From Lyophyllum atratum (taxonomy: Eukaryota; Basidiomycota; Agaricomycetes; Agaricales; Lyophyllaceae): DNA of 64,000 nucleotides. The DNA is taken from positions 248,001 to 312,000 of the forward strand of contig JACGCN010000045.1 in the NCBI GenBank assembly GCA_014905825.1. Direction: 5' to 3'. Shown piece after piece: positions 1 through 64,000 of this stretch. Below the pieces are notes generated by a model. It was not told the DNA's origin. It worked only from the letters and a program-made list of their open reading frames with translations, and did not search any database. A program made the translations under genes and the position numbers. How positions within the stretch are numbered: the first letter of the stretch is position 1; the number at the start of each line of letters is the position of its first letter.

Positions 1-3000
1 GAAAAACTTCTCCACGTCATTCGACAACAGCCCAAGCTTAGCAAAGACGCCTCCTCTGCCCTTGTGGATCTTGGGGAAGCCGTACATTCGTCTGTATCCG
101 ATGAGGAGCTGTCTGTCCTAATGCGGGGAACACTGATGCAGGAGGTGTATGTGCGGAATTCTTGCCTTCAAACTCTTCAAGTGAGTTCTACGTCGGGCGA
201 TTTTGGAAGCTTTGCTAACGTAGCGATACTAGCCATTTGACTTGACCGATCTTGATTGGTCGCCGGAGCTACTGATAGCTTGCCATGACGAAGACGAACA
301 GAATGCCAGATTGGCCCGCCATCTATGGGAGGATAACGGGCTTGACGTACCGGAACAATTCCTTGACGCACTGCTGCACTATCTGGGTACGATATATCCG
401 TTTACCAGATTCGTGATATCTAATCATGATATAGGACATGACAACGCATATGTGCGTTCTAGCGTGGCAGCCGCTATCGCTGAGGGTGTCGAACACTGGC
501 CTCAAACAATCCAAAAGACAGTCATCGACTTGCAAGACTTCTATCGAGAAAAGGTATGTAGTTCCTTCGTGTAGGAATCGCACACGGATTAACCCATTTT
601 TCAGGCCAAAATCCTAGCACCAGAATTCGATCAATATGTATGTGTCGACAAATGTTAACTCGATACCTTTCATACTGATCTTACCACATTAGGGAATGGT
701 CATCTCCCAGAGTCTCGATAGGACAGATCCCTGGCCAGCCAGGCTCGCGATTGCACGGACCTTCGAATTGCTCTCGCCCTCGTTTACACCAGATGAGATC
801 GACCTTTTCTTCAAGTTCCTAATCCAAGACCAAGCTTTGGGTGACCGCATACCCGATGTTCGTCGCGGCATGCTCAATGCAGGGACATCCGTCATCGACC
901 TTCATGGCGCCGAGCGTCTGGCGGTTCTCATATCGATTTTCGAGAACCACCTGGCTCAACCCACTCCGGCTACGGAAACCGACGACCATATCAAAGAAGC
1001 GGTCATCATCCTCTTCGGTCGCGTTGCCCGCCATTTGGACCCGAAAGATCCCCGGATACCCACCATCGTCGACCGCCTGGTCGAAGCTTTGAAAACCCCC
1101 GCAGAACAAGTTCAGATCGCGGTGTCCGATTGTCTATCACCGTTGGTCAAGCTGATGCGACCACGGCTTGCACAGCTGGTTGATAGCCTTCTCGACGATC
1201 TCTTGAACTCTCCTAAATACGCGACTCGCCGTGGTGCGGCATATGGCCTGGCAGGTGTGCTCAAAGGCACTGGGATTGCTGGAATTAAGGAGTTCGACGT
1301 CATCACTCGGTTGCGAGCAGCTACAGAGGACAAGAAACGCTACGAACCACGCCAAGGTGTCATGTTCGCCTTCGAGACGCTATCCAATACCCTCGGACGA
1401 CTTTTCGAGCCGTATATCACCTACGCTCTGCCCCTCCTCTTGACTCTCTTCGGCGACGCGACAGCCGACGTCCGAGAGGCCACCCAAGACGCTGCACGAG
1501 TGATCATGGGCAACATGTCCGGCTATGGGGTCAAGCTCATTCTTCCTTCATTGCTTGAGGGATTAGACGAGAAGCAATGGCGGACTAAAAAGGGTTCTAT
1601 CGAGCTTCTAGGCATGATGGCCTATTGTTCTCCTCGGCAACTTTCCCTATCTCTGCCCATCGTCATTCCCCGCCTCACCGGCGTTCTCACCGATTCGCAT
1701 GCCCAGGTACGGGTCGCTGCAAACAAGAGTTTGAAGCAGTTCGGCGAGGTGATCAGCAACCCCGAAATCCAGTCGCTGGTGCCTGTTTTGCTCAAGGCAT
1801 TGGTTGACCCTGCCAAAACGCCAAATGCCCTTGCCTCCCTCCTGAAGACGTCTTTCATGCATTATATTGACCACTCATCCTTGGCACTGGTAGGTGTCCC
1901 TCTTCTATTCGTTTCTCCTTTACTTAAGAACGGCATAGATCGTACCTATAATTACACGTGGTTTACGAGAACGTGGTGCCGATACCAAGAAGAAGGCCGC
2001 CCAGATTGTTGGCAACCTGGCCTCACTGACCGACTCCAAAGACTTCATTCCATACCTGGCTGAACTTCTACCCATGGTGCATCTGGTCCTCATTGACCCT
2101 GTACCTGAAGCTCGTGCAACTGCCGCCAAAGCTTTGGGTACCCTGGTAGAGCGTCTGGGCGAAATTCATTTCCCTGACCTTGTACCAGGTTTGCTGCGAA
2201 CGCTCAAAACGGACACGTCCGGCGTGGATCGCCAAGGTGCTGCCCAGGGTCTCAGCGAGGTCCTATCCGGCCTTGGTATGGAAAGACTCGAGGGTCTTCT
2301 ACCAGATATCATCACGAATGCCCAGTCGCCTCGCCCGACTGTCCGTGAAGGATTCATGTCGCTGCTCGTCTTTCTGCCTGCCACCTTTGGCACTCGCTTC
2401 CAACCTCATCTCCCGAAGATTATTGCGCCCATCCTTAGTGGTCTATCTGATGTGGAAGAATATGTCAGAGAAGCTGCCATGCGCGCCGGACGGATGGTCG
2501 TCAACAACTACTCAAACAAGGCCATTGACCTCCTCCTACCCGAGCTTGAACGGGGCATGTTCGATCCAGGCTGGCGTATCCGGGTACGTGATATTGTGAT
2601 GTGCATGATGACGGAACTAATGGCAACACCTCGCTAGCAATCGTCGGTTACTCTGGTCGGCGAACTCCTTTTCAAGGTCTCGGGAATATCTGGTAAAACC
2701 TCTGACCTCGATGAAGAGGAGGTTATTGTTGAAGCTACGACTGCCGAGACATCTCGTCGGGCACTCGGTGAAGTCCTCGGTGCGGAGCGACGTGACCGTA
2801 TCCTTTCAGCATTATACCTCGTTCGTCAAGACGGCGTAGTCGTCGTTCGCCAAAGCTCTATCCAGATTTGGAAGGCCCTTGTCCACAACACTCCACGAAC
2901 AGGTAAGCCTTAATCGTTGGTATCGCCGGTCCAGCAATCTGAAACCCGCTTAGTTCGCGAAATCCTGCCTGAACTTGTCAACCAAATTCTCCACCTCATA

Positions 3001-5173
3001 TCTGGAGATGAGTTCGAACAGCAAGAGGTATCTATCGTCCATCCTATCATGATTGAACACGCACTGACCATTCGTAGACCGCTGCACGTACAACGACGGA
3101 ACTCAGTCGTAAATTCGGGGAAAAGATTCTCAACGACATCATCCCAATTCTAAAAGAGAAGTCAACATCTTTGGATGCCCGCACCAGAGAAGGTGTCTGT
3201 TTGATGCTGAGCGAAATTATGTGAGACTATCTGATTTCTGCCATTTGCCATAATTACTAAAGTCCTTTCAGGGAGAGTACAACCGATGCGCATAGAGAAG
3301 GTCATGAAGATGAGATCATATCCATTGTCCGCATTTCTTTGGTGGACGATGAGCCGAATGTCCGCAGTGCGGCCGCGAAAGCATTCGATATCTTGCAGGA
3401 GCATCTCGGTGCGAAGGCCATCGACCAGACCATTCCTACGCTACTCGAGGCTCTCCGCCAACCTGGAAAGGGATCGGGCACTGCTCTTGAAGCGTTGCGC
3501 GAAGTTATGAGTGTAAGAGCCTACCGTTTACTTTCTCTGTTACCAACGCTGATTTATCCTTTAAGGTTCGAGCTTCCACAGTTTTCCCAGTTCTCATCCC
3601 TACGTTAACGGCCCTTCCGATGACCTTGTTCAATGCCCGCGCTCTGACAGCCCTCGTCACGGTGGCCGGCAATGCTTTGAGCAAACGTCTGACGGTCATC
3701 CTAAACTCGCTGGTCAAGACGTGGGAGGATGAACAGGACGAAGAACTACGTGATGCCCTGGACGAAACCATCCGCTCGCTCTTCGTTTCAGTTGGAGACG
3801 CTGAGGGCCTTAACACCCTCATGATGGTGCTTCTTGGATGGTTCGTGATATGCGACAGGTCCTCGAAACACCTATCTAACTTCTTGCGTTACGTACAGGG
3901 CAAAGAATGAATCCCCCAAGCGACGTGTCAGTGGCTGCAAGTTCTTCGCAATCTTCTGCGAGGAATCGGAGTTGGACTCTTCGCTATATCGTATCGATTG
4001 GATACGCCAGCTGATCTCGCTTCTTGAGGACTCGCAAGTCGAAGTCCATACCGCGGCATGGGAGGCGCTGGATACGTTTGTCAAGTCGATTCCCAAAGAC
4101 GAGCTGGAGCCGCTCGTCGTTCCGCTCCGCAGAAGCATAGAGTCCACTGGCGCTCCCGGACAAACTGTGCCCGGTTTCAGCCTACCGAAAGGCGTCGCAC
4201 CTACCGTTCCTATCATCATCGCCGGTCTCACAACTGGTAGCAATGAACAGCGTGAACAGGCTGCATATGCCATCGGCGATTTGGTGGAGAGAACCGAGGA
4301 AAGCGCTATCAAACCGTTTGTGGTGCCGTTTACAGGACCGCTTATCCGAGTCGCTACGCAAGCTACGACGTATCCCCCAGCTGTCAAGACCTCTATTCTG
4401 AGTGCTCTGACGTCCATGTTGGAGCGCATCCCAGCGTTCGTCAAGCCTTTCTTCCCTCAGCTCCAGCGCACCTTCGTCAAGAGTGCAAGCGATCCTGCGA
4501 GTGTAGCAGTACGCAACAAGGCTGCGCAGGCTCTTGGTGTCTTGATGAAGCACCAGCCAAGGGTCGATCCCGTCATCACCGAGTTGATCACTGCGGCCAA
4601 GGGCAACGACGAGGCGATCGCTAGCAGCCTTATCCGCGCTCTTGCGAGCGTGATTAGAAGCGGTTCTCAGAACATGGGAGAGAAGGCTATAGAGTCTTGC
4701 GTGGAACTGGTATCGGACGCATTCCGAGAGATCCATGGAGGTGATACTCTTTGTCTTTTCTTTGAACCTATAAAGTTACTGACGATCTCTATAGAGCACT
4801 ACACTCAGGCTATTGGAGAGTTAGTATCATCGTTGTCGGGACATCCAGAACTTCTTCGTCCGATCGTGGCGTACGTTTGCTGCATTTTTCGCCATACTTC
4901 ATCGCTAATACGTCGTCATCCAGAACGCACCTTGTGGCTGGCACACCGCAAACGATGTTGTCGGCGCACATCATCCTCGCAGTTCTGACTCCAGATGAAG
5001 AAACCGACGAGGAACAGCAGAACCTTTTCCAACAACTTTCGTTGCTCAGGGGCATTGCTCAAAGAGTCTTGGAAAGCGTTGGTAACGAAAAACCTTCGAT
5101 TGCTCGTCCATCCCGTGAAGCTCGAGATCTACTGAAGGAGTTGGATGACGAGAGCCTCGATGGCTTGTTTTAG
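1..5173 (+). CDS. GCN1: GCN1, eIF2-alpha kinase (Gcn2) activator, 3' part
   Basis: Very large HEAT-repeat protein that binds translating ribosomes and passes the uncharged-tRNA signal to Gcn2 in amino-acid starvation. The window opens in frame inside an exon (1-180, reading [13 protein letters not shown]...) and the gene ends with TAG at 5171-5173. Successive helical repeats run throughout. The most conserved core is seen across the 1890-2130 junction (residues [20 protein letters not shown]), which matches the eEF3-like region, followed by the C-terminal part that in yeast GCN1 contacts Gcn2. I read at least ten short introns, for example 181-232, 554-604, the one starting near 1889, and the one at about 2584-2637; joining across them removes every stop. 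The 5' third lies outside the window. Expressed housekeeping gene; no sign of decay. The exact borders of the introns between 2900 and 5000 were not all fixed. Confidence 0.95.
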
Positions 5174-5851
5174 ATTGACGTTGGGTTATTGCTGTCGTTG
5201 TTGTCCATCTTGCATAATATTGTACATACCATCTTATTCATGGATTTCTCCGCTTCCGAGTGGTTATAGGTACTTCACGACTATCAACAGTGCATCCCAT
5301 CCATTGCGGGACGCGTTGCGTAGCAAAGCGCCAATGGTAATCTACTTAGTCTCATGGTTTATCTTCCCTAACACCGGGCGAAGAAATGGGCCACAACATT
5401 CCTAATTTTCCGAACCGCATTGACCAGAAACATACGGTCCAAGGAAAACCTCATGCCACACCAAACTCCTCCAATACACTCGTCCAAATCAGGAAATCCG
5501 TTCAGGCGGCCTCTCGAGCATGGGCCCCAGCACCCATTGTTCAAAGCGGTTGTGGTGGCAGGGTGGGTGGCCGCTTTGACAAAGGTCGGAACTCGGCGAC
5601 GCGACCACGTGAGGCATGATATCGCGCTTTGACAGCCACTTTAAATTGGGCTCTAGTTGGTTATCGCTTTAAGCACCCCCGCAACCTTCTCCACGACCTA
5701 TATCAGCGTCTGCGCGTTGGGATATTTCTTGGGATCTAGTCACTGGACCTTCGGCGTTTGTTCCATCGTCTACTGCAACTATCCCGTGCCCCATACCCCT
5801 CTAAATTCGATATACCCACAACTTGTCTCGCGATTCAAGCTACCATAAAGT
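5174..5851. other. Intergenic, GCN1 3' end to next gene
   Basis: About 680 bp. It should hold the GCN1 3' UTR and the promoter of the 5852 gene. Short open frames here (for example 5420-5632) show no family resemblance or splice logic. No clear TATA box close to the 5852 start; pyrimidine-rich runs are present before it. Confidence 0.5.
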
Positions 5852-7371
5852 ATGATCAGCGAAAGAACACCCGTTACAGTCGGAGACCTACTAGGCGCTA
5901 CCGTATCCGCGACCACTGATCTAAACCGAGGAGAAGAGATGGTCAGTACAGTTCCTCGATCAAACATCATGGATAACAACTGACTTCATTCTCTCATCCT
6001 CAGATACCCTCGATCAGCATCTCCCCATATAACATCGTCCCCTGGCAGCCATTCTCGTCCAGCCTCCCGACAGGGGAACGTCTGCGGACGAACGAACACC
6101 TGACCGAGGATCTGGCAGAGCTCAGGGAGGAGACGACCGTCGTAGAGAATTTCGACCCCATGTGGTCCAGGTTCACGCCTGACTTCACCACGGAGTACAA
6201 CATCAACACTAGGGCATCGTGGACCCCGGTATCCTCCCGCCCCTTCACGTTCGACCCTTTCGGAGACGATAGCGACTCCTCGAGCAGTGCACAGTCATCC
6301 TACCATCCGAATGACGCGAGAGACGATGGTCAGACCAGCGCCGTGTCTCCCTATATTCCTGCATTGCCGCCAGTCCCGATGTACCACCAGGTCCCCTTCA
6401 AATTCGACCCCTTCTGGGACGAGAACGTATCAGCTTCACCAGAGTCAAACGGACCTGCGGATGCAACGTACCAGCACTGCTTCGCCACCGGTACGAATGA
6501 ACTCGCTCTGACGGGAATGGTTTCCAGTAGCGCAACGGGGGCGACATTCGAAGAGAGCACAATGACCAGCTCCCCCGACTCTTTCTACGACTCTGACGAC
6601 AGTAGGGTCAAGTGCACGGTCACAGCCCAAGGGAAGATCTGGGCGCCCGTTCCTATAGTCCCAATGGCAGCAGCGCTCGCAGCCTTCGAGGTTCACGCCT
6701 TCGCTGTGACGCTGCCTTCGCCTATGTCTGTCCTTGTTGATTCGCGATCCACGGGCGACCGTGATGATTGGGCCGAGAACAAATCCTCAGGCTCTACCCT
6801 CTCGAAACAGAAGATTGCCGACACAGAGGGGTCGAGCATGAGACGCGACAGAGACATATTCGTTGTGTTTCGGGAGGACGAGGATGATGTTCCTGCTGCG
6901 GAGCTCGGTCCACGCGAAGCCAATGGGAACCCTGCACCATACGCAACACCCGCCACGGAGTCAGAGATGCGAGGGAGGGAGGGGCCGTTCGCCGTCTCCC
7001 AGGAACAGGAGGACACTCCTGCTGCGATGCACATTCCGCGCGAAGCGAACGGGAACCCTATATTTCACCAGACGGGGCCTACGGCACGGTCGGGTGATAT
7101 CGTGACAGAGATGAAGAATTTGCTGAGGATGGAGCCGGGCAAGGCGAAGGATGCAATGGCGACCCGTCTTTTCGGTGGAGAATCTAGTCGACGAGCTGCT
7201 CCAAACGCGCCGAGGGTACCCACCATCCCATTGCCTGCGCCAACATCACCGGCCCTCGAAGACAACTACGAAGATCTGTATGGTGCGCTGGAGCCTGCTG
7301 CACCCCAACCCTCTACACATCTCGACTCCCATCAGCTCTCTCTTCTCCGAGTTCTTTGCAGAGGGTATTGA
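5852..7371 (+). CDS. Hypothetical Ser/Asp-rich protein with FDP and REANGNP repeats
   Basis: Two exons, 5852-5941 and 6004-7371, joined by a GT-AG intron in phase 0, give 485 residues starting MISERTPVTVGDLLGATVSA. No signal peptide, no clear membrane span and no known domain was recognised. The N-terminal third carries three similar short motifs (FDPMW, FDPFGDD, FDPFWDE) in acidic, serine-rich surroundings, as if one unit had been duplicated. A second internal duplication is seen later: two segments of about 49 residues each holding PREANGNP after an acidic D(V/T)PAA stretch. The rest is low-complexity and probably disordered. The long uninterrupted frame and clean intron support a real gene; the function is unknown. 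It is probably lineage-restricted. Confidence 0.7.
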
Positions 7372-7814
7372 TTAGTGGGTGGTCGTGTCGTGATAGGGAT
7401 CGAGGAGAGCTTGGAGAGGAAGTAGTTGTGACCGTGGTTGTAATCATAGTGTATTTGTATTGCCGCCCAGGGACTCGTGTTAGGAATGAAATGGTCCATT
7501 GCGGATGATACTGATGGGCGTTGAGGAAGAAATCCAAACCGTTAGCCTGGGTCATGATGTGGTTAGTGCCAGCATACAAATTTGTATTGGAGTGGCTGTG
7601 CATGCCGCCGATCTCAACCATTGAATATCTCCACAACCATCCGATGATCTCCTACTGATCTCCTACTTACCAGGCGACCAGGGTCTGGGATATAGGATTC
7701 TGCTTTGACATGCCATCCCACGAACATTCCTGCGTATAAAGACTCAAAGAGCTCATCTGACGTTGCTGCTCTCCTTGGACATTTTAGCACCTCGATACCG
7801 TTTCCTGACCTTCG
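7372..7814. other. Intergenic, with a TATA-like motif
   Basis: No gene seen. A TATA-like CGTATAAAG lies near 7735, about 80 bp before the small ORF at 7815, which is the only promoter-like feature noticed. Confidence 0.35.
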
Positions 7815-8060
7815 ATGGCAAGTTATGCGGAGCTCCAGGCTTTGTTAGAACACTCGTCGCCTTGGTCTAATTCAGGAATCTGTATATCAGGACCTGACTC
7901 TATGTCAAGAGACACACATGTCGAAAAAGTCACCCCTCCATTCCTATCTCTGGACTTGAAGGTCCCTCCTATACGCTCTTCTCCTGCCATCGTCTCTCTT
8001 CGCATCTCCATCGACAAGCGGCACGGGATTTGGGCAGGCGATGCCCGTCCCAATATCTGA
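7815..8060 (+). CDS. Small hypothetical ORF, doubtful
   Basis: An 81-codon ATG frame (MASYAELQALLEHSSPW...) preceded at a sensible distance by a TATA-like motif near 7735. It has no recognised domain, signal peptide or membrane segment. It could be a genuine short gene, the 5' exon of something lost, or chance. It is not joined to the DUF6593 gene at 8197, because that family normally begins with its own M.LYL start. Included because the promoter-like context is better than for most short frames here. Confidence 0.3.
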   Translation: MASYAELQALLEHSSPWSNSGICISGPDSMSRDTHVEKVTPPFLSLDLKVPPIRSSPAIVSLRISIDKRHGIWAGDARPNI

Positions 8061-8196
8061 TCAATATCAACGTCCGCAGCAAGTGCGCAGCACCTGTCAG
8101 TGAGCGCTGAGCAGTTACACTGCATCAGGCTCTTCATAAACCACTCACAATGACACGCTCTATACTTTCTCGGCCTGCTACTGTTTCCCGTCTTCA

Positions 8197-8863
8197 ATGC
8201 ACCTATACCTATCGACCGGGTCGGTCATAAATTCAACCTACTCCAACGAGGACGGCCAAGTCATCTACAAAGTCGACACACCTATGGCTCTCGGCACACG
8301 CACATCCACGATAAGCTACGTCGTGCCAAACGTTATCCCACAGGAAGATGGAGATCCCGATATGCGCGACAAATTCGCGCTTTTCGGGCAGATTGAGCAT
8401 AAACGGGTCGGTTCTTCCGTCCTGCGCTTTGGGGGCCACGAGTTTGAGACGAAGACCTACTTGAGGAAGTCCTCAGAATGGGGGGCTCACGGACTCCAGT
8501 AAGCTCATATTATACCATTGTGCGGTGCTTGACGAGCTCATCGCATACATAGTCATCGTATATTTACCGCATCTGACGGTCTGGAATACAAATGGCTGCT
8601 CCGGCGTATGAAATGCAAGGTATGTACTGTTCCATATCGCTCGTTGTACGTCGAAAGCGAAATGATGATGATGATGGTGAACCCAGCTTGTTGTCAACGA
8701 CGAGAAGCAGACCGTCGTTGCTGAATTTCATCGCCAGTCTTATGGGTTAATTGGAGCGGCGCGGCCTGCCTCCCTTGATATTTTGCCAGCAGGGGAACAT
8801 ATCAGCCAGGAAATTTTCATGACCTTCATATATATTGAAAAGATGCGTAAGGACAGAGAGTGA
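8197..8863 (+). CDS. DUF6593 domain protein
   Basis: Three exons, 8197-8498, 8553-8619 and 8687-8863, all with GT-AG borders and matching phases, give 181 residues. The start MHLYLSTGS followed by NSTYSNEDGQVIYKVDTP is the usual opening of DUF6593 proteins, a family expanded in Agaricomycetes, often in many copies per genome. Later parts read YKWLLRRMKC and LVVNDEKQTVVAEFHRQ, the typical second half with a beta-strand-rich, LURP-one-like pattern, ending in FMTFIYIEKMRKDRE. No signal peptide. The role is unknown; related beta-barrel scramblase-like folds suggest membrane or lipid contact, but that is inference. Looks intact. Confidence 0.82.
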
Positions 8864-9671
8864 GCTGTGAGCTGCTCTGTGCCAATCCATGATCCTTAAC
8901 ACCTCCCGCGCGAGCGTATTTTCTGAAGTTTCCTAGGCATTCAGTTTAGGCATTTTGAGGCGCAATCACTTTCCGTTAATATTGAGTTGCAGGTGATGGA
9001 GGCGACCTTTCACGGGTAGACACGACCAAGCAACCTCGTGGAAACCATGTCAGGACAGGCATGAACTTCCTTGGGTAATTCAAGATAGTGTTGGATCTCA
9101 TTATCGGCGGGCTTGCAAACTGCTGGAACCCTTCGAACCTGCTCTCTCGTTGCAGCACTGGTTTCCGTGCCATCCTAAATACTGGGGATATCACTTTCGT
9201 GGACTCTTGTCAGTCCAGTATCTTGAGCTGTGATTGAGACGCCTCTGTCACGGGTGGACGGTGGGTATACACCACCAAATCTTGCTAATTAATTAGCATG
9301 CTCGCCAAAATTTGCTCTCCTTTGAAAACGATGCGTAGAAACGACGTACGCGGCGCATCTCAGCACTCACAGGGTTCCTCGAGGTATATCACTATGTCGA
9401 CTCACAACTCCCCGTTTCCTGACAGCTTCCATTGTGTTTAACGATGGCAGGTCTGTGGAATCAAAGTGTCGCGATGCGCCGTGCAATAGCGGAGCAATAT
9501 AGCCTGTTTCTGGCCTTAGTAGCACGAGACATGAGAGCCGGTGACGATGTGGATGTAGACACGGAGAATGGAGATACACAGTATCGTTATCGTGTTATGA
9601 AGAGAATCATCTATCTGTAAAGCCTTCACCTTCGAGCCCGTGGCAGTCGATGCTATGAACACTACCTACGC
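8864..9671. other. Intergenic, no gene recognised
   Basis: About 800 bp with several short open frames on both strands and no convincing coding signal, splice pattern or repeat. Confidence 0.4.
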
Positions 9672-10230
9672 TCAAGTCTCGGTTACATCAGCGAGACTTG
9701 GGGTTGACGCAGAGTCCGCCGCCATCATAGTGGTTACCGTACCCATCAGGCTCTGGCCCCCCTGGCCTGAGGTAGGGGAATTTGGAGGGGTGCGTGCGTC
9801 GCCTTCGACGGGTAGGGTAGTATGTGGGGGCTGACTTTCAGAAGAAAGTTCAAGGTTCTTGGCGCTAGAGGTGAGTATGGCGTCATATGTGACATTATTG
9901 AGGACAAGGTCAGCGATGGACATCGCCGGGGTATGATGTGGCCGAGAATGGTGTCGAGTGTCGATCTCTTGTATGACGTTCGATGCCCCCGCTTGCTGAG
10001 TTGTGGATACGCCAGACCCAGAACTTTCCGCCGCGAGGAGAGCGGAATACGCTTTGCCATTGAGAACTATATCCGATATCGGTAGCGGCTTTGGGAAGTG
10101 CTGTAGTCTTCTCTTGGGAAGAGGACGATGATTTCATGATGAGAGGGCCGTTTATCTGGAGGCGGAATTAGAGCTCGTAGACAGTGGACTGGACCTTGTA
10201 CTCGCCGTCGCCGTGATAAGCAAGGAGATA
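9672..10230 (-). pseudogene. Decayed coding region, unknown family
   Basis: On the minus strand an open frame runs without Met from about 10090 to a stop at 9672, in a Ser/Thr/Pro-rich protein (IVLNGKAYSALLAAESSGSG ... MSIADLVLNNVTYDAILTSS). Upstream, in another frame, sits protein-like sequence (YHGDGEYKVQSTVYEL, then TAA, then FRLQINGPLIMKSSS). The two parts look like one protein broken by a stop codon near 10170 and a frame change near 10090. The internal repeat of the pattern D-(I/L)-VLN-x-x-x-Y-x-A-(L/I)-L argues that it was coding. Product unknown. An unrecognised intron could account for the frame change but not for the stop. Confidence 0.35.
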
Positions 10231-11570
10231 GAAGAGCTGGGGGTTTCAGTCACGAAGAAGATAGAGTCTGCATTTATCTACTTATTGTCCCTTATTGTTC
10301 GGCGCTGCGCAACATGGCTGTGCAAGGACCAACAGATCTTGATCGCATAATCGGGGTTCCTCCGGCGGAGGAGGCTCACGAATCATTCAGACTAGGTGTT
10401 AGGTCATCGCACCAGCGGCCTACCGAAGTCGACGCCTCAGGGTTTCCTACTCTCAATAGAGCACAGGACCTGTTCGTCGAGGAGGGCGGCACCAACTTTA
10501 AACATTCCGCACCAAAACAAGCACAAGACTCCCAGATAATACAAGGCAGTGAAACTGGTAGAAATCTTGCTAACCCGAAATGAGCAGAAGTGGCAAAGAA
10601 GTGGTGGCAGAAGCGATTCAGAGTCAGCCTGATCCAGGCTTGTCCGGGAGGCTGAGGCACATAGATATCAAAGACAACGTAGCTCCTGGGCCCTGTCCAA
10701 TTGAGCAACTTCATCCGAAGAAAGTCTTAGGCTTGAGTCCTTGACCTAGAAGCTCCTGAACAATGCAGCTTTGTCGAGGCGGTCTTGTAGTTGGGCGTCG
10801 ATAGTGGCTGTAGTATGGAAAGCCAGACGGTCGCGCTCTGCCGACCTGAGAATGAAATTTCTTGATGGGGACCCCATGTACTGCGATGCGGGTTCTAATT
10901 AGTGATTCAAACTATGCATCGAGCAGGCTGTGTTTCCATTTTTCTCTGGCGGCGAAAGGCTGCAGCTGGTAGGTGGAGGCAGAAACATGAGTTGAATACT
11001 GACCGCCACGGTGAGCCCATTTTTTTCTCTCAGTTCTCATGAATTATGACGTGTCTACAACGCCTGAAAAGAACATATTTTACACAAACGAACCCTCGGA
11101 GCCCCCGATCCTCCGTGACCCGCTCTGTCTTATCCTTCTGCCGCGAGCATATCCGCAGCTGGAGCCTGCCCCGTCCCTGTACCTCCCCGTTTATTGTTTT
11201 TCATTGTCAGTCCCATGACGTCGTTTGCACCCGCGCACACGCTGCAGCGCCCACGAGACGCCTGTTCACCGTGCGCATGACCACTCGACATTTCCGTTCA
11301 GCTTTCGACGGTGAGACGAGCCTCAGATTAAACACCAGTCGACGGTCGTTGCTGCCACCTCTTGCACCCCGAAAACAACGGGATCGTCCAGTCCTTACCT
11401 ATAATGATAACCACTCCCTCGACTCGCACCGTCATCTATCCGACGCCTCAGCTGCGCGTTCCACAGACTTGGGATCGTCTTCTACATCCCCTGTGTGATG
11501 GTCGTTCTGACGAATCGCCGCTTACTCCTACAGTCCTGGAATTACAGCAGCGCGTCCACTACTCCCAATC
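10231..11570. other. Intergenic, gene-poor
   Basis: Contains only short frames (10314-10583 plus, 10376-10714 minus, overlapping each other) that cannot both be real and show no family. A 33 bp segment at 10812-10844 is repeated in inverted orientation at 20791-20823 (see that entry). Confidence 0.4.
10812..10844. repeat. 33 bp dispersed repeat, inverted copy at 20791-20823
   Basis: The segment beginning AGTATGGAAAGCC matches the reverse complement of 20791-20823 with about two differences in 33. It probably belongs to a larger dispersed repeat family whose other members are outside this window. Confidence 0.55.
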
Positions 11571-11724
11571 GAGCCGTTGTAGCAATGGGAACCCATAGTC
11601 ACTCCACAACCGTCTCGAAGACAACACTGCACCTCAAGTCAAGCATCGAGCCCTTCTAGCAGTGGGGACCCATAGTCACTGCTCCACAACCGTCTCGAAG
11701 ACAACGGTGCACCTCAAGTCAAGC
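11571..11724. repeat. Tandem duplication, about 75 bp unit, two copies
   Basis: Two neighbouring units share CCCATAGTCACT, CCACAACCGTCTCGAAGACA and TGCACCTCAAGTCAAGC, in the same order, with a few substitutions and a 2-4 bp indel. Part of a repeat-scarred stretch with no surviving gene. Confidence 0.7.
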
Positions 11725-12212
11725 CCATTTCCAGGCCGCCCTCCCAGGACGACCCGCCAATGAAGTCCACTGCAGTCCTTCACCAGCACCCAGCGCCTTT
11801 CCGACATTCTTGCCAGCCACATACGCCCAATTCCCTCATTACCCCAGCCCACCACGCCCATCGTGACTACCCCGATCTGATTGTGACCCGGTTCTCAGAC
11901 ACCCCGCTGGTGTCCAAGCCATCTCGTCTGTTGAGTGTGTGGGATGTTCTCTATACAATGTCCACTCACAACGCCTCCCCACCACTCCCCAGATCCTCAT
12001 CGAACCCCAATATCCCTGCTCCGTAGCCCCCGGTGGAATGTTCTCTACACCATGTCCACCCATATATATCTGGTCGAGCAGCTACACCTCGAACACCTCC
12101 CAACCCATCCTTACCACTCCCCAGAAATCTCGCGGTGGTAGGACGTGCACTCCCAGAAACATGTCAGCAACTATGAATCGCCGGTCTCCCGCTGTAAGGT
12201 CACCCCCCCTGT

Positions 12213-12699
12213 CCTGACTCGTAACGCGATATAATGCTCATACGATGATTGTCCCCCATCCAGAGTCGTCAATGGTGGGGCATGGCATATTGGCCAGGGA
12301 ACGTACGCTTTCGATTGGCGCCGCTTGGCGCAGCCTCATGTTCTCGCGTATGAGACGCAACGACCACGCCACCCGTATGTTGTTTCGTGCTGAACGCGTG
12401 CGGAAGGTTCAGCGAAGTTAAGTCCAAGAGGGCTATCCGCGCCCTTTTCATGCTATTTCTTTGGGCTCCTGACTCGTAACGCGATATAATGCTCGTATGA
12501 TGATTAACCCCCATCCAGAGTCGCCAATAGTGGGGCATGGCATATTGGCTGGGGAACGTACACTTTCGATTAACTCAGCCTCATGTTCTCGCGTATGAGA
12601 CGCAACAGCCTCGCCACCCGCGTGCAGCTCGCCGGCCAAGCTTCAGTGAAATTCAGTACAAGAGCACTATCCGCGCCCTTTTCATGCTATTTCTTCGGG
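12213..12699. repeat. Tandem duplication, about 255 bp unit
   Basis: The sequence from CCTGACTCGTAACGCGATAT at 12213 restarts at 12468. Shared blocks are GGGGCATGGCATATTGGC, CAGCCTCATGTTCTCGCGTA and CGCGCCCTTTTCATGCTATT; the second unit is shorter by about 25 bp because of small deletions. It is probably non-coding. Several substitutions are C/T or G/A changes. Confidence 0.8.
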
Positions 12700-12897
12700 C
12701 GGCAAGTGTCCGCTTGTCGCCTTGTCGTTACTGCCTTTTCATTGACTTCCGTTCAACAGGATGACACGTCCCAGTCTTCGACTGACGCCATCTGGCTAAG
12801 TTTGAGCGTGCTCTATAGCCACTGCTTTGCATTGTTCCCTGTCGTGCTCTCATGAGCCTGGCCGGCTAGCTAAAATGTACTTGCGTGCATGATTGGA

Positions 12898-13026
12898 AAC
12901 ATCGCCTGCCGCAGATCAGGTCTTCACGCGGGATAAACTAATTCTCGGTCAGGTAATCCTATAGATTTGCGAAAATCTTCATATGCGTTTTCTCCAATTC
13001 GCAAGCCAACCAGACATAACTCGACA
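12898..13026. repeat. Dispersed direct repeat, partner at 19417-19544
   Basis: About 128 bp beginning AACATCGCCTGCCGCAGATC and ending ACATAACTCGACA is present again in the same orientation at 19417-19544, with roughly 85 percent identity by eye. Both copies sit a few hundred bp upstream of an ATG (13547 and 19770), so it may be an old duplicated promoter region or a dispersed repeat. Confidence 0.75.
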
Positions 13027-13546
13027 GCTCCAGAACATCAAATCGGCGCCTACGACGTGGGTGTGTAACTATCAAACAGTCCTCAGGCATCCGCGCCGAC
13101 GTTGCGTATGCTTTTCCTTTTCTCCAACTAAACGTGTCGAGGGCTTACACAACATCCCGCCCAGCTACGATACATGGTTAGCGTACCTTCCTCCGGCAAC
13201 CCCGCATCGAGTGCCTCATCGTATGAAATGTCCGCCCTTCTCATCACATATTCCCGCTTCATACTTACGCAGATTCCCTCAGCATGGATTGGCTATCCGG
13301 TCTTGGCGCGTACGTCTGCCCTTTAACGTACACATCACGCAAGCAATATCGACGCCTCATCCTGCAGAATCCAACCTGTCAGCTCGCAGATTACCTCAGC
13401 AGGCCACACCTGGAGTCTCTGGCGCGGGCCGAATCAGAACTGGTAGGCCCTGTCCTTCGTCAGCGCCTCCAGGGATATCAAGAACTTTTCCGCCGACCTT
13501 AGCCTTTTCTTCAGTACGTTCCTGCTGCCTTTTCTCTTTCCCCGCG

Positions 13547-13753
13547 ATGTCGCTGACCCCTGATGGCTCAGAATATCTCATCGCGAACCAGGGTGTTGCG
13601 TCAACCCAGGTCAGTTTCCTATATTGTCTTCATTACTTTCATGTGTGCTTACGGATTCGTTGGTAGTTTATGCAAGCTATTCAGGTTGAGACAGAGCGGT
13701 TCACGGGAACTGCCAACTTGGTAACATCTAGCTACAACGTGTCTCTTCAGTGA
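13547..13753 (+). CDS. Small two-exon hypothetical gene, possibly truncated
   Basis: ATG at 13547 reads MSLTPDGSEYLIANQGVAST, reaches a good donor (CAG|GTCAGT) and resumes after TTGGTAG in the same phase as FMQAIQVETERFTGTANLVT to TGA at 13751-13753: 49 residues in total. The short intron with matching phase makes this better than a random frame. The abrupt end suggests that it is the N-terminus of a longer protein that has been cut. No family was recognised. It lies downstream of the repeat at 12898-13026. Confidence 0.35.
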
Positions 13754-14749
13754 AGCATCGCAAGTCGCTAGTACGACGACAAAGTCTCGCGTGTAACGTG
13801 CCCCTACACACAGAGCAATTTGAATACAGCACCTTCATAAATTCTGACCTACCCTTCATATTTTTTGTGGCATCGATTGGTCGGAAACACCCATCTGTAA
13901 GCGCGCGTAAGGTCGAGAAGATTCCCGTCGTGTCTCCCAGTCCAATTTCGCAGTATGTTCATTCGACTGCAGGATGCTGTGGCGATGTTATTGCCATGTA
14001 GTCGGCGACTCAGCTAGGGGTGAAAGTACCTACGGTACGTAGGATTGTGGCCGACGATGACAACAGCCCTTGTAGGGTAACTATGGACTGCATCGAAGGT
14101 CGCACGTTAAAAAGGCTGTGGCGAGAGATCGGGTGGTGGTCGGTGATTCGCATAGCTTGGCAGCTGAGGCGTTATCTGTAACTTATGGGTACGTTCACTT
14201 CCAAGACTGCAGGCGGTGACTCTTTAGGTCGCGTGTCTTCCCATTGGTTCGGTAGGCCGTAGAGCAAGCGAGGGCGAGGATATGCACCCGCAGTACCTAC
14301 ACACATCCCGACAAACACTCAGGCGTCAAGATCGGACTCAACGGTTTTGCTGTCAGTACCTAGTCGCCCCGCTGCTACTACACCATGTAACCCATTCATG
14401 CTCCAGGTCGATCGAGAAGAGACATGCGCCGTGGGGGATGATACTGGTGCCGGAGCATACTTGCCGCGCACCCCGATTAAAAGGCAGCAGGACAAGGCGC
14501 CGCATGTCGATCTCGAGGGGGACAGGTGCTAACCGGTGGACCGTATCCCTCCGTTGCGATTCATAAGTATCATCCTGATACGGGTTAGTTGGACTCGGCG
14601 CAGGGATTTCTGTCCTCTGCCCCGACGGGTCTGATCAGTCTATGCTCTAGAGTCCTCGTTTCCGAGTAGATTTATCCGTTCATCAAGCCAGCCCTTCCTC
14701 TCGTGAAATCAATTTCACATCTATGACCATCCCCGAGGGGTGAAAGTTT
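13754..14749. other. Intergenic with an inverted dispersed repeat
   Basis: No intact gene. It includes the segment 14191-14314 described separately. The rest shows only short unsupported frames. Confidence 0.4.
14191..14314. repeat. Dispersed repeat, inverted copy at 19234-19358
   Basis: Reading the reverse complement of this stretch reproduces 19234-19358 almost base for base (shared blocks TTGTCGGGATGTGTGTAGGT, TTCGGTAGGCCGTAGAG on opposite strands). Identity looks above 90 percent, higher than for the 12898/19417 pair. No terminal duplication was found. Confidence 0.8.
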
Positions 14750-14842
14750 GTGATCGACGCTCTCCAGGAGCTTTCCTCGCAGTATCTTGTCGATGGAGGG
14801 ACCTTCGCTGAGACGCTGGATAACCTTCTCAATTCCTCCAAA
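14750..14842 (+). pseudogene. 3' fragment of a copy of the 17223 gene
   Basis: The DNA GTGATCGACGCTCTCCAGGA and the following 70 bp align with the end of the 17223-17609 gene (residues VIEALQELSSQDLVDE ... LLDS), with scattered substitutions. Only the last quarter is present and it is not in a usable frame. It lies about 2.4 kb from the intact gene, on the other side of the esterase gene. Confidence 0.7.
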
Positions 14843-14920
14843 CGTCAAGCATGGGGAAGCATTTTGATATAGTAACATAAACTAGATAAGTAGATGAAGA
14901 CTGTCACACATGCCGAGCAA

Positions 14921-16086
14921 CTAAGGTTTTCCAAAAATTCCCCATAACTTATCTGCAAATACTTGATGAGCGGCTTCTGAGAGATGGATATCGTCCTCCC
15001 ATATGGCCCTTTCGGCGGCTTCGTCACTGGTGTCTGACGCCGCATCATCTGATTCTTCCGGTTCTATGCAGTCCATTAGAGCGTATCCTGCAGGATGATC
15101 GAGGATTTCCGAAATGATACGGTATGAAGAAACAACAAATACTGATGCCTTTGATGCTGTTTCGGCGAAAGTCTCTGCCTGCTGGAGAAGTTGGAAGTTC
15201 CATGTATCGTAGCGCTCGGCATCTATACACATGTCTTTCCCTGCAAGAAAGTGAGTCTATACATAATAAATCACCAAAGAAGATGTTACCTCCAGGTGAC
15301 CTTTGCATCGGCGGAACGTCGATGAGAAGAAAAGATCTGGCTTTCCACTTGACATAGAGGTCGTGCATGGCATCGAAGATCCGCTCGACAATTGTATCCA
15401 GCTCGTCAGCATCGGTACGACTAGAGTATGATATGACAGAGGAGGGAAGATGTCATGAAGTCGGGTTTGTAACTGAAACAAGGATATTTCATACCCGCAG
15501 TCGTTGATTCCCATCCAGAATACTATGTTAATTGGTTAGTTGGATTTTGACGGGCGGATGTATGTATGTATGTATCACATACCAAATAAAGATTGATTGC
15601 TCTCTTCCATTGTACAGGCTACAGGAGAGTTCCTCATGAAAAGCTCCAACTGCGACGCGAGATCATCTTCGACAGTATCGCCGCCTCCTGCAAAGTTATG
15701 TATGGTCGGACATGAACTCGATGACAGGCGTTTACGGAGATGACCAATCTATGCACGATCTAGAATGTCAAGTCTCATCGAGATGTCGCTACTGACGAAC
15801 CCAGTTTGTCTGCGCGGTGGAACTGTAGGAGTCACCGCTGACATACACAAAGTGTCACGACTATGTATATGATAGCATAATGAAACAGGAATGCTCACAA
15901 TATCACAATTTTTTTGAAGATGTTCCAATGCACTGGTGAAGTATGAAGACGATCGTATGACAAGAGCAGGGCATGATCATGTTTAAACGCAGCCAAAGAA
16001 GCTGAAGCTAAAGTGTCCGGTTTACGAAGCTTCAGGGAACGGCCGCTTTCCGGCAGATCACTGGATTTACGCTTCACGGAGCTCAT
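14921..16086 (-). CDS. SGNH/GDSL-type esterase (carbohydrate-esterase-like)
   Basis: Hydrolase of the SGNH fold; fungal relatives deacetylate plant cell-wall oligosaccharides. Minus strand, about six exons. Exon 1 (16086-15899) opens MSSVKRKSSDLPES and is joined after a 61 nt intron (15898-15838) to give VIFGDSYSSTAQTNW, which is block I with the catalytic Ser. Later exons read TIHNFAGGGDTVEDDLASQL, WMGINDCG (block III GxND), FLLIDVPPMQRSPG, and DMCIDAERYDTWNFQLLQQA, ending IWEDDIHLSEAAHQVFADKL, where D-x-H forms block V with the catalytic Asp and His. Stop at 14921-14923. There is no secretion signal before GDSY in this start; an upstream in-frame Met near 16155 does not give one either. This suggests an intracellular enzyme or a missed 5' exon. 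All catalytic residues are present. Borders of the middle exons were not all fixed. Confidence 0.75.
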
Positions 16087-17222
16087 CAGGTAGACACAGA
16101 AGTGGATGTATACGCCTTTTGTTGGCGGTGGTCTTGATACCACGCTCGTTGGCATCCGCTATTTCATGACTGCAAATATTTATTTGGTCATGTTGTGTCT
16201 ACTATGTATTATTGTTGAACAGATGACGAGACGACCTCCGAATGCCGCACAAACCCATCGTTCAACAATAAGATCCAAGGATCCATAGAAGAATAGGATT
16301 GCAAGGAAATCAACAAGGTAAAATCAACGATGCGCCCTACTAGTGTACATGTAACATCCAGGCCAAGGTGGAACTCGTACGTTATTTTGACGATGCGTGG
16401 GAGAGCTGGTACGGGTACAACCTCGCATCCGCCACACAAGTCTAATACTATCGCATATTACGGTCATAGCAAACATGCGGACGGGACATCTTGTCCCACT
16501 TATCCCAAGGAGCTAATTCCAACACCTCTTGTTCTAGAATCAATTCTTTCCGCCCACATAGTGATATCACAATTGAGCAGTCCTTGTTGAATTTTATGAT
16601 GGTAGCAGAAAACAAGCGGAACAGATCTGTCCTGATAAGCCCAGCTCCTTGTTCTGGACCTCCCCGAGCCTCGTGTTGTTCATGCTGGGCCTCGTTTCTT
16701 CGACATTTGTTCTATTCCGGTCTCTATTGACTACACTATCTGACTGGGTCCACCAGCCAACCGACACTCCAGCTTTTCAAGAAGCTGATCCTTCTTCCTC
16801 ATCACCTTCTTAGAAACTGCTTTACACCGCTTCTTGTTCTGTATAATGCATGTACAGCCGAGTACGTGACTGTGGATCCATGTTGACAGTACAGCCTAGT
16901 ACGTGACTGTGGATCCATGTTGACAACCCTTTTACCATAAACCCAAGTAGCGGAGAAGATACCTAATCTAGTTGTCCCATTTGTGCAGGGTTTCTTCGAT
17001 GCTGAAGGCATTCTAGTGAAGACATTTCACGTCCCGCTACAGGTGCATCGATAAAAGGGCAGACCTCAAACCGTGAATGGATCCCATAACACCACAATCG
17101 CTTCAATCTTCATCATAGTGCTCTCAGTACTAAACTCAACATCAACATCAGTAAGGACTCCCTCAAATATCGCTCTACCTGTCAATGAGGACTGATCCAA
17201 ACCTCTTATTGCTACAGATCAA
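16087..17222. other. Intergenic / divergent promoter region
   Basis: Separates the minus-strand esterase from the plus-strand 17223 gene. It contains a 37 bp tandem duplication (16853-16926). An apparent 5' UTR intron of the 17223 gene (from about 17150 to CTACAG just before 17220) and a CGATAAAAG TATA-like box near 17050 were noticed. Confidence 0.45.
16853..16926. repeat. 37 bp tandem duplication, two copies
   Basis: TACAGCC(G/T)AGTACGTGACTG followed by TGGATCCATGTTGACA occurs twice in direct succession with one internal mismatch. Confidence 0.9.
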
Positions 17223-17609
17223 ATGCCCGCTGAGCTGTCTGTCGCTAAGTATCGCCCCGTAGATGGAAATGTCCACCACTGGGCATTGTACCTGAGGACG
17301 CCCTACGAGAACCTGATTTACCAGGTTGTAGGAAGGCCCACCGAATTCAGATACGGACACCGCGAAGGAGTCAGCCCACAGGCCTCAGAGCGCTTCGTTG
17401 ATCTTGTCTTCGTCTCAGAGATCGACCGTAACAACGTCCAAGAGGTCAAAGAGATCCTAGAGAACTTCCCCATTTCGAACGACGTAGGAACGTGGAGTTG
17501 CCAGGACTGGGTGATCGAAGCCCTCCAAGAGCTTTCCTCGCAGGATCTCGTCGACGAAGCAATCTTCTACGACGTGCAGGAGAGCCTTCTCGATTCCTTC
17601 GACCAGTGA
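17223..17609 (+). CDS. Small HWALYL / CQDWV-motif protein
   Basis: A 128-residue intronless frame starting MPAELSVAKYRPVDGNVHHW. It has a conserved-looking His in HHWALYL near residue 22 and a Cys in WSCQDWVIEAL near residue 98. That His/Cys spacing resembles small papain-like or NlpC/P60-like fungal proteins that are common in Agaricomycetes, but I cannot name the family and the catalytic role is inference. No signal peptide. A likely 5' UTR intron ends just before the ATG. A broken copy of its 3' end lies at 14750-14842, so the gene has been duplicated locally. Looks intact. Confidence 0.65.
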   Translation: MPAELSVAKYRPVDGNVHHWALYLRTPYENLIYQVVGRPTEFRYGHREGVSPQASERFVDLVFVSEIDRNNVQEVKEILENFPISNDVGTWSCQDWVIEALQELSSQDLVDEAIFYDVQESLLDSFDQ

Positions 17610-17719
17610 TGGTCAGTGTTGAAGATAGTTATTATTCCTGATACTCATTGAAACTCAGGGATTTCTACTCCAGCCAATAATCTAATCGACAAGAGTCTTA
17701 TATACATACCCTAGTTACA

Positions 17720-19009
17720 TTAGTATCCAGAAATGACAGCTTCAATGAGACGATCAACAGCTACTTCTGTGGTATACCGGTTGAGCTGTGAAGGGAGGGA
17801 GCACCACCAGTCACTCTCGTCGTCTGTCCCCCGCACATTCAGAGCCTTGAGTGAATCCCAGTACTCTGGATACCAACCGCCCATTTCCCAGTCGATGATT
17901 CCTGATACCGAGATACTGTCATCCTTCCCGTCCAGAAGGATGATGTTCTTTGGGTTTAGATCACCATGGGACAGTACGATGCGATGGTCATCCACGAGGT
18001 AAGTTCGAAGCCACTTCATGTAAGATGTCGAAATGTGCTCGCGAGGGTTGCGAAGGAGAAAATCGTTGAACTCGGACTCGCTATTTATTGCAGCGCTGGT
18101 ACGGGTCGATAGCCGAGCATCCTTACAGGTATGAGGAGCTGTGAGCGATCCTAGCGGGGTGCCTGGCGTCCAGCTAAGGCTGTGCAGATCCGAGAGCATG
18201 GCATCGAGTTGCGAGCAGACACTCTCTTTCTGAATGTCAGACATCGAAGGCCAGCGAGAATATAGTGTAACGCCCGGAATACGGGACATGAAAAGGTAGG
18301 ACTGGTGACCGAGGACAACAAAACCTAAAGGCTCTGGAGCCCGTACGCCAGGACAATGTTTCTGAAGATACGCCAGCAAGCAGTATTCTGCAGGATCGAC
18401 GTTGGGGCCACTCTTAACAACGACGCGTCCGTCCAAGCATGTAATTTGGCGACCGAATAATTTATGCAGTGTTTCCCCACCTTCGAGCGTCTGAGACAGT
18501 TGTGTCAATGACAGCTCTATATCGCCCAACGAACATCTCTCGCTGAGACCGAGGGCTGTCAAGGCACTTCCTACGAGTGGATGTATTAGCTGTGGAGTCG
18601 GGGGCGGTGCGAAACTATGTTGTTCATCATCGGCACCGGGGTCTTTGCCGCCTGACAGAGTATGAGACCTGACTGTAAGCAAAGGGATGACACAGAGAGC
18701 TCACCTTTGCGGGTCGACGACCGGGGTTTACTGGCTGCACTTCGTTTGGATGCATAGGAGGTGGTTACGCTCGAAAGCAGAGCAGTAAGATCTGCAGCAG
18801 GATCGTGATGCAGAGCACTTGAAACTTTCATCAGGACAGTTTTATTCAAGATTCTTTGGCGGAGAATATGAGATGGTATATCTTTCGAATCGCTGTCGTT
18901 GCGGCGTCGTTTATGTCCTAACACATCAAAGTCAGAGTGAGCTTCTTACTCCGTGCAGGTCAACTTGGCGCAACTTACCTTGCTTCAGGTCCGTAGTCGT
19001 GGTGCTCAT
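17720..19009 (-). CDS. APH/choline-kinase-like phosphotransferase
   Basis: Protein-kinase-like fold, aminoglycoside phosphotransferase family, a large and variable group in Agaricomycetes. Three exons (19009-18979, 18917-18705, 18672-17720) with matching phases give 398 residues. The start is MSTTTTDLKQ, followed by a basic, Ser-rich leader (GHKRRRNDSDS) that could be a nuclear signal. The C-terminal 300 residues carry the family signatures: GRVVVKSG (ATP-binding lysine), YLFMSRIPG, the catalytic loop VLSHGDLNPKNI and the metal-binding IIDWEMGGWYPEYWD. The substrate is unknown; fungal members are often annotated as antibiotic resistance only by homology. Stop at 17720-17722. The gene is convergent with the 17223 gene, 110 bp apart. 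Confidence 0.85.
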
Positions 19010-19233
19010 GCTGAGTTGAAGTACTCGTGAATTAAGGGGACAGGAATAATCAAACAAAGGCTGAAGTTGGTTTGTACCTCTGATTCAGAATCAAATCGTT
19101 GCTCGTTGGTTCAAGTCGAAAGGTGGTGTTCCACCTTGTTCAACTTCAAAGGAAGCAACAATGGCAAATATGCATCACGTGACTACCCCACTCTCCGTTC
19201 AACTTAAGTACTGAGTATTACCTCACTCAGTTA

Positions 19234-19358
19234 TTGTCGGGATGTGTGTAGGTACGGCGGGTGCATATCCTCGCCCTCGCTTGCCTCTACGGCCTACCGA
19301 ACCAATGGGAAGACACGCGACCTAAAGAGTCACCGCCTGCAGTCTTGGAAGTGAACGT
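19234..19358. repeat. Dispersed repeat (inverted partner at 14191-14314)
   Basis: Near-identical to the reverse complement of 14191-14314. In this location it directly precedes the copy of the other repeat (19417-19544), so the two may once have been one longer unit that was rearranged at the 12.9-14.3 kb site. Confidence 0.8.
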
Positions 19359-19416
19359 AAGTACTTGCACGCACGATGATGATAGGTTGTACTCCAAGAC
19401 GACGATCAGCTTTGAG

Positions 19417-19544
19417 AACATCGCCTGCCGCAGATCAGGTTTTCCCATGGTATAAACTTTTCTCGGAGAGGTACTCCTATAAACTTGCGAAAATCTTCAT
19501 GTGCGTTTCCTCCAATCCGCAAGCCAGCCAGACATAACTCGACA
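19417..19544. repeat. Dispersed direct repeat (partner at 12898-13026)
   Basis: Shares AACATCGCCTGCCGCAGATC, TTGCGAAAATCTTCAT and CCAGACATAACTCGACA with 12898-13026 in the same order. Confidence 0.75.
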
Positions 19545-19769
19545 CCGCAACACCTTGAAATCCCCAAACATACAGGGCATGCGCCTAAACTACCTTCCAT
19601 GTCAAAACAAGCTTCCGCTTCCTTCAGCTCCGCATGTCGCATTAGATATCACGCCTTCCTACCTTCCTCGCTGAACACATGTACACCCGCGCTAGTATAG
19701 AAATATCTTCTCGACGTTCCCCGGATTTTCCTCGCAACTGCCTCCTTCTCTTTTCCCGATCTTCACCCC

Positions 19770-20165
19770 ATGGCGCCACCTGATAAGCCAGAAGCAAGTA
19801 CAGCAGCCCTAAACCAAGCCCTTCGCTCCTTCCCCTCCGTCCTCCAGCTCCTCGCCGACAAACTTGACATCGCACTTCCCCCCCGCCATCCGCGCCCGCC
19901 GCGATTGCAAGAGCAAGACCCATCCAGGCCCACTCACCTCGCGTGTAGCTGCGTCCGAGGGCGGTGCTGGTGGAGGCGACGGTTTTGACGTGCGATCCGT
20001 TGCCGCCGAAGAGTGCCTTGACGCTTTACAATAAGGTGTATTTCGTGGGGACGGAGCATATTTTTACGTTGCTGCCGCGGAGTGGGCGGGTGACGGAGGC
20101 GGTCGAGAGGATGTTGGAGGCGCCTATTCCGGATGCAGGGGTTAGGAGGCGGGTTTTGGTAAGTC
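19770..20165 (+). pseudogene. TCF25/Rqc1-like fragment, broken
   Basis: ATG at 19770 reads MAPPDKPEASTAALNQALRS and then FPSVLQLLADKLDIALPP, which resembles the start of the conserved helical region in TCF25/Rqc1 (the subunit of the ribosome quality-control complex), where LLADKxDIxLPP is usual. The frame is then disturbed by indels in a C/G-rich run. Further on, in another frame, CDPLPPKSALTLYNKVYFVG resembles the distal part of the same family. The whole middle of the domain is missing, so this is a deleted, frameshifted copy. The family assignment is by memory of motifs and should be treated as tentative. Confidence 0.45.
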
Positions 20166-21458
20166 CCTCCCTGTCTCTCTCCTTCCGTGCTGATGAAGGT
20201 GTCACCTTGGAAGGCCTTGTAGGCGGCGAGGGCCTCTTGGCAATGACGGAGCGAATCGGGCCGGAGGTGGTGGAGGATGTGTTGGGTCGGATACAAGCTC
20301 TTCTCGATCTTCCACGTAGCCAGATCAGACATCCATGAGTGCGTACTTCACGTTTTCCGTACTATATCACGCCTATGCTTACCATGCAAACCAGGTTTGA
20401 CTACTTCACGAGAGATCCCCACATTTTCTCGAGCTTTATGGTTGCATGCTGGGAGCAAGTTAAAGCAAGCTCTTCACGTTTTTCCTGATGTGTTCAGCCC
20501 GGGCCCCGAGTGTATGTAGTATCGATCCGCCCATCCAACCTTGTCCACATTTCAAGTTTCGGTTCTGTGTACCGTATTTACCTACTGCCTATTGAGAAAG
20601 CACTCGGAGGAAAATTAGGCGGCATTACTTTCTCATTCAACTCATCTCAGCTATGTCTTGTCCCTCACTCCCTCTACACTATACACTAAGAAATGATCTG
20701 TAAATAAGCAGACACTCATTTCAACCAAGTGTACGAGGTCCTAGTGCTTGGTTGAATGTTCTACCCGTGGCATCTGCGATGCCGACGGCATCAGCAGAGC
20801 GCGACCGTCCGGCTTTCCATACTGTAGAAGACTGTAGAGGGTCGTCCAAGTTTTAGGGCCCGTCGCCATCTGGCATCAAGCTTCCCGCATTCGGCTTTAC
20901 CCGACCGGCCCGCTTTCCCCCTTCAGCGATTCCGACTCTTGAATCTTGTCGCCGAATCCACTGACCGCCTTTCAGTACAATATCTCCCTGAAGAGCCGCA
21001 CCAATGCAAGAGTTTATCTGACCCAATTGTCATATAGACGATTATGCTCCACAGTTCTACCCGAACTTTGCCATATGACCAAGTAAGTACCAAGGCGTCT
21101 ACTACTGACCCTTCTTTCGGATCGAAGTTGATCGTTGATACAAGTTGTAAAGAGACGGTTTGACCTGCTGGATCCGACTTGGAACAGTTGTTGCACCACC
21201 TGATCCTATGACCGCTACTAGTTGACAAGAGCATGGGCTCGCTGGTCCAGAAAACAATCATCCCTCAAATGCTCGTAGGCAGGAAGATAGAGAATTTCGC
21301 GTTTTACATATACTCGGGTCGCGACAGGAATGAAGCTATCCGACGAAGGATGTATATACAGTGAGATGGGGGACCTGTATCATGAGCGGTTTATCAACGA
21401 GTACCAGAAGAAATGTTACCACAAGCCCTAGTAAACCTCAAACACTGTGACGTCAAAT
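20166..21458. other. Intergenic, mostly featureless
   Basis: Downstream of the broken fragment and 3' of the first cellobiohydrolase. It includes the 33 bp repeat copy 20791-20823. A 112-codon minus frame at 20923-21261 has no recognisable features and is not called. Confidence 0.4.
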
Positions 21459-23085
21459 TCAGAGACACTGGCTGTAGTGGGTGCTCAAGAACTGGCAGGT
21501 GGTGCCGGTCGCGCAAGCAGTCGGGCCGACGTATTCTGCACCGCCGCTGCAAAGACATGCATCAGTAGGGTGTTGGTGCGTAATCGACATACGATGGCTT
21601 ACCATTGAGCATACTTGGCGGCAGTCGTGGCGTTCACGTCTTCGGCAGCGAAAGCGGTGCCAGTGTAGGTGGAGCCGATGTCACCGAACTTGATGTTAGA
21701 GTAGGTGACGGAAGAGTTGGGGACGGAGTTCTCGACGTCGGAGGGAACACCCGACGAGGTTGCGCAAGTGCCACGCTTGATGCCAGGCTTGCTTGGGTCG
21801 CCGGCAACCGGGTAGCTGCTGTCGAGCCAGAGCATGTTGGCTGTGTGGTCGTCCCAGATACTCATGACCAAGACCATGCCGTTAGCGGCAGCCTTGCTCA
21901 TGCCAGCCATACCACCCTTCTCCGTGAAGCTGTCCCTGTCGCCGAAGGCAGTCTTCGCAGCCTTGCAGAATGCGGTGGAGACGGAGTCGTAGGCGGTCAT
22001 GCCAGGGATGTTAACCTTGGAATTCTGGATGACTCTGCCGTTCTGAACGTACAGGCGACGAATCTCGCTAAGAGCGCCGGTAGCAGTGCCGGTGCTGGTG
22101 AGGAACTGCGTAACGACGGTGAACTTCTTCGTAGTGTCAACCGTGAGGCTCTTGCCGTAGAAGGCCGTGTCACCCATGCGGAACGAGTTGAAATCGCAAC
22201 CGTCGGGATCGCAAACGGATCCGTATCTGTTGGTGCTACCACCGCAGGCGGTACCGGTGCAGCGTGTGAGACCTGTTGCTGTGCAGGGATGAGGAGTGTA
22301 GGCGGCGGAAATGGAGTTGGCTTCCCAGACGTCCATCTCGTTACAGCAGGCGCCGTAGTTACCAGTGCCGGCGTTGATATCGTTGGGCGAGGGTGTCCAC
22401 CCAGCAGAGTTGGACTGAAACAAAGTGTGTCAGCGAAGCGGAATATTAGAGGAAAATAAAGGCTCACCTCTCCCGCAATGAACTTGATGTCCCTAGGGCA
22501 CTGCGAATCGCAGTAGCCGGTTCCGTACTTGGCACCGGCTTTGTTGGTAGGGTATTTGGCAAGACCACCATCGGCGTCCATCTCGGAGAAGTAGAGCGCG
22601 CCGTTAAGGCCGCAAGGAAGGTTGGAAACGTCGACGTCGAAAGTGAACTCCTGGTTCAGGACTTTGAACATCTCGTACTTGGAGTCGCTGTTCATGAGAT
22701 AGACACGCGAACCGATGTTCTTGCCGTTGGAGTTGTTAGTGACGAACTTCATCGTAAGAGCAGTGCCGCTAGAACTGATGCCATAAGTGCCGGTGTAGTC
22801 GGCGCCCTCCAAAGCGCAGTTAGCCGCGCAGGTCTTGCCGTCGGGGCAAAGCGTTTTGTCCCACGTATTGCCGGTGTAGCAATTCGTGTAGTCGCCCACT
22901 TTGTGTACCCAACGCCAGTTAGAGTCGAGGACGACGGAACCGGTCGATTGAGTAGTGCAGCTACCACCCTTGGTGCATTTCTGCCAGGCAAGCTTGGGAT
23001 GGGTTTCGGCCTGGTTGGTGCCGACCTGCTGAGCAGAGACGACGGCGAGGAAGGTGAGAGATATGAGAGCGAGTTTAGGGAACAT
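21459..23085 (-). CDS. cbhI: GH7 cellobiohydrolase with C-terminal CBM1 (copy 1)
   Basis: Secreted reducing-end cellobiohydrolase that works processively on crystalline cellulose. Three exons (23085-22468, 22414-21603, 21546-21459), all GT-AG, give 505 residues. Signal peptide [18 protein letters not shown], then mature [16 protein letters not shown]7 core with the catalytic segment NEMDVWEAN (E-x-D-x-x-E: nucleophile, assisting Asp, acid/base) and the many paired cysteines of the family ([25 protein letters not shown]). The last exon supplies the family 1 cellulose-binding module [20 protein letters not shown] ending YSQCL. The linker between core and CBM1 is unusually short and lacks the normal Ser/Thr/Gly run. 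Start: the Met at 23085 is used; the upstream codon in the frame is TTG, not ATG. Paralogue of the 25131 gene, with identical intron positions. Confidence 0.97.
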
Positions 23086-25130
23086 AGCCAAAGTCGGACC
23101 TGAGGTGGGTGACGATTTGAAGGACTTGCTGGGCGACGAATTCCATTTTATATGACGTGGATGGAAAATATCCGGCGACGCTATAGCTCTAGGATCCGAG
23201 ACCAGCAGTTCATTTGAACCGCAAACGAAGTGCCAAGGAAAGGGAGACCTGCATCGTCAAGGCCAACTGCCAGATTCTCGACGGCCGAACATATTGGTCT
23301 TCAGTTGCAGGAGGTCAGGCGACTGATACGATGTTGTTAGATGTGTCCGAAAACCGTCCGCCGGAAGCTGGCTATTTTTACGGAGCCCATGGGTAAAGTG
23401 TGGCTGCGGCACGATTTCGGTATCATTTTGGTGTCTTCTCAACCAGAAGACCGTGACGTCGGTATAGACAAGACGTCAGGAACTTGAATGCAGTTAAAAG
23501 TTCATCAGAAAGCCAGGACTGAAAACTGGCCACTAAATCCTTCCAGTATAGTTGAATATACATGCATTGGCGCAGATGGCGGGCGAAAAACAACACACGG
23601 AGACCTTCTCAGCTGGTGGGTATAAAGAAACTGTGATGGGTTCGAAGACAGTCAAACGAATTTCAATTTCAGCACATCTTTGCTGATGTTTGGCAACACC
23701 ATTTGATGCACTCAAGTTGAAGCGCGGACCGTCATTCCAACTTCTTCCACCATTACCACGCAAGGATATCTCTCACTAGCCAACGATATCGATGCGACAC
23801 CCAGCCTATGTCCCTGAAATTTAAATAACCCCTTAAAATTTATCTGGTCAGCTTTGTGGAGCGTCGCTACTGTGTGGATGAACCGCACACTAGGCCCTGG
23901 CAGTCGAAGAGGTAGAGCTTGACTACGAAATCGGAGCAACACTTGTAGACTTTTACCGACAATCCCTCAACGGTAAAACAGATCTTTTGTAACTCCCTAA
24001 GATCTAACGTATCAAGTGAAGTAGGTTCACGAGGCAATTATCCATCGACTTCTTGAAACTTTCATATGTGGTCTTGGGACCTTCATCTGATCGACAAGTC
24101 AATCATCCGAAGCGCGATGTCCTTGACATGCCATCCATGGAAGAACGCAAACTCTTGAACAGGGCCTTAGGGCCCGTCGGTTGTCCGCGATACTCTATTG
24201 TGCGAGGCGACCAGCTGACTCGTGACATACCTTCTCCGCGTCTTGAGTCTCCATGTACCGCGGTTAACGCAGAGAGGCAGCAAAGTAGACGACCCGGAGT
24301 GGCAGACCACTCGATTGCGAAGCTTGAATCTGACAGCAAAAGGCACTACCCTCCCTTACGGTCTTCCGGTATTTCAAGCGATTATTTTCCACCATCGCTT
24401 TGATCCAGAGAAGCGCAGGAAGAGTGACGTGAAACGCCTCTACTACGGAATTTAATGGGTGGCAGATGATATGCTCGTGTTAGACGGTTGATAGGTTTAT
24501 CCATCCGCAATGGAGATTCACGAAGCAATCTAAGTGGGAAAAGCACTGGACGCGTCTTTGCGCATCCCGAGTCAAGTTAACCCGAGGCGTGTACATATAT
24601 GTCAAGAACAACGCAAAGCTGGAATGTAAGCCCTTCCTCGGCCGTTCAGTAAGTCGCTAATAAACTCGTGGCCCGGCATCGAAGGATACCCGAAATTTGC
24701 CTTGACAGGAAAGGAAACAAATGCAGAGAGGCGCGAGCTTCGTATAAAAATTCAACGTTTTTTCAACGCCAAGCAACCCTGCGCATATTTCGTCTCTTTT
24801 TCAAGCCACCAACCAAAGATCCGGAAGTCGCGGCCCGCCGGACCATTTAAGGACCCCCGGACGATTCAGGCCCATTCACCTGATCACGATGATACCACCC
24901 GACTTTGGCAGAGGTTGTGAGCGCAGAAAATTTGGTCATTGGTACCCTGACTACAATGAGAGAAACATGAATGTGTCTATCGAGCAGGAGTGGTACTTGT
25001 CTTGTATGAGTCTTAAGAATGCCCTGGCAACTTGAATAATAAAAAGCGAGGACGATGGAAGTACAGATATAAAGCACAGGAAAGTATTTAGAAAACTCGC
25101 TCTATCTACCAGTCCGCACGTCTTCTGGGA
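23086..25130. other. Two-kb upstream region of copy 1 cellobiohydrolase
   Basis: No gene seen in 2 kb. On the minus strand a TATAAAA box is at 23152-23146, 61 bp before the start codon, preceded by GCCGGATATTTTCC (23176-23163), which also occurs in the promoter of the second copy. Confidence 0.55.
23146..23176 (-). promoter_or_regulatory. Core promoter of GH7 copy 1
   Basis: TATAAAA at 23152-23146 and the 14 bp element GCCGGATATTTTCC at 23176-23163, about 10 bp upstream of it. The same pair in the same order and similar spacing stands before GH7 copy 2, so it is either a conserved control element or duplicated promoter DNA. Confidence 0.6.
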
Positions 25131-26787
25131 TCAGAGGCACTGACTGTAGTAGGGGTTCAGAACCTGGCAAGTTGTTCCGCTGGCGCAGACAGTGGGTCCG
25201 GTGTATCCCTGACCACCACTGCGAAGTAAATGAGCACCGAAAGCGTAACGCGGGAAGTATCAGATCGAGAAAACTCACCATTGGCCGTACTTAACCTGGG
25301 TGGCACCAGAGGGTGGTGCAGTCGTCGTACCGGAGCCGCCGCTGGTGGTGGTTCCGGAAGCGGTTCCAGTGTACGTCGAGCCGATATCACCGAACCTGAT
25401 GTTGGAGTAGGTGACGGAGGAGTTGGGGACGGAGTTCTCGACGTCAGTGGGAACACCGGAAGTGGTAGCGCAGGTACCACGCTTGATACCGGGCTTGCTG
25501 GGGTCAGCAGTGGTGGGGTAGGTGCTGTCGAGCCAGAGCATGTTGGCTGCATGGTCGTCCCAGATACTCATGACCAGGACCATGCCGTTACCAGCAGCCT
25601 TGCTCATGTTCCCCAAACCACCCTTGCTGCCGAAGCTGTCGGTGTCGCCAAAGGTGGTCTTCTGCGCACTGCAGAAGGCGGTGGTGATGGAGTCATAGGC
25701 GGTCATTCCGGGGATGTTGACCTTGGAGTTCTGGATGACCTTGCCGTTCTGGACGTACAAGCGGCGGATTTCGCTGAGAGTGCCCGTAGCGGTGCCGGTG
25801 TTGGTGATGAACTGAGTGACGACAGTGAATTTGGAGGAGGTATCGACGGTCATGCCCTTGCCGTAGAAGGACGTGTCACCCATGCGGTAGGAGTTGAAAT
25901 CGCAACCGTCGGGGTCGCAAATGGATCCGTATCTGTTGGTGGGGCCACCGCACGCTGTGCCGGTGCAGCGCTGGAGACCAGACGCTGTGCAGGGATGGGG
26001 AGTGTACGCGGCGGCGTTGTTGTTGGCTTCCCAAACGTCCATTTCGTTGCAGCAGGCGCCGAAATTGCCAGTGCCAGCATTGACGTCGTTGGGCGAGGGT
26101 GTCCATCCAGCAGAGTTGGACTAAGACGAAGTATGTGAGCGCGGCAAGATATTAGGGTAAAATCAGACTCGCCTCTCCGGATATGAATTTGATGTCTCGC
26201 GGGCATTGCGAATCGCAGTAGCCAGTTCCGTACTTGGCACCAGCCTTGTTGGTGGGGAACTTGGCCATGCCACCATCGGCATCCATCTCCGAGAAGTAAA
26301 GCGCGCCGTTGAGACCGCAACCAAGGTTGGAAACATCGACGTCGAAAGTGAACTCCTGATTCAAAAGCTTGAACATTTGGTACTGGGTGTCGCTGGCCAT
26401 GAGGTAAACACGCGAACCGATGTTCTTCTGGGCGCTCGCCGTGACGAACTTGAGAGTCAGAGCATTGCCGCTGGCGCTGATACCGTAAGTGCCTGTGTAA
26501 TCAGCACCGTCCAAAGCGCAGTTAGCGGCGCAGGTCTTGGTGTCTGGGCAGAGGGTGGTGTCCCAAGTGTTGCCGGTGTAGCAGTTGGTCGTGCCGCCGT
26601 TGTTGTGAACCCAACGCCAGTTGGCATCAAGGACGACGGAGCCGGAAGCCTGAGTGACGCAACCACCACCAGTCGTGCACTTCTGCCAGGACATCTTGGG
26701 GTGAGTTTCGGCCGTGTTTGTGCCTACCTGCTGGGCGCAAACAATAGCGAGGAAGGAGAGAGATATGAGGGCGAGCTTGGGAAACAT
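25131..26787 (-). CDS. cbhI: GH7 cellobiohydrolase with C-terminal CBM1 (copy 2)
   Basis: Paralogue of copy 1 with the same activity. Exons 26787-26173, 26120-25279 and 25218-25131 give 514 residues. Signal peptide [18 protein letters not shown], then [14 protein letters not shown]. Catalytic [10 protein letters not shown], full GH7 core, then a normal flexible linker rich in Gly/Thr/Ser ([20 protein letters not shown]) and CBM1 [20 protein letters not shown] ending YSQCL. The first intron begins with GC instead of GT (GAG|GCGAGT, donor at 26172-26171); copy 1 has GT at the same place. Reading through instead would run into a stop soon after. The two genes lie head to tail, 2 kb apart, so they arose by tandem duplication. 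Confidence 0.96.
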
Positions 26788-26868
26788 GGCGAAGTTCGGG
26801 TAAGCCGGTGTAGTGAAACCAATGTGGTTGTACTTGGACGAACTGATGATATCGAGACTGCGACGTAC

Positions 26869-26900
26869 TTTTATACGAAGTGTACCGGAAAATATCCGGC
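26869..26900 (-). promoter_or_regulatory. Core promoter of GH7 copy 2
   Basis: TATAAAA at 26875-26869, 82 bp before the start codon, with GCCGGATATTTTCC at 26900-26887 just upstream, identical to the element before copy 1. Confidence 0.6.
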
Positions 26901-28805
26901 ATCGTTACTGAAGCGACCAGGGTGAGGTCAGCTCCATGTTGGATGTGTGTTGGATGTGATGCTATTCATGGATAGCTATGAGGTAGCGTGCACGGTGCTG
27001 GCAGTCAGGAGGCCAATCAAGCACATTAAAGACCGAAAACTGTCCGCTCGACTGCTCTATTTTTGTTTTCTCCAGATCTGGAGACTTTTTTCCGAGCGCA
27101 AAGTACAGCTCTCATGCGTGAAGCTATAACATAGCATGGCGGGAGGATTTCGGACGTCCTTGAGTGCCCTATTCGTGAGCCGCATATCGTAATGATCCTC
27201 ATTCCTACGGTCCTTCAGAACTAAGTGCAGCGAAGTGCTGGAGATTGATGTCGAACATTTGACGCGTACTGTTCCAGGTCGAGTGGTGGTCCGTTAGGGT
27301 TGAGAGCAGTCGTCGTTGGATATATCATCCCATATAGATACGCTGATGATGGTTTGCATATCCCTGGTAGGAATTTAGGTTGAGTTTAGGGCAAACACTG
27401 TAGGCAAAGAGGCATGGTCGCCAATCAACAGGTTAAAAATAGAACAGGTAGATGCTTAAAGCTACGCGCACAGACCACTGGCGTGAACGTCATAGATCAG
27501 AAATTTCCTTTCCAACAGCGGGTTGTCTTGATTCTTCATGAGGCTCATGAAGTAGCTCTTCCTTCAAGCTCAGCCGTCCGTCTGAACTGCAGTTTGAAGG
27601 TAAGTTGACACCGGAACTTGAGACAAAAGCCGTCACTTCACTTTCCATGTGTGGCCTTCGTGAAAACTGCGTATTCTTATCGCATGTGGTCGAATTCTCT
27701 CAAAGAAATTTCCCGATGCATGCATGTGGTTGATTATGATCAGTCTTATCGATATGCAAATTCGCAGTCAATATCCTCCTGCGGATCTAGAGCCTTGAGT
27801 GCCGATTATTTACTATACCTTCTGCTATCCTCAACAGCTCGCGTTCTGTAGCTACTGGGTTGTAGAACGTCAAGTCTCTGATACACCAGCCCACCTCGAT
27901 ACAAGCTCTACAGCAGGCCAAATCCGACATCACCGACATACGATATCATATGTTCTGGTGTGCTATTCACAGAACAAGAGCTTCAAGATCAAATGTTGCA
28001 GGTGGTCGTATACTCGGATAAATAGGTCACTAGATGTAAGTTCCGTTTCCTTAATAACTTTTACAGATCACCACTCCTCGTTGTAGCAGCGAAGACTTCT
28101 TCCTCTCATCTTGTAACAGCGAAGACTTCTTCCTCTCATCGTTGAGGTCGTATTTTGGCTTGTCTGTACCTTGACCTGGGCCGCCGCCGTGTGATAAGAG
28201 ACGCCAGGTGAACAGCCCAACACGGACAGTAAGTTCGGGCGGCACGTTATCGGGAATACAGCCCTTCGATCCTACGTCGCACGAATGTGCCGTGGATATT
28301 AGAAAGTAACCAGGCTTCCCTGGGCTGTTGGCACCATGGGATATAACTGACTGATAAAGCCATCAAAATATACAAGGGCCTTACGTCTACAGAACTGGAC
28401 CAGCCGATGCCCATCGACTTCGTACGCATCCTTGGACATGACTTTGATTGATATGGATGAGACTTAATGATGGTGCAAGGCGAGAACAACAAGCCAAAGG
28501 ATCACATCTGTGAATCTATAGACTATATCTCCAATCCCTTGTACGCAAGCCTGCGAGCTAGGGTACGAAAGCAACATCATTCGAGTACAGAGTCCATTGT
28601 CCACCAAGATACGAACTAATTCAAAGAAAAGAAAAGACAGGATGAGATGTGTATGCCATGGATGATGTGGATGATGGATAACCGCAATGATGTGACGTGA
28701 AGGGGTTCGTGAATCAGAGATCCAAAAGATAAGTACCAGAGAAGAGCACATGGGAGATAGTGAATAAGTTACAATATGTCCTAGGAGAGCAATAGCGCAA
28801 CAAGA
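26901..28805. other. Intergenic, no gene recognised
   Basis: About 1.9 kb between the second cellobiohydrolase promoter and the membrane-protein gene. Only short frames. A 31 bp tandem duplication is found at 28081-28141. Confidence 0.4.
28081..28141. repeat. 31 bp tandem duplication
   Basis: TTGTA(G/A)CAGCGAAGACTTCTT followed by CCTCTCATC is present twice in succession. Confidence 0.85.
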
Positions 28806-29461
28806 TCAATTCTTGACATGGGGCAGATATCCACTGCAGTCGTAGCCGTATGCAGGCGGGGGAGGGTTGATGTCGATGTCATAGTGATGGTCATAGCCAT
28901 AGCGAAGATCCCGCGAAGCCTTCGCCTCATGCTCCTTACGAACTCTTGGGGGTAGCAGTCCCGTCGAGGAGGAAGGCGAAGGCAGGATATCGATCTCTGA
29001 GACTCCCGAAGGCGTGAAGGGTCTTCGTGTATCACCGAACTGCCAGGCGCCGTCAGGACGCCGCATCGCAATACGCATGTCAGCACCAGGGGTGTGTTCT
29101 GCGAAGACAATAGAATTGTAGAGTCAGTATACACGGTAATGGAAGGAACTTTGTGTGTCGTACTGAAGCGTGGAGTTTCTCCGCCTGGTGAACCAAATGG
29201 TGTGATACGTGCCGCAGGATGGGACTGATCAAGAGTCCTTCCTAGCGCAGGGGATGCAAATGCTTCTGTGCCATCCCCGTCGTTCGACGACCGTCGACGT
29301 TTCATCCTTAACGTCGCGTAGATGACACCCGCTATTAGGAGCACTCCGACGACGCCAAGCACTATCCCAACAACATTGACTCGTGTATCGGTTTGTGGAA
29401 CGGCCTGGCTAGATGAGGTCTGCGAGGGTAATGGGCTCCCTGAGGAGGCGTAGACGGACAT
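28806..29461 (-). CDS. Single-pass membrane protein, Mid2/syndecan-like layout, 3' part
   Basis: Minus strand. The sequence has a Ser/Thr-rich outer segment (SGSPLPSQTSSSQAVPQTD), one membrane span VVGIVLGVVGVLLIAGVIYA followed by the stop-transfer RMKRRRSS, and a cytoplasmic tail that ends PPPPAYGYDCSGYLPHVKN at 28806. This is the common plan of Agaricomycete single-pass surface proteins. The tail needs a frame change: an intron from a GTACGA donor near 29157 to TTCGCAG near 29105 fits the phase and gives ETPRFKHTPGADMRIAMRRP, but the donor is weak. The 5' end is open: the frame continues upstream of Met 29461 (TPAADPIISAIFTESEN), so exons with the signal peptide and outer domain probably lie between 29461 and 30000. 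Confidence 0.55.
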
Positions 29462-30120
29462 ATTCTCAGATTCAGTAAATATAGCTGATATGATTGGATC
29501 AGCTGCTGGAGTTCCTTCACGAAAAGACCACTCACCGAACGGGACAGATGATTTCTACCTACAATAATTTTGCCTTCGCGAGACGTGGTCGCCCTCCACT
29601 CCTTGAACGAAAAGAGTGGCGTTCAATAAAAGGAAGATGGTGGTCAAGAAGAGATAGGTATCAGCCTTCAGACAGCGGGAATCGAAGGAGAGCCTTCAGC
29701 AGAAGCCCCAGCCATGGACGCACCACAAGATACACCTGATTTGGGAGAATTTGATGAGAACTGTCATATGTTAGGAAATTATTTGGACAGACATGACTTA
29801 CGTGACGTGAAGGAGACAGATTGCTGTTCTAAAGCGGAGAGCCGCGCTCCACACTCCGTTGTTTACCAGCGAGTCCTCAGAGGCGAGTCAATAATTTGGG
29901 AGGGTCAGAGACAGGCCAGAGAGGTTTGGCAGTTCATCTTCAACGTTCAACTTGCATCCCTGAGCTAAATTGATCGCTTGGCGATCACGAATCCACGTGG
30001 AGTGAAGAACAACAATTCGGAAGCAATTCCGATTGAAATTTGACCCGAACTCCCATCTACCAAACCATACTCTATGCCATACACCTATTGCTGAACCATT
30101 TGATATACACTTGGGGGCTT
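29462..30120. other. Probable 5' exons of the membrane protein and divergent promoter
   Basis: No exon could be fixed. Part of the sequence is coding-like on the minus strand just above 29461. The right half should hold the promoter of the PrpF-family gene. Confidence 0.35.
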
Positions 30121-31389
30121 ATGAACGTACTGGGGGCGCTGAGGTTGATTCGAAGATCTTCTGGACCAACAACCTGTCATCTACCAACTCTAACACCCCG
30201 TCGCATCGTGGGCCTTAGATTCAGGTCGATGTTGAATGATACCCCAAATCCTATTCCTGCATCCTTCTTACGCGGTGGCACGTCCAAAGGAATTTTTCTG
30301 AATCGCTCTACACTTCCAGCAGACCGTTCACAATGGGACCGGATTTTTTTGGGTATCATGGGCTCTCCCGACCCTGAGCACGGAAGACAGTTGAACGGTA
30401 TGGGAGGAGGAGTCTCAAGCCTTTCCAAAATCTGCGTCGTGGGGTCGCCCTCGCCCTTGCAAATGGAACAGGGAATAGATGTCGAGTATACCTTTGTGCA
30501 GGTTGGGATCCGCGACAGCAGCATCGACTATTCGGGGAATTGCGGAAATCTGTCGAGCATGATTGGCGTATTCGCTGTCGACGAAGGCATCTGCATCCCT
30601 CACTCATCGGGAACGCATGCCACTGTCCGTTCCTTCAATACCAATACCCAGAAAATAATCGACACCACCTTCCCCATCTCGACGGCTGGTCCGGCAACCC
30701 CGTTGCTTTCGAATCCAGAGACCACCATCGCGGGTGTCCCGGGGAAAGCGTCCACCATCGTACTTGACTTTGTCAACCCAGCCGGGGCTCGAACAGGAAA
30801 GCTCCTCCCCACCGGTTCACCGCAGGATAATCTGGCGGTCCCGCCATCTCAGAGTAGCGATGAAAGGACCGTCAGATGCTCGTGCGTGGACGCAACCAAT
30901 CCCACCGTCTTCGTCAGCCACGCCGACCTCTCCGAGTTCCTTCCCATCGATGCCTACATAAAGGGAAACTCACCTGCAGTCGACGAAACATTGGAGCGAA
31001 TCCGACAAGTCGCAGCAAGTGAAATGGGACTCGACCCAGCTGCCAAGGCTCAGCCCAAGATAGCTATTCTTCGAGCGCCGCACACAGACGAGGATCGCGT
31101 GCAGGGTGTAGACATCGTGATCCACGCACTCTCGATGGGAGTATTGCACAAGGCCGTTCCAATGACTGTTGGGTTGTGTACTGGCGTTGCATCGAACATC
31201 GAGAACACCTTGGCATGGGACATCGTCCAGGAGTCGCGCGCAGGCGATCAGAACAAGGACATGGTGAGGATTCGGCACCCTAGCGGCATCGTCGATGTAG
31301 GGGCGCAGTTTGCAGAAGATGGAGCGGTGAAGAGCGCAAAAGTCGTGCGCACTGGGCGGCGGTTGATGAAAGGCATGGTGTGGTGGTGA
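30121..31389 (+). CDS. PrpF-family (DUF453) isomerase, probably mitochondrial
   Basis: Intronless, 422 residues from ATG 30121. The family includes 2-methylaconitate cis-trans isomerase (PrpF), 4-oxalomesaconate tautomerase (GalD/LigU) and the aconitate-delta-isomerase Adi1 of smut fungi. Signatures seen: PASFLRGGTSKGIF with the conserved Lys near the start of the domain, LNGMGGGVSSLSKICVV, and IDYSGNCGNLSSMIGVFA with the catalytic-type Cys; the second half repeats the fold (VPMTVGLCTGVAS). The first 37 residues (MNVLGALRLIRRSSGPTTCH...) have many Arg/Ser/Thr and no acidic residue, which suits a mitochondrial presequence. The open frame extends upstream only through a TTG codon, and a shorter start at 30229 (MLNDTPNP) is possible. 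Which of the three substrates is used cannot be told from sequence. The first gene of the 30-37 kb metabolic block. Confidence 0.88.
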   Translation: MNVLGALRLIRRSSGPTTCHLPTLTPRRIVGLRFRSMLNDTPNPIPASFLRGGTSKGIFLNRSTLPADRSQWDRIFLGIMGSPDPEHGRQLNGMGGGVSSLSKICVVGSPSPLQMEQGIDVEYTFVQVGIRDSSIDYSGNCGNLSSMIGVFAVDEGICIPHSSGTHATVRSFNTNTQKIIDTTFPISTAGPATPLLSNPETTIAGVPGKASTIVLDFVNPAGARTGKLLPTGSPQDNLAVPPSQSSDERTVRCSCVDATNPTVFVSHADLSEFLPIDAYIKGNSPAVDETLERIRQVAASEMGLDPAAKAQPKIAILRAPHTDEDRVQGVDIVIHALSMGVLHKAVPMTVGLCTGVASNIENTLAWDIVQESRAGDQNKDMVRIRHPSGIVDVGAQFAEDGAVKSAKVVRTGRRLMKGMVWW

Positions 31390-32368
31390 AACGAGTATGC
31401 GAACAAATGATATCGCAAGCCACGCACCTTTTAAAGGTTCGCTTCAAGCGCCTGTCCAATTATCCTTGCTCAATTCTCTTCGTGTTATATAGACCCGCCC
31501 GCATATGTCCGCGTTCTTACTCACCAAGATGGTTTATGAGCCCCACAATTATCCGCGCGGCTCTTGGATGATAAGACGCCATTAGATACACCGCAACACT
31601 CTACGTCTTATCAATCCATGCCAACATTTCTTTCGATGGCATGATCGATAATGCCTCCTATTTGCCCTTATGGACCGCTCTGATCAATCCTCCGAGCCCT
31701 GCCACCAAAACCTTCGTGTGCCACGCGAAGTCTTGCCTTCATTTCCTCTGACTGGGCTCAACAAGCCTTCTTGACGCTCACTCTGTCCTATCATGTCCCG
31801 GCGAAACCGATACGAGTACCTCCTCGTGGCACTTAAAACCGAGAGGCGGGAGCTATGATCGTCGATTCCCCAGGATATACACTCGTCACTCATCAAACGC
31901 AACAACATTGAACCCTCCAAGCGTGTCTTCACCGCGGTTAGAAACCCTTGGAATCGAAGGATGGCGAGGAGAATAGTCGGAGTTGTAACATAAGTTAGGC
32001 ACAACGAGCTTCGTCTACACCGAATCTCCGTGATGCCCTTCTTCTCATGGCCTTCCGCTTGGGTTCCACTCCAGGTCGAGAAGGGTGTCTATGATCACGT
32101 GACGTCAGGCGAATCCTCGGGGGAAACATGTGCTAACACTGCTATGGAACACCACAGTCGAATGCTTCGCAATAATGGACGAGTGCGCACCGCGACACTC
32201 CCAGTGTGAAGCAACCGCCTCTCCTGGATGGCGGGCATTGCCTACGTCCCTGACTATTTACACATAGGAGGCTCATGTCGCGCGTGTGCGGCGAATCATC
32301 GGGGCTCCAAACTTGTTAAAAGCCGGTTAATCGATCACCAGGTCCTTGAAGGCGTACCATAACGTATC
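31390..32368. other. Intergenic
   Basis: About 980 bp, no gene recognised. A 106-codon minus frame (31684-32004) has no family features. Confidence 0.4.
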
Positions 32369-33544
32369 ATGGTCCATCTTATCCTCACAGCCTCGTACAC
32401 CAACGAGGTTTACACGCTCGCTTTCGATCCTGAAACCTCGAGTATATCCATAGCTTCGAGTTTAACCATCGGACACCATCCTTCATGGATCACGTTCTAT
32501 CCCGGTAACGAGTCTCTCGTCTTTACTGGTCTTGAACAAGCAGATGGAAAGGCGGTTGCGCTGGAGTTCGATGACGAGGGGAAGGGAGAAGTGGTAGCTG
32601 AAGCGCCTAGTGGAGGCGCCGATCCCTGCTCGCTAGTTGCTACGAAGAACGAATTAGTCATCGCGAATGTATGTCCAATCAAGACCCCTGTCTCAATATC
32701 GGGATACGCGTATAAACTTCCTTTTTGCTCTACAGTACTCCTCTGGCGTTGTGTCCACGTTCCCTATCTCTCCCAATGCACCGTACTTCATGGCGTCATC
32801 GCCCACCACGCTTCAGCTCAAGGGCTCCGGTCCGAACACCTCGAGGCAAGAAGGATCGCATCCTCACCAAGTTATCATCCATGAAGAATATGGCGAGCTT
32901 TTGGTGCCAGACTTGGGTGCCGATGTGGTCCGAAGATTCAAGCTGGGTGACGACGGATCGTTGTGCTATCGAGGTCATATTCAGTATACGTTAGGTGCGG
33001 GGCCTCGCCACGTTGCTTTCCATGGTACGTCCGCGACTCTTTGTTCTATCGAGCTACGCTGACATTGACAATAGATGGGTACCTTTACACCCTCCTTGAA
33101 CTGAACAGCACACTCGCGAAACACCGTTTCCCGCCGCTTCCACACCTTCCAACCTTTGTCAAATCAACAAACACGATGTCGAACCCTCCGCCTGAGCTGA
33201 AAGACATGCTCGCCGCTGAAATCCTTATCCCAACGCCCAACTCCACGTACCCCATTCCATACCTCTACCTCTCAAATCGCAACGATCCTTCGCCTGAAGG
33301 CGATATCATTTCAATCTTTGCCATTTCCGGCTCCGATTGGCTCGAGCAAGTATCGGAGGTCAGGTCGGGCCTGAAGCATCTTCGCGGAATGGCCTTTGGC
33401 GGACCAGACGACAAATGGCTAGTTGCTGGGGGCGTCAACGGCGGCGGCGTGAAGGTGTTCGAGCGCGTCAATGGCGGGAGAAATCTCAAGATCGTTGCGG
33501 AGAACCAAAGTATCGAGGCCCCGACTGGTTTCCTGTGGAAGTGA
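32369..33544 (+). CDS. Lactonase, seven-bladed beta-propeller (copy 1)
   Basis: Exons 32369-32668, 32736-33024 and 33075-33544 give 352 residues with clean GT-AG borders. The family (PF10282-type) includes 6-phosphogluconolactonases and the fungal 3-carboxy-cis,cis-muconate lactonizing enzyme. Blade-like repeats are visible: VHLILTASYTNEVYTLAFD, GHHPSWITFYPGNESLVFTG, PHQVIIHEEYGELLVPDLGA, GAGPRHVAFH, YLYLSNRNDPSPEGDIISIF, and LRGMAFGGPDDKWLVAGG. The motifs S-x-T-x-E-(V/I)-Y-T, HPxW, HPHQ, GPRH and SNRN are the family anchors. No signal peptide, so probably cytosolic. The next gene is a tandem paralogue with the same intron positions. Confidence 0.87.
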
Positions 33545-33710
33545 GGCGGGGGCGCGGGGGAGGATGGTCGTCATGAATACCCAGATCGGAAGAATCTTAT
33601 CGCTTGTATGTATATCAAATTTGCACGGTCCGATGAGCCGAACTGCCTCGAACTGCTTTCTTAATTCATCGTCTCACCTGTCCTTCCGTCCTGTCGTCTG
33701 GACTTTTGTG

Positions 33711-34908
33711 ATGCATCGTATCCTGGTTGGGTCTCATACGAACGAGATCTACACCTTGGATTTTTCGCCGCACGACACTGTATCGGAATCGTCGTTCATC
33801 ACTGTATCATCCTCCATCGCAGCTGGCTACCACCCTTCATGGATCACTCCTCACCCAGACGACAGGTCACTGATATTCTCGTTGCTGCAACAAGAAGAAG
33901 GAAGAGTAGTGGCAGTCAAATATAACGAAAACGGCGAAGGGGAAGTCGTCGGAACAGCCTTAAGTGGTGGCGCATCCCCGCCGTCCATTCTTGCCAGCAC
34001 GAGAGAACTCTTCGTCGCTCATGTTTGTTATACAAGATAATTTTGCTACAGACATTATACCAGTCCCTAACGCGGATCACAGAACCCCTCTGGTACCGTC
34101 TCCACAATACCAATTTCATCTCAGCCTCCATATATATTGGCCTCCGAGCCTTCGAGCATCGTGAAATTGGAAGGCCACGGACCGAATCTCACAAGGCAGG
34201 AATGCGCCCACCCCCATCAGGTGGTACTTCATCCAGAACGACAAGAATTACTTGTGCCCGATCTTGGATCCGACAAGGTTTGGAGGTTTTTAAAAGATCT
34301 CCAGGGCGTGTGGAAGCCCATGGGACACGTACCATTTACCCCTGGCAGCGGTCCGCGGCACGTCGCTCTTTATCGTAAATCTTCGTACCGCCTGTCTTCT
34401 TGTTGGATCGCGCATACTCATTGGTTGATGATGATCAGGAGATATGCTTTACACGATCTGTGAACTGTCAAACACTGTCTGCGCACATGTATTGCCCGCT
34501 CTCCCCGAAGAACCCACACTTCTTGCGACTGCGCCGACGATGGAGCACCCCTTGCCCCTTCCCAATGATATGCTAGCCTCCGAGATCCTGATTCCACCTC
34601 CAAACATGATGTTTCCGACGCCCTCTCTCTACGTCTCGAACCGCAACGACCCATCCAGCGAAGGTGATACCATCGCCATCTTTGACATCACAGAGCCCAA
34701 GGACCTGCGACTCGTTGCAGAGGTGCGGACTGGTCTAAAGCATGTTAGAGCCATGGAATTCGGCGGTCCTGATGACTGTTGGTTGATCGTGGGTGGCATG
34801 ATAGAAGGCGGTGTCAAGATATTTGAGCGTGTGCAGGGTGGGAGGGGGCTGAAGCTCGTGGCGGAGAAGCAGGATGTCAAAACTCCCACTGGGTTCCTCT
34901 GGTTGTAA
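33711..34908 (+). CDS. Lactonase, seven-bladed beta-propeller (copy 2)
   Basis: Tandem paralogue 166 bp downstream of copy 1. Exons 33711-34022, 34083-34374 and 34439-34908 give 357 residues. Same anchors: MHRILVGSHTNEIYTLDFS, GYHPSWITPHPDD, SGTVSTIPISSQPPYILASE, AHPHQVVLHPERQELLVPDL, GSGPRHVALY, SLYVSNRNDPSSEGDTIAIF and VRAMEFGGPDDCWLIVGG. Introns fall at the same positions and phases as in copy 1, so the duplication was of a complete gene. By eye the proteins differ at roughly half of the positions, so the duplication is old and the substrate may have diverged. No broken residues noticed. Confidence 0.87.
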
Positions 34909-35241
34909 TTGTCTCCTGGACAGACTTCACAACGAATACGACTTGAAGGAAACCGAAATCCGTGCATCTGATACTAGATCTAGTCTCCACACCAGCCGTT
35001 ACGGTTTTATACTGTTGTGGTGTAATTGCTGTCTTGGCAGTAATTACCCCCCAAACACATTCCACAAACCAAACTTCCGATTTGCCTGATTTAAGATCGC
35101 GTTCTCCTCTCTGATTGTATGTTGCGAATTACGGACAAGACAACTGGGGTCGGGTCTACACTAGATCTACACGCGTCGTAAAATACAAATAAGCCATATA
35201 GTCAAGTACCTAAGAAGGTAGTAAGCTCGCTACATACACCG

Positions 35242-36998
35242 TTACCCAATGATACCCTCGCTCCTCAACTTCGAAACCGCCTCCAGAGAAAGCCCCAAGT
35301 CCCCCATCAGCACGGAGTCCGTATGGAAGCCAAGATCCGGTCCAGCCCACTTGGGCTGCGGATCCACACCATCGATGACAGGGAATGTGCTCTGCATCTT
35401 CACATTCCACCCCTCTCCCTTCTCCTGATCACCAACCCAGACGTCTCGCACGGCACCACGCGCGATGGTCTGCTCCCCTTCCACCACCTCCTTTACCGTG
35501 ACCACACGACCCACAGGCACGCCCACCTGATTCATAACATCTATCACCTCCTCGACGGTGTGCTGCGACGTCCAGTCGATGATGCCCTTCTCGATCTCTG
35601 CCTGCTTCGCAACCCGATGATGGTTCTGCTGATATGAGGGGCCTGTGAGATCAGGGCGTTTGACGACTTGCATCAGGCGGTTGTATATTGAATCGCCATT
35701 CGCGCCGATCACGACGTAGGTCGGAATTAGAGGAGAGTCGGGGTCAGGGAGGCAGGGGTAGGCGTTTGTGGGCACGATTCCGGTTACGGAGGAACCTGAG
35801 GGTCCCCGTGTCTGTGAAGTCCGTTGAAACCATGCTCTGAGGATCGGAGGATGACATAAATACCTTTCCCTTGCGGTCATACTCGGGGATAATGCCTTCC
35901 ATGAGGTTGAGCATACTATTTGAAGGTGGACGTTAACGAAGATAAGGAGATTAAATTAGTAGACCTACCTCTCGACGATGCTGACGTCTACCGTTGTGCC
36001 TGATGGATTGGGTCCCTGCTTTTGTCTTCCCAGCAGCGCCAGGACCTTTGTTCATGTCAGCCAACTTTATTATCATCTTGGACGAGAAGGATGTACCGTG
36101 CCAAACGCTGCATGCAAGCCAGCGATGGAGTCTCCTAAACTTATGTTGGGTCTAACGGGCGGACCTGCGAGTCCTGCCGTTTCGGGATCCGGGAAGCCAT
36201 TGATATATCGAAAGCCGGATTCCGCCTCGCACACGGAGGCATATCCAGGACGGGGAGCCCAGGGACCCGTTTGGCCATATCCACTCACACGAGTAAATAT
36301 AAGTGAGGGGTTGTGGGGATGTAGGTCGGCGGGACCGAGGCCCCATCTCTCGAGGGCTGAGAAGCGCAGTTCGTGAGAGGTTTTGAGATTAGATAAAATT
36401 GGAAGACTCACTTCCGGGTTTGAAGTTCTCGATGATGACATCACTCTTGATGGCAAGTTGTTTTACCAGTCTGTGAGGGAAGGACGATTGGAACGTTGAG
36501 ATTCCGTTGCGCGGGGTAGGGGAGGAACTGAAGTACTCACTCTCTGCCTTCCGGTTTCCTCAAGTCTATCGCGACACTCTTCTTGTTTCTCGCTATACTT
36601 CTAAACCACGGACTCGTGCCGTCTGCATCGAGTTCACGCCAAACACGCAATGGATCTCCTGTTCTAGGCGGCTCTACCTTTATCACTTCTGCACCGAACT
36701 GCCTGGAAGCGATGAAAACACGACGGTCAGGAGCGACGCGAGGGAGATCTGAAAGAACGCACCCAAGCAATTGTCCGGCAAAAGGTCCTGCAATCAGCTG
36801 TCCCATCTCCAGCACGCGTACCCCAGAAAGCGGCAGGTTTTTCGGTGCATCAGTTACCGTTGCAAAGGTTCTACACTATTGTCAGCAAAGAATAGGGACT
36901 TCAAGTGGATCTTCGTACGAGTGGTGGGGTTTAAGTGAGGTACCCGCGCGACAGAGACAAGAAGTCAACGAACGAGTCGATAGGAGGGAGGCGCTCAT
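35242..36998 (-). CDS. Class III (CaiB/BaiF) CoA-transferase, mitochondrial type
   Basis: Transfers CoA between carboxylic acids through an enzyme-bound Asp ester. Relatives include succinyl-CoA:glutarate CoA-transferase (SUGCT), formyl-CoA:oxalate transferase and alpha-methylacyl-CoA racemase. Minus strand, about seven exons. Met at 36998; exon 1 joined by a 48-49 nt intron reads MSASLLSTRSLTSCLCRAGT then STFATVTDAPKNLPLSG, an Arg/Ser-rich mitochondrial leader. Family landmarks in order: VRVLEMGQLIAGPFAG, FGAEVIKVEPPRTGDPLRVW, RNKKSVAIDLRKPEGRE, IENFKPG, RVSGYGQTGPWAPRPGYA, PNISLGDSIAGLHAAFG (the Asp of LGD is the catalytic position), and EGIIPEYDRKGK, ending VSKLRSEGIIG. This pattern is closest to SUGCT-like proteins. 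Stop 35242-35244. The gene is convergent with the lactonases. Confidence 0.88.
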
Positions 36999-38626
36999 TA
37001 TTAGACACTAGCAATCGCTAGAGGTATTGAGGTAGGTATAATGGATATTATCGCTGGTGAGTGTAGCGGCACGGTGCTCCGTATAAATACTGGACGACAA
37101 AATACCGCATCGGCGAGAGATCGGCCGAAACCGACCCGACGCGTATCGGCATTACTACGGTCTGATACCGAGGCTGTGACGACGAAATGGAATCCCAACT
37201 TCCAGCAAAGTCGACAGCGAGTATTAAAAGCAAAAGAAGCAAGATGCTCTTCGTTCGCGTCGGGAACAGCCTCGGGATGAACGCAGCCCGAGGTGAGCAA
37301 CGAGGCTTCCATGCGTGGAGATGAAAACTTTGAGGTAACCTTTCGACTCGGACCCCCAGAGCTTTGTGGGACGGCCGACAGAATCCTGAATCATGACAGA
37401 CGAGCAAAGGACATTGAGGCGCATTCCAAGCCAGGGTCCAAGGCGCGCTAAACCCTGTAGAGCCCGTAGTTGACCGGGAAGCTCTAGAGCAAACAGCAAC
37501 AATCATGCCACACAAACGCTTTTTTCCTTCGCGGCAAGGAAGGTGTTGCATGGAATTGGTGATAGGAGCTCTGCTAGCACCGTCTGCGAATCCACTGTGT
37601 ACTCCAGATGCCCTCTTTTGCTACCTTCACCCAACAGAGTATGGTAGGAATAAGCTCTCCAGGCACCACTGACAATGGCACACTAATGACCCGGATGATT
37701 GAATCATGTCTGGGGATACTGCTGTCGCCGGTCGGACATCCACCCCGATGTCACAGACCCTCCCCAGGTTCCGGTGCGCCCGGAACTTGAGCAAGCTCGT
37801 GTGCGCCAATAACGATATCGGTTTAGTCGGAACATGGATCAGGTTCGTCATCGTTACGCCCAGAGCTCCTCAGAGATTTCTCGTCACTCCTATGGAGTAG
37901 AGCCCGAACTTGGCGAATACAACTGGGACCTGTGGGGACGTCAAGTGATACTTGTTTCAACAGAATGCCGGTAAAGTTTTCAGACATGTGGACGTTCGTC
38001 ATGTCGATATCGTTGACAGCATAATCATACGCATGCTTCAAAGTGCCTGTTGGGTACGTTCCACTTCCATGTGGTCTCGTCAGAGCGGCTGTAGCGGGGT
38101 AGCTTTGCCTTTCGTAAACCTTTGAGAGTTTCGGGCCAAGGTCTTCGCTGTAAAGACCGAAGGTATATTAAGATGCAACCAGCTTTCGAGCCGCAGTTGC
38201 GGGGAAGTATTTCGGCCCGAACTCCTCATAGTTGTATCTCTCTCTCTCCTCTATGGTGGCGAGCTTTCTCGACAGAGCGTTTGATGCTACCCCATGCTAG
38301 CTCTGTCACCTGTGAATGATATGATGTATTCCCTTAGGTCTACCCAGGCAGATCTTCCCGGACATCGTTAGCTATTCTGTAGCGCAGGTAAATGTCCCCA
38401 AAGTAAAATTAGTGAACGAGGCCTTTCACGGCCACATCAGAAAAGAGGTTCGATACTAGATGGATTGGATCAAGATTGGATATAAATTACAATGGAGAGG
38501 GGTATCGACTATTACTCAGGTTATCTTCGTGTACAGGGAGAGGGGAATTATATATACTTTTTAGGAAGTTTTCGATAGGATGGAAATGCAAAGGAAAGAA
38601 AGAAAAAACGCGCCTCGGCCGAACTC
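36999..38626. other. Intergenic
   Basis: About 1.6 kb. Only short frames on both strands; nothing with domain or splice support. The first few hundred bp should be the promoter of the CoA-transferase. Confidence 0.4.
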
Positions 38627-40880
38627 TCAATCAACAACCACCAGCCCATCGAAGCTCTTGTTCATCACAGCCTTCCTCATAACACTCACCGGATTAAACT
38701 CTTCCTGCACCTTCACCGTCCTCGTCTCTCCATCCTCAGTGACTTCCTCATACTCCTCCTCCACCTCCTCACCCATGAACACTTTCAGCAACGCCGGCGA
38801 GAACCCATTCATAAGCGCCACGCCCTCCCGCTCGCCCTGCACCTCAACCGTCCCATGCTGCGCCAAGTCCCAATAAACAATCTGCGGCATCTCGTACCCC
38901 GCAGCCTTGTATGCCCTCTCAATCGCGTCATGGTTCGTCGCCCAGCTCGCAGCATTGCCGCTCGTCCCGCTACTCTGGTCAAACTGCATGTCCGAGAAGA
39001 CGAAGAGACGCTTGATCATCTCCTCCTGCGGAACCTTGTTCTTGATCGCCAGAGGGAGGAGGAGGTTGAGGAAGACAGCGTTGAGATCCGTGTTCATGCC
39101 CCACTGCGATCCCATCATGTCTTGAATCGTCCTGTGCAGCGGCTGCGTGAGGTCCAGCTGGACGAACTCGGGGTGCGCGGAGAAGGTGATGAACCCGCCG
39201 TTGAAGGGGGGCTTGGCAAGGTGGGCGAGGAGAAGCGAAAGAGAGACTGCAGGGAGAATGGGCTGCACGTCCTGCATGCCCTTGTTCTTCTTGGGGAGGG
39301 ACCCGAGGTAGCCCATGGAGCCTGAGACGTCGCAGATGGCGAGAGCGTTGTCGATGGAGCCTGACTCACGGAGCCGTTCGACCAGTGTCTTCCACTGCGC
39401 CTCCACCACTCGGATTTGCGTCGTCTTGAGACTTCGCTTGAATTCTTTGACGCTCTTGAACTCGTGGCCCTCCTCCACCTCCATTGGTTCTCCCAGAGAA
39501 TATGCCTGCGCGACGAGCTCATGTGGGAAAAGTGTCGCGCCGCTGATCTTCTTCCGACCGCCCTCGACTGAGGCGAGATACTTCTGGAACCCGGAAGGGT
39601 CGTGTGCATAGAAATGCTCCGTGTTATTCTTCATGCACACAGAAGAGACGCGGTTATACTTGATCTCGCGCCAACGGTTCGCCGACATGAGCGGTTCAGG
39701 AATCGCCGAGACAGAGCGCAGTCGAGTCAAGACCCATCGTTGGTAGAAGGAGCGAAGGATGATGGCAGCATCTAGGGATTCCAGAGGTTTATTCAGAGCA
39801 GAGGGGTAGTGGGAGGGAGCCTGTGCGCGGTGTAACAGGAGGCTGATGGCAGTGGCAATGTTGGTGTGGCGATCGTGCGCGCCCATGGGTGTTGGAGCCC
39901 ACTTTCCGGCAAGAGAGATCTGCTTCAATAGCGGCAGTCGATCGGCCCCAGGGCTCAGGGCGTCCAGCTCATCTAGAGTGCGAAGGTCTGTGGCTAGCCG
40001 ATCGGCAAAGAGGCGCGCTATTGCGATGTAAAGCGCCCGGAACTTGGGTTGTGCTAACTTCCCGACCAGATTATCATACCTCTGCTTGCCAGTAAGCATG
40101 CGCTTCTCCTTGGCCGCCTCTTTATTCTCAGCATCCTTTGCCAGGGAGCCTGCGATGCGGGCAGCGGGATCTTCACTACCCGCTTTTTGGCGACGGCGGT
40201 ATCGGTACTTCTGCCTGTCGCTATGTAGGAAGCGGGAAGGTTGTTTGATGACATTGAGTTCGTCGACGGCAGCGAGGGCAATGATGTTCAGCAAATCCTT
40301 CCAGTATCCGTGTGCTAAGCCCTGCTTGCTTTTGGGGATCGTGCAAACAGGCTCGACAAGAGAACGGAGGTTGGAGATTGCCGTGCGTGGATGATTGTTG
40401 TATAGCCAGGCAAAAGCTCTGGGTAGGGCGTTGTGTTAGTCACGTTGAGAAGGAGGAGAGACACTACACATACCTGTAGAACAACTCCTTGGCACCCTTG
40501 CCATCGTGAATACTCCGGATATTCCAGATGATACGAAGCGTCAATTCGGGGTCCTCCGTCCACGCATCCTGAAGATACTTGTTGAACCGGTCAGCAGTCT
40601 CGGAACTTGCCAAACTCTGGAATGCGTCGAGCGTAGGAGAAAGGGTGGAGTTGTATGTCGGCGCCATGTTTTCGGTGAAAGCTTGATGGGTGGTCCCCTT
40701 GAGAGCTTCCATCATAGTGCTCGTCTTCGGTGTCTCAGCCTTGAGAGTGGGCTCCGACGACGGCGCCGCAGCTCGACCGACAGGAACAAGGACATCAAGG
40801 AAATTGGGATCATAGAGCTCTGGGATATCGGGGAGGGTTACAGTCTGGCTGGAGGAGGCAGCAGCGAGAGTAGAGATCAT
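38627..40880 (-). CDS. DUF2828 protein with von Willebrand A domain
   Basis: Cytosolic protein of a family found in fungi, plants and some viruses; it has a TROVE-like helical part and a vWA domain, and an RNA- or RNP-related role has been suggested. Exons 40880-40474 and 40418-38627 give 732 residues. N-terminal MISTLAAASSSQTVTLPDIP, a helical region with PELTLRIIWNIRSIHDGKGA and KELFYRAFAWLYNNHPRTAI, a basic stretch QKYRYRRRQK, then a vWA domain with a complete metal site: ALAICDVSGSMG (DxSxS), WGMNTDLNAVF (Thr) and LFVFSDMQFD (Asp). The tail VEEEYEEVTEDGETRTVKVQ is acidic. An upstream in-frame extension exists but lacks a better Met. Looks intact. Confidence 0.9.
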
Positions 40881-41690
40881 CCTTGGAATTCGACGTCGAT
40901 GAGCAGAGGCAAAGACGTTGATTTCCCAGGCTGGAGCAATCCGCCCCACTTTATAGACCAGGCGGATACAATTCATTATCAAAACATTTGACAAGTCAGT
41001 GTACAAAAGCTGTCGTATTGACTCGACATGAACGACGCGGTCGCGTCAAGACGTCATTGGAGGAAGCAAGAGTCAGAGTCTCGGCTGCGGCCGCATCCGA
41101 GTGTTTGGGAGCTAACAGTTTGACTGAATCATCATGATCATCACATAATTTATAAATGCGTTTAACCCCACCAGTCGCGTCTGTGCTCGGTAAGTCTGAA
41201 ATGCAGTAATTCCAGTCTCAGCCTTATAGTCTGAAACAACTCCCGAGGATTAACATGTTGCAAATGCAATCAGTGCTGGACTGCTTAGGGTCATAAGAAG
41301 GCAGAAGCATCGCCTCAGAGAAGCGAGAAAGCTGAAGAAGCCTCGAGGGGCGAGGCTTATGAGTGGTCGACATATCAACATAGAACCAAAATGTGAGTCG
41401 AGGGACGCATCTCAAGATCAGCATATTGCCCCCGACGGTTGCATGACCGTGATGCTCTTGAATACAAACATCTGTTACACGCAAGCAGGTTAGTGTTTTG
41501 TTTATCTATGAAATATTAGTGACAACAAAAGTATATCTTGACTATATTTGAAGTTACTAGATCCCAACAATCCAACATATATACCCGGCCTATCCTTCGC
41601 AGCTTGATAGGAGATGCTCCGCGTCTTACATCCTCCAACTGCCCGTGGCGATTTTGGACATCTCTGATTCAAACTCACCAAGCGGCAAAG
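40881..41690. other. Intergenic
   Basis: Promoter of the DUF2828 gene and 3' flank of the kelch gene. No gene recognised. Confidence 0.4.
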
Positions 41691-43250
41691 TTATTGGACG
41701 ACCTTAGACCGTTCTCCTGGAATCTGCAAGACGTCAAGAGGTGGTCGGCCCAGTAGAACGCGTCCTCGTGGACCACTAGGTGAAATCAAACTGGGAAGGC
41801 AGAGCAGTCCTCAAATCTTCAATCAACAACTTTAGCATAGGCGGAACCATTCGAGCATCCATAACATATACAACACTTACCAGTATCCAATACATGGATC
41901 ACACTAGGATCATCCGTCGTCGATTGCACGAGCGCCTCTCCCCCAAGAACATAAACACTAGCTCCAACTGATGTCATGGCGTGCCCCGAACGTCCACTCG
42001 GCGATGCAGGTCCCATATCCTGGAAGGCGAACCATCGCTGGTCTGTCCCAGATCCAACATCAGTTATCTTGAATCATGAATCTGCGAGGCGACATACCCG
42101 ATATTTTGAACGCGACGAGGTCATCCAAGTCCTTCCCATCAACTCCTCGTCCTCCGAACACGTATATTACATCGTCGACTACGGCAGCTGCGTGACCTTC
42201 GCGTGGTGGGGGGAGTAATCCAGTACACTGGAGCTTTGACCACTGGCGTGTCTGGACGTCGAAAACCCACGTGTCGTTGTAATGGTACTGACCATCGGTT
42301 CCGCCAAAATTATAACACGGGGCGAGCGATCAGATCAGTAGGAGACTGGAGTGAATAGCACAGCGATACGTACAGATAAATCCTTCCATCGCAAGTCAAA
42401 CATACATGGCCTGTCCTTGGCGCCGGCGCTATTCCTCCTGCAGGGTCTATCGGGTTCCAAACTGCCTTGGTCTGGACTAGCGGCCGAAAGGTGAGGGGTT
42501 GAACTTGCAAGTGTAAAGTGTGTACGCACGCGAATTGATATCGAAACTCCACATATCATTGAAGAACTCTGCATTGAATTGGCCCCCAAAGACTACAAAC
42601 TGGGAGCCAATCATGTTTGCTGTATGACCGTATCGCCCACTCGGCCCAGGTCCATGACTCGGTATGCGAGTCCAATGTTTCAAAACTGAGAAGGACATTA
42701 GTACACTGCGCTCCAATAGAGAACCACGTATCACCACTGACTTAAATCCAATGAATACAGCCCGTCATCAGGTTTATCCATCACGGTTGGATCCACCAAG
42801 GTATCGCCTCCCCAGACAATCAAGACGTCATCAAACAGCGCAGCTGCGTGGCCTACTCTAGGTAATGGCAGAGCACCATCCGTCCGCAACTGGGTCATAG
42901 AATTGTCCTGGGTGGAGAAGAAATACAGATCGTTGTACAGCATTTCGCGTTGGACAAGGCCGCCAAATAGGTATGTGCCACCGGTGCTCGTGGTTTCCTG
43001 TGGGATTGCATGTCCATAGCGCGGAAAGGGAGAAGGCAAGGGCGAGGAAGGTGTGATGCCATGCTTGTTCAACCCAAGTGGCGGGGAAAGGTGAAGAGAT
43101 TGTGTAGACCAGGGGTAGGCGAGTGGTTGTGATGGCGGATCGATCGGCAGTCTTAGGATGATCGGTTGCTAATGCCGCTTGAACTGCTGTGATCAACGAG
43201 CTCGATAGCCCAGCTTGCGACTTCTTTTTCTTCCTCGAGAAAAAGCCCAT
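41691..43250 (-). CDS. Kelch-repeat (Tea1-like) protein
   Basis: Six-bladed kelch propeller of the Tea1/Kel1 type, which in fungi marks cell ends and binds formins. Met at 43250 opens MGFFSRKKKKSQAG; further on AYPWSTQSLHLSPPLG, FPRYGHAIPQETTSTGGTYL, PRVGHAAALFDDVLIVWGGD, SGRYGHTANMIGSQFVVFGG, RTGHVCLTCDGRIYL, FGGTDGQYHYNDTWVFD, REGHAAAVVDDVIYVFGG, RSGHAMTSVGASVYVLGGEA. That is at least six kelch units with the R-x-GH and GG landmarks, split by several short introns. Both ends are uncertain: the first intron must change frame and has only weak donors, and the last exon is either a short one ending at 41776 or, as chosen here, one giving SGPRGRVLLGRPPLDVLQIP and stopping at 41691. It lacks the long coiled coil of full Tea1 proteins. 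A 16.7 kb transposon begins 95 bp upstream of the start codon. Confidence 0.8.
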
Positions 43251-43336
43251 TATGCCAGCAGAGAGATTACCTGACGTGAATCGGTGACCAGGCTGAGGAT
43301 AACCAGGGCAGAATGTCTATGGCTGTGCCTGCTCGA

Positions 43337-43344
43337 GTCTGGAT
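43337..43344. repeat. Target-site duplication, left (GTCTGGAT)
   Basis: GTCTGGAT stands directly outside the left inverted repeat and is repeated exactly at 60058-60065 outside the right one. An 8 bp duplication is the size reported for KDZ elements. Confidence 0.9.
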
Positions 43345-43595
43345 CACTTCAGGCAGCCCCTAGAGATACCTTCTTAGGGTAGTTGGTCCCACTGTGAAAG
43401 ACTAGCCTAACAGGGCCTGGGACCATGGTCTGGTCCCAAGCAATCTGGTCTTCCCACACTTAAGGAGTGGGCTTCCCAGTTTGGGACAGCCCAAGCTGTC
43501 CCAACAGGGTATGGTCTTCCCATCTCAGGTCTTGGGCTGGACCAAAGGTGTGGGCGAGACCAGATATGTCACGTCACGCTTTGTGGTCCTGCCCA
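43345..43595 (+). repeat. KDZ left terminal inverted repeat
   Basis: About 250 bp matching the reverse complement of 59808-60057; two differences were found, both of the C/T or G/A kind (near 43417 and 43583). It contains short inner palindromes such as GGGACAGCCCAAGCTGTCCC. Confidence 0.93.
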
Positions 43596-43936
43596 GCCTG
43601 TGTGGTCCTGCCCAGCATATATCATGCATATATTATTAGTGATACACTAGGTCACAATATAACGCTTTGAAATTTCTCTTGCCAAAATGCTGGAGAGATG
43701 TCTAAGGGGACTGGGTGCTGTGATCAAGAACTTCAAACAGGTTACAGAACTAGAGATACATTTTCATGTTATTTGTTAAACTGGTAGAGCCATTATGGCA
43801 ACAAACTATTCTAGAGTTTGGAAAGGACATCTTTATAGTCTTCCAACACCCTTCCTTCCTTTGTAGTTATTGATAGCATGTTATGTACAAGTAAAAATAG
43901 TTTACAAGCATTCCCGATATATAGAATGTGTATAGA

Positions 43937-44205
43937 CAAGTATGGGCAAGACCACGGGAGGTGGTGGGCAAGACCAGAGAAAATGTGGGCAAGACCAGGG
44001 GGCGGTGGGCAAGACCATGGCAGGATGTGGGCCGGACCAGGGATGCGGTGGGCAAGACCAGGGGGCGGTGGGCAAGACCAGCGCGGAGGCAGTGGGCAAG
44101 ACCAGGCGACGGTGGGCAAGACCAGGGAGGAGGTGGGCCGGACCAGGGATGCGGTGGGCCGGACCAGGGAGGCGGTGGGCTGGACCAGGGCAGGAGGTGA
44201 GCAAC
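43937..44205. repeat. Left subterminal 21 bp minisatellite
   Basis: About twelve copies of a roughly 21 bp unit with the core GTGGGC(A/C)(A/G)GACCA followed by a variable G-rich spacer. The same core in altered form (ATGGGCAGGACCA) makes up the array next to the right end. Long frames across it are repeat artefacts. Confidence 0.9.
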
Positions 44206-44270
44206 AAGTGGTCTTGCCCAATTTAGATCACCCGGTTCAGGACTAAGTTGATATATTTTCACAATAACTA

Positions 44271-47200
44271 TTACAACTTATCGCGATAAGCTGCTGCGAT
44301 ATCGAAGGCATCGAGAGTCTCTACTAGGTAATCATCAACATCAATAACATCATCTCCAATTTCATCATCCTCATCCACTACTGCGGCCGTTACCTGATCA
44401 GCTCTTGCTTGAAGCAGCTCCTCCGGAGTCGGACCCCAATCTCGGAGTGCATCACGACCGGCGTCAAGAGACCGCAGCGGCAATTCCCATGTCGCGCAAA
44501 GACGAAGGAGATCTTGCTTCCTCTGTTCAAATTGATATTTGAGGGGTAGGAAGTCTATAATAAAATGTTAGCCAAGCTAGAAATGTAAGCAATTGCAAAC
44601 ATACCAGTACTCTCAATTGCCGCAGTAATGACCGTCCACTCTTCTTGAAACCAAAACTGAAGAGCGCGTTGTTCGTGCCGCAGCCGCGCTTCCTCTTCCG
44701 TGCATCGATCAAGCTCCAGTCGAGCTTTGATGCCACTGCACACCCCATCGTCGGATAGCCAAAGTGGTGGCTCAAGAGGCGTGTCATCAGCAAGCCCAAC
44801 ATCTTGCCATATCTCGTCGTCGACGTCGAGCGCAAATAGCCCCTTCATCTCGATTCGAGGTGGACAGGTGGCGCCAGTGGGAGCCTTATTAGCAGTGATC
44901 AGTGATGCCATTGTTTCGCAAAGCTTATTGTAGTCGCGCGCCAACTGCTGGACACTAGGATCACGTCTCCAAACCGATGCCTCAGTGTGAGCATGGATCT
45001 TTTGCTCTGTACGGTAGTTAGATTTTGTGAGACTGAGCGAGCAACTTGATGACGTACCGTTGACTTGTTTGCGAAATGATCGCTCAACCCGATCCATCTC
45101 AAACTTCCTTGCCCGCAGTCGCTCGCGAAGCCGGACCTTAAGTGCAAGCGCGTTCATACGGGCAGCAATAAATGAATTGCCAAGTAGTTGGATCAATTCG
45201 GCGCGATCATCGACCCCAAGAGCACGCTCCTGGTGCTTGAGTCTAAGTTCGGCGTCATGCAGCTTTGGGCGCGCAATAGCCAACTGCGCCTCGACGCCAC
45301 TGATTGCGACAGTGTCCGCCGATGGGTCTAGAATCTCGTCTTCGAGATTGGTGACGCGTTGCTGCAGAATGTCACGTGCTTTCCGTAAGCGGATGGCCTC
45401 CTCGACTGCATTCTTGCCTTGGTTCTTAGAGCGACCTGCAGTAACGTCGTGAGACTACATCTAATATTAGGGCTCCAAATGACTTACGCGGCAGGGGTTT
45501 CGTTTGGGCTTTTACTTGGGCGTCCCACTCACGGCGAAGGCACGCTTCGGTTTGTCCAGCCTCTTGCAGCGCCGTCTCCGCAGCTTGCCGTTTGTCTTTA
45601 CAATGTCGGGAGCGCCATAGTAGCCAGTTTGCAAGCTTGGCTAGACTTTGTTTATCAGCCTGTTGCACCTGTCTGTCGAGTGTATAGATCCGCTGATGAT
45701 ACTGATAATGACATGTCAGAAAGTACAAACAAACTCGCTATGGAAAGACTTACACCGCATACTCGTAGATAGGCGATGAGCTTGCTGATTGAGTGCCAGA
45801 AGCGCTCGCATCCCTCGCCATCTGATAGACCGAATCCCAAGCATTTTCGTGGATGATAGATGACCTGACAGGCCCATTGGTGACCGAATGCATGGAACAC
45901 GGAAATCGCAAAGGATATGCGATTGATATGACGTTTGAGAAATTTCCAAAGGACACAGCTTCTCTCGAGCTGGCAGGCAATGTCGTAGAGAAGTCCGATG
46001 CGGAAGGCTAGCGGGAGGTGTTGAAACAAGGTCTCAATGAGGACCAGAGCGTAGTGCTGCTTCTCTCCAGCTGATCGCATATTCACGATCCAGAGGACAC
46101 GGTCGTGGCGGCAAAGCATGGCCATCAGAGCAGTGTCATCAAAGAACTGGGTGCTAGCCTTGACTCGAGCATCATCGGCGGCGGTGAAGCCAGACTCGCA
46201 ACCGTCGAGTACTGACTTTGGTACACGCAAGGTCTCTTCGTACTTGTCAACCTCATCGTTCTGCTGCCGACTTCGTTTGGGTGGCTTTGGTGCCTTCGGC
46301 GGGCGAACCCTCTCGACGTACCGAGCCATGCGATCTGCATCGGATTCGGGCACGAATACAGTCCGCGGATGAGCGCGCTCCGGGTCCCGCGCCTGCTTGT
46401 TCCGTTTCTGGGTGAAGCAAGCATCAATGCAAACTATGGCATCTGGACTGCCTGGGCTATCGAGGATGTCAATGAACAGTCATGGCCGACAAGAAAGACA
46501 CTCACTCTGTATCAGCACATCGGGGGAACTCGCCACCAAAACAAAGGGGGCACCGAGCGCGCAAGTAATCACTGGGCCGCTCACGAGGCGTGGGATGTGG
46601 GAAAGGTTGGGAAGGAACGGCGACAGGATGTTCGTCTTCGAGATCTGCTGCTGGCCGTCGCCTCTTAGGTGCGGTACGTAACGGAACGGGGGTTTCCTCG
46701 TCGTCGACGTCTTCAACCGTAGCTTGTCGAGTTGGTGTTCTTGGATTTGAGGATGGGGCTGGCGGGGCGGAGCTACGTGAAGGAGATGGAATGGCGGAAG
46801 TGGGGATATCGTCTCTGCCGTCGTTGGTGTCATGTTCCAGCGATGGACGGTCTTCTTGAGCACCGTCGTGAAGGCGCGTGGCGGCCTGCCGGGCCTGCGA
46901 CAATTTACTATCCACATACTTCGCGGTGGCATCCTGAAGCGTGTTGTACCACTGAAGCGCGTTGGAGAACCGCCGCCGTAGTGAATCCTGGCGGTACGAT
47001 ACGAGCATGAGATTAGAATGATAACGAAGAGTGAGAAAACTTACTTGTGTTGTGAGCTTATAGCCTTGAGGACCGAGGAACTCCTCAACGGTCTGGCACC
47101 ACGCCGTGATATTCGGTGGCATATGGACGAAAAGTCGGGTGACGAAGTCGAGAACTAGTAGGTCCACAGCCAGAGTTGGAGCCACGGGCGAGCAGGGAAA

Positions 47201-47849
47201 TAGGCCTCGGTTCATCAGCTGCACTGCCGCAGGGGAACATTCGCATATCTGGACGCTAAGAGATTCGAGAGCTAGGAGACACTGTTAGCAGAAGCCAATC
47301 CCAAGGAAAGACTGGTAACTCACTCGAAAACCGCAGCACGACCATATCCAACTTCCTACCCGGACTACCACACGTGCACCGCAACTCGGATTCGGCACGC
47401 AGCCGCAAAGACTGTGTCTTACTGAGAACCTCCATATAGGGAGGAATCAAGGCAGGAATGACCTCCGTGAGCCATCGCTGCGACTGATTTGCCCTTTTCC
47501 TTCGGTGGCGTGACTGCAGGGGATCAAAGCCAGGGGCAACGGTGGAGTCGAACATGACATCAGGCTCGAAGTGAAAGGGATCTGCATCGTCCAGGTGATC
47601 TGCGAGCGGAGCACGACGTGTTCTGCCGTCGAACGGGCGGTCACCAGCGAAGCCTATTTGCCCCGGTATCCTTGGCAGATTGGGGTGCTGGATGAGCGTA
47701 TCTCCACCAGAGAGGTACACCAAGGGACGAATACCATCGGGACGCGTAAGATGGTGAGGACGACCCGGTCCAGGGACTGGTGTGTATGATTTAGGCGTGC
47801 GCGGGCTTGACGCCGTGTTCTTGATTGATTTGGTGAGCTTAGGACGCAT
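44271..47849 (-). CDS. KDZ transposase with CxC cysteine cluster
   Basis: DDE/RNase-H-fold transposase of the Kyakuja-Dileera-Zisupton group. Met at 47849 opens MRPKLTKSIKNTASS; about eight exons follow on the minus strand. The N-terminal part holds the cysteine-cluster domain usual in fungal KDZ proteins (ELRCTCGSPGRKLDMV ... VQICECSPAAVQLM ... TRLFVHMPPNITAW). A variable Ser/Pro linker is next, then the catalytic region: IVCIDACFTQKRNK (first Asp), SVLDGCESGFTAADD, LLYDIACQLERSC, HAFGHQWACQVIYHPRK and SDGEGCERFWHSISK (acidic residue). The C-terminal third is coiled-coil-like (ESELR..., RLRERLRARKFEMDRVERSF) and ends DIAAAYRDKL. No stop was found inside the exons I could join, so the element may be autonomous. 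Confidence 0.85.
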
Positions 47850-48287
47850 CGCAAGCGGAGAGGGCAACAGAGATGGCGAGACTGCGAATGGTAGATACAG
47901 TAGAATAGTGACATAGGACGCGCCGCCACTCCAGGCTCGCGAGATGGCCAACAGCCATCCCCTATCGGCTCAGTGGCGTTCGGCAGTTCCAAACGCGGAT
48001 GGCCACCCGCCTGCCCATTGTTTCCCATATCCGCGTGGCCGCCACATCAATTTCTCCAATGAAGGAGAACAATGACTTGCTCCGGATATACGAATGCGTG
48101 GCCGCCACATCAATTTCTCCGATGAAGGAGAACAATGACTTGCTCCGGATATACGAATGACCGGGATTATCCTCCGTTCACGCCAGCCCCACTCGAAGAG
48201 TGAGGCGGGGGAAGTTGTAAAACGTGTCTCATTATAGATGGTATACATACGACGTAACTGGTATATACAATGTATTGTAGACAAGGC
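47850..48287. other. Transposase upstream region
   Basis: Non-coding gap between the Spt5-like gene and the transposase start, holding the 63 bp duplication. Confidence 0.5.
48033..48158. repeat. 63 bp tandem duplication before the transposase
   Basis: GCGTGGCCGCCACATCAATT and the following 43 bp occur twice with one substitution. Each unit holds an imperfect palindrome TTCTCC(N)ATGAAGGAGAA. It lies about 190-310 bp upstream of the transposase start. Confidence 0.93.
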
Positions 48288-51200
48288 TCAAGGACATATG
48301 ACTACTAAGGTGCTCGTGGCCAGGCGAATGTAAGTCTTGGAGTCTCTCTTCATTGTACGGTCGCGAACAACGCATTGGTCCTTTCCGAATTCCATGACCA
48401 CGAACTCCTTACCCATCCAAACACCATCGAGAGCGGTAACCATTTCACCCTTGATTTCCGGCCGAATTGGACGTACATACTTGTCCGGCACCAAGAGCCT
48501 TTCCATATGGATTAGAACTTTAGCTTGATTGCCTTCAGTCCCGATCCACAGTCCCCGTTTGTCCTCGTAATCCCCGTTTTTGAAACCGGGGTCACGAAGA
48601 ACAGCCTTGGTGTTGTTGATTTGGACTTTGATTCGTTTGCCGGCGAAAAGGGGTGATTCCATCCAAGGGCTGTAAGCTGTGCAAAAGAGCTGATTAGATA
48701 GTCAACGAGAAGCAAATGGGAATACCATACGGAAGGACGAATTTGCACTTGGAGTTCGAGAGGAGGGATCCCATGCAGGGCTGAATGCCACACTGGTGCC
48801 GGGCGGGAGGGGCGTTGATGGCACAAGAGGAAGGGTAGACTGGGGTATCACCATCCCCGATAATATGGATTGCCGGCGGGTCATCTCCTCGATGCTCAAT
48901 GGCGTGAAATGGGAGTCGTTGCTAAGTAGCGGTCAACATATTTCTATACCGAGTCGACGAAACGTACATTAACGTTAGATGCGAGAGGCTGATGCGTTCC
49001 TGTCTCATCGTCGCTTGAACTTCAATAAGGACATTGTTGCCTTCTAACGTAGACTTGATGATGGCTTCGTAGGCCTTGAGCTGGTGGTTTCTCATGACTC
49101 GAACATGCCGCCCGACGAGATGACGATGAGGATCCTTCGGAAACTCAAGTCTGGAGTTGTGATGCGAAGGTTCGCCTGAGTGCGTTATGAAAGGTAATTC
49201 GAAGAATTGAACGCAATTGTACGGGACTTGCATCTGTGTAAATAACGTGAGATGGATACACAAGGTGCTCAGGACAATATTTTGATGAGACAAAGCCTGG
49301 AAATATTGTGAAGGTGCTCTTTGTGTGATAACACTATGATAAATGAACATATGATAGGCCCAATTCTGTATTTTATCGGAAATCACAGTGTGAACAAATT
49401 CAGAATTCATTCTCTAAAGATATGTAAAAAACCTTCACAATATTTTCACAATATAATCAGTGAAGATTTCATAATATGTTCACAATATAGTCAGGTAGTC
49501 AAAATATTTTCACCATATCTTCATCATAGTCTGGAATACCTCACTATATTGTGAACATATTATGAAGTATTTACTGATCATATTGTGAAAATATTGTGAA
49601 TGTTTTTTTACATTTCTTTAGGGAATAAATTCTGAATTTGTTCACACTATGAGTTTCAACAAAATACAAAATTTGCTTTACTATATGTTCACTTATCATA
49701 GTGGTGTTGCGCAAAGAGCACCTTCACAATATCTTCAGGCTTTGTTTCATCAAAATACTGTCCTTGGCACCTTGTGATACTAAGCAAAAGTAGGTGAAAG
49801 GACTGACATGTTTCTTCGCCTTATGATCGTACAACGTCAGCATTTCCGGTGTCACAGCTACCACCCACCCCGTTGAACCTGAGAGTGTTCCGATGGTGAC
49901 CTTGACTTGGTCCCCGACACGGAAATCCTTTCGTAGGGAGTCAATCGATACCGCCAACTGCAATTTATCTGGTACTGTACGAATAACAGCTTCGTTGCCA
50001 GTCAGACTTTCGACTACGCCGAAGACACCCTGCGACTCCCCGTTCGCAACTATAACCGAGTCCCCGAGTACCAATTGATGCCTAGACATCATCTCCAAGG
50101 TTCTTTGAAAGACATCTCGAGGAATGCAGCGAGCGTTTCGAAAGAGAGCGATTTCGTCCGAAGTCGGTATGGCTTCCTCTGGATAAAAGTCGTTCGTGAC
50201 GAATGACAGGTATCCATCCAAGTAGACTGCACCCTTGAACAGCAGAACTTGATTCCTCCTCTCGACCGACTTCTCTCCCCAGACCCCTATGACTTTCTTC
50301 TCATCGAACAGCGCCTGATCCGGACGACTACTTCGTGGACGTTTTACAGGACGAGTCAGCCTGCGCTCTAGTCTGAGCCGAGGGACGACCAGGACATCAG
50401 CGCCGTATGTACCCCCCCCGTGTTTGAACTCCCGAACGTAGGCTAGATCACCTTGATACGGGTGCCGTGAAAGCCGTACCCAAGACTGGTTGCGAGGCGT
50501 GAATAATGTCGGCTCCTTTATCCAGACCGACGCATCCTCGGGGGCAATGATGTGCATCCGCTGTGGGTAGACGTTGGATACTTCTTGACATGCTGATTCG
50601 ACGTCGCTGACGGTGGTAGCCTCGATGACAATCCAGCCGGGATGAGAAACTTCGCCAACGATGGACTTTACCGCCCAGCGACACCCACCTCGGATGATTT
50701 TAGCCATCAAGATGAAAGCCGCCGTTTCTTCATAGCCCGGCTGCGAAATGGTCAGTAACCAGTACAACATATGACTTCAATAAACTGACCTTCACCGCTA
50801 CCCTCCACAACTGCGGCCTTGGGACATCCAACAAACTTTCGTCGTCAACATAATCGTGCTTGTTGTCGTGCTTGTTGTCGTGCGCCCGTTCGTGAGCACG
50901 AGTCAAAAACGACATCCAGTCGCCTTCAGCGGACGCGCGAATATGCTCACGATAGAGCAGGCGGTGGGAGACGCGACTGTCGGCAACTACGGGTTCCTGT
51001 TCCTCCAAGAAATCATCTAAAGGGCGTTCTTAGTGGTCTGTCTCGGGGACACTGTATACAGTACGCACCTAACTCCTCATCATCATCGTCTTCCTCACTC
51101 TCGTCGTGTACCTCGGCCTCCAGGCTCAGAAATCGCCTCACGTCCTGCTTCGTGCCGTGTGAGTATGGATTTTGAGGCCTGGCATGACTTGTCGCATACC

Positions 51201-51390
51201 TCCTCGATGCGCGGGCGCTTTTGACCCGTTCGTTGGGCGTCTACTGACTTCTGTAGTAACATTGAATACATTTTTATTGACTGCTCATGAAGTTTCTTAC
51301 TTCACCAATATCGTCGTGCATGTCTTCATTTGACAACATTTTGCCGTCGTTAGACCCAGCGACGACGGCATTCACTTCATTAGAGTCCAT
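48288..51390 (-). CDS. Spt5-like NGN/KOW elongation-factor homologue (transposon cargo)
   Basis: Resembles Spt5, the RNA polymerase II elongation factor that works with Spt4. Met at 51390 reads MDSNEVNAVVAGSNDGKMLS, then an acidic N-terminus (HDESEEDDDDEEL, DDFLEEQEP) as in Spt5. NGN domain: LWRVAVK joined to PGYEETAAFILMAKIIRGG and GWIVIEATTVSDVESACQEV. KOW-like blocks follow: GDLAYVREFKHGGGTYGADV, LVLGDSVIVANGESQGVFGV, FRVGDQVKVTIGTLSGSTGW, HLVGRHVRVMRNHQLKAYEA and WMESPLFAGKRIKVQINNTK; the end is TYIRLATSTLVVICP. It lacks the repeated CTR heptads of cellular Spt5. About nine exons; the intron 49234-49807 holds a MITE. It lies inside the KDZ ends, so it is carried by the transposon. Domain assignment is confident; function on behalf of the transposon is inference. 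Confidence 0.82.
49260..49775. mobile_element. 516 bp palindromic MITE in an intron of the Spt5-like gene
   Basis: The two halves are inverted copies over most of the length, starting ACAAGGTGC and containing TTTTGATGA(G/A)ACAAAGCCTG and ATATTGTGAAGGTGCTCTTT, with an AT-rich centre full of TTCACAATAT motifs. GATAC is present on both sides (49255-49259 and 49776-49780) as a likely 5 bp target duplication. It has no coding capacity. The host intron (49234-49807) is 574 nt; without the MITE and one duplication it would be 53 nt, the usual size here. Confidence 0.87.
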
Positions 51391-51506
51391 CCTACTATAA
51401 AATACTGTCTATTCTAAGTGTATTAAACGGCCATAGGGACGGCGGGCAGGGATGGTAGTGGTACCACGTCAAGAGCGAAATATTCTAAGTCCGGCCAGGC
51501 GCCATC

Positions 51507-51734
51507 AGTTGGCGCAGCACGTTTGTTTAGGGTAGACATTTAGCACGTGCTGTCCTAAGGTGTCGCACCACAAATGCAAACCTCGGGCCCTCGGGACGCC
51601 AGGCCCAGGCGCGATGGGTCTGGACACGTGGCAGGCCCAAGCTGTCGCATCACAAATCCAAACCTCGGGACTCGGGACGCTGGGCCAACACCACGTGCCA
51701 AATGTCTACCCTAAACAAACGTGCTGGGCCAACT
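51507..51734. mobile_element. Small inverted-repeat element (MITE-like), 228 bp
   Basis: The ends are inverted repeats of about 43 bp (AGTTGGC(G/C)CAGCACGTTTG then TTTAGGGTAGACATTT(A/G)GC). The interior holds a further direct duplication (CACAAAT(G/C)CAAACCTCGGG twice). No certain target duplication was seen. It stands about 115 bp upstream of the Spt5-like start codon. Confidence 0.7.
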
Positions 51735-52269
51735 CGTCACTCGACAAGTCCAAACACTCACTCACCTCTTGACTCCGCACCACCACCAGCCCTTCAAGTA
51801 GACTACAATAGACTACATTACCGTACACTACGTTAGAAATAGCTACCGTATATCAATCTATGTTACATTTTGCAACGCTGGTGGACTTAGGGTGAAAACT
51901 ACATAGGATTTATTAACTTGTCACTGAAGGAATAGAGCACTGTAAGTCAGTGAATTAGAATAAGATGAGGGAAAGCTGACAGGTACCTGGCTAATAGGAC
52001 ATATCAGAACGGCGGCGTCGAGTGCACGATGCTGAATGGGAGGGGAATATGAGAATGGGTAAGTACGCGTGCTGATTGACCGACTTCATGAAACTTACCA
52101 GAAAAATTGGTAGACTTGGCGGACTGAGGATACTGGGGACCAAGTGAGTACCCGCCCTTGGCGTTAAATTGCTAGAGCTCACCGACGATAGGAACGATAT
52201 GACTTGCGATCAGAGGACGATGGCTTAGCAGTAGCAGGTTGGGGGAACTGCTCGACGGCCGAGACTTGC

Positions 52270-52277
52270 GCTCTATT
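52270..52277. repeat. hAT target-site duplication, left (GCTCTATT)
   Basis: GCTCTATT at 52270-52277 is repeated exactly at 55908-55915. An 8 bp duplication is the hallmark of hAT insertion. Confidence 0.93.
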
Positions 52278-55200
52278 TAGTGTTCACCAAGGGTATGCCA
52301 ACCCGTGCGGGTTTTCGAGGCGGGTAGAGGCGGGTCCGGGTCCGGGTCAGCATTTGTGTACCCGTGGCATAACCCGTACCCTTGCTGAGGGTTTGGAGGG
52401 TTTCGGCACAACGGCAAAGTGTCTGCATATGCTAAAAAAAGAACTGTACATATTGAAATACATGCCGAATTCCAACTGTGCAGTTTTACACAATTTTCGA
52501 ACCTTAAATCCGTCCCCAATACACTTTTGCGAACCTCGAAAAAATTCAGCTGACATCCGCTAGTATGTCGGAATCCCCAGAACCTCCTGCAAGGAAGTCG
52601 ACGACAGGTAGAATCATCAGTACCACGAAGCGAAAGCTTACTGCACCAATTTCCACGTTTGTCAAGGCCGTTCGCCCGAAAAAGAAGGCCAAGGTAACCG
52701 AGTCCTCGGATGTGGCATCCTCGGTCCAGGAGACCGGTACAGCGTCTTCAGTTCAAGAGCGGCAATCTACCCCATCTGTGACTTCTCGCCAAAAGGTTAT
52801 TATTAGCGATGAAGAGGATGAAGATGCAAGTTCTCACCGTGGTCAAGCCCTGGGTCAAGACAGCGACGTACTCATGATATCAGACGAAGAGGCTGACGAG
52901 ATCACTGCTGAAAAAGAATTAGGTATGTGACAACATGTTTTCGGGACTGAATACTTACTGAGAGTACCATTTACCAGCGCGCTTGTCCAAGGAATGGACT
53001 GCCGGTGTTTATGGATTCTTCAGACCTGATCCCATCATCGAACAGGTGAATGGACGTCGTGTTCACACCTTCGTCTGTGCGTCAACTCGTTGCCGTGGTA
53101 CCACCCGAAATGTTCGCCGCTTTCTTGACACCGGAGATGCGAAGTCCACCAGTAATCTTCGGAGGCATGCCATAAAATGCTGGGGCGAGGAGAATGTCGA
53201 TGCCGCTCGTGGACGCCCTGTTGATGAGATCCGTGAGGCCACAAAAGGTATATCACCATCTGGATCAATCACAGCTGCATTCGAACGGAAAGGCAAAGGG
53301 AAGGTTAGTTATTCACATCGTCAGCACACCCGAACGGAAACTAGGTATTTCTTTAACTTACCATGCTTGATAATAGCATTGAACGAGACATCAAACAGGG
53401 CCGAAGTTGTTCGTTGGGTGGCCGAGAGTTCTCGGCCGTTGAATATCGTCAAGGATCGCGGGTTCCAGAGCTTGATGAAGACCGGGCGGCCAGAGTACTG
53501 GATCCCGTCGCCGAGCACTGTCGCACGAGATGTGAAGTTAGTATTTGCAAAAACTCGAAATCGGATTGCTAGAATGCTGAAGGTGAGTCGCCGTAATGGT
53601 ACCCAATGTTTGATTCTCACCTGCTCCAAGGAACACCCGGGTGCCCTCAGTTTCGCTACGGATGCATGGTCTTCTCCCAACCATAAGGCCTATGTTGCGG
53701 TTACGGTCCACTTCGAACAAGATGGCATTCCGGTTTCAATGCTCCTTGATATTGTCGAGGTGCCTCGCTCACATTCCGGCTTGAACCTTGCAAAGGCATT
53801 CGCGGATATCCTGCAAGATTTCGGTATTTCGGACAAGGTAAGCGCAGTTCCGTTATCAGGGAAATGTAGTCATACCTTGCTTCCAGATACTCAGCATCAC
53901 CTGCGACAATGCGTCGAACAATGGCACAATGATCCTTGAGCTTTCGAAGCTCGTTCCTTCCTTCCCCGGCGAATCCAACCTAACCCGATGCTTCAACCAC
54001 GTCCTCAGCCTCGTCGCGAAGACTGCCATTCGTGTATTTGATGTCCCAGATGTTGATAAAGACGACATTTTGGACAAGGCGACTGCTGAGCTGCTGGAAC
54101 TGGCGAAAAACATCGACATGGAAGACCTCGAGACTCAGGCTGCAGGATCAGCTGACGATGGTGCAGGTGGGCAGGCAGACAGCACGGATGGCTGGATCGA
54201 CGAGCGCCTCGAGCTATCAGACTTCGAGCGCGAGGAACTGGACGACAGTGTCCTCCCGGTTCGGCTGCTACTCGTCAAGGTAAGATCAGTCTGCGTTTCG
54301 GACATGGATATTCGAAGACTTACTAGGAACCTACAGCTTCGTAAACTCTCCTATTCAATCATTAACTCCACCACCCTGTTGTTGCCGAAGTGGTTTTCGA
54401 CCTTGACAGACTTGAAACTCGACGAACGCACAATGCCCCGAGACGTTTCAACACGCTGGAACTCAACCTATGACATGTTAAAGTTTGCAATCGACTATCG
54501 AAAAGCGATTGACAGACTTACCGGTGACAAAAACCTCGGCCTTCGGCAGTACGAGCTCGGCGACGATGAGTGGGAGATAGCGAAACAGTTATCTTCACTC
54601 TTGATGGTGAGTGCAAAGAGTCGATGATGCGTGTGATCGCTTACCAATGTGAGTCGTCCCCCAGATATTCAAAGAGGCGACATTGTTCTTTTCGCGCTCC
54701 ACACCTAACATCCCCACTGTCCTTCCGGCAATGGACCACATTGATGAGTGGCTGACGACTGCCTCCATCAACTCAGAACTTCCCGCCTCCATCCGCGCGG
54801 CTGCCAGCCTGTCCAAAAAAACTTTAAACAGGTACTATGAACGTTCGGATTGCTCCAAGGTCTATCGCATCGCAATGGGTATGTATTTCGGTTCGATGGA
54901 TTCAATTTATTTGTATTCTAACTGTCCTTAATCTAGTTCTTGATCCGCGCTGTAAACTTGAATACTTCAAAACGGCAAAATGGGAGAAAGAATGGATTGA
55001 CGAAGCAGAAAGGCTCACCAGGCAGGAATACATTGACTCGTACAGGGATCTTGATGCTGAGTTTGCAGAGCCAAGCATTGTTCTTACTGCCCAGGCCGAG
55101 AAGCGGGTGAACGTCCTGCTGCTTATATTGATAAATGATAATGCTAATTCCAGTTTTAGAATGCCTTGAAATCGACCAACATGTTCGACTCCCTTCCTGC

Positions 55201-55907
55201 ATTCTCAGCAGCGCCATCTTTTACGGACCGCGATGAACTTTCTCGATACCTTGCGGAAGACGTCGTTTCAATGAAACCGGAGGACGCGCTTGCCTGGTGG
55301 GCATCCAAGAAGACTGTCTACCCTCGCCTCTCTCGAATGGCGCTCGACTATCTTTCTATCCCTGGTGTGTAAATCATCTTTTAAACACAGACGGACGCCT
55401 CAACAATGTACTCGTTAGCTACCTCTGTCGACGTCGAACGTGTTTTCAGCCGTGGCCGCATACTTTTGTCTCACCTCCGCAACCGCATGTCTGCTCAAAC
55501 AACCCGTTCGCTTATGTGCCTCCAGACTTGGAGTCTTCTCGGCTACGTCAAGAATAAGGATGTACTTGCTGTTACTCGGCTGCAAGAGATTGAAGGTGAT
55601 GACGACGAGGACTTAGAAGATGGCTGGGATGATATTGAGGTGTAATGTATTTACTAACTGTCGTATACATATTTTTGTAGACTTTCTAGTAAGTAGTACA
55701 CGGCCGGCGACCCGCCAAATATTTCCCAAGCAGTCAGACCCTCCCAACCCGCATACAAACCCGCACCCGCACCCCAACCCGTCAAACCCGCCCAACCCGC
55801 ATACAAACCCGCACCCGCACCTCAACCCGGCTGTCGGGTAGGGGTATTCGCGGGTGTGGGTACGGGTCAGCTCATCGGCACCCGCGGGTTACCCGTGGTG
55901 ATCACTA
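52278..55907 (+). mobile_element. hAT transposon, 3.63 kb, nested in the KDZ element
   Basis: Terminal inverted repeats TAGTG(T/A)TCACCA(A/C)GGG (14 of 16 matching) with subterminal ACCCGCAC-type motifs near both ends (52290-52385 and 55738-55895). An exact 8 bp duplication flanks it. It encodes one apparently intact transposase. The element lies wholly inside the KDZ ends, so it jumped in after (or into an ancestor of) that element. Confidence 0.93.
52565..55645 (+). CDS. hAT-family transposase with BED-type zinc finger
   Basis: Starts MSESPEPPARKSTTGRIIST, a basic and acidic disordered leader. A BED-like finger follows (FVCASTRCRGTTRNVRRFLD ... NLRRHAIKCWGEENV: C-x-C and H-x-x-x-C arrangement). 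Then the RNase-H core: LSFATDAWSSPNHKAYVAVT (first Asp), ILSITCDNASNNGTMILEL (second Asp), LTRCFNHVLSLVAKTAIRVF, RDVSTRWNSTYDML, and the hAT dimerization end DALAWWASKKTVYPRLSRMA with the C-terminal SVDVERVFSRGRILLSHLRN. The acidic tail GDDDEDLEDGWDDIEV stops at 55643-55645. About ten exons with introns of about 50-60 nt; the joins I checked (52922, 53330, 53838 regions) keep frame. No internal stop was found, so it is possibly active. Confidence 0.9.
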
Positions 55908-55915
55908 GCTCTATT
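55908..55915. repeat. hAT target-site duplication, right (GCTCTATT)
   Basis: Exact repeat of 52270-52277, directly outside the right end of the hAT element. Confidence 0.93.
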
Positions 55916-56181
55916 TAAAAGGTTCGTAGTGGCCATGTCTCGACGCCATTGTTCTTAACCGACAATTATGCTAATTTAGGAACCGCGACTCGGGTGGAAC
56001 ATCGACGTTCGCATTGGCCTGGCCAGGCGCCTAAAAAGGGAGATAATGGGAATCATGTTGGCCAGTGGTAGTAAGCGACCGCGTGGTACGTCCCAGTCCT
56101 CGTTCCCGCCCCCTTTCACTTTCTTGCTACCCCACATCTCAATTCTACACTCTACAGTTACATTCAACCTACCCTACATCT

Positions 56182-56910
56182 ATGCCGGCGCGACAGACTC
56201 GCTCCAATAAGCAGACGCCGCGACAGACTCGCTCGAATAGGCAGGGCCCATTGGAAGCGCTTCCTAATCCTCCAAGGGCCGCCAATAGACGGAAGAAGGC
56301 CCCTGCGTCGAACCCAGCCCCAGTCTCGTCCACGAATGGGTTGAGCGACGCTCTCAACGCGTCATCTGCCGCCAATTCAGGTGCTTCGCCGCCCAACAAC
56401 AACGAAACTCCTTTGCCCGCTCCCCCGCCCATTAAACCCACAACCAACTCCTCCGCCGATTCTGATGCCCAGCATCCGCCTCCTGATAACCCCCCTCCCA
56501 CTTCCGCCACCTCACCTTCCCACGACGACACTCCGCCACCCGTTGAAACAGCAGTTGGTGTTGCACCACCGGTTCCACATGGTCAGCGCCCGCGCCCGCG
56601 CCCGCGTACCTACGCATCCAAGCCAGTGGCCAATGAGGACCAGGACGACGATCGTCATTTCGTGTCCGGTCGCGTCTGGCAGCAGAAGCTCCATGCTCAA
56701 TTCGGTGCTGAATCTGGCGAGCCTGGAACGCCCCGGGGATCACCGCTCGACCTCGTGCCTTCTGAGGGGGCGAACCCCATTGATGACCTGCAGGAGGACA
56801 TCCCATCCGACCATGCCGAAGGAGCGGAGAATGAGGAGGAGGAAAAGAATGAGAACGACGAGGAGGATCAGAACGAGGACAAGGACGAGGACGAGGACAA
56901 GGAAGAGGAC

Positions 56911-56942
<32 letters not shown>

Positions 56943-56988
56943 GGAGGAGGAGGAGGAGGAGGAGGAGGAGGAGGAGGAGGAGGAGGAG

Positions 56989-57022
<34 letters not shown>

Positions 57023-59328
57023 ACGAGGAAGGCGAAAGTGAAAAGGAAGAGGGCGCAGCCGGGGTTGACATCGAGGAAGATCGCCCTAACACACCGGTTG
57101 AGAGCGATCCCAGCGCATCAGATTACGAGACTACCGCTACTGCTCGACAGGCTGATCGTGACCGTCGCCGCCGACGAGGACGTGCCGTCAGTCTGTCCAT
57201 GGAGGAACAGGACGCAGAGGACGAGCAGGACTTCCTCGGCAACGCACAGCCTACTTCCCCCCCTCGCTTGACGGCTTTAAAGAAAGGCAAAAGAAAGGCC
57301 AAGCCCCCGAAGAAGTCGCCTGAGGTCGACTCCGACAGTACCTCACACACATCAGGCCCACTACCGAAGGCAGCGGCCGATTCTGCGGTCGCCGCCTACC
57401 GCGAGTACCTCGCCAAGCTCGAGGCACTGTCGACGCAGTACGGAAAGCTGGTCGGCCTATTCCAACAGGTGGTCGGAGAGACAGTCAAACGACCTCGCCA
57501 GATGAACGCATGGAATGCGTTTCAGGCCTGGTATGGGGAGTTCGGAGACATAAAGCATGATCCCGACAGTAAGTCTTTCTTAATCGCATCACCGAACATA
57601 TACTTATCAACATTATAGTGTCCAAGGATGACTGGGTCGCAATTCTCAGCGAGGATTGGCAGAAGCGTAAGGACGATCCTCAAGTAGACATGACCGCCTT
57701 CAGAAAGGAGGTTCTCGACTGGTATGATAACGGTATCAACCTCTACGTCGAAAAAAAGAGGGAGAAGGGCAACTTGCCAGCTCTGACGAGCCGCATCCTC
57801 GACCCGTTCATTAAAATGGTCAGTCCCCCTTCGAAACTCCCGTCGTGCCATATTCTTATTTGTAGTCAACAGAGTCGCCAAGTCAGGGACCAATACAATC
57901 TCCAAGTCTTTGGCTGGCTCATCGACACTGAGCGGGATGCTCATGGCGCCACGGCGAGTGTTGCTTGGGGCGGATCAGACGAATACAAGGAGTTACGCGC
58001 AGAGTATTCGACCGTACTGACACAGCAGGCTTCGGACTACGAAGGAATGTTCAAGTATGTACTTTCAGTCCGTCTAGTGACTCAAGTTCGCTCATGCTAC
58101 CTTTAGGCACAAGGATCTGCGCGATCGGGAACGGGCAGTCGCCAAAGGGTGATTTGTCCCAAAACTGATAGACGATGGCCCGCCCAGGGATCGCTTTCGT
58201 CGTAATCTCGGCGAATACCTGCGTTGTGACATTGGTGCGTCATTTTGATGTCTATCTAATGGTGCTACATCTAACTAAATAACTCGCAGGGGGTATCATT
58301 GGTGCTAAACTCTCGGACAAAGAAGCAAGCGTCCTGGTGATGAGATGGAAGGATTGGTGTGACTTCGCATACACGTCCCAGATGTGCCTCGTCGGCTGGC
58401 ACGCCGATCTCCCTGCGCTCGGTCCAGACTTCAACTTCAAGAAACTCAAGCAAAAGCCTCTAGAAGAAATGGTAAAGGCTCGTACGGACTCGCCCAATTC
58501 TCAAGACGTCGTTCGGGTCATCCCGTGGTCCGAAGGTATGTTCTCCTGTCGTTATGTGGATAGAAACTATACTCATAATCCTTAGCCGACAAGCAACGTC
58601 AGGGCGCAAACCAGGCAGACATTCCGCTCCTCGTGGACACCGACCGAACGGTACTTCTCAAAGTCTCGGATTCGACAAAGTTCCTCAACACATTTGCGAA
58701 ATCGAAGAGCGGGGCTCGTCGCCCACCAGTCACCATTCCCGAAGAGCCATCCGACACTGGGTCCGACTTGGAGTTCGAAACTGAGGGTGATTATGCTCAG
58801 CCTCGTCAGCCTGTTCCTCGAGTTGATGCTCGACGGGTGCAACGAGCACACTTGGGGCCTGCGGAACGTCGCGAACAGCAACCCCGAGCAACCACGAGCC
58901 GCGACGAGCTCCAGTCTCGCAAACGCGCCCATGAGGATCACACCCCAGCCGTACCGCGGCAGCATCCGTCTGAGCCATCGTCACGTGCCCCCGTCGGGAT
59001 TCATCGTCCACCTCCTCCCATTCCTGGTCCACGAGCGTCTCGTCCCCCGGTAACCACTTCGCGCTACCCGCCAGCTCAAATCACAAACAGGCCTGACCCG
59101 GGAATGGCGGAGCGCCCAGCCAAGAAGCGGAAAATACATGAAGTCAACCTCACTCCGCGTACTTCCCGTCCAGTGGCTCCCATTCCACGCCGCGCCACGG
59201 AGAATGGGCATCGTCCAGCATCGCGCCAACCCGTAGCCGGCCCTTCGCACCACAACATTTACCCCGAGCGGGAAGAAGACGAAGGATACGCGCTTGACGA
59301 TTATGAGAACGGGTATTATGACCAATAG
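56182..59328 (+). pseudogene. KDZ cargo gene: disordered poly-Glu protein, interrupted by a stop
   Basis: Met 56182 opens MPARQTRSNKQTPRQTRSNR, then Pro/Ser-rich sequence, a run of nearly pure Glu/Asp (encoded by GAG/GAA repeats, about 56830-57040), a basic segment, and an ordered part MNAWNAFQAWYGEFGDIKHD, DDWVAILSEDWQKRKDDPQV, LQVFGWLIDTERDAHGATAS, SDKEASVLVMRWKDWCDFAY, ending in a Pro/Arg-rich tail with AERPAKKRKIHEVNL. About six exons. The frame is broken once, at TGA 58150-58152 between RERAVAKG and FVPKLIDDGPPRDRF; a CGA-to-TGA change would explain it. No family name is known to me; the WNAFQxWY region looks like a conserved domain of transposon-borne proteins. It could also be read as two shorter genes. 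Confidence 0.7.
56820..57040 (+). repeat. GAG/GAA microsatellite encoding poly-Glu
   Basis: An imperfect trinucleotide run, purest from about 56925 to 57025. Within the frame of the 56182 gene it encodes Glu with a few Asp and Lys. Confidence 0.95.
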
Positions 59329-59600
59329 TTGATTTATTTACCTGATTCTCGATGTTCCCCACTATGATCACTGTTACTTCATTTTGTATTGTCTATGTCT
59401 TATGTAGTTGTCTATGTCTTATGTAGTCTGTAGTTATTATATGCAATCCATGATTATGTCAATTTATGTCTGAATGACTTCCGATTTAAATCTCAAGGAC
59501 AAGTTGGACTTAAAGGTAATTGCGTAGACTTGAAATATGTACTAATATTTTAGTGACTATATAACATCTTATCAAACACGCTGGTATAAGGGATAAGTGG
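59329..59600. other. 3' flank of the cargo gene
   Basis: AT-rich non-coding sequence before the right minisatellite; contains a short duplication of GTTGTCTATGTCTTATGTAG. Confidence 0.5.
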
Positions 59601-59807
59601 GCGGGACCACTCACACTGTGGGCAGGACCACGCACACCATGGGCAGGACCATGCACACCGTGGGCAGGACCATGCACACCATGGGCAGGACCACGCACAC
59701 CATGGGCAGGACCACTCACACCATGGGCAGGACCACTCACACCATGGGCAGGACCACTCACACCATGGGCAGGACCAGGCGCCGTGGGGCGGGACCAGGC
59801 GCACCAT
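59601..59807. repeat. Right subterminal 21 bp minisatellite
   Basis: About ten copies of a 21 bp unit CACACCATGGGCAGGACCA(C/T) with small changes, running directly into the right inverted repeat. The core GGGCAGGACCA corresponds to the core of the left array. Long frames across it are artefacts. Confidence 0.93.
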
Positions 59808-60057
59808 GGGCAGGACCATAAAGCGTGACGTGACATATCTGGTCTCGCCCACACCTTTGGTCCAGCCCAAGACCTGAGATGGGAAGACCATACCCTGTTG
59901 GGACAGCTTGGGCTGTCCCAAACTGGGAAGCCCACTCCTTAAGTGTGGGAAGACCAGATTGCTTGGGACCAGACCATGGTCCCAGACCCTGTTAGGCTAG
60001 TCTTTCACAGTGGGACCAACTACCCTAAGAAGGTATCTCTAGGGGCTGCCTGAAGTG
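59808..60057 (-). repeat. KDZ right terminal inverted repeat
   Basis: Reverse complement of 43345-43595 apart from two single-base differences. Ends GGGGCTGCCTGAAGTG before the target duplication. Confidence 0.93.
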
Positions 60058-60065
60058 GTCTGGAT
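60058..60065. repeat. Target-site duplication, right (GTCTGGAT)
   Basis: Exact copy of 43337-43344. Confidence 0.9.
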
Positions 60066-60819
60066 TTGATCAATGATCATCTTCCACAGTCCTGTGGCAG
60101 TACCATTTGCTACAGTTACTCTCTAGAAGTAGACGCAAACATGAGGATATTCGAAGATTGTGAGCAACGTGGTGAAGCAGGAAGGCGAGATTAAGGCGAG
60201 ATTAGATATGATCTCTGGTGATGATAAGATGTACCTGAGGGGAACTCGGTCTTTGTTCTTGACATCACACTATCATCGCGGACCTTTTGACCCACTTAAT
60301 CGTGTGTTCGCTATAATGAAGACCTGCCGTTATCTTCTCAGTGGGTGAAGCGGTTGAAACGCGTGCCGCATGGCGTTCCCGCAACACGACTTGCTACTTA
60401 TCAACATCAAAGGCGCCTGTATACCAAGCATGCGGCCGCTGCCGGAGGTAATTATGTTGGACTTTTTGTGGGCTCTCATGCTATGGAGTGCCACTAACTT
60501 CCCGTGAGGAAGGGGTATATATGTGAGTCACTGCTTGGTGTTTAGGTCGATATACATGTAACAGTGATTGCCAGCGGGCGCCGTCCGGTGACGCGTCGCT
60601 CTACTTGGCCGGCATGTCAGGGCTGTACTTTAATTGCGGTGGGACCGTGATTACGCTACTGTAACTTGTCTTAAATCAAGTTTCATCAACCCCACCACCA
60701 CGCCATCCACGAAGCCAGTGTCCTACTCGAAGATCCTGAAGGAGAGGTGCGCAGCGACACTGAGCCACTGCTGACCGACCACTGACCCCACACAGCCTCG
60801 AGTGACATTCTCCACGACT
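60066..60819. other. Intergenic, former continuation of the kelch upstream region
   Basis: Before the transposon insertion this DNA was directly joined to 43336. It therefore holds the displaced promoter of the kelch gene (which reads left) and the promoter of the DUF4267 gene (which reads right). No gene recognised. Confidence 0.55.
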
Positions 60820-61227
60820 ATGCCCGCCTCAAAGTTCTCGCAATCGGCCTCCCTCCGCATCGCCGCCAACATCTTCGCAACCATCTTCATAGGATTCGGC
60901 ATCAACGCCATTCTACGGCCCCAAAACGCGCTCGAGTTCTTTGAATTTGAGGCACCCGCCTCCGCCTCGTCCCAGAAGCTCGTCGACAGCCTGATGGTGA
61001 TCTACGGAGCGAGGGACATATTCATGGGCGTGGCCATCTACGCAGCTGCCTACTTCGGTGATCGCAAGACGTTGGGCTCGATCCTGGTTGCTGGCAGTGC
61101 TGTGGCGTTTGCGGACGGCGCTGTGTGTAGGGTTCAGGCTGGCAAGGGAGAGTGGAATCACTGGAGTTATGCACCGGTTCTGATGGTGGTCGGGTGTTTG
61201 TTACTTGGCGTTTTGGACGGCGCGTAA
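60820..61227 (+). CDS. DUF4267 small membrane protein
   Basis: Intronless, 135 residues from ATG 60820 (MPASKFSQSASLRIAANIFA). The frame is open further upstream only through GTG. Several hydrophobic stretches: IFATIFIGFGINAIL, LVDSLMVIYGARDIFMGVAI with YAAAYFG, LGSILVAGSAVAFADGAV and WSYAPVLMVVGCLLLGVLDG, that is about four membrane segments. The G-x-R-D-x-x-x-G pattern (YGARDIFMG) is characteristic of DUF4267/DoxX-like proteins of fungi. Function unknown; intact. Confidence 0.83.
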   Translation: MPASKFSQSASLRIAANIFATIFIGFGINAILRPQNALEFFEFEAPASASSQKLVDSLMVIYGARDIFMGVAIYAAAYFGDRKTLGSILVAGSAVAFADGAVCRVQAGKGEWNHWSYAPVLMVVGCLLLGVLDGA

Positions 61228-61870
61228 AGAACGGGACAGGGAAGCTATACTGTCAATTTGTAGTGCTACTTGGGAGACTTTTTTGGGTCTTGCTTGTCCG
61301 GCATGAAACTTGCTGTCCATGACGAATTGCTCTTCGACCAAACCTTCAACCCGGGTGGGCCATTGGCTAGATGTAGGTTAGGTCTCCAAGAGATATAATG
61401 ATCTTGCATTATACTCCATGCGCCTGCGGGACTTCTTCCTTAGCGGACATCAAGACCCGCAAGCGAGGGGGTCCGATGTGATGAGCTTTCCCCGCTTCCT
61501 GGCCAGCACGAATTCTCCAACACTTACAGGTCCTACGTCTTGCGCGAACCTACCTCCCGGAAATATATCCGTGGGGAAAACTATCCGTCAAATGTGCATT
61601 GTGCGACACGCCGCACGCGGGATCTCTGACTCGTTGAAGGAGGAGGTGCTACCAAATGGAGACAAATCTGAGCGCATTCTGCATGCATGATCGTGACTCA
61701 TTCGCTGGCCATGGCCAAGGCTTGAGCAAGGGCCAGTTTTACGTATGACTTACGAAAAATCATTTTCAATTTGATCCCAGGTCGGACGGCCCCTATATCT
61801 ACTCTTTAGAAGGCTTCGGGATGCGCTCTCAAGTCTCCACTCGCCCATATTCTTCATCCTTACTTCTACC
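61228..61870. pseudogene. Gap with a degenerate MGQY-family fragment
   Basis: The stretch of about 61500-61610 reads, across frame changes, remnants equivalent to TYRSYVLREPTS and KYIRGENYPSNV, which correspond to ETYGSYVLRNLTTKEYIRGD in the intact gene at 61871. The same degenerate piece occurs again at 63390-63930. The last part is the promoter of the 61871 gene. Confidence 0.6.
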
Positions 61871-63119
61871 ATGGGGCAATACTTTGAAGTTATCAACCTT
61901 GATAATCCCTTCCCGGTTTCCACGCCGATGTGCGGATTCGGAAAGTTCGGAGAGTGCTTCTGGGAAATCAACGCAGCTGAGGTGGACAGAGGGCTTATGA
62001 AAGCGCTATGGCAATCGGAAAAGAAACACAAAGTTGTTACCATCGAGCCATTAAGTCAGCTCAAACGGCCTGAAAACCCTCTTTATATTTGGGGCGAACG
62101 CATGGCATTGCCTAAAGAGTGAGTCTATTATTATTCATCTTGTCTCTTCCTTAGATTACCACTACGCGAATCTTACCCTAAATTCATCGTACAGATCCCT
62201 TGCAAACGCAACGCTCACAGCCGAGCTGGTCAGCATGATCCTCAAGGAAATAGAAGACTTCGCGGAAATGATATGCTTTGTGCTGACCTGCCAACGATAC
62301 TTCGAGATTTGTCGACCTATTCTCGAGGCACGTTTGCAGGAACTTCTCGCTTGTTCGTGGGCTGGCAACCGCCTCATTTGCATTGGTGACTACGCAGTGG
62401 CCAATGATCTCCCCAAAGGCATGCTTACCGAGGACGAAGAGGAACTTATTGACGAGGAATTCGAGCACTGTGACCCAGAAGACGTGGACACTCTCATATT
62501 CGAGCAAATACGCTTCGTCCAAAATCTTCAACCTGACTGGGACCTAAACCAGAAGAGGACCATCTTTAACCCGAAAGGGATGAAACTTTTGTACCAGTAC
62601 ATGTTCTTGCGGGAGGAAAATCCGAGTCCCAACAGCGGTCCGCCACGAGTGGGCTGGGACGGGAGGCGCGATGTCGAGGTGATAGAAAAGCTGACCAAAG
62701 TCACCCCGTGGGCTTTCCCTGATCGCACCCAACTCCGCGAGACGTATGGGTCCTACGTTCTGCGCAACCTCACCACCAAGGAGTACATTCGTGGAGACGC
62801 CGTGCGTGAGGCGTGGAACACCCCCAATATGCCATACCTGCGAGCACTCCGCTTCATGCATCTTCTGATCCTCAGAATCACCTGGTCCTCGGATTCGTCG
62901 TTGTCCGTAGCATATGACGGTCCGATCCAGGTTCATCGTGGGGTATGGGCTGGTCATCGCTTCGATTTCTCCGATATCAAAACGGTCCAGGATGGTCAAG
63001 GAGCGATTGGTGATTGGAAAGATGTGAGCAAGGTCGCGATAGAAGAGTTGGTGGCAGTATTTGAACGGGAGGCGGAGGATTTGAATGAGCAATCGTCCTA
63101 CTGGAACCGGCGGACGTAG
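61871..63119 (+). CDS. Agaricomycete MGQY-family protein
   Basis: Exons 61871-62118 and 62195-63119 (phases match) give 390 residues. The opening MGQYFEVINLDNPFPVSTPM followed by GFGKFGECFW is typical of a family very common in mushroom genomes, whose function is unknown. The second exon begins ESLANATLTAELVSMILKEI, which resembles an F-box-like helical segment, then a long alpha/beta part (RYFEICRPILEARLQELLAC, CIGDYAVANDLPKGML, GSYVLRNLTTKEYIRGD). No signal peptide or membrane span. It is the complete member of a small tandem array: fragments flank it on both sides and a second start is at 63930. Confidence 0.8.
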
Positions 63120-63180
63120 TAGGCTACTCCCAATCATTTGTTAAGTTTCTCAGGCTGCTTAATCGTAGACCTCACAAATA

Positions 63181-63640
63181 TGCTATGTCGTAAAACGCCA
63201 GTGGTACTCTAAGATCGCTTGGTCGTACCTCAAAAGCTCCTTTCTAGCGGCCGCTCGCATATTCCCCCGCACGAATCGCCTTTTATTTGCACTGGTGACT
63301 ATCCATGCTTGAACGACGCTCCGGGAATGCTTACCAACGACGAAGCCCATATCCTCCACGAGAAATTCGGGCCAGACGTACGCTAGGTTTCCCAAGACAC
63401 AATGATCTTGCGTTATATTCCATGCGCCTGCGGGAGTTCTAAGTTCTTCCTTAGTGGACATCAAGACCCGCAAGCAAGGGCCGGGGTCCGATGTGAATGA
63501 GCTTTCCCCGCTTCCTGGCCAGCACGGATTCTCCAACACTTACAGGTCCTACGTCTTGCGCGAACCTACCTCCCAGGAATATATCCGTGGGGAAAACTAT
63601 CCGTCGAATGTGCGACATGCGAGATCTCTGAGTTGAAGCG
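63181..63640 (+). pseudogene. Degenerate copy of the MGQY-family gene
   Basis: Contains sequence related to three parts of the intact gene in the same order: YVVKRQWYSKIAWSYLKSSF (compare RYFEICRPILEARLQELL), then a GDYPCLNDAPGMLTNDE-like reading across frames, then TYRSYVLREPTSQEYIRGEN. Frameshifts and deletions separate the pieces, and the first exon is missing. Confidence 0.72.
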
Positions 63641-63929
63641 AGTTCGGCCAGGAGGTGCTACCAAATGGAGACAAATCTGAGCGCATCCTGCACGCAATTG
63701 ATCGTGACTCAGGCGCACAGTGCCAATATTCATATTCTCCAACATCTGGCCATGGCCCGCTCGAGGCTTGAGCAAGGGCTAGTTTTACGCATGATTTGGA
63801 AAATCATTTTTTATTTGATCCTAGGTCGGACGGCCCCTATATTCACCCTTTAAAAGGCTTCGGGATGCCCTCTCAAGTCTTCATCCGCCCGTACTCCATC
63901 CGCCCATATTCTTCATCCTCACTTCTATC

Positions 63930-64000
63930 ATGGGGCAATACTTTGAAGTTATCAACCTTGATAATCCTTTCCCGGTTTCCACGCCGATGTGCGGATTCGG
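63930..64000 (+). CDS. MGQY-family protein, second copy, cut by the window edge
   Basis: ATG 63930 starts MGQYFEVINLDNPFPVSTPM, the same as at 61871, and continues to the last base. The upstream 500 bp are also repeated from the first copy, so this is a tandem duplicate with a spacing of 2059 bp. Whether it is intact cannot be seen. Confidence 0.78.
   Translation, partial: MGQYFEVINLDNPFPVSTPMCGF

What the first reader, a model, noticed from the sequence alone, without database searches (positions are those of the whole stretch)
43345..60057. Giant KDZ transposon with cargo genes and near-identical 250 bp ends
An exact 8 bp duplication (GTCTGGAT), 250 bp inverted repeats with two differences, a joined KDZ transposase and two further genes define a complete 16.7 kb element. 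KDZ elements this large with extra genes are rarely worked out to the base. The low divergence between ends suggests recent movement, so it may be active.
Basis: partly seen in the sequence, partly recalled or inferred. Interest (0 to 1): 0.88.

Follow-up and report, generated by a model that had tools for sequence, protein, structure and literature searches.

The report
Mushroom jumping element carrying Spt5-like gene
A genome that matches the mushroom Lyophyllum atratum carries a 16.7-kb KDZ-type jumping element with matching ends, three sibling copies and an exactly matching empty site on a second, homologous contig; it holds a relative of the transcription elongation factor gene Spt5, which likely helps the element get itself expressed.

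Summary
The transposase is a full KDZ/CxC1 match. Correction: 4.16 kb of the 16.7 kb is two nested transposons, a hAT (52278-55907) and a foldback (49260-49775, inside an intron); the underlying element is 12,554 bp. Its genes are the KDZ transposase, an Spt5-like (NGN-KOW) gene and a partner gene without a known family. The partner's 6 further relatives in this genome all lie near KDZ cores, so it is a lineage component. The Spt5-like gene was not found at those loci; it occurs at 94-96% DNA identity in another repeat with different flanks, so it was exchanged or captured. None of the four copies has all three modelled genes uninterrupted, so present activity is unproven. Large KDZ elements with 8-bp duplications are known; the Spt5-like passenger is what my limited searches did not find reported.

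The parts
43337..43344 (.). left 8-bp target-site duplication GTCTGGAT
   Evidence: single copy at the empty site on C69
43345..43595 (+). left terminal inverted repeat, 251 bp
   Evidence: 249/251 identical to the right end
43533..44220 (.). left array of TGGGCNNGACCA (first copies inside the TIR), predicted transposase-binding repeats
   Evidence: 17 of the 29 window matches lie here, 0.14 expected in the whole window
44271..48028 (-). KDZ transposase gene, 7-exon model (first exon uncertain), CxC1 + full KDZ domain
   Evidence: model; PF18758 positions 2-217/217 E 1.2e-59, PF18802 E 2.7e-8
48288..51029 (-). Spt5-like gene (NGN + KOW); exons checked are open, 5' end uncertain; main exon 49808-50740
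   Evidence: PDB SPT5 profile match E 1.5e-51 for the family alignment
48206..51625 (.). block shared at 94-96% with repeats on C72, C119 and C65 that have other flanks (exchanged module)
49234..49807 (-). Spt5-like intron, 53 nt in C66 and C72, 574 nt here because it holds the foldback
49260..49775 (.). nested foldback element, 516 bp, 5-bp duplication GATAC; absent from C66 and C57 (C75 lacks the region)
52278..55907 (+). nested hAT transposon, 3,630 bp, 8-bp duplication GCTCTATT, ends TAGTGTTCACC / TAGTGATCACC; absent from C66 and C57 (C75 lacks the region)
   Evidence: Dimer_Tnp_hAT E 2.1e-21
56182..59328 (+). partner gene (acidic, no Pfam family), 5-exon model of 979 codons with one in-frame stop at codon 623 in this copy; 5' part uncertain
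   Evidence: 0 Pfam families
59598..59869 (.). right array of TGGGCNNGACCA (last copies inside the TIR)
   Evidence: 12 of the 29 window matches
59807..60057 (-). right terminal inverted repeat, 251 bp
60058..60065 (.). right 8-bp target-site duplication GTCTGGAT

Best explanation
This is a complete copy of a KDZ-family DNA transposon, 12,554 bp long without two other transposons that sit inside it, that likely moves by cut-and-paste and makes 8-bp target duplications. Its KDZ/CxC1 transposase is predicted to bind the 251-bp inverted ends together with the TGGGCNNGACCA arrays in and just inside them, cut there and join the element to staggered target DNA (inferred). A divergently transcribed partner gene has relatives next to sister KDZ elements and is likely a helper of transposition (inferred). 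Between them sits an Spt5-like gene (NGN and KOW domains shown) that this family likely acquired by exchange with another repeat; the likely benefit is to help RNA polymerase II through the element's own methylated, repressed chromatin (inferred, untested). Copies differ by internal deletions, as expected from interrupted gap repair (inferred).
For: Ends and duplication. Four elements, 4 of 4 with a perfect private 8-bp duplication. Empty site with one GTCTGGAT on C69; the C75 copy's empty site matched 1000/1000 and the C66 copy's 994/1000; C57's is looser. KDZ 2-217/217 and CxC1; transposase model of the window copy uninterrupted. Motif array 29 observed, 0.14 expected, all 29 within about 0.9 kb of the ends. 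Partner relatives: 6 of 6 further matches within 9.4-18.5 kb of a KDZ core. Spt5 homology (weak model but Spt5-type chains first). Sharp-edged shared block. Frame kept with 8.5 synonymous and 11.5 nonsynonymous changes against the C72 copy in the 933-nt main exon, dN/dS 0.43, borderline (P 0.036 counting 11 of 20). CpG-biased C>T changes, 45 of 67 against 25.7% of C/G bases in CpG, a methylation-type signature.
Against: None of the four copies has all three modelled genes uninterrupted: the window partner gene has a stop; C57 lacks 640 bp of transposase exons, C75 the transposase 5' half, and C66 has a 25-bp insertion and a 105-bp deletion in one transposase exon; C66 and C57 read into a stop early in the partner gene. 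The Spt5-like gene is missing from the C75 copy, so it is not needed in cis at the insertion. Few of the other Spt5-like loci are close to KDZ cores: by eye over, only C46:1278637 lies within about 20 kb of one. Against the C57 copy the main exon has 0 synonymous and 2 nonsynonymous changes, so constraint is not firmly shown. No expression or methylation data.
Confidence: 0.78

Rival explanations
1. The Spt5-like gene is a neutral stowaway: a member of a gene family expanded in this fungal family that was trapped between the ends and gives the element nothing.
For: Family expanded in relatives (7 of 9 protein hits are Tricholomella, Arthromyces or Termitomyces); the C75 copy lost it; not found at sister KDZ loci; selection signal only borderline.
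Against: Frame kept open in C92, C66, C57 and C72; the same module sits in another multicopy repeat.
Confidence: 0.4
2. The Spt5-like block is itself a nested transposon and the KDZ element is just its landing site.
For: Discrete block 48206-51625 with sharp edges found elsewhere.
Against: No terminal repeats or duplication seen by eye at its edges; the three outside copies stay 99.8% alike beyond the block, so the repeated unit there is larger; block present at the same place in C92, C66 and C57.
Confidence: 0.12
3. A family that no longer moves: the last moves are past, and the likeness of the ends reflects gene conversion.
For: No fully intact copy among four; CpG decay; C66 has a 93% tract suggesting conversion or recombination.
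Against: Empty sites at 1000/1000 and 994/1000, C69 allele empty, uninterrupted transposase model; copies could in principle complement each other.
Confidence: 0.3
4. Assembly artefact: the insertion or its siblings arise from misjoined haplotypes.
For: The C75 copy's empty site lies in an inverted duplicate about 10 kb away on the same contig, which could be a folded misassembly.
Against: Four separate sites, each with its own exact duplication.
Confidence: 0.03

Closest known systems
KDZ1, KDZ2, KDZ3 of Cryptococcus neoformans (PMC12810828, passages read)
   Same: KDZ + CxC1 transposase, about 9.2-11 kb, TIRs of 139-241 bp, 8-bp duplications for KDZ1 (4-8 bp for KDZ2/3), shown to move there
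   Different: No Spt5-like gene is mentioned in the passages read; whether these elements hold further genes was not settled from the passages; different fungus
TET/JBP-carrying KDZ elements of mushrooms and rusts (PMC12730594; abstract and sections 3.1.1, 3.2.1, 3.2.3, 4.2 read)
   Same: KDZ transposon with an extra gene thought to counter silencing, passed between transposon families
   Different: Extra gene here is Spt5-like; no Tet_JBP match listed on contig C92 (a search that also missed a weak exon on C72). The two Laccaria Kyakuja families there have 7-bp duplications and no TIRs; here 8 bp and 251-bp TIRs, though the CA..TG ends agree
Spt5 and plant RDM3 (Spt5-like)
   Same: The family profile aligns with SPT5 (best E 1.5e-51) and with RDM3 (E 1.7e-14)
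   Different: Match ends near position 440 of 732, so the C-terminal part is not covered; borne by a transposon; 25% identical over 41% of the query to the one distant fungal Spt5 hit
Starship giant transposons (recalled; search listing only)
   Same: Fungal, carry extra genes
   Different: Here a KDZ transposase, long TIRs and a 12.5-kb body

Membership tests
KDZ DNA transposon superfamily | KDZ transposase catalytic domain | tested here: met
   PF18758 positions 2-217 of 217, 202 bits against cut-off 26.6
KDZ DNA transposon superfamily | CxC cysteine cluster before the core | tested here: met
   CxC1 34.3 bits, cut-off 26.9
KDZ DNA transposon superfamily | target-site duplication, 7-8 bp in the families of PMC12730594, 4-8 bp in PMC12810828 | tested here: met
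   8 bp in 4 of 4 copies
KDZ DNA transposon superfamily | catalytic residues present and transposase active | not tested
   catalytic residues not checked one by one; activity not testable here
Kyakuja, as the two Laccaria families in PMC12730594 | 7-bp duplication and no TIRs | tested here: not met
   8 bp and 251-bp TIRs
Dileera or Zisupton subgroup | placement in a transposase tree | not tested
   no reference set with subgroup labels was at hand
TET/JBP-carrying transposon | TET/JBP dioxygenase gene inside the element | tested here: not met
   no Tet_JBP match on C92 among 18 listed in the genome; limited sensitivity, as the weak C72 exon was not listed
Spt5 family | NGN domain followed by KOW domains | tested here: met
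   C66 copy: Spt5-NGN 38.2 bits and KOW2_Spt5 36.0 bits, both over cut-off; window main exon likewise 30.3 and 38.7 bits
Spt5 family | binding to Spt4 and RNA polymerase II | not testable with these tools
   AlphaFold model is weak (mean pLDDT 51.6)
hAT transposon (nested) | 8-bp duplication, short inverted ends, hAT dimerisation domain | tested here: met
Starship | tyrosine-recombinase captain gene (recalled) | tested here: inconclusive
   no such family in the Pfam scans of the frames and models submitted; smaller frames were not scanned

The most novel reading that the evidence does not exclude
A DNA transposon carries its own RNA polymerase II elongation factor: an Spt5 paralogue, traded as a module between transposon families of Lyophyllaceae mushrooms (one of them beside a TET/JBP-like exon), which pushes transcription through the element's silenced chromatin. 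It would be a second anti-silencing strategy next to TET/JBP demethylation.
Probability: 0.22. Interest if true: 0.8.

Novelty: new variant of a known kind. Interest (0 to 1): 0.5.

Why it matters
It gives a base-accurate KDZ family in a mushroom, with large, deleted and nested copies and filled and empty sites in one assembly, so mobility, need for the partner gene and target choice can be tested directly. If the Spt5-like gene serves the transposon, elements would counter silencing not only by removing DNA methylation but by supplying a transcription elongation factor. I saw no report of such a gene in a transposon in the titles and abstract starts listed; those lists were capped (12 of 24, 0, and 8 of 1,130 papers).

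Tried and rejected
Rejected: that all of the 16.7 kb is KDZ cargo (comparison of copies shows two nested transposons). Rejected: that the foldback breaks the Spt5-like coding frame; it lies in an intron. Rejected, within the limits of the search: TET/JBP as this element's extra gene (none listed on C92). Tested and negative: Plavaka and Transposase_21 cores next to the C72, C119 and C65 Spt5-like loci; two other Spt5-like loci, C67:643210 and C24:611518, have Plavaka matches 13-16 kb away, not followed up. Led nowhere: structure of the partner protein (mean pLDDT 37.1 without an alignment); protein search for the partner (1 hit, from the same fungus, 7,993 candidates scored); tRNAs (none). The exon-skipping partner model and the mini-exons inside the foldback are artefacts of my simple splice search and were not used.

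Mended on checking: a first estimate of dN/dS (0.38, P 0.016) took in some intron bases; on the exon alone it is 0.43, P 0.036 counting 11 of 20 changes.

Full report
Observation. GTCTGGAT lies at 43337-43344 and 60058-60065; the element is 43345-60057, 16,713 bp; its ends are 251-bp inverted repeats with 2 differences.

Where it is. The window is G000:C92:248001-312000 in a 64.76-Mb, 151-contig genome. Two proteins of this genome found in the protein search, P0001 and P0010, are named Lyophyllum atratum, and their contig lengths, 770,440 and 2,627,816, equal those of C72 and C75. So the host is most likely that mushroom (Lyophyllaceae). At least here the genome is present as a homologous contig pair (C92/C69, 96% over 2 kb).

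Copies and empty sites. The 250-bp end matches 8 places, which pair into four elements: C92 16,713 bp (GTCTGGAT), C75 6,257 (CAAAGAAA), C66 12,467 (GGAAATCG), C57 11,861 (GATCATAG); 4 of 4 have a perfect 8-bp duplication. On C69 the left flank ends and the right flank begins over one GTCTGGAT; the joined flanks align there with one mismatch over about 380 bases, before another, unrelated insertion in C69 interrupts the right flank. The C75 copy's empty site, in an inverted duplicate on the same contig, matches 1000 of 1000 bases (the wider 1.5-kb left flank is 97% alike). The C66 copy's, in a repeat copy on C75, matches 994 of 1000. For C57 the three related repeats examined have a single target sequence, exact in one of the three, with mismatches and one extra base beside the junction, so this one is weaker.

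Nested insertions. Against C66 and C57 the window copy has two extra stretches: a 516-bp foldback, 49260-49775, with 5-bp duplication GATAC, and a 3,630-bp hAT, 52278-55907, with 8-bp duplication GCTCTATT and ends TAGTGTTCACC/TAGTGATCACC. C75 lacks that whole region and says nothing about it. The hAT model of 990 aa has the hAT dimerisation domain (E 2.1e-21). Without the two insertions and their duplicated bases the element is 12,554 bp (16,713 - 521 - 3,638).

Genes. (1) Transposase, minus strand, seven-exon model without stops: KDZ 2-217/217 at 202 bits, CxC1 34.3 bits, CxC2 29.4 bits. The first exon is uncertain. Of the four copies only the window's transposase exons are free of large gaps or frame shifts: C57 lacks 640 bp of two exons, C75 lacks exons 1 and 2 and part of exon 3, C66 has a 25-bp insertion and a 105-bp deletion in one exon. 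(2) Spt5-like gene, minus strand. The C66 and C57 models give 793 and 794 aa; Spt5-NGN and KOW2_Spt5 are over cut-off. A profile of 8 relatives matches 18 distinct PDB sequences at E up to 0.001, 17 of them named Spt5 (or Spt4/Spt5) and one RDM3, best E 1.5e-51. The AlphaFold model is weak (mean pLDDT 51.6); Foldseek's top rows are chains of RNA polymerase II-DSIF elongation complexes with low TM-scores (0.15-0.24 by query), and the Spt5 KOW2-KOW3 structure 4ytl fits its domain at TM 0.79 by target. In the window the foldback sits inside a 53-nt intron, now 574 nt; the exons joined stay open. (3) Partner gene, plus strand, five exons 56182-59328, 979 codons with a stop at codon 623 in this copy. 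C66 and C57 read into a stop after 365 and 375 codons from the same ATG, so the 5' part of the model is uncertain. No Pfam family.

What belongs to the lineage and what was added. Besides the four copies, the partner exon search found 6 further matches, on C103, C13, C61, C1 (two) and C76; 6 of 6 lie 9.4-18.5 kb from a KDZ core, on the opposite strand, in the same divergent order. At most 6.7% of the genome lies within 20 kb of a KDZ match, so six independent hits would have a chance of at most about 1e-7; the six are probably not all independent (two on C1, possible allelic pairs), but chance remains unlikely. The Spt5-like search (main exon, 30 rows, best candidates only) has no match near those loci. 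It does match C72, C119 and C65 at 96-97% protein identity. There the shared DNA is the block 48206-51625 (94-96%), with unrelated flanks, and the three loci are 99.8% alike over at least 3.65 kb, so they are copies (some possibly allelic) of another repeat. About 3.5 kb from the main exon of the C72 gene another exon matches Tet_JBP at E 4.9e-5 (23.1 bits, below the curated cut-off of 34.9); the whole-genome Tet_JBP search did not list it. A second Spt5-like group, about 53% identical, has three copies 99.9% alike (C67, C60, C63) and a fourth at 94%. Relatives elsewhere: of 9 protein hits, one is the C72 copy itself, 7 are from Tricholomella (5), Arthromyces and Termitomyces, and one is a distant Spt5 (only the best 7,991 candidates were scored; that these genera are Lyophyllaceae is recalled).

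Function. Cut-and-paste is the established mode for DDE-type transposons; here it is inferred. TGGGCNNGACCA occurs 29 times in the 64-kb window, every time between 43533 and 44220 or 59598 and 59869, with 0.14 expected; I take these as transposase-binding sites (inferred). The deletion copies fit interrupted gap repair (inferred). Among singleton changes between copies, leaving out a divergent C66 tract, 67 of 110 are C>T/G>A, and 45 of these 67 are at CpG, against 25.7% of C/G bases in CpG; with the tract kept in, 85 of 176 and 49 of 85. That is the mark of cytosine methylation (inferred). An element-borne Spt5 relative would plausibly help transcription through such chromatin. Against the C72 copy the 933-nt main exon shows 8.5 synonymous and 11.5 nonsynonymous changes, dN/dS 0.43, P 0.036 counting 11 of 20; C119 gives the same; against C66 4 and 0, against C57 0 and 2. 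Constraint is suggested, not proven.

Literature. KDZ1-3 of Cryptococcus are about 9.2-11 kb with 139-241-bp TIRs and moved in experiments (PMC12810828, passages). TET/JBP-carrying KDZ elements are described in PMC12730594 (abstract and four sections). PMC9674265 (passages) reports variable Dileera load in another mushroom. PMC13289920 (passages), a survey of elongation factors, holds no word beginning with 'transpos' in its main text. Searches for Spt5 with transposons showed no paper on a transposon-borne Spt5 among those listed: 12 of 24 papers, none found, 8 of 1,130; only open-licence papers are held. The founding KDZ paper of Iyer and colleagues is recalled, not read.

Verdict. A real, well-bordered, recently mobile KDZ family; ordinary in its class for size and ends, unusual for its Spt5-like passenger. 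Present activity is open.

Noticed in passing
G000:C69:273300-290363 (L037, L038), opposite window 60258: The empty-site contig carries its own insertion of 17,064 bp, about 200 bp from the KDZ site, holding two identical 462-bp direct repeats (LTR-like) and frames of 1,104 and 2,735 aa.
   Followed up: partly
G000:C75:938700-941800 and 948700-958600: An inverted duplicate about 10 kb apart on one contig, one arm with the element and one without, identical over the 1,000 bases compared (97% over the wider left flank): a true palindrome or a folded assembly of two haplotypes.
   Followed up: partly
G000:C66 copy, opposite window about 57345-58345: A tract only 93% identical to the window copy inside an element otherwise 98.5-100% identical per 500-bp step, with stops in the partner exon: conversion or recombination with another family member.
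   Followed up: partly
G000:C72:119344-119919 (L072:2026-2601): Exon weakly matching Tet_JBP near the C72 Spt5-like gene.
   Followed up: partly
G000:C24:611518-613553 (L071): A broken and rearranged Spt5-like copy with several stops, with Plavaka matches about 15 kb and a weak Tet_JBP match about 16 kb away.
   Followed up: no
window 48033-48158: A 63-bp tandem duplication, 98% alike, at the 5' end of the transposase gene.
   Followed up: no
whole genome: 109 KDZ exon matches at E up to 0.001, many in pairs with equal scores, so the assembly may hold both haplotypes in part.
   Followed up: no
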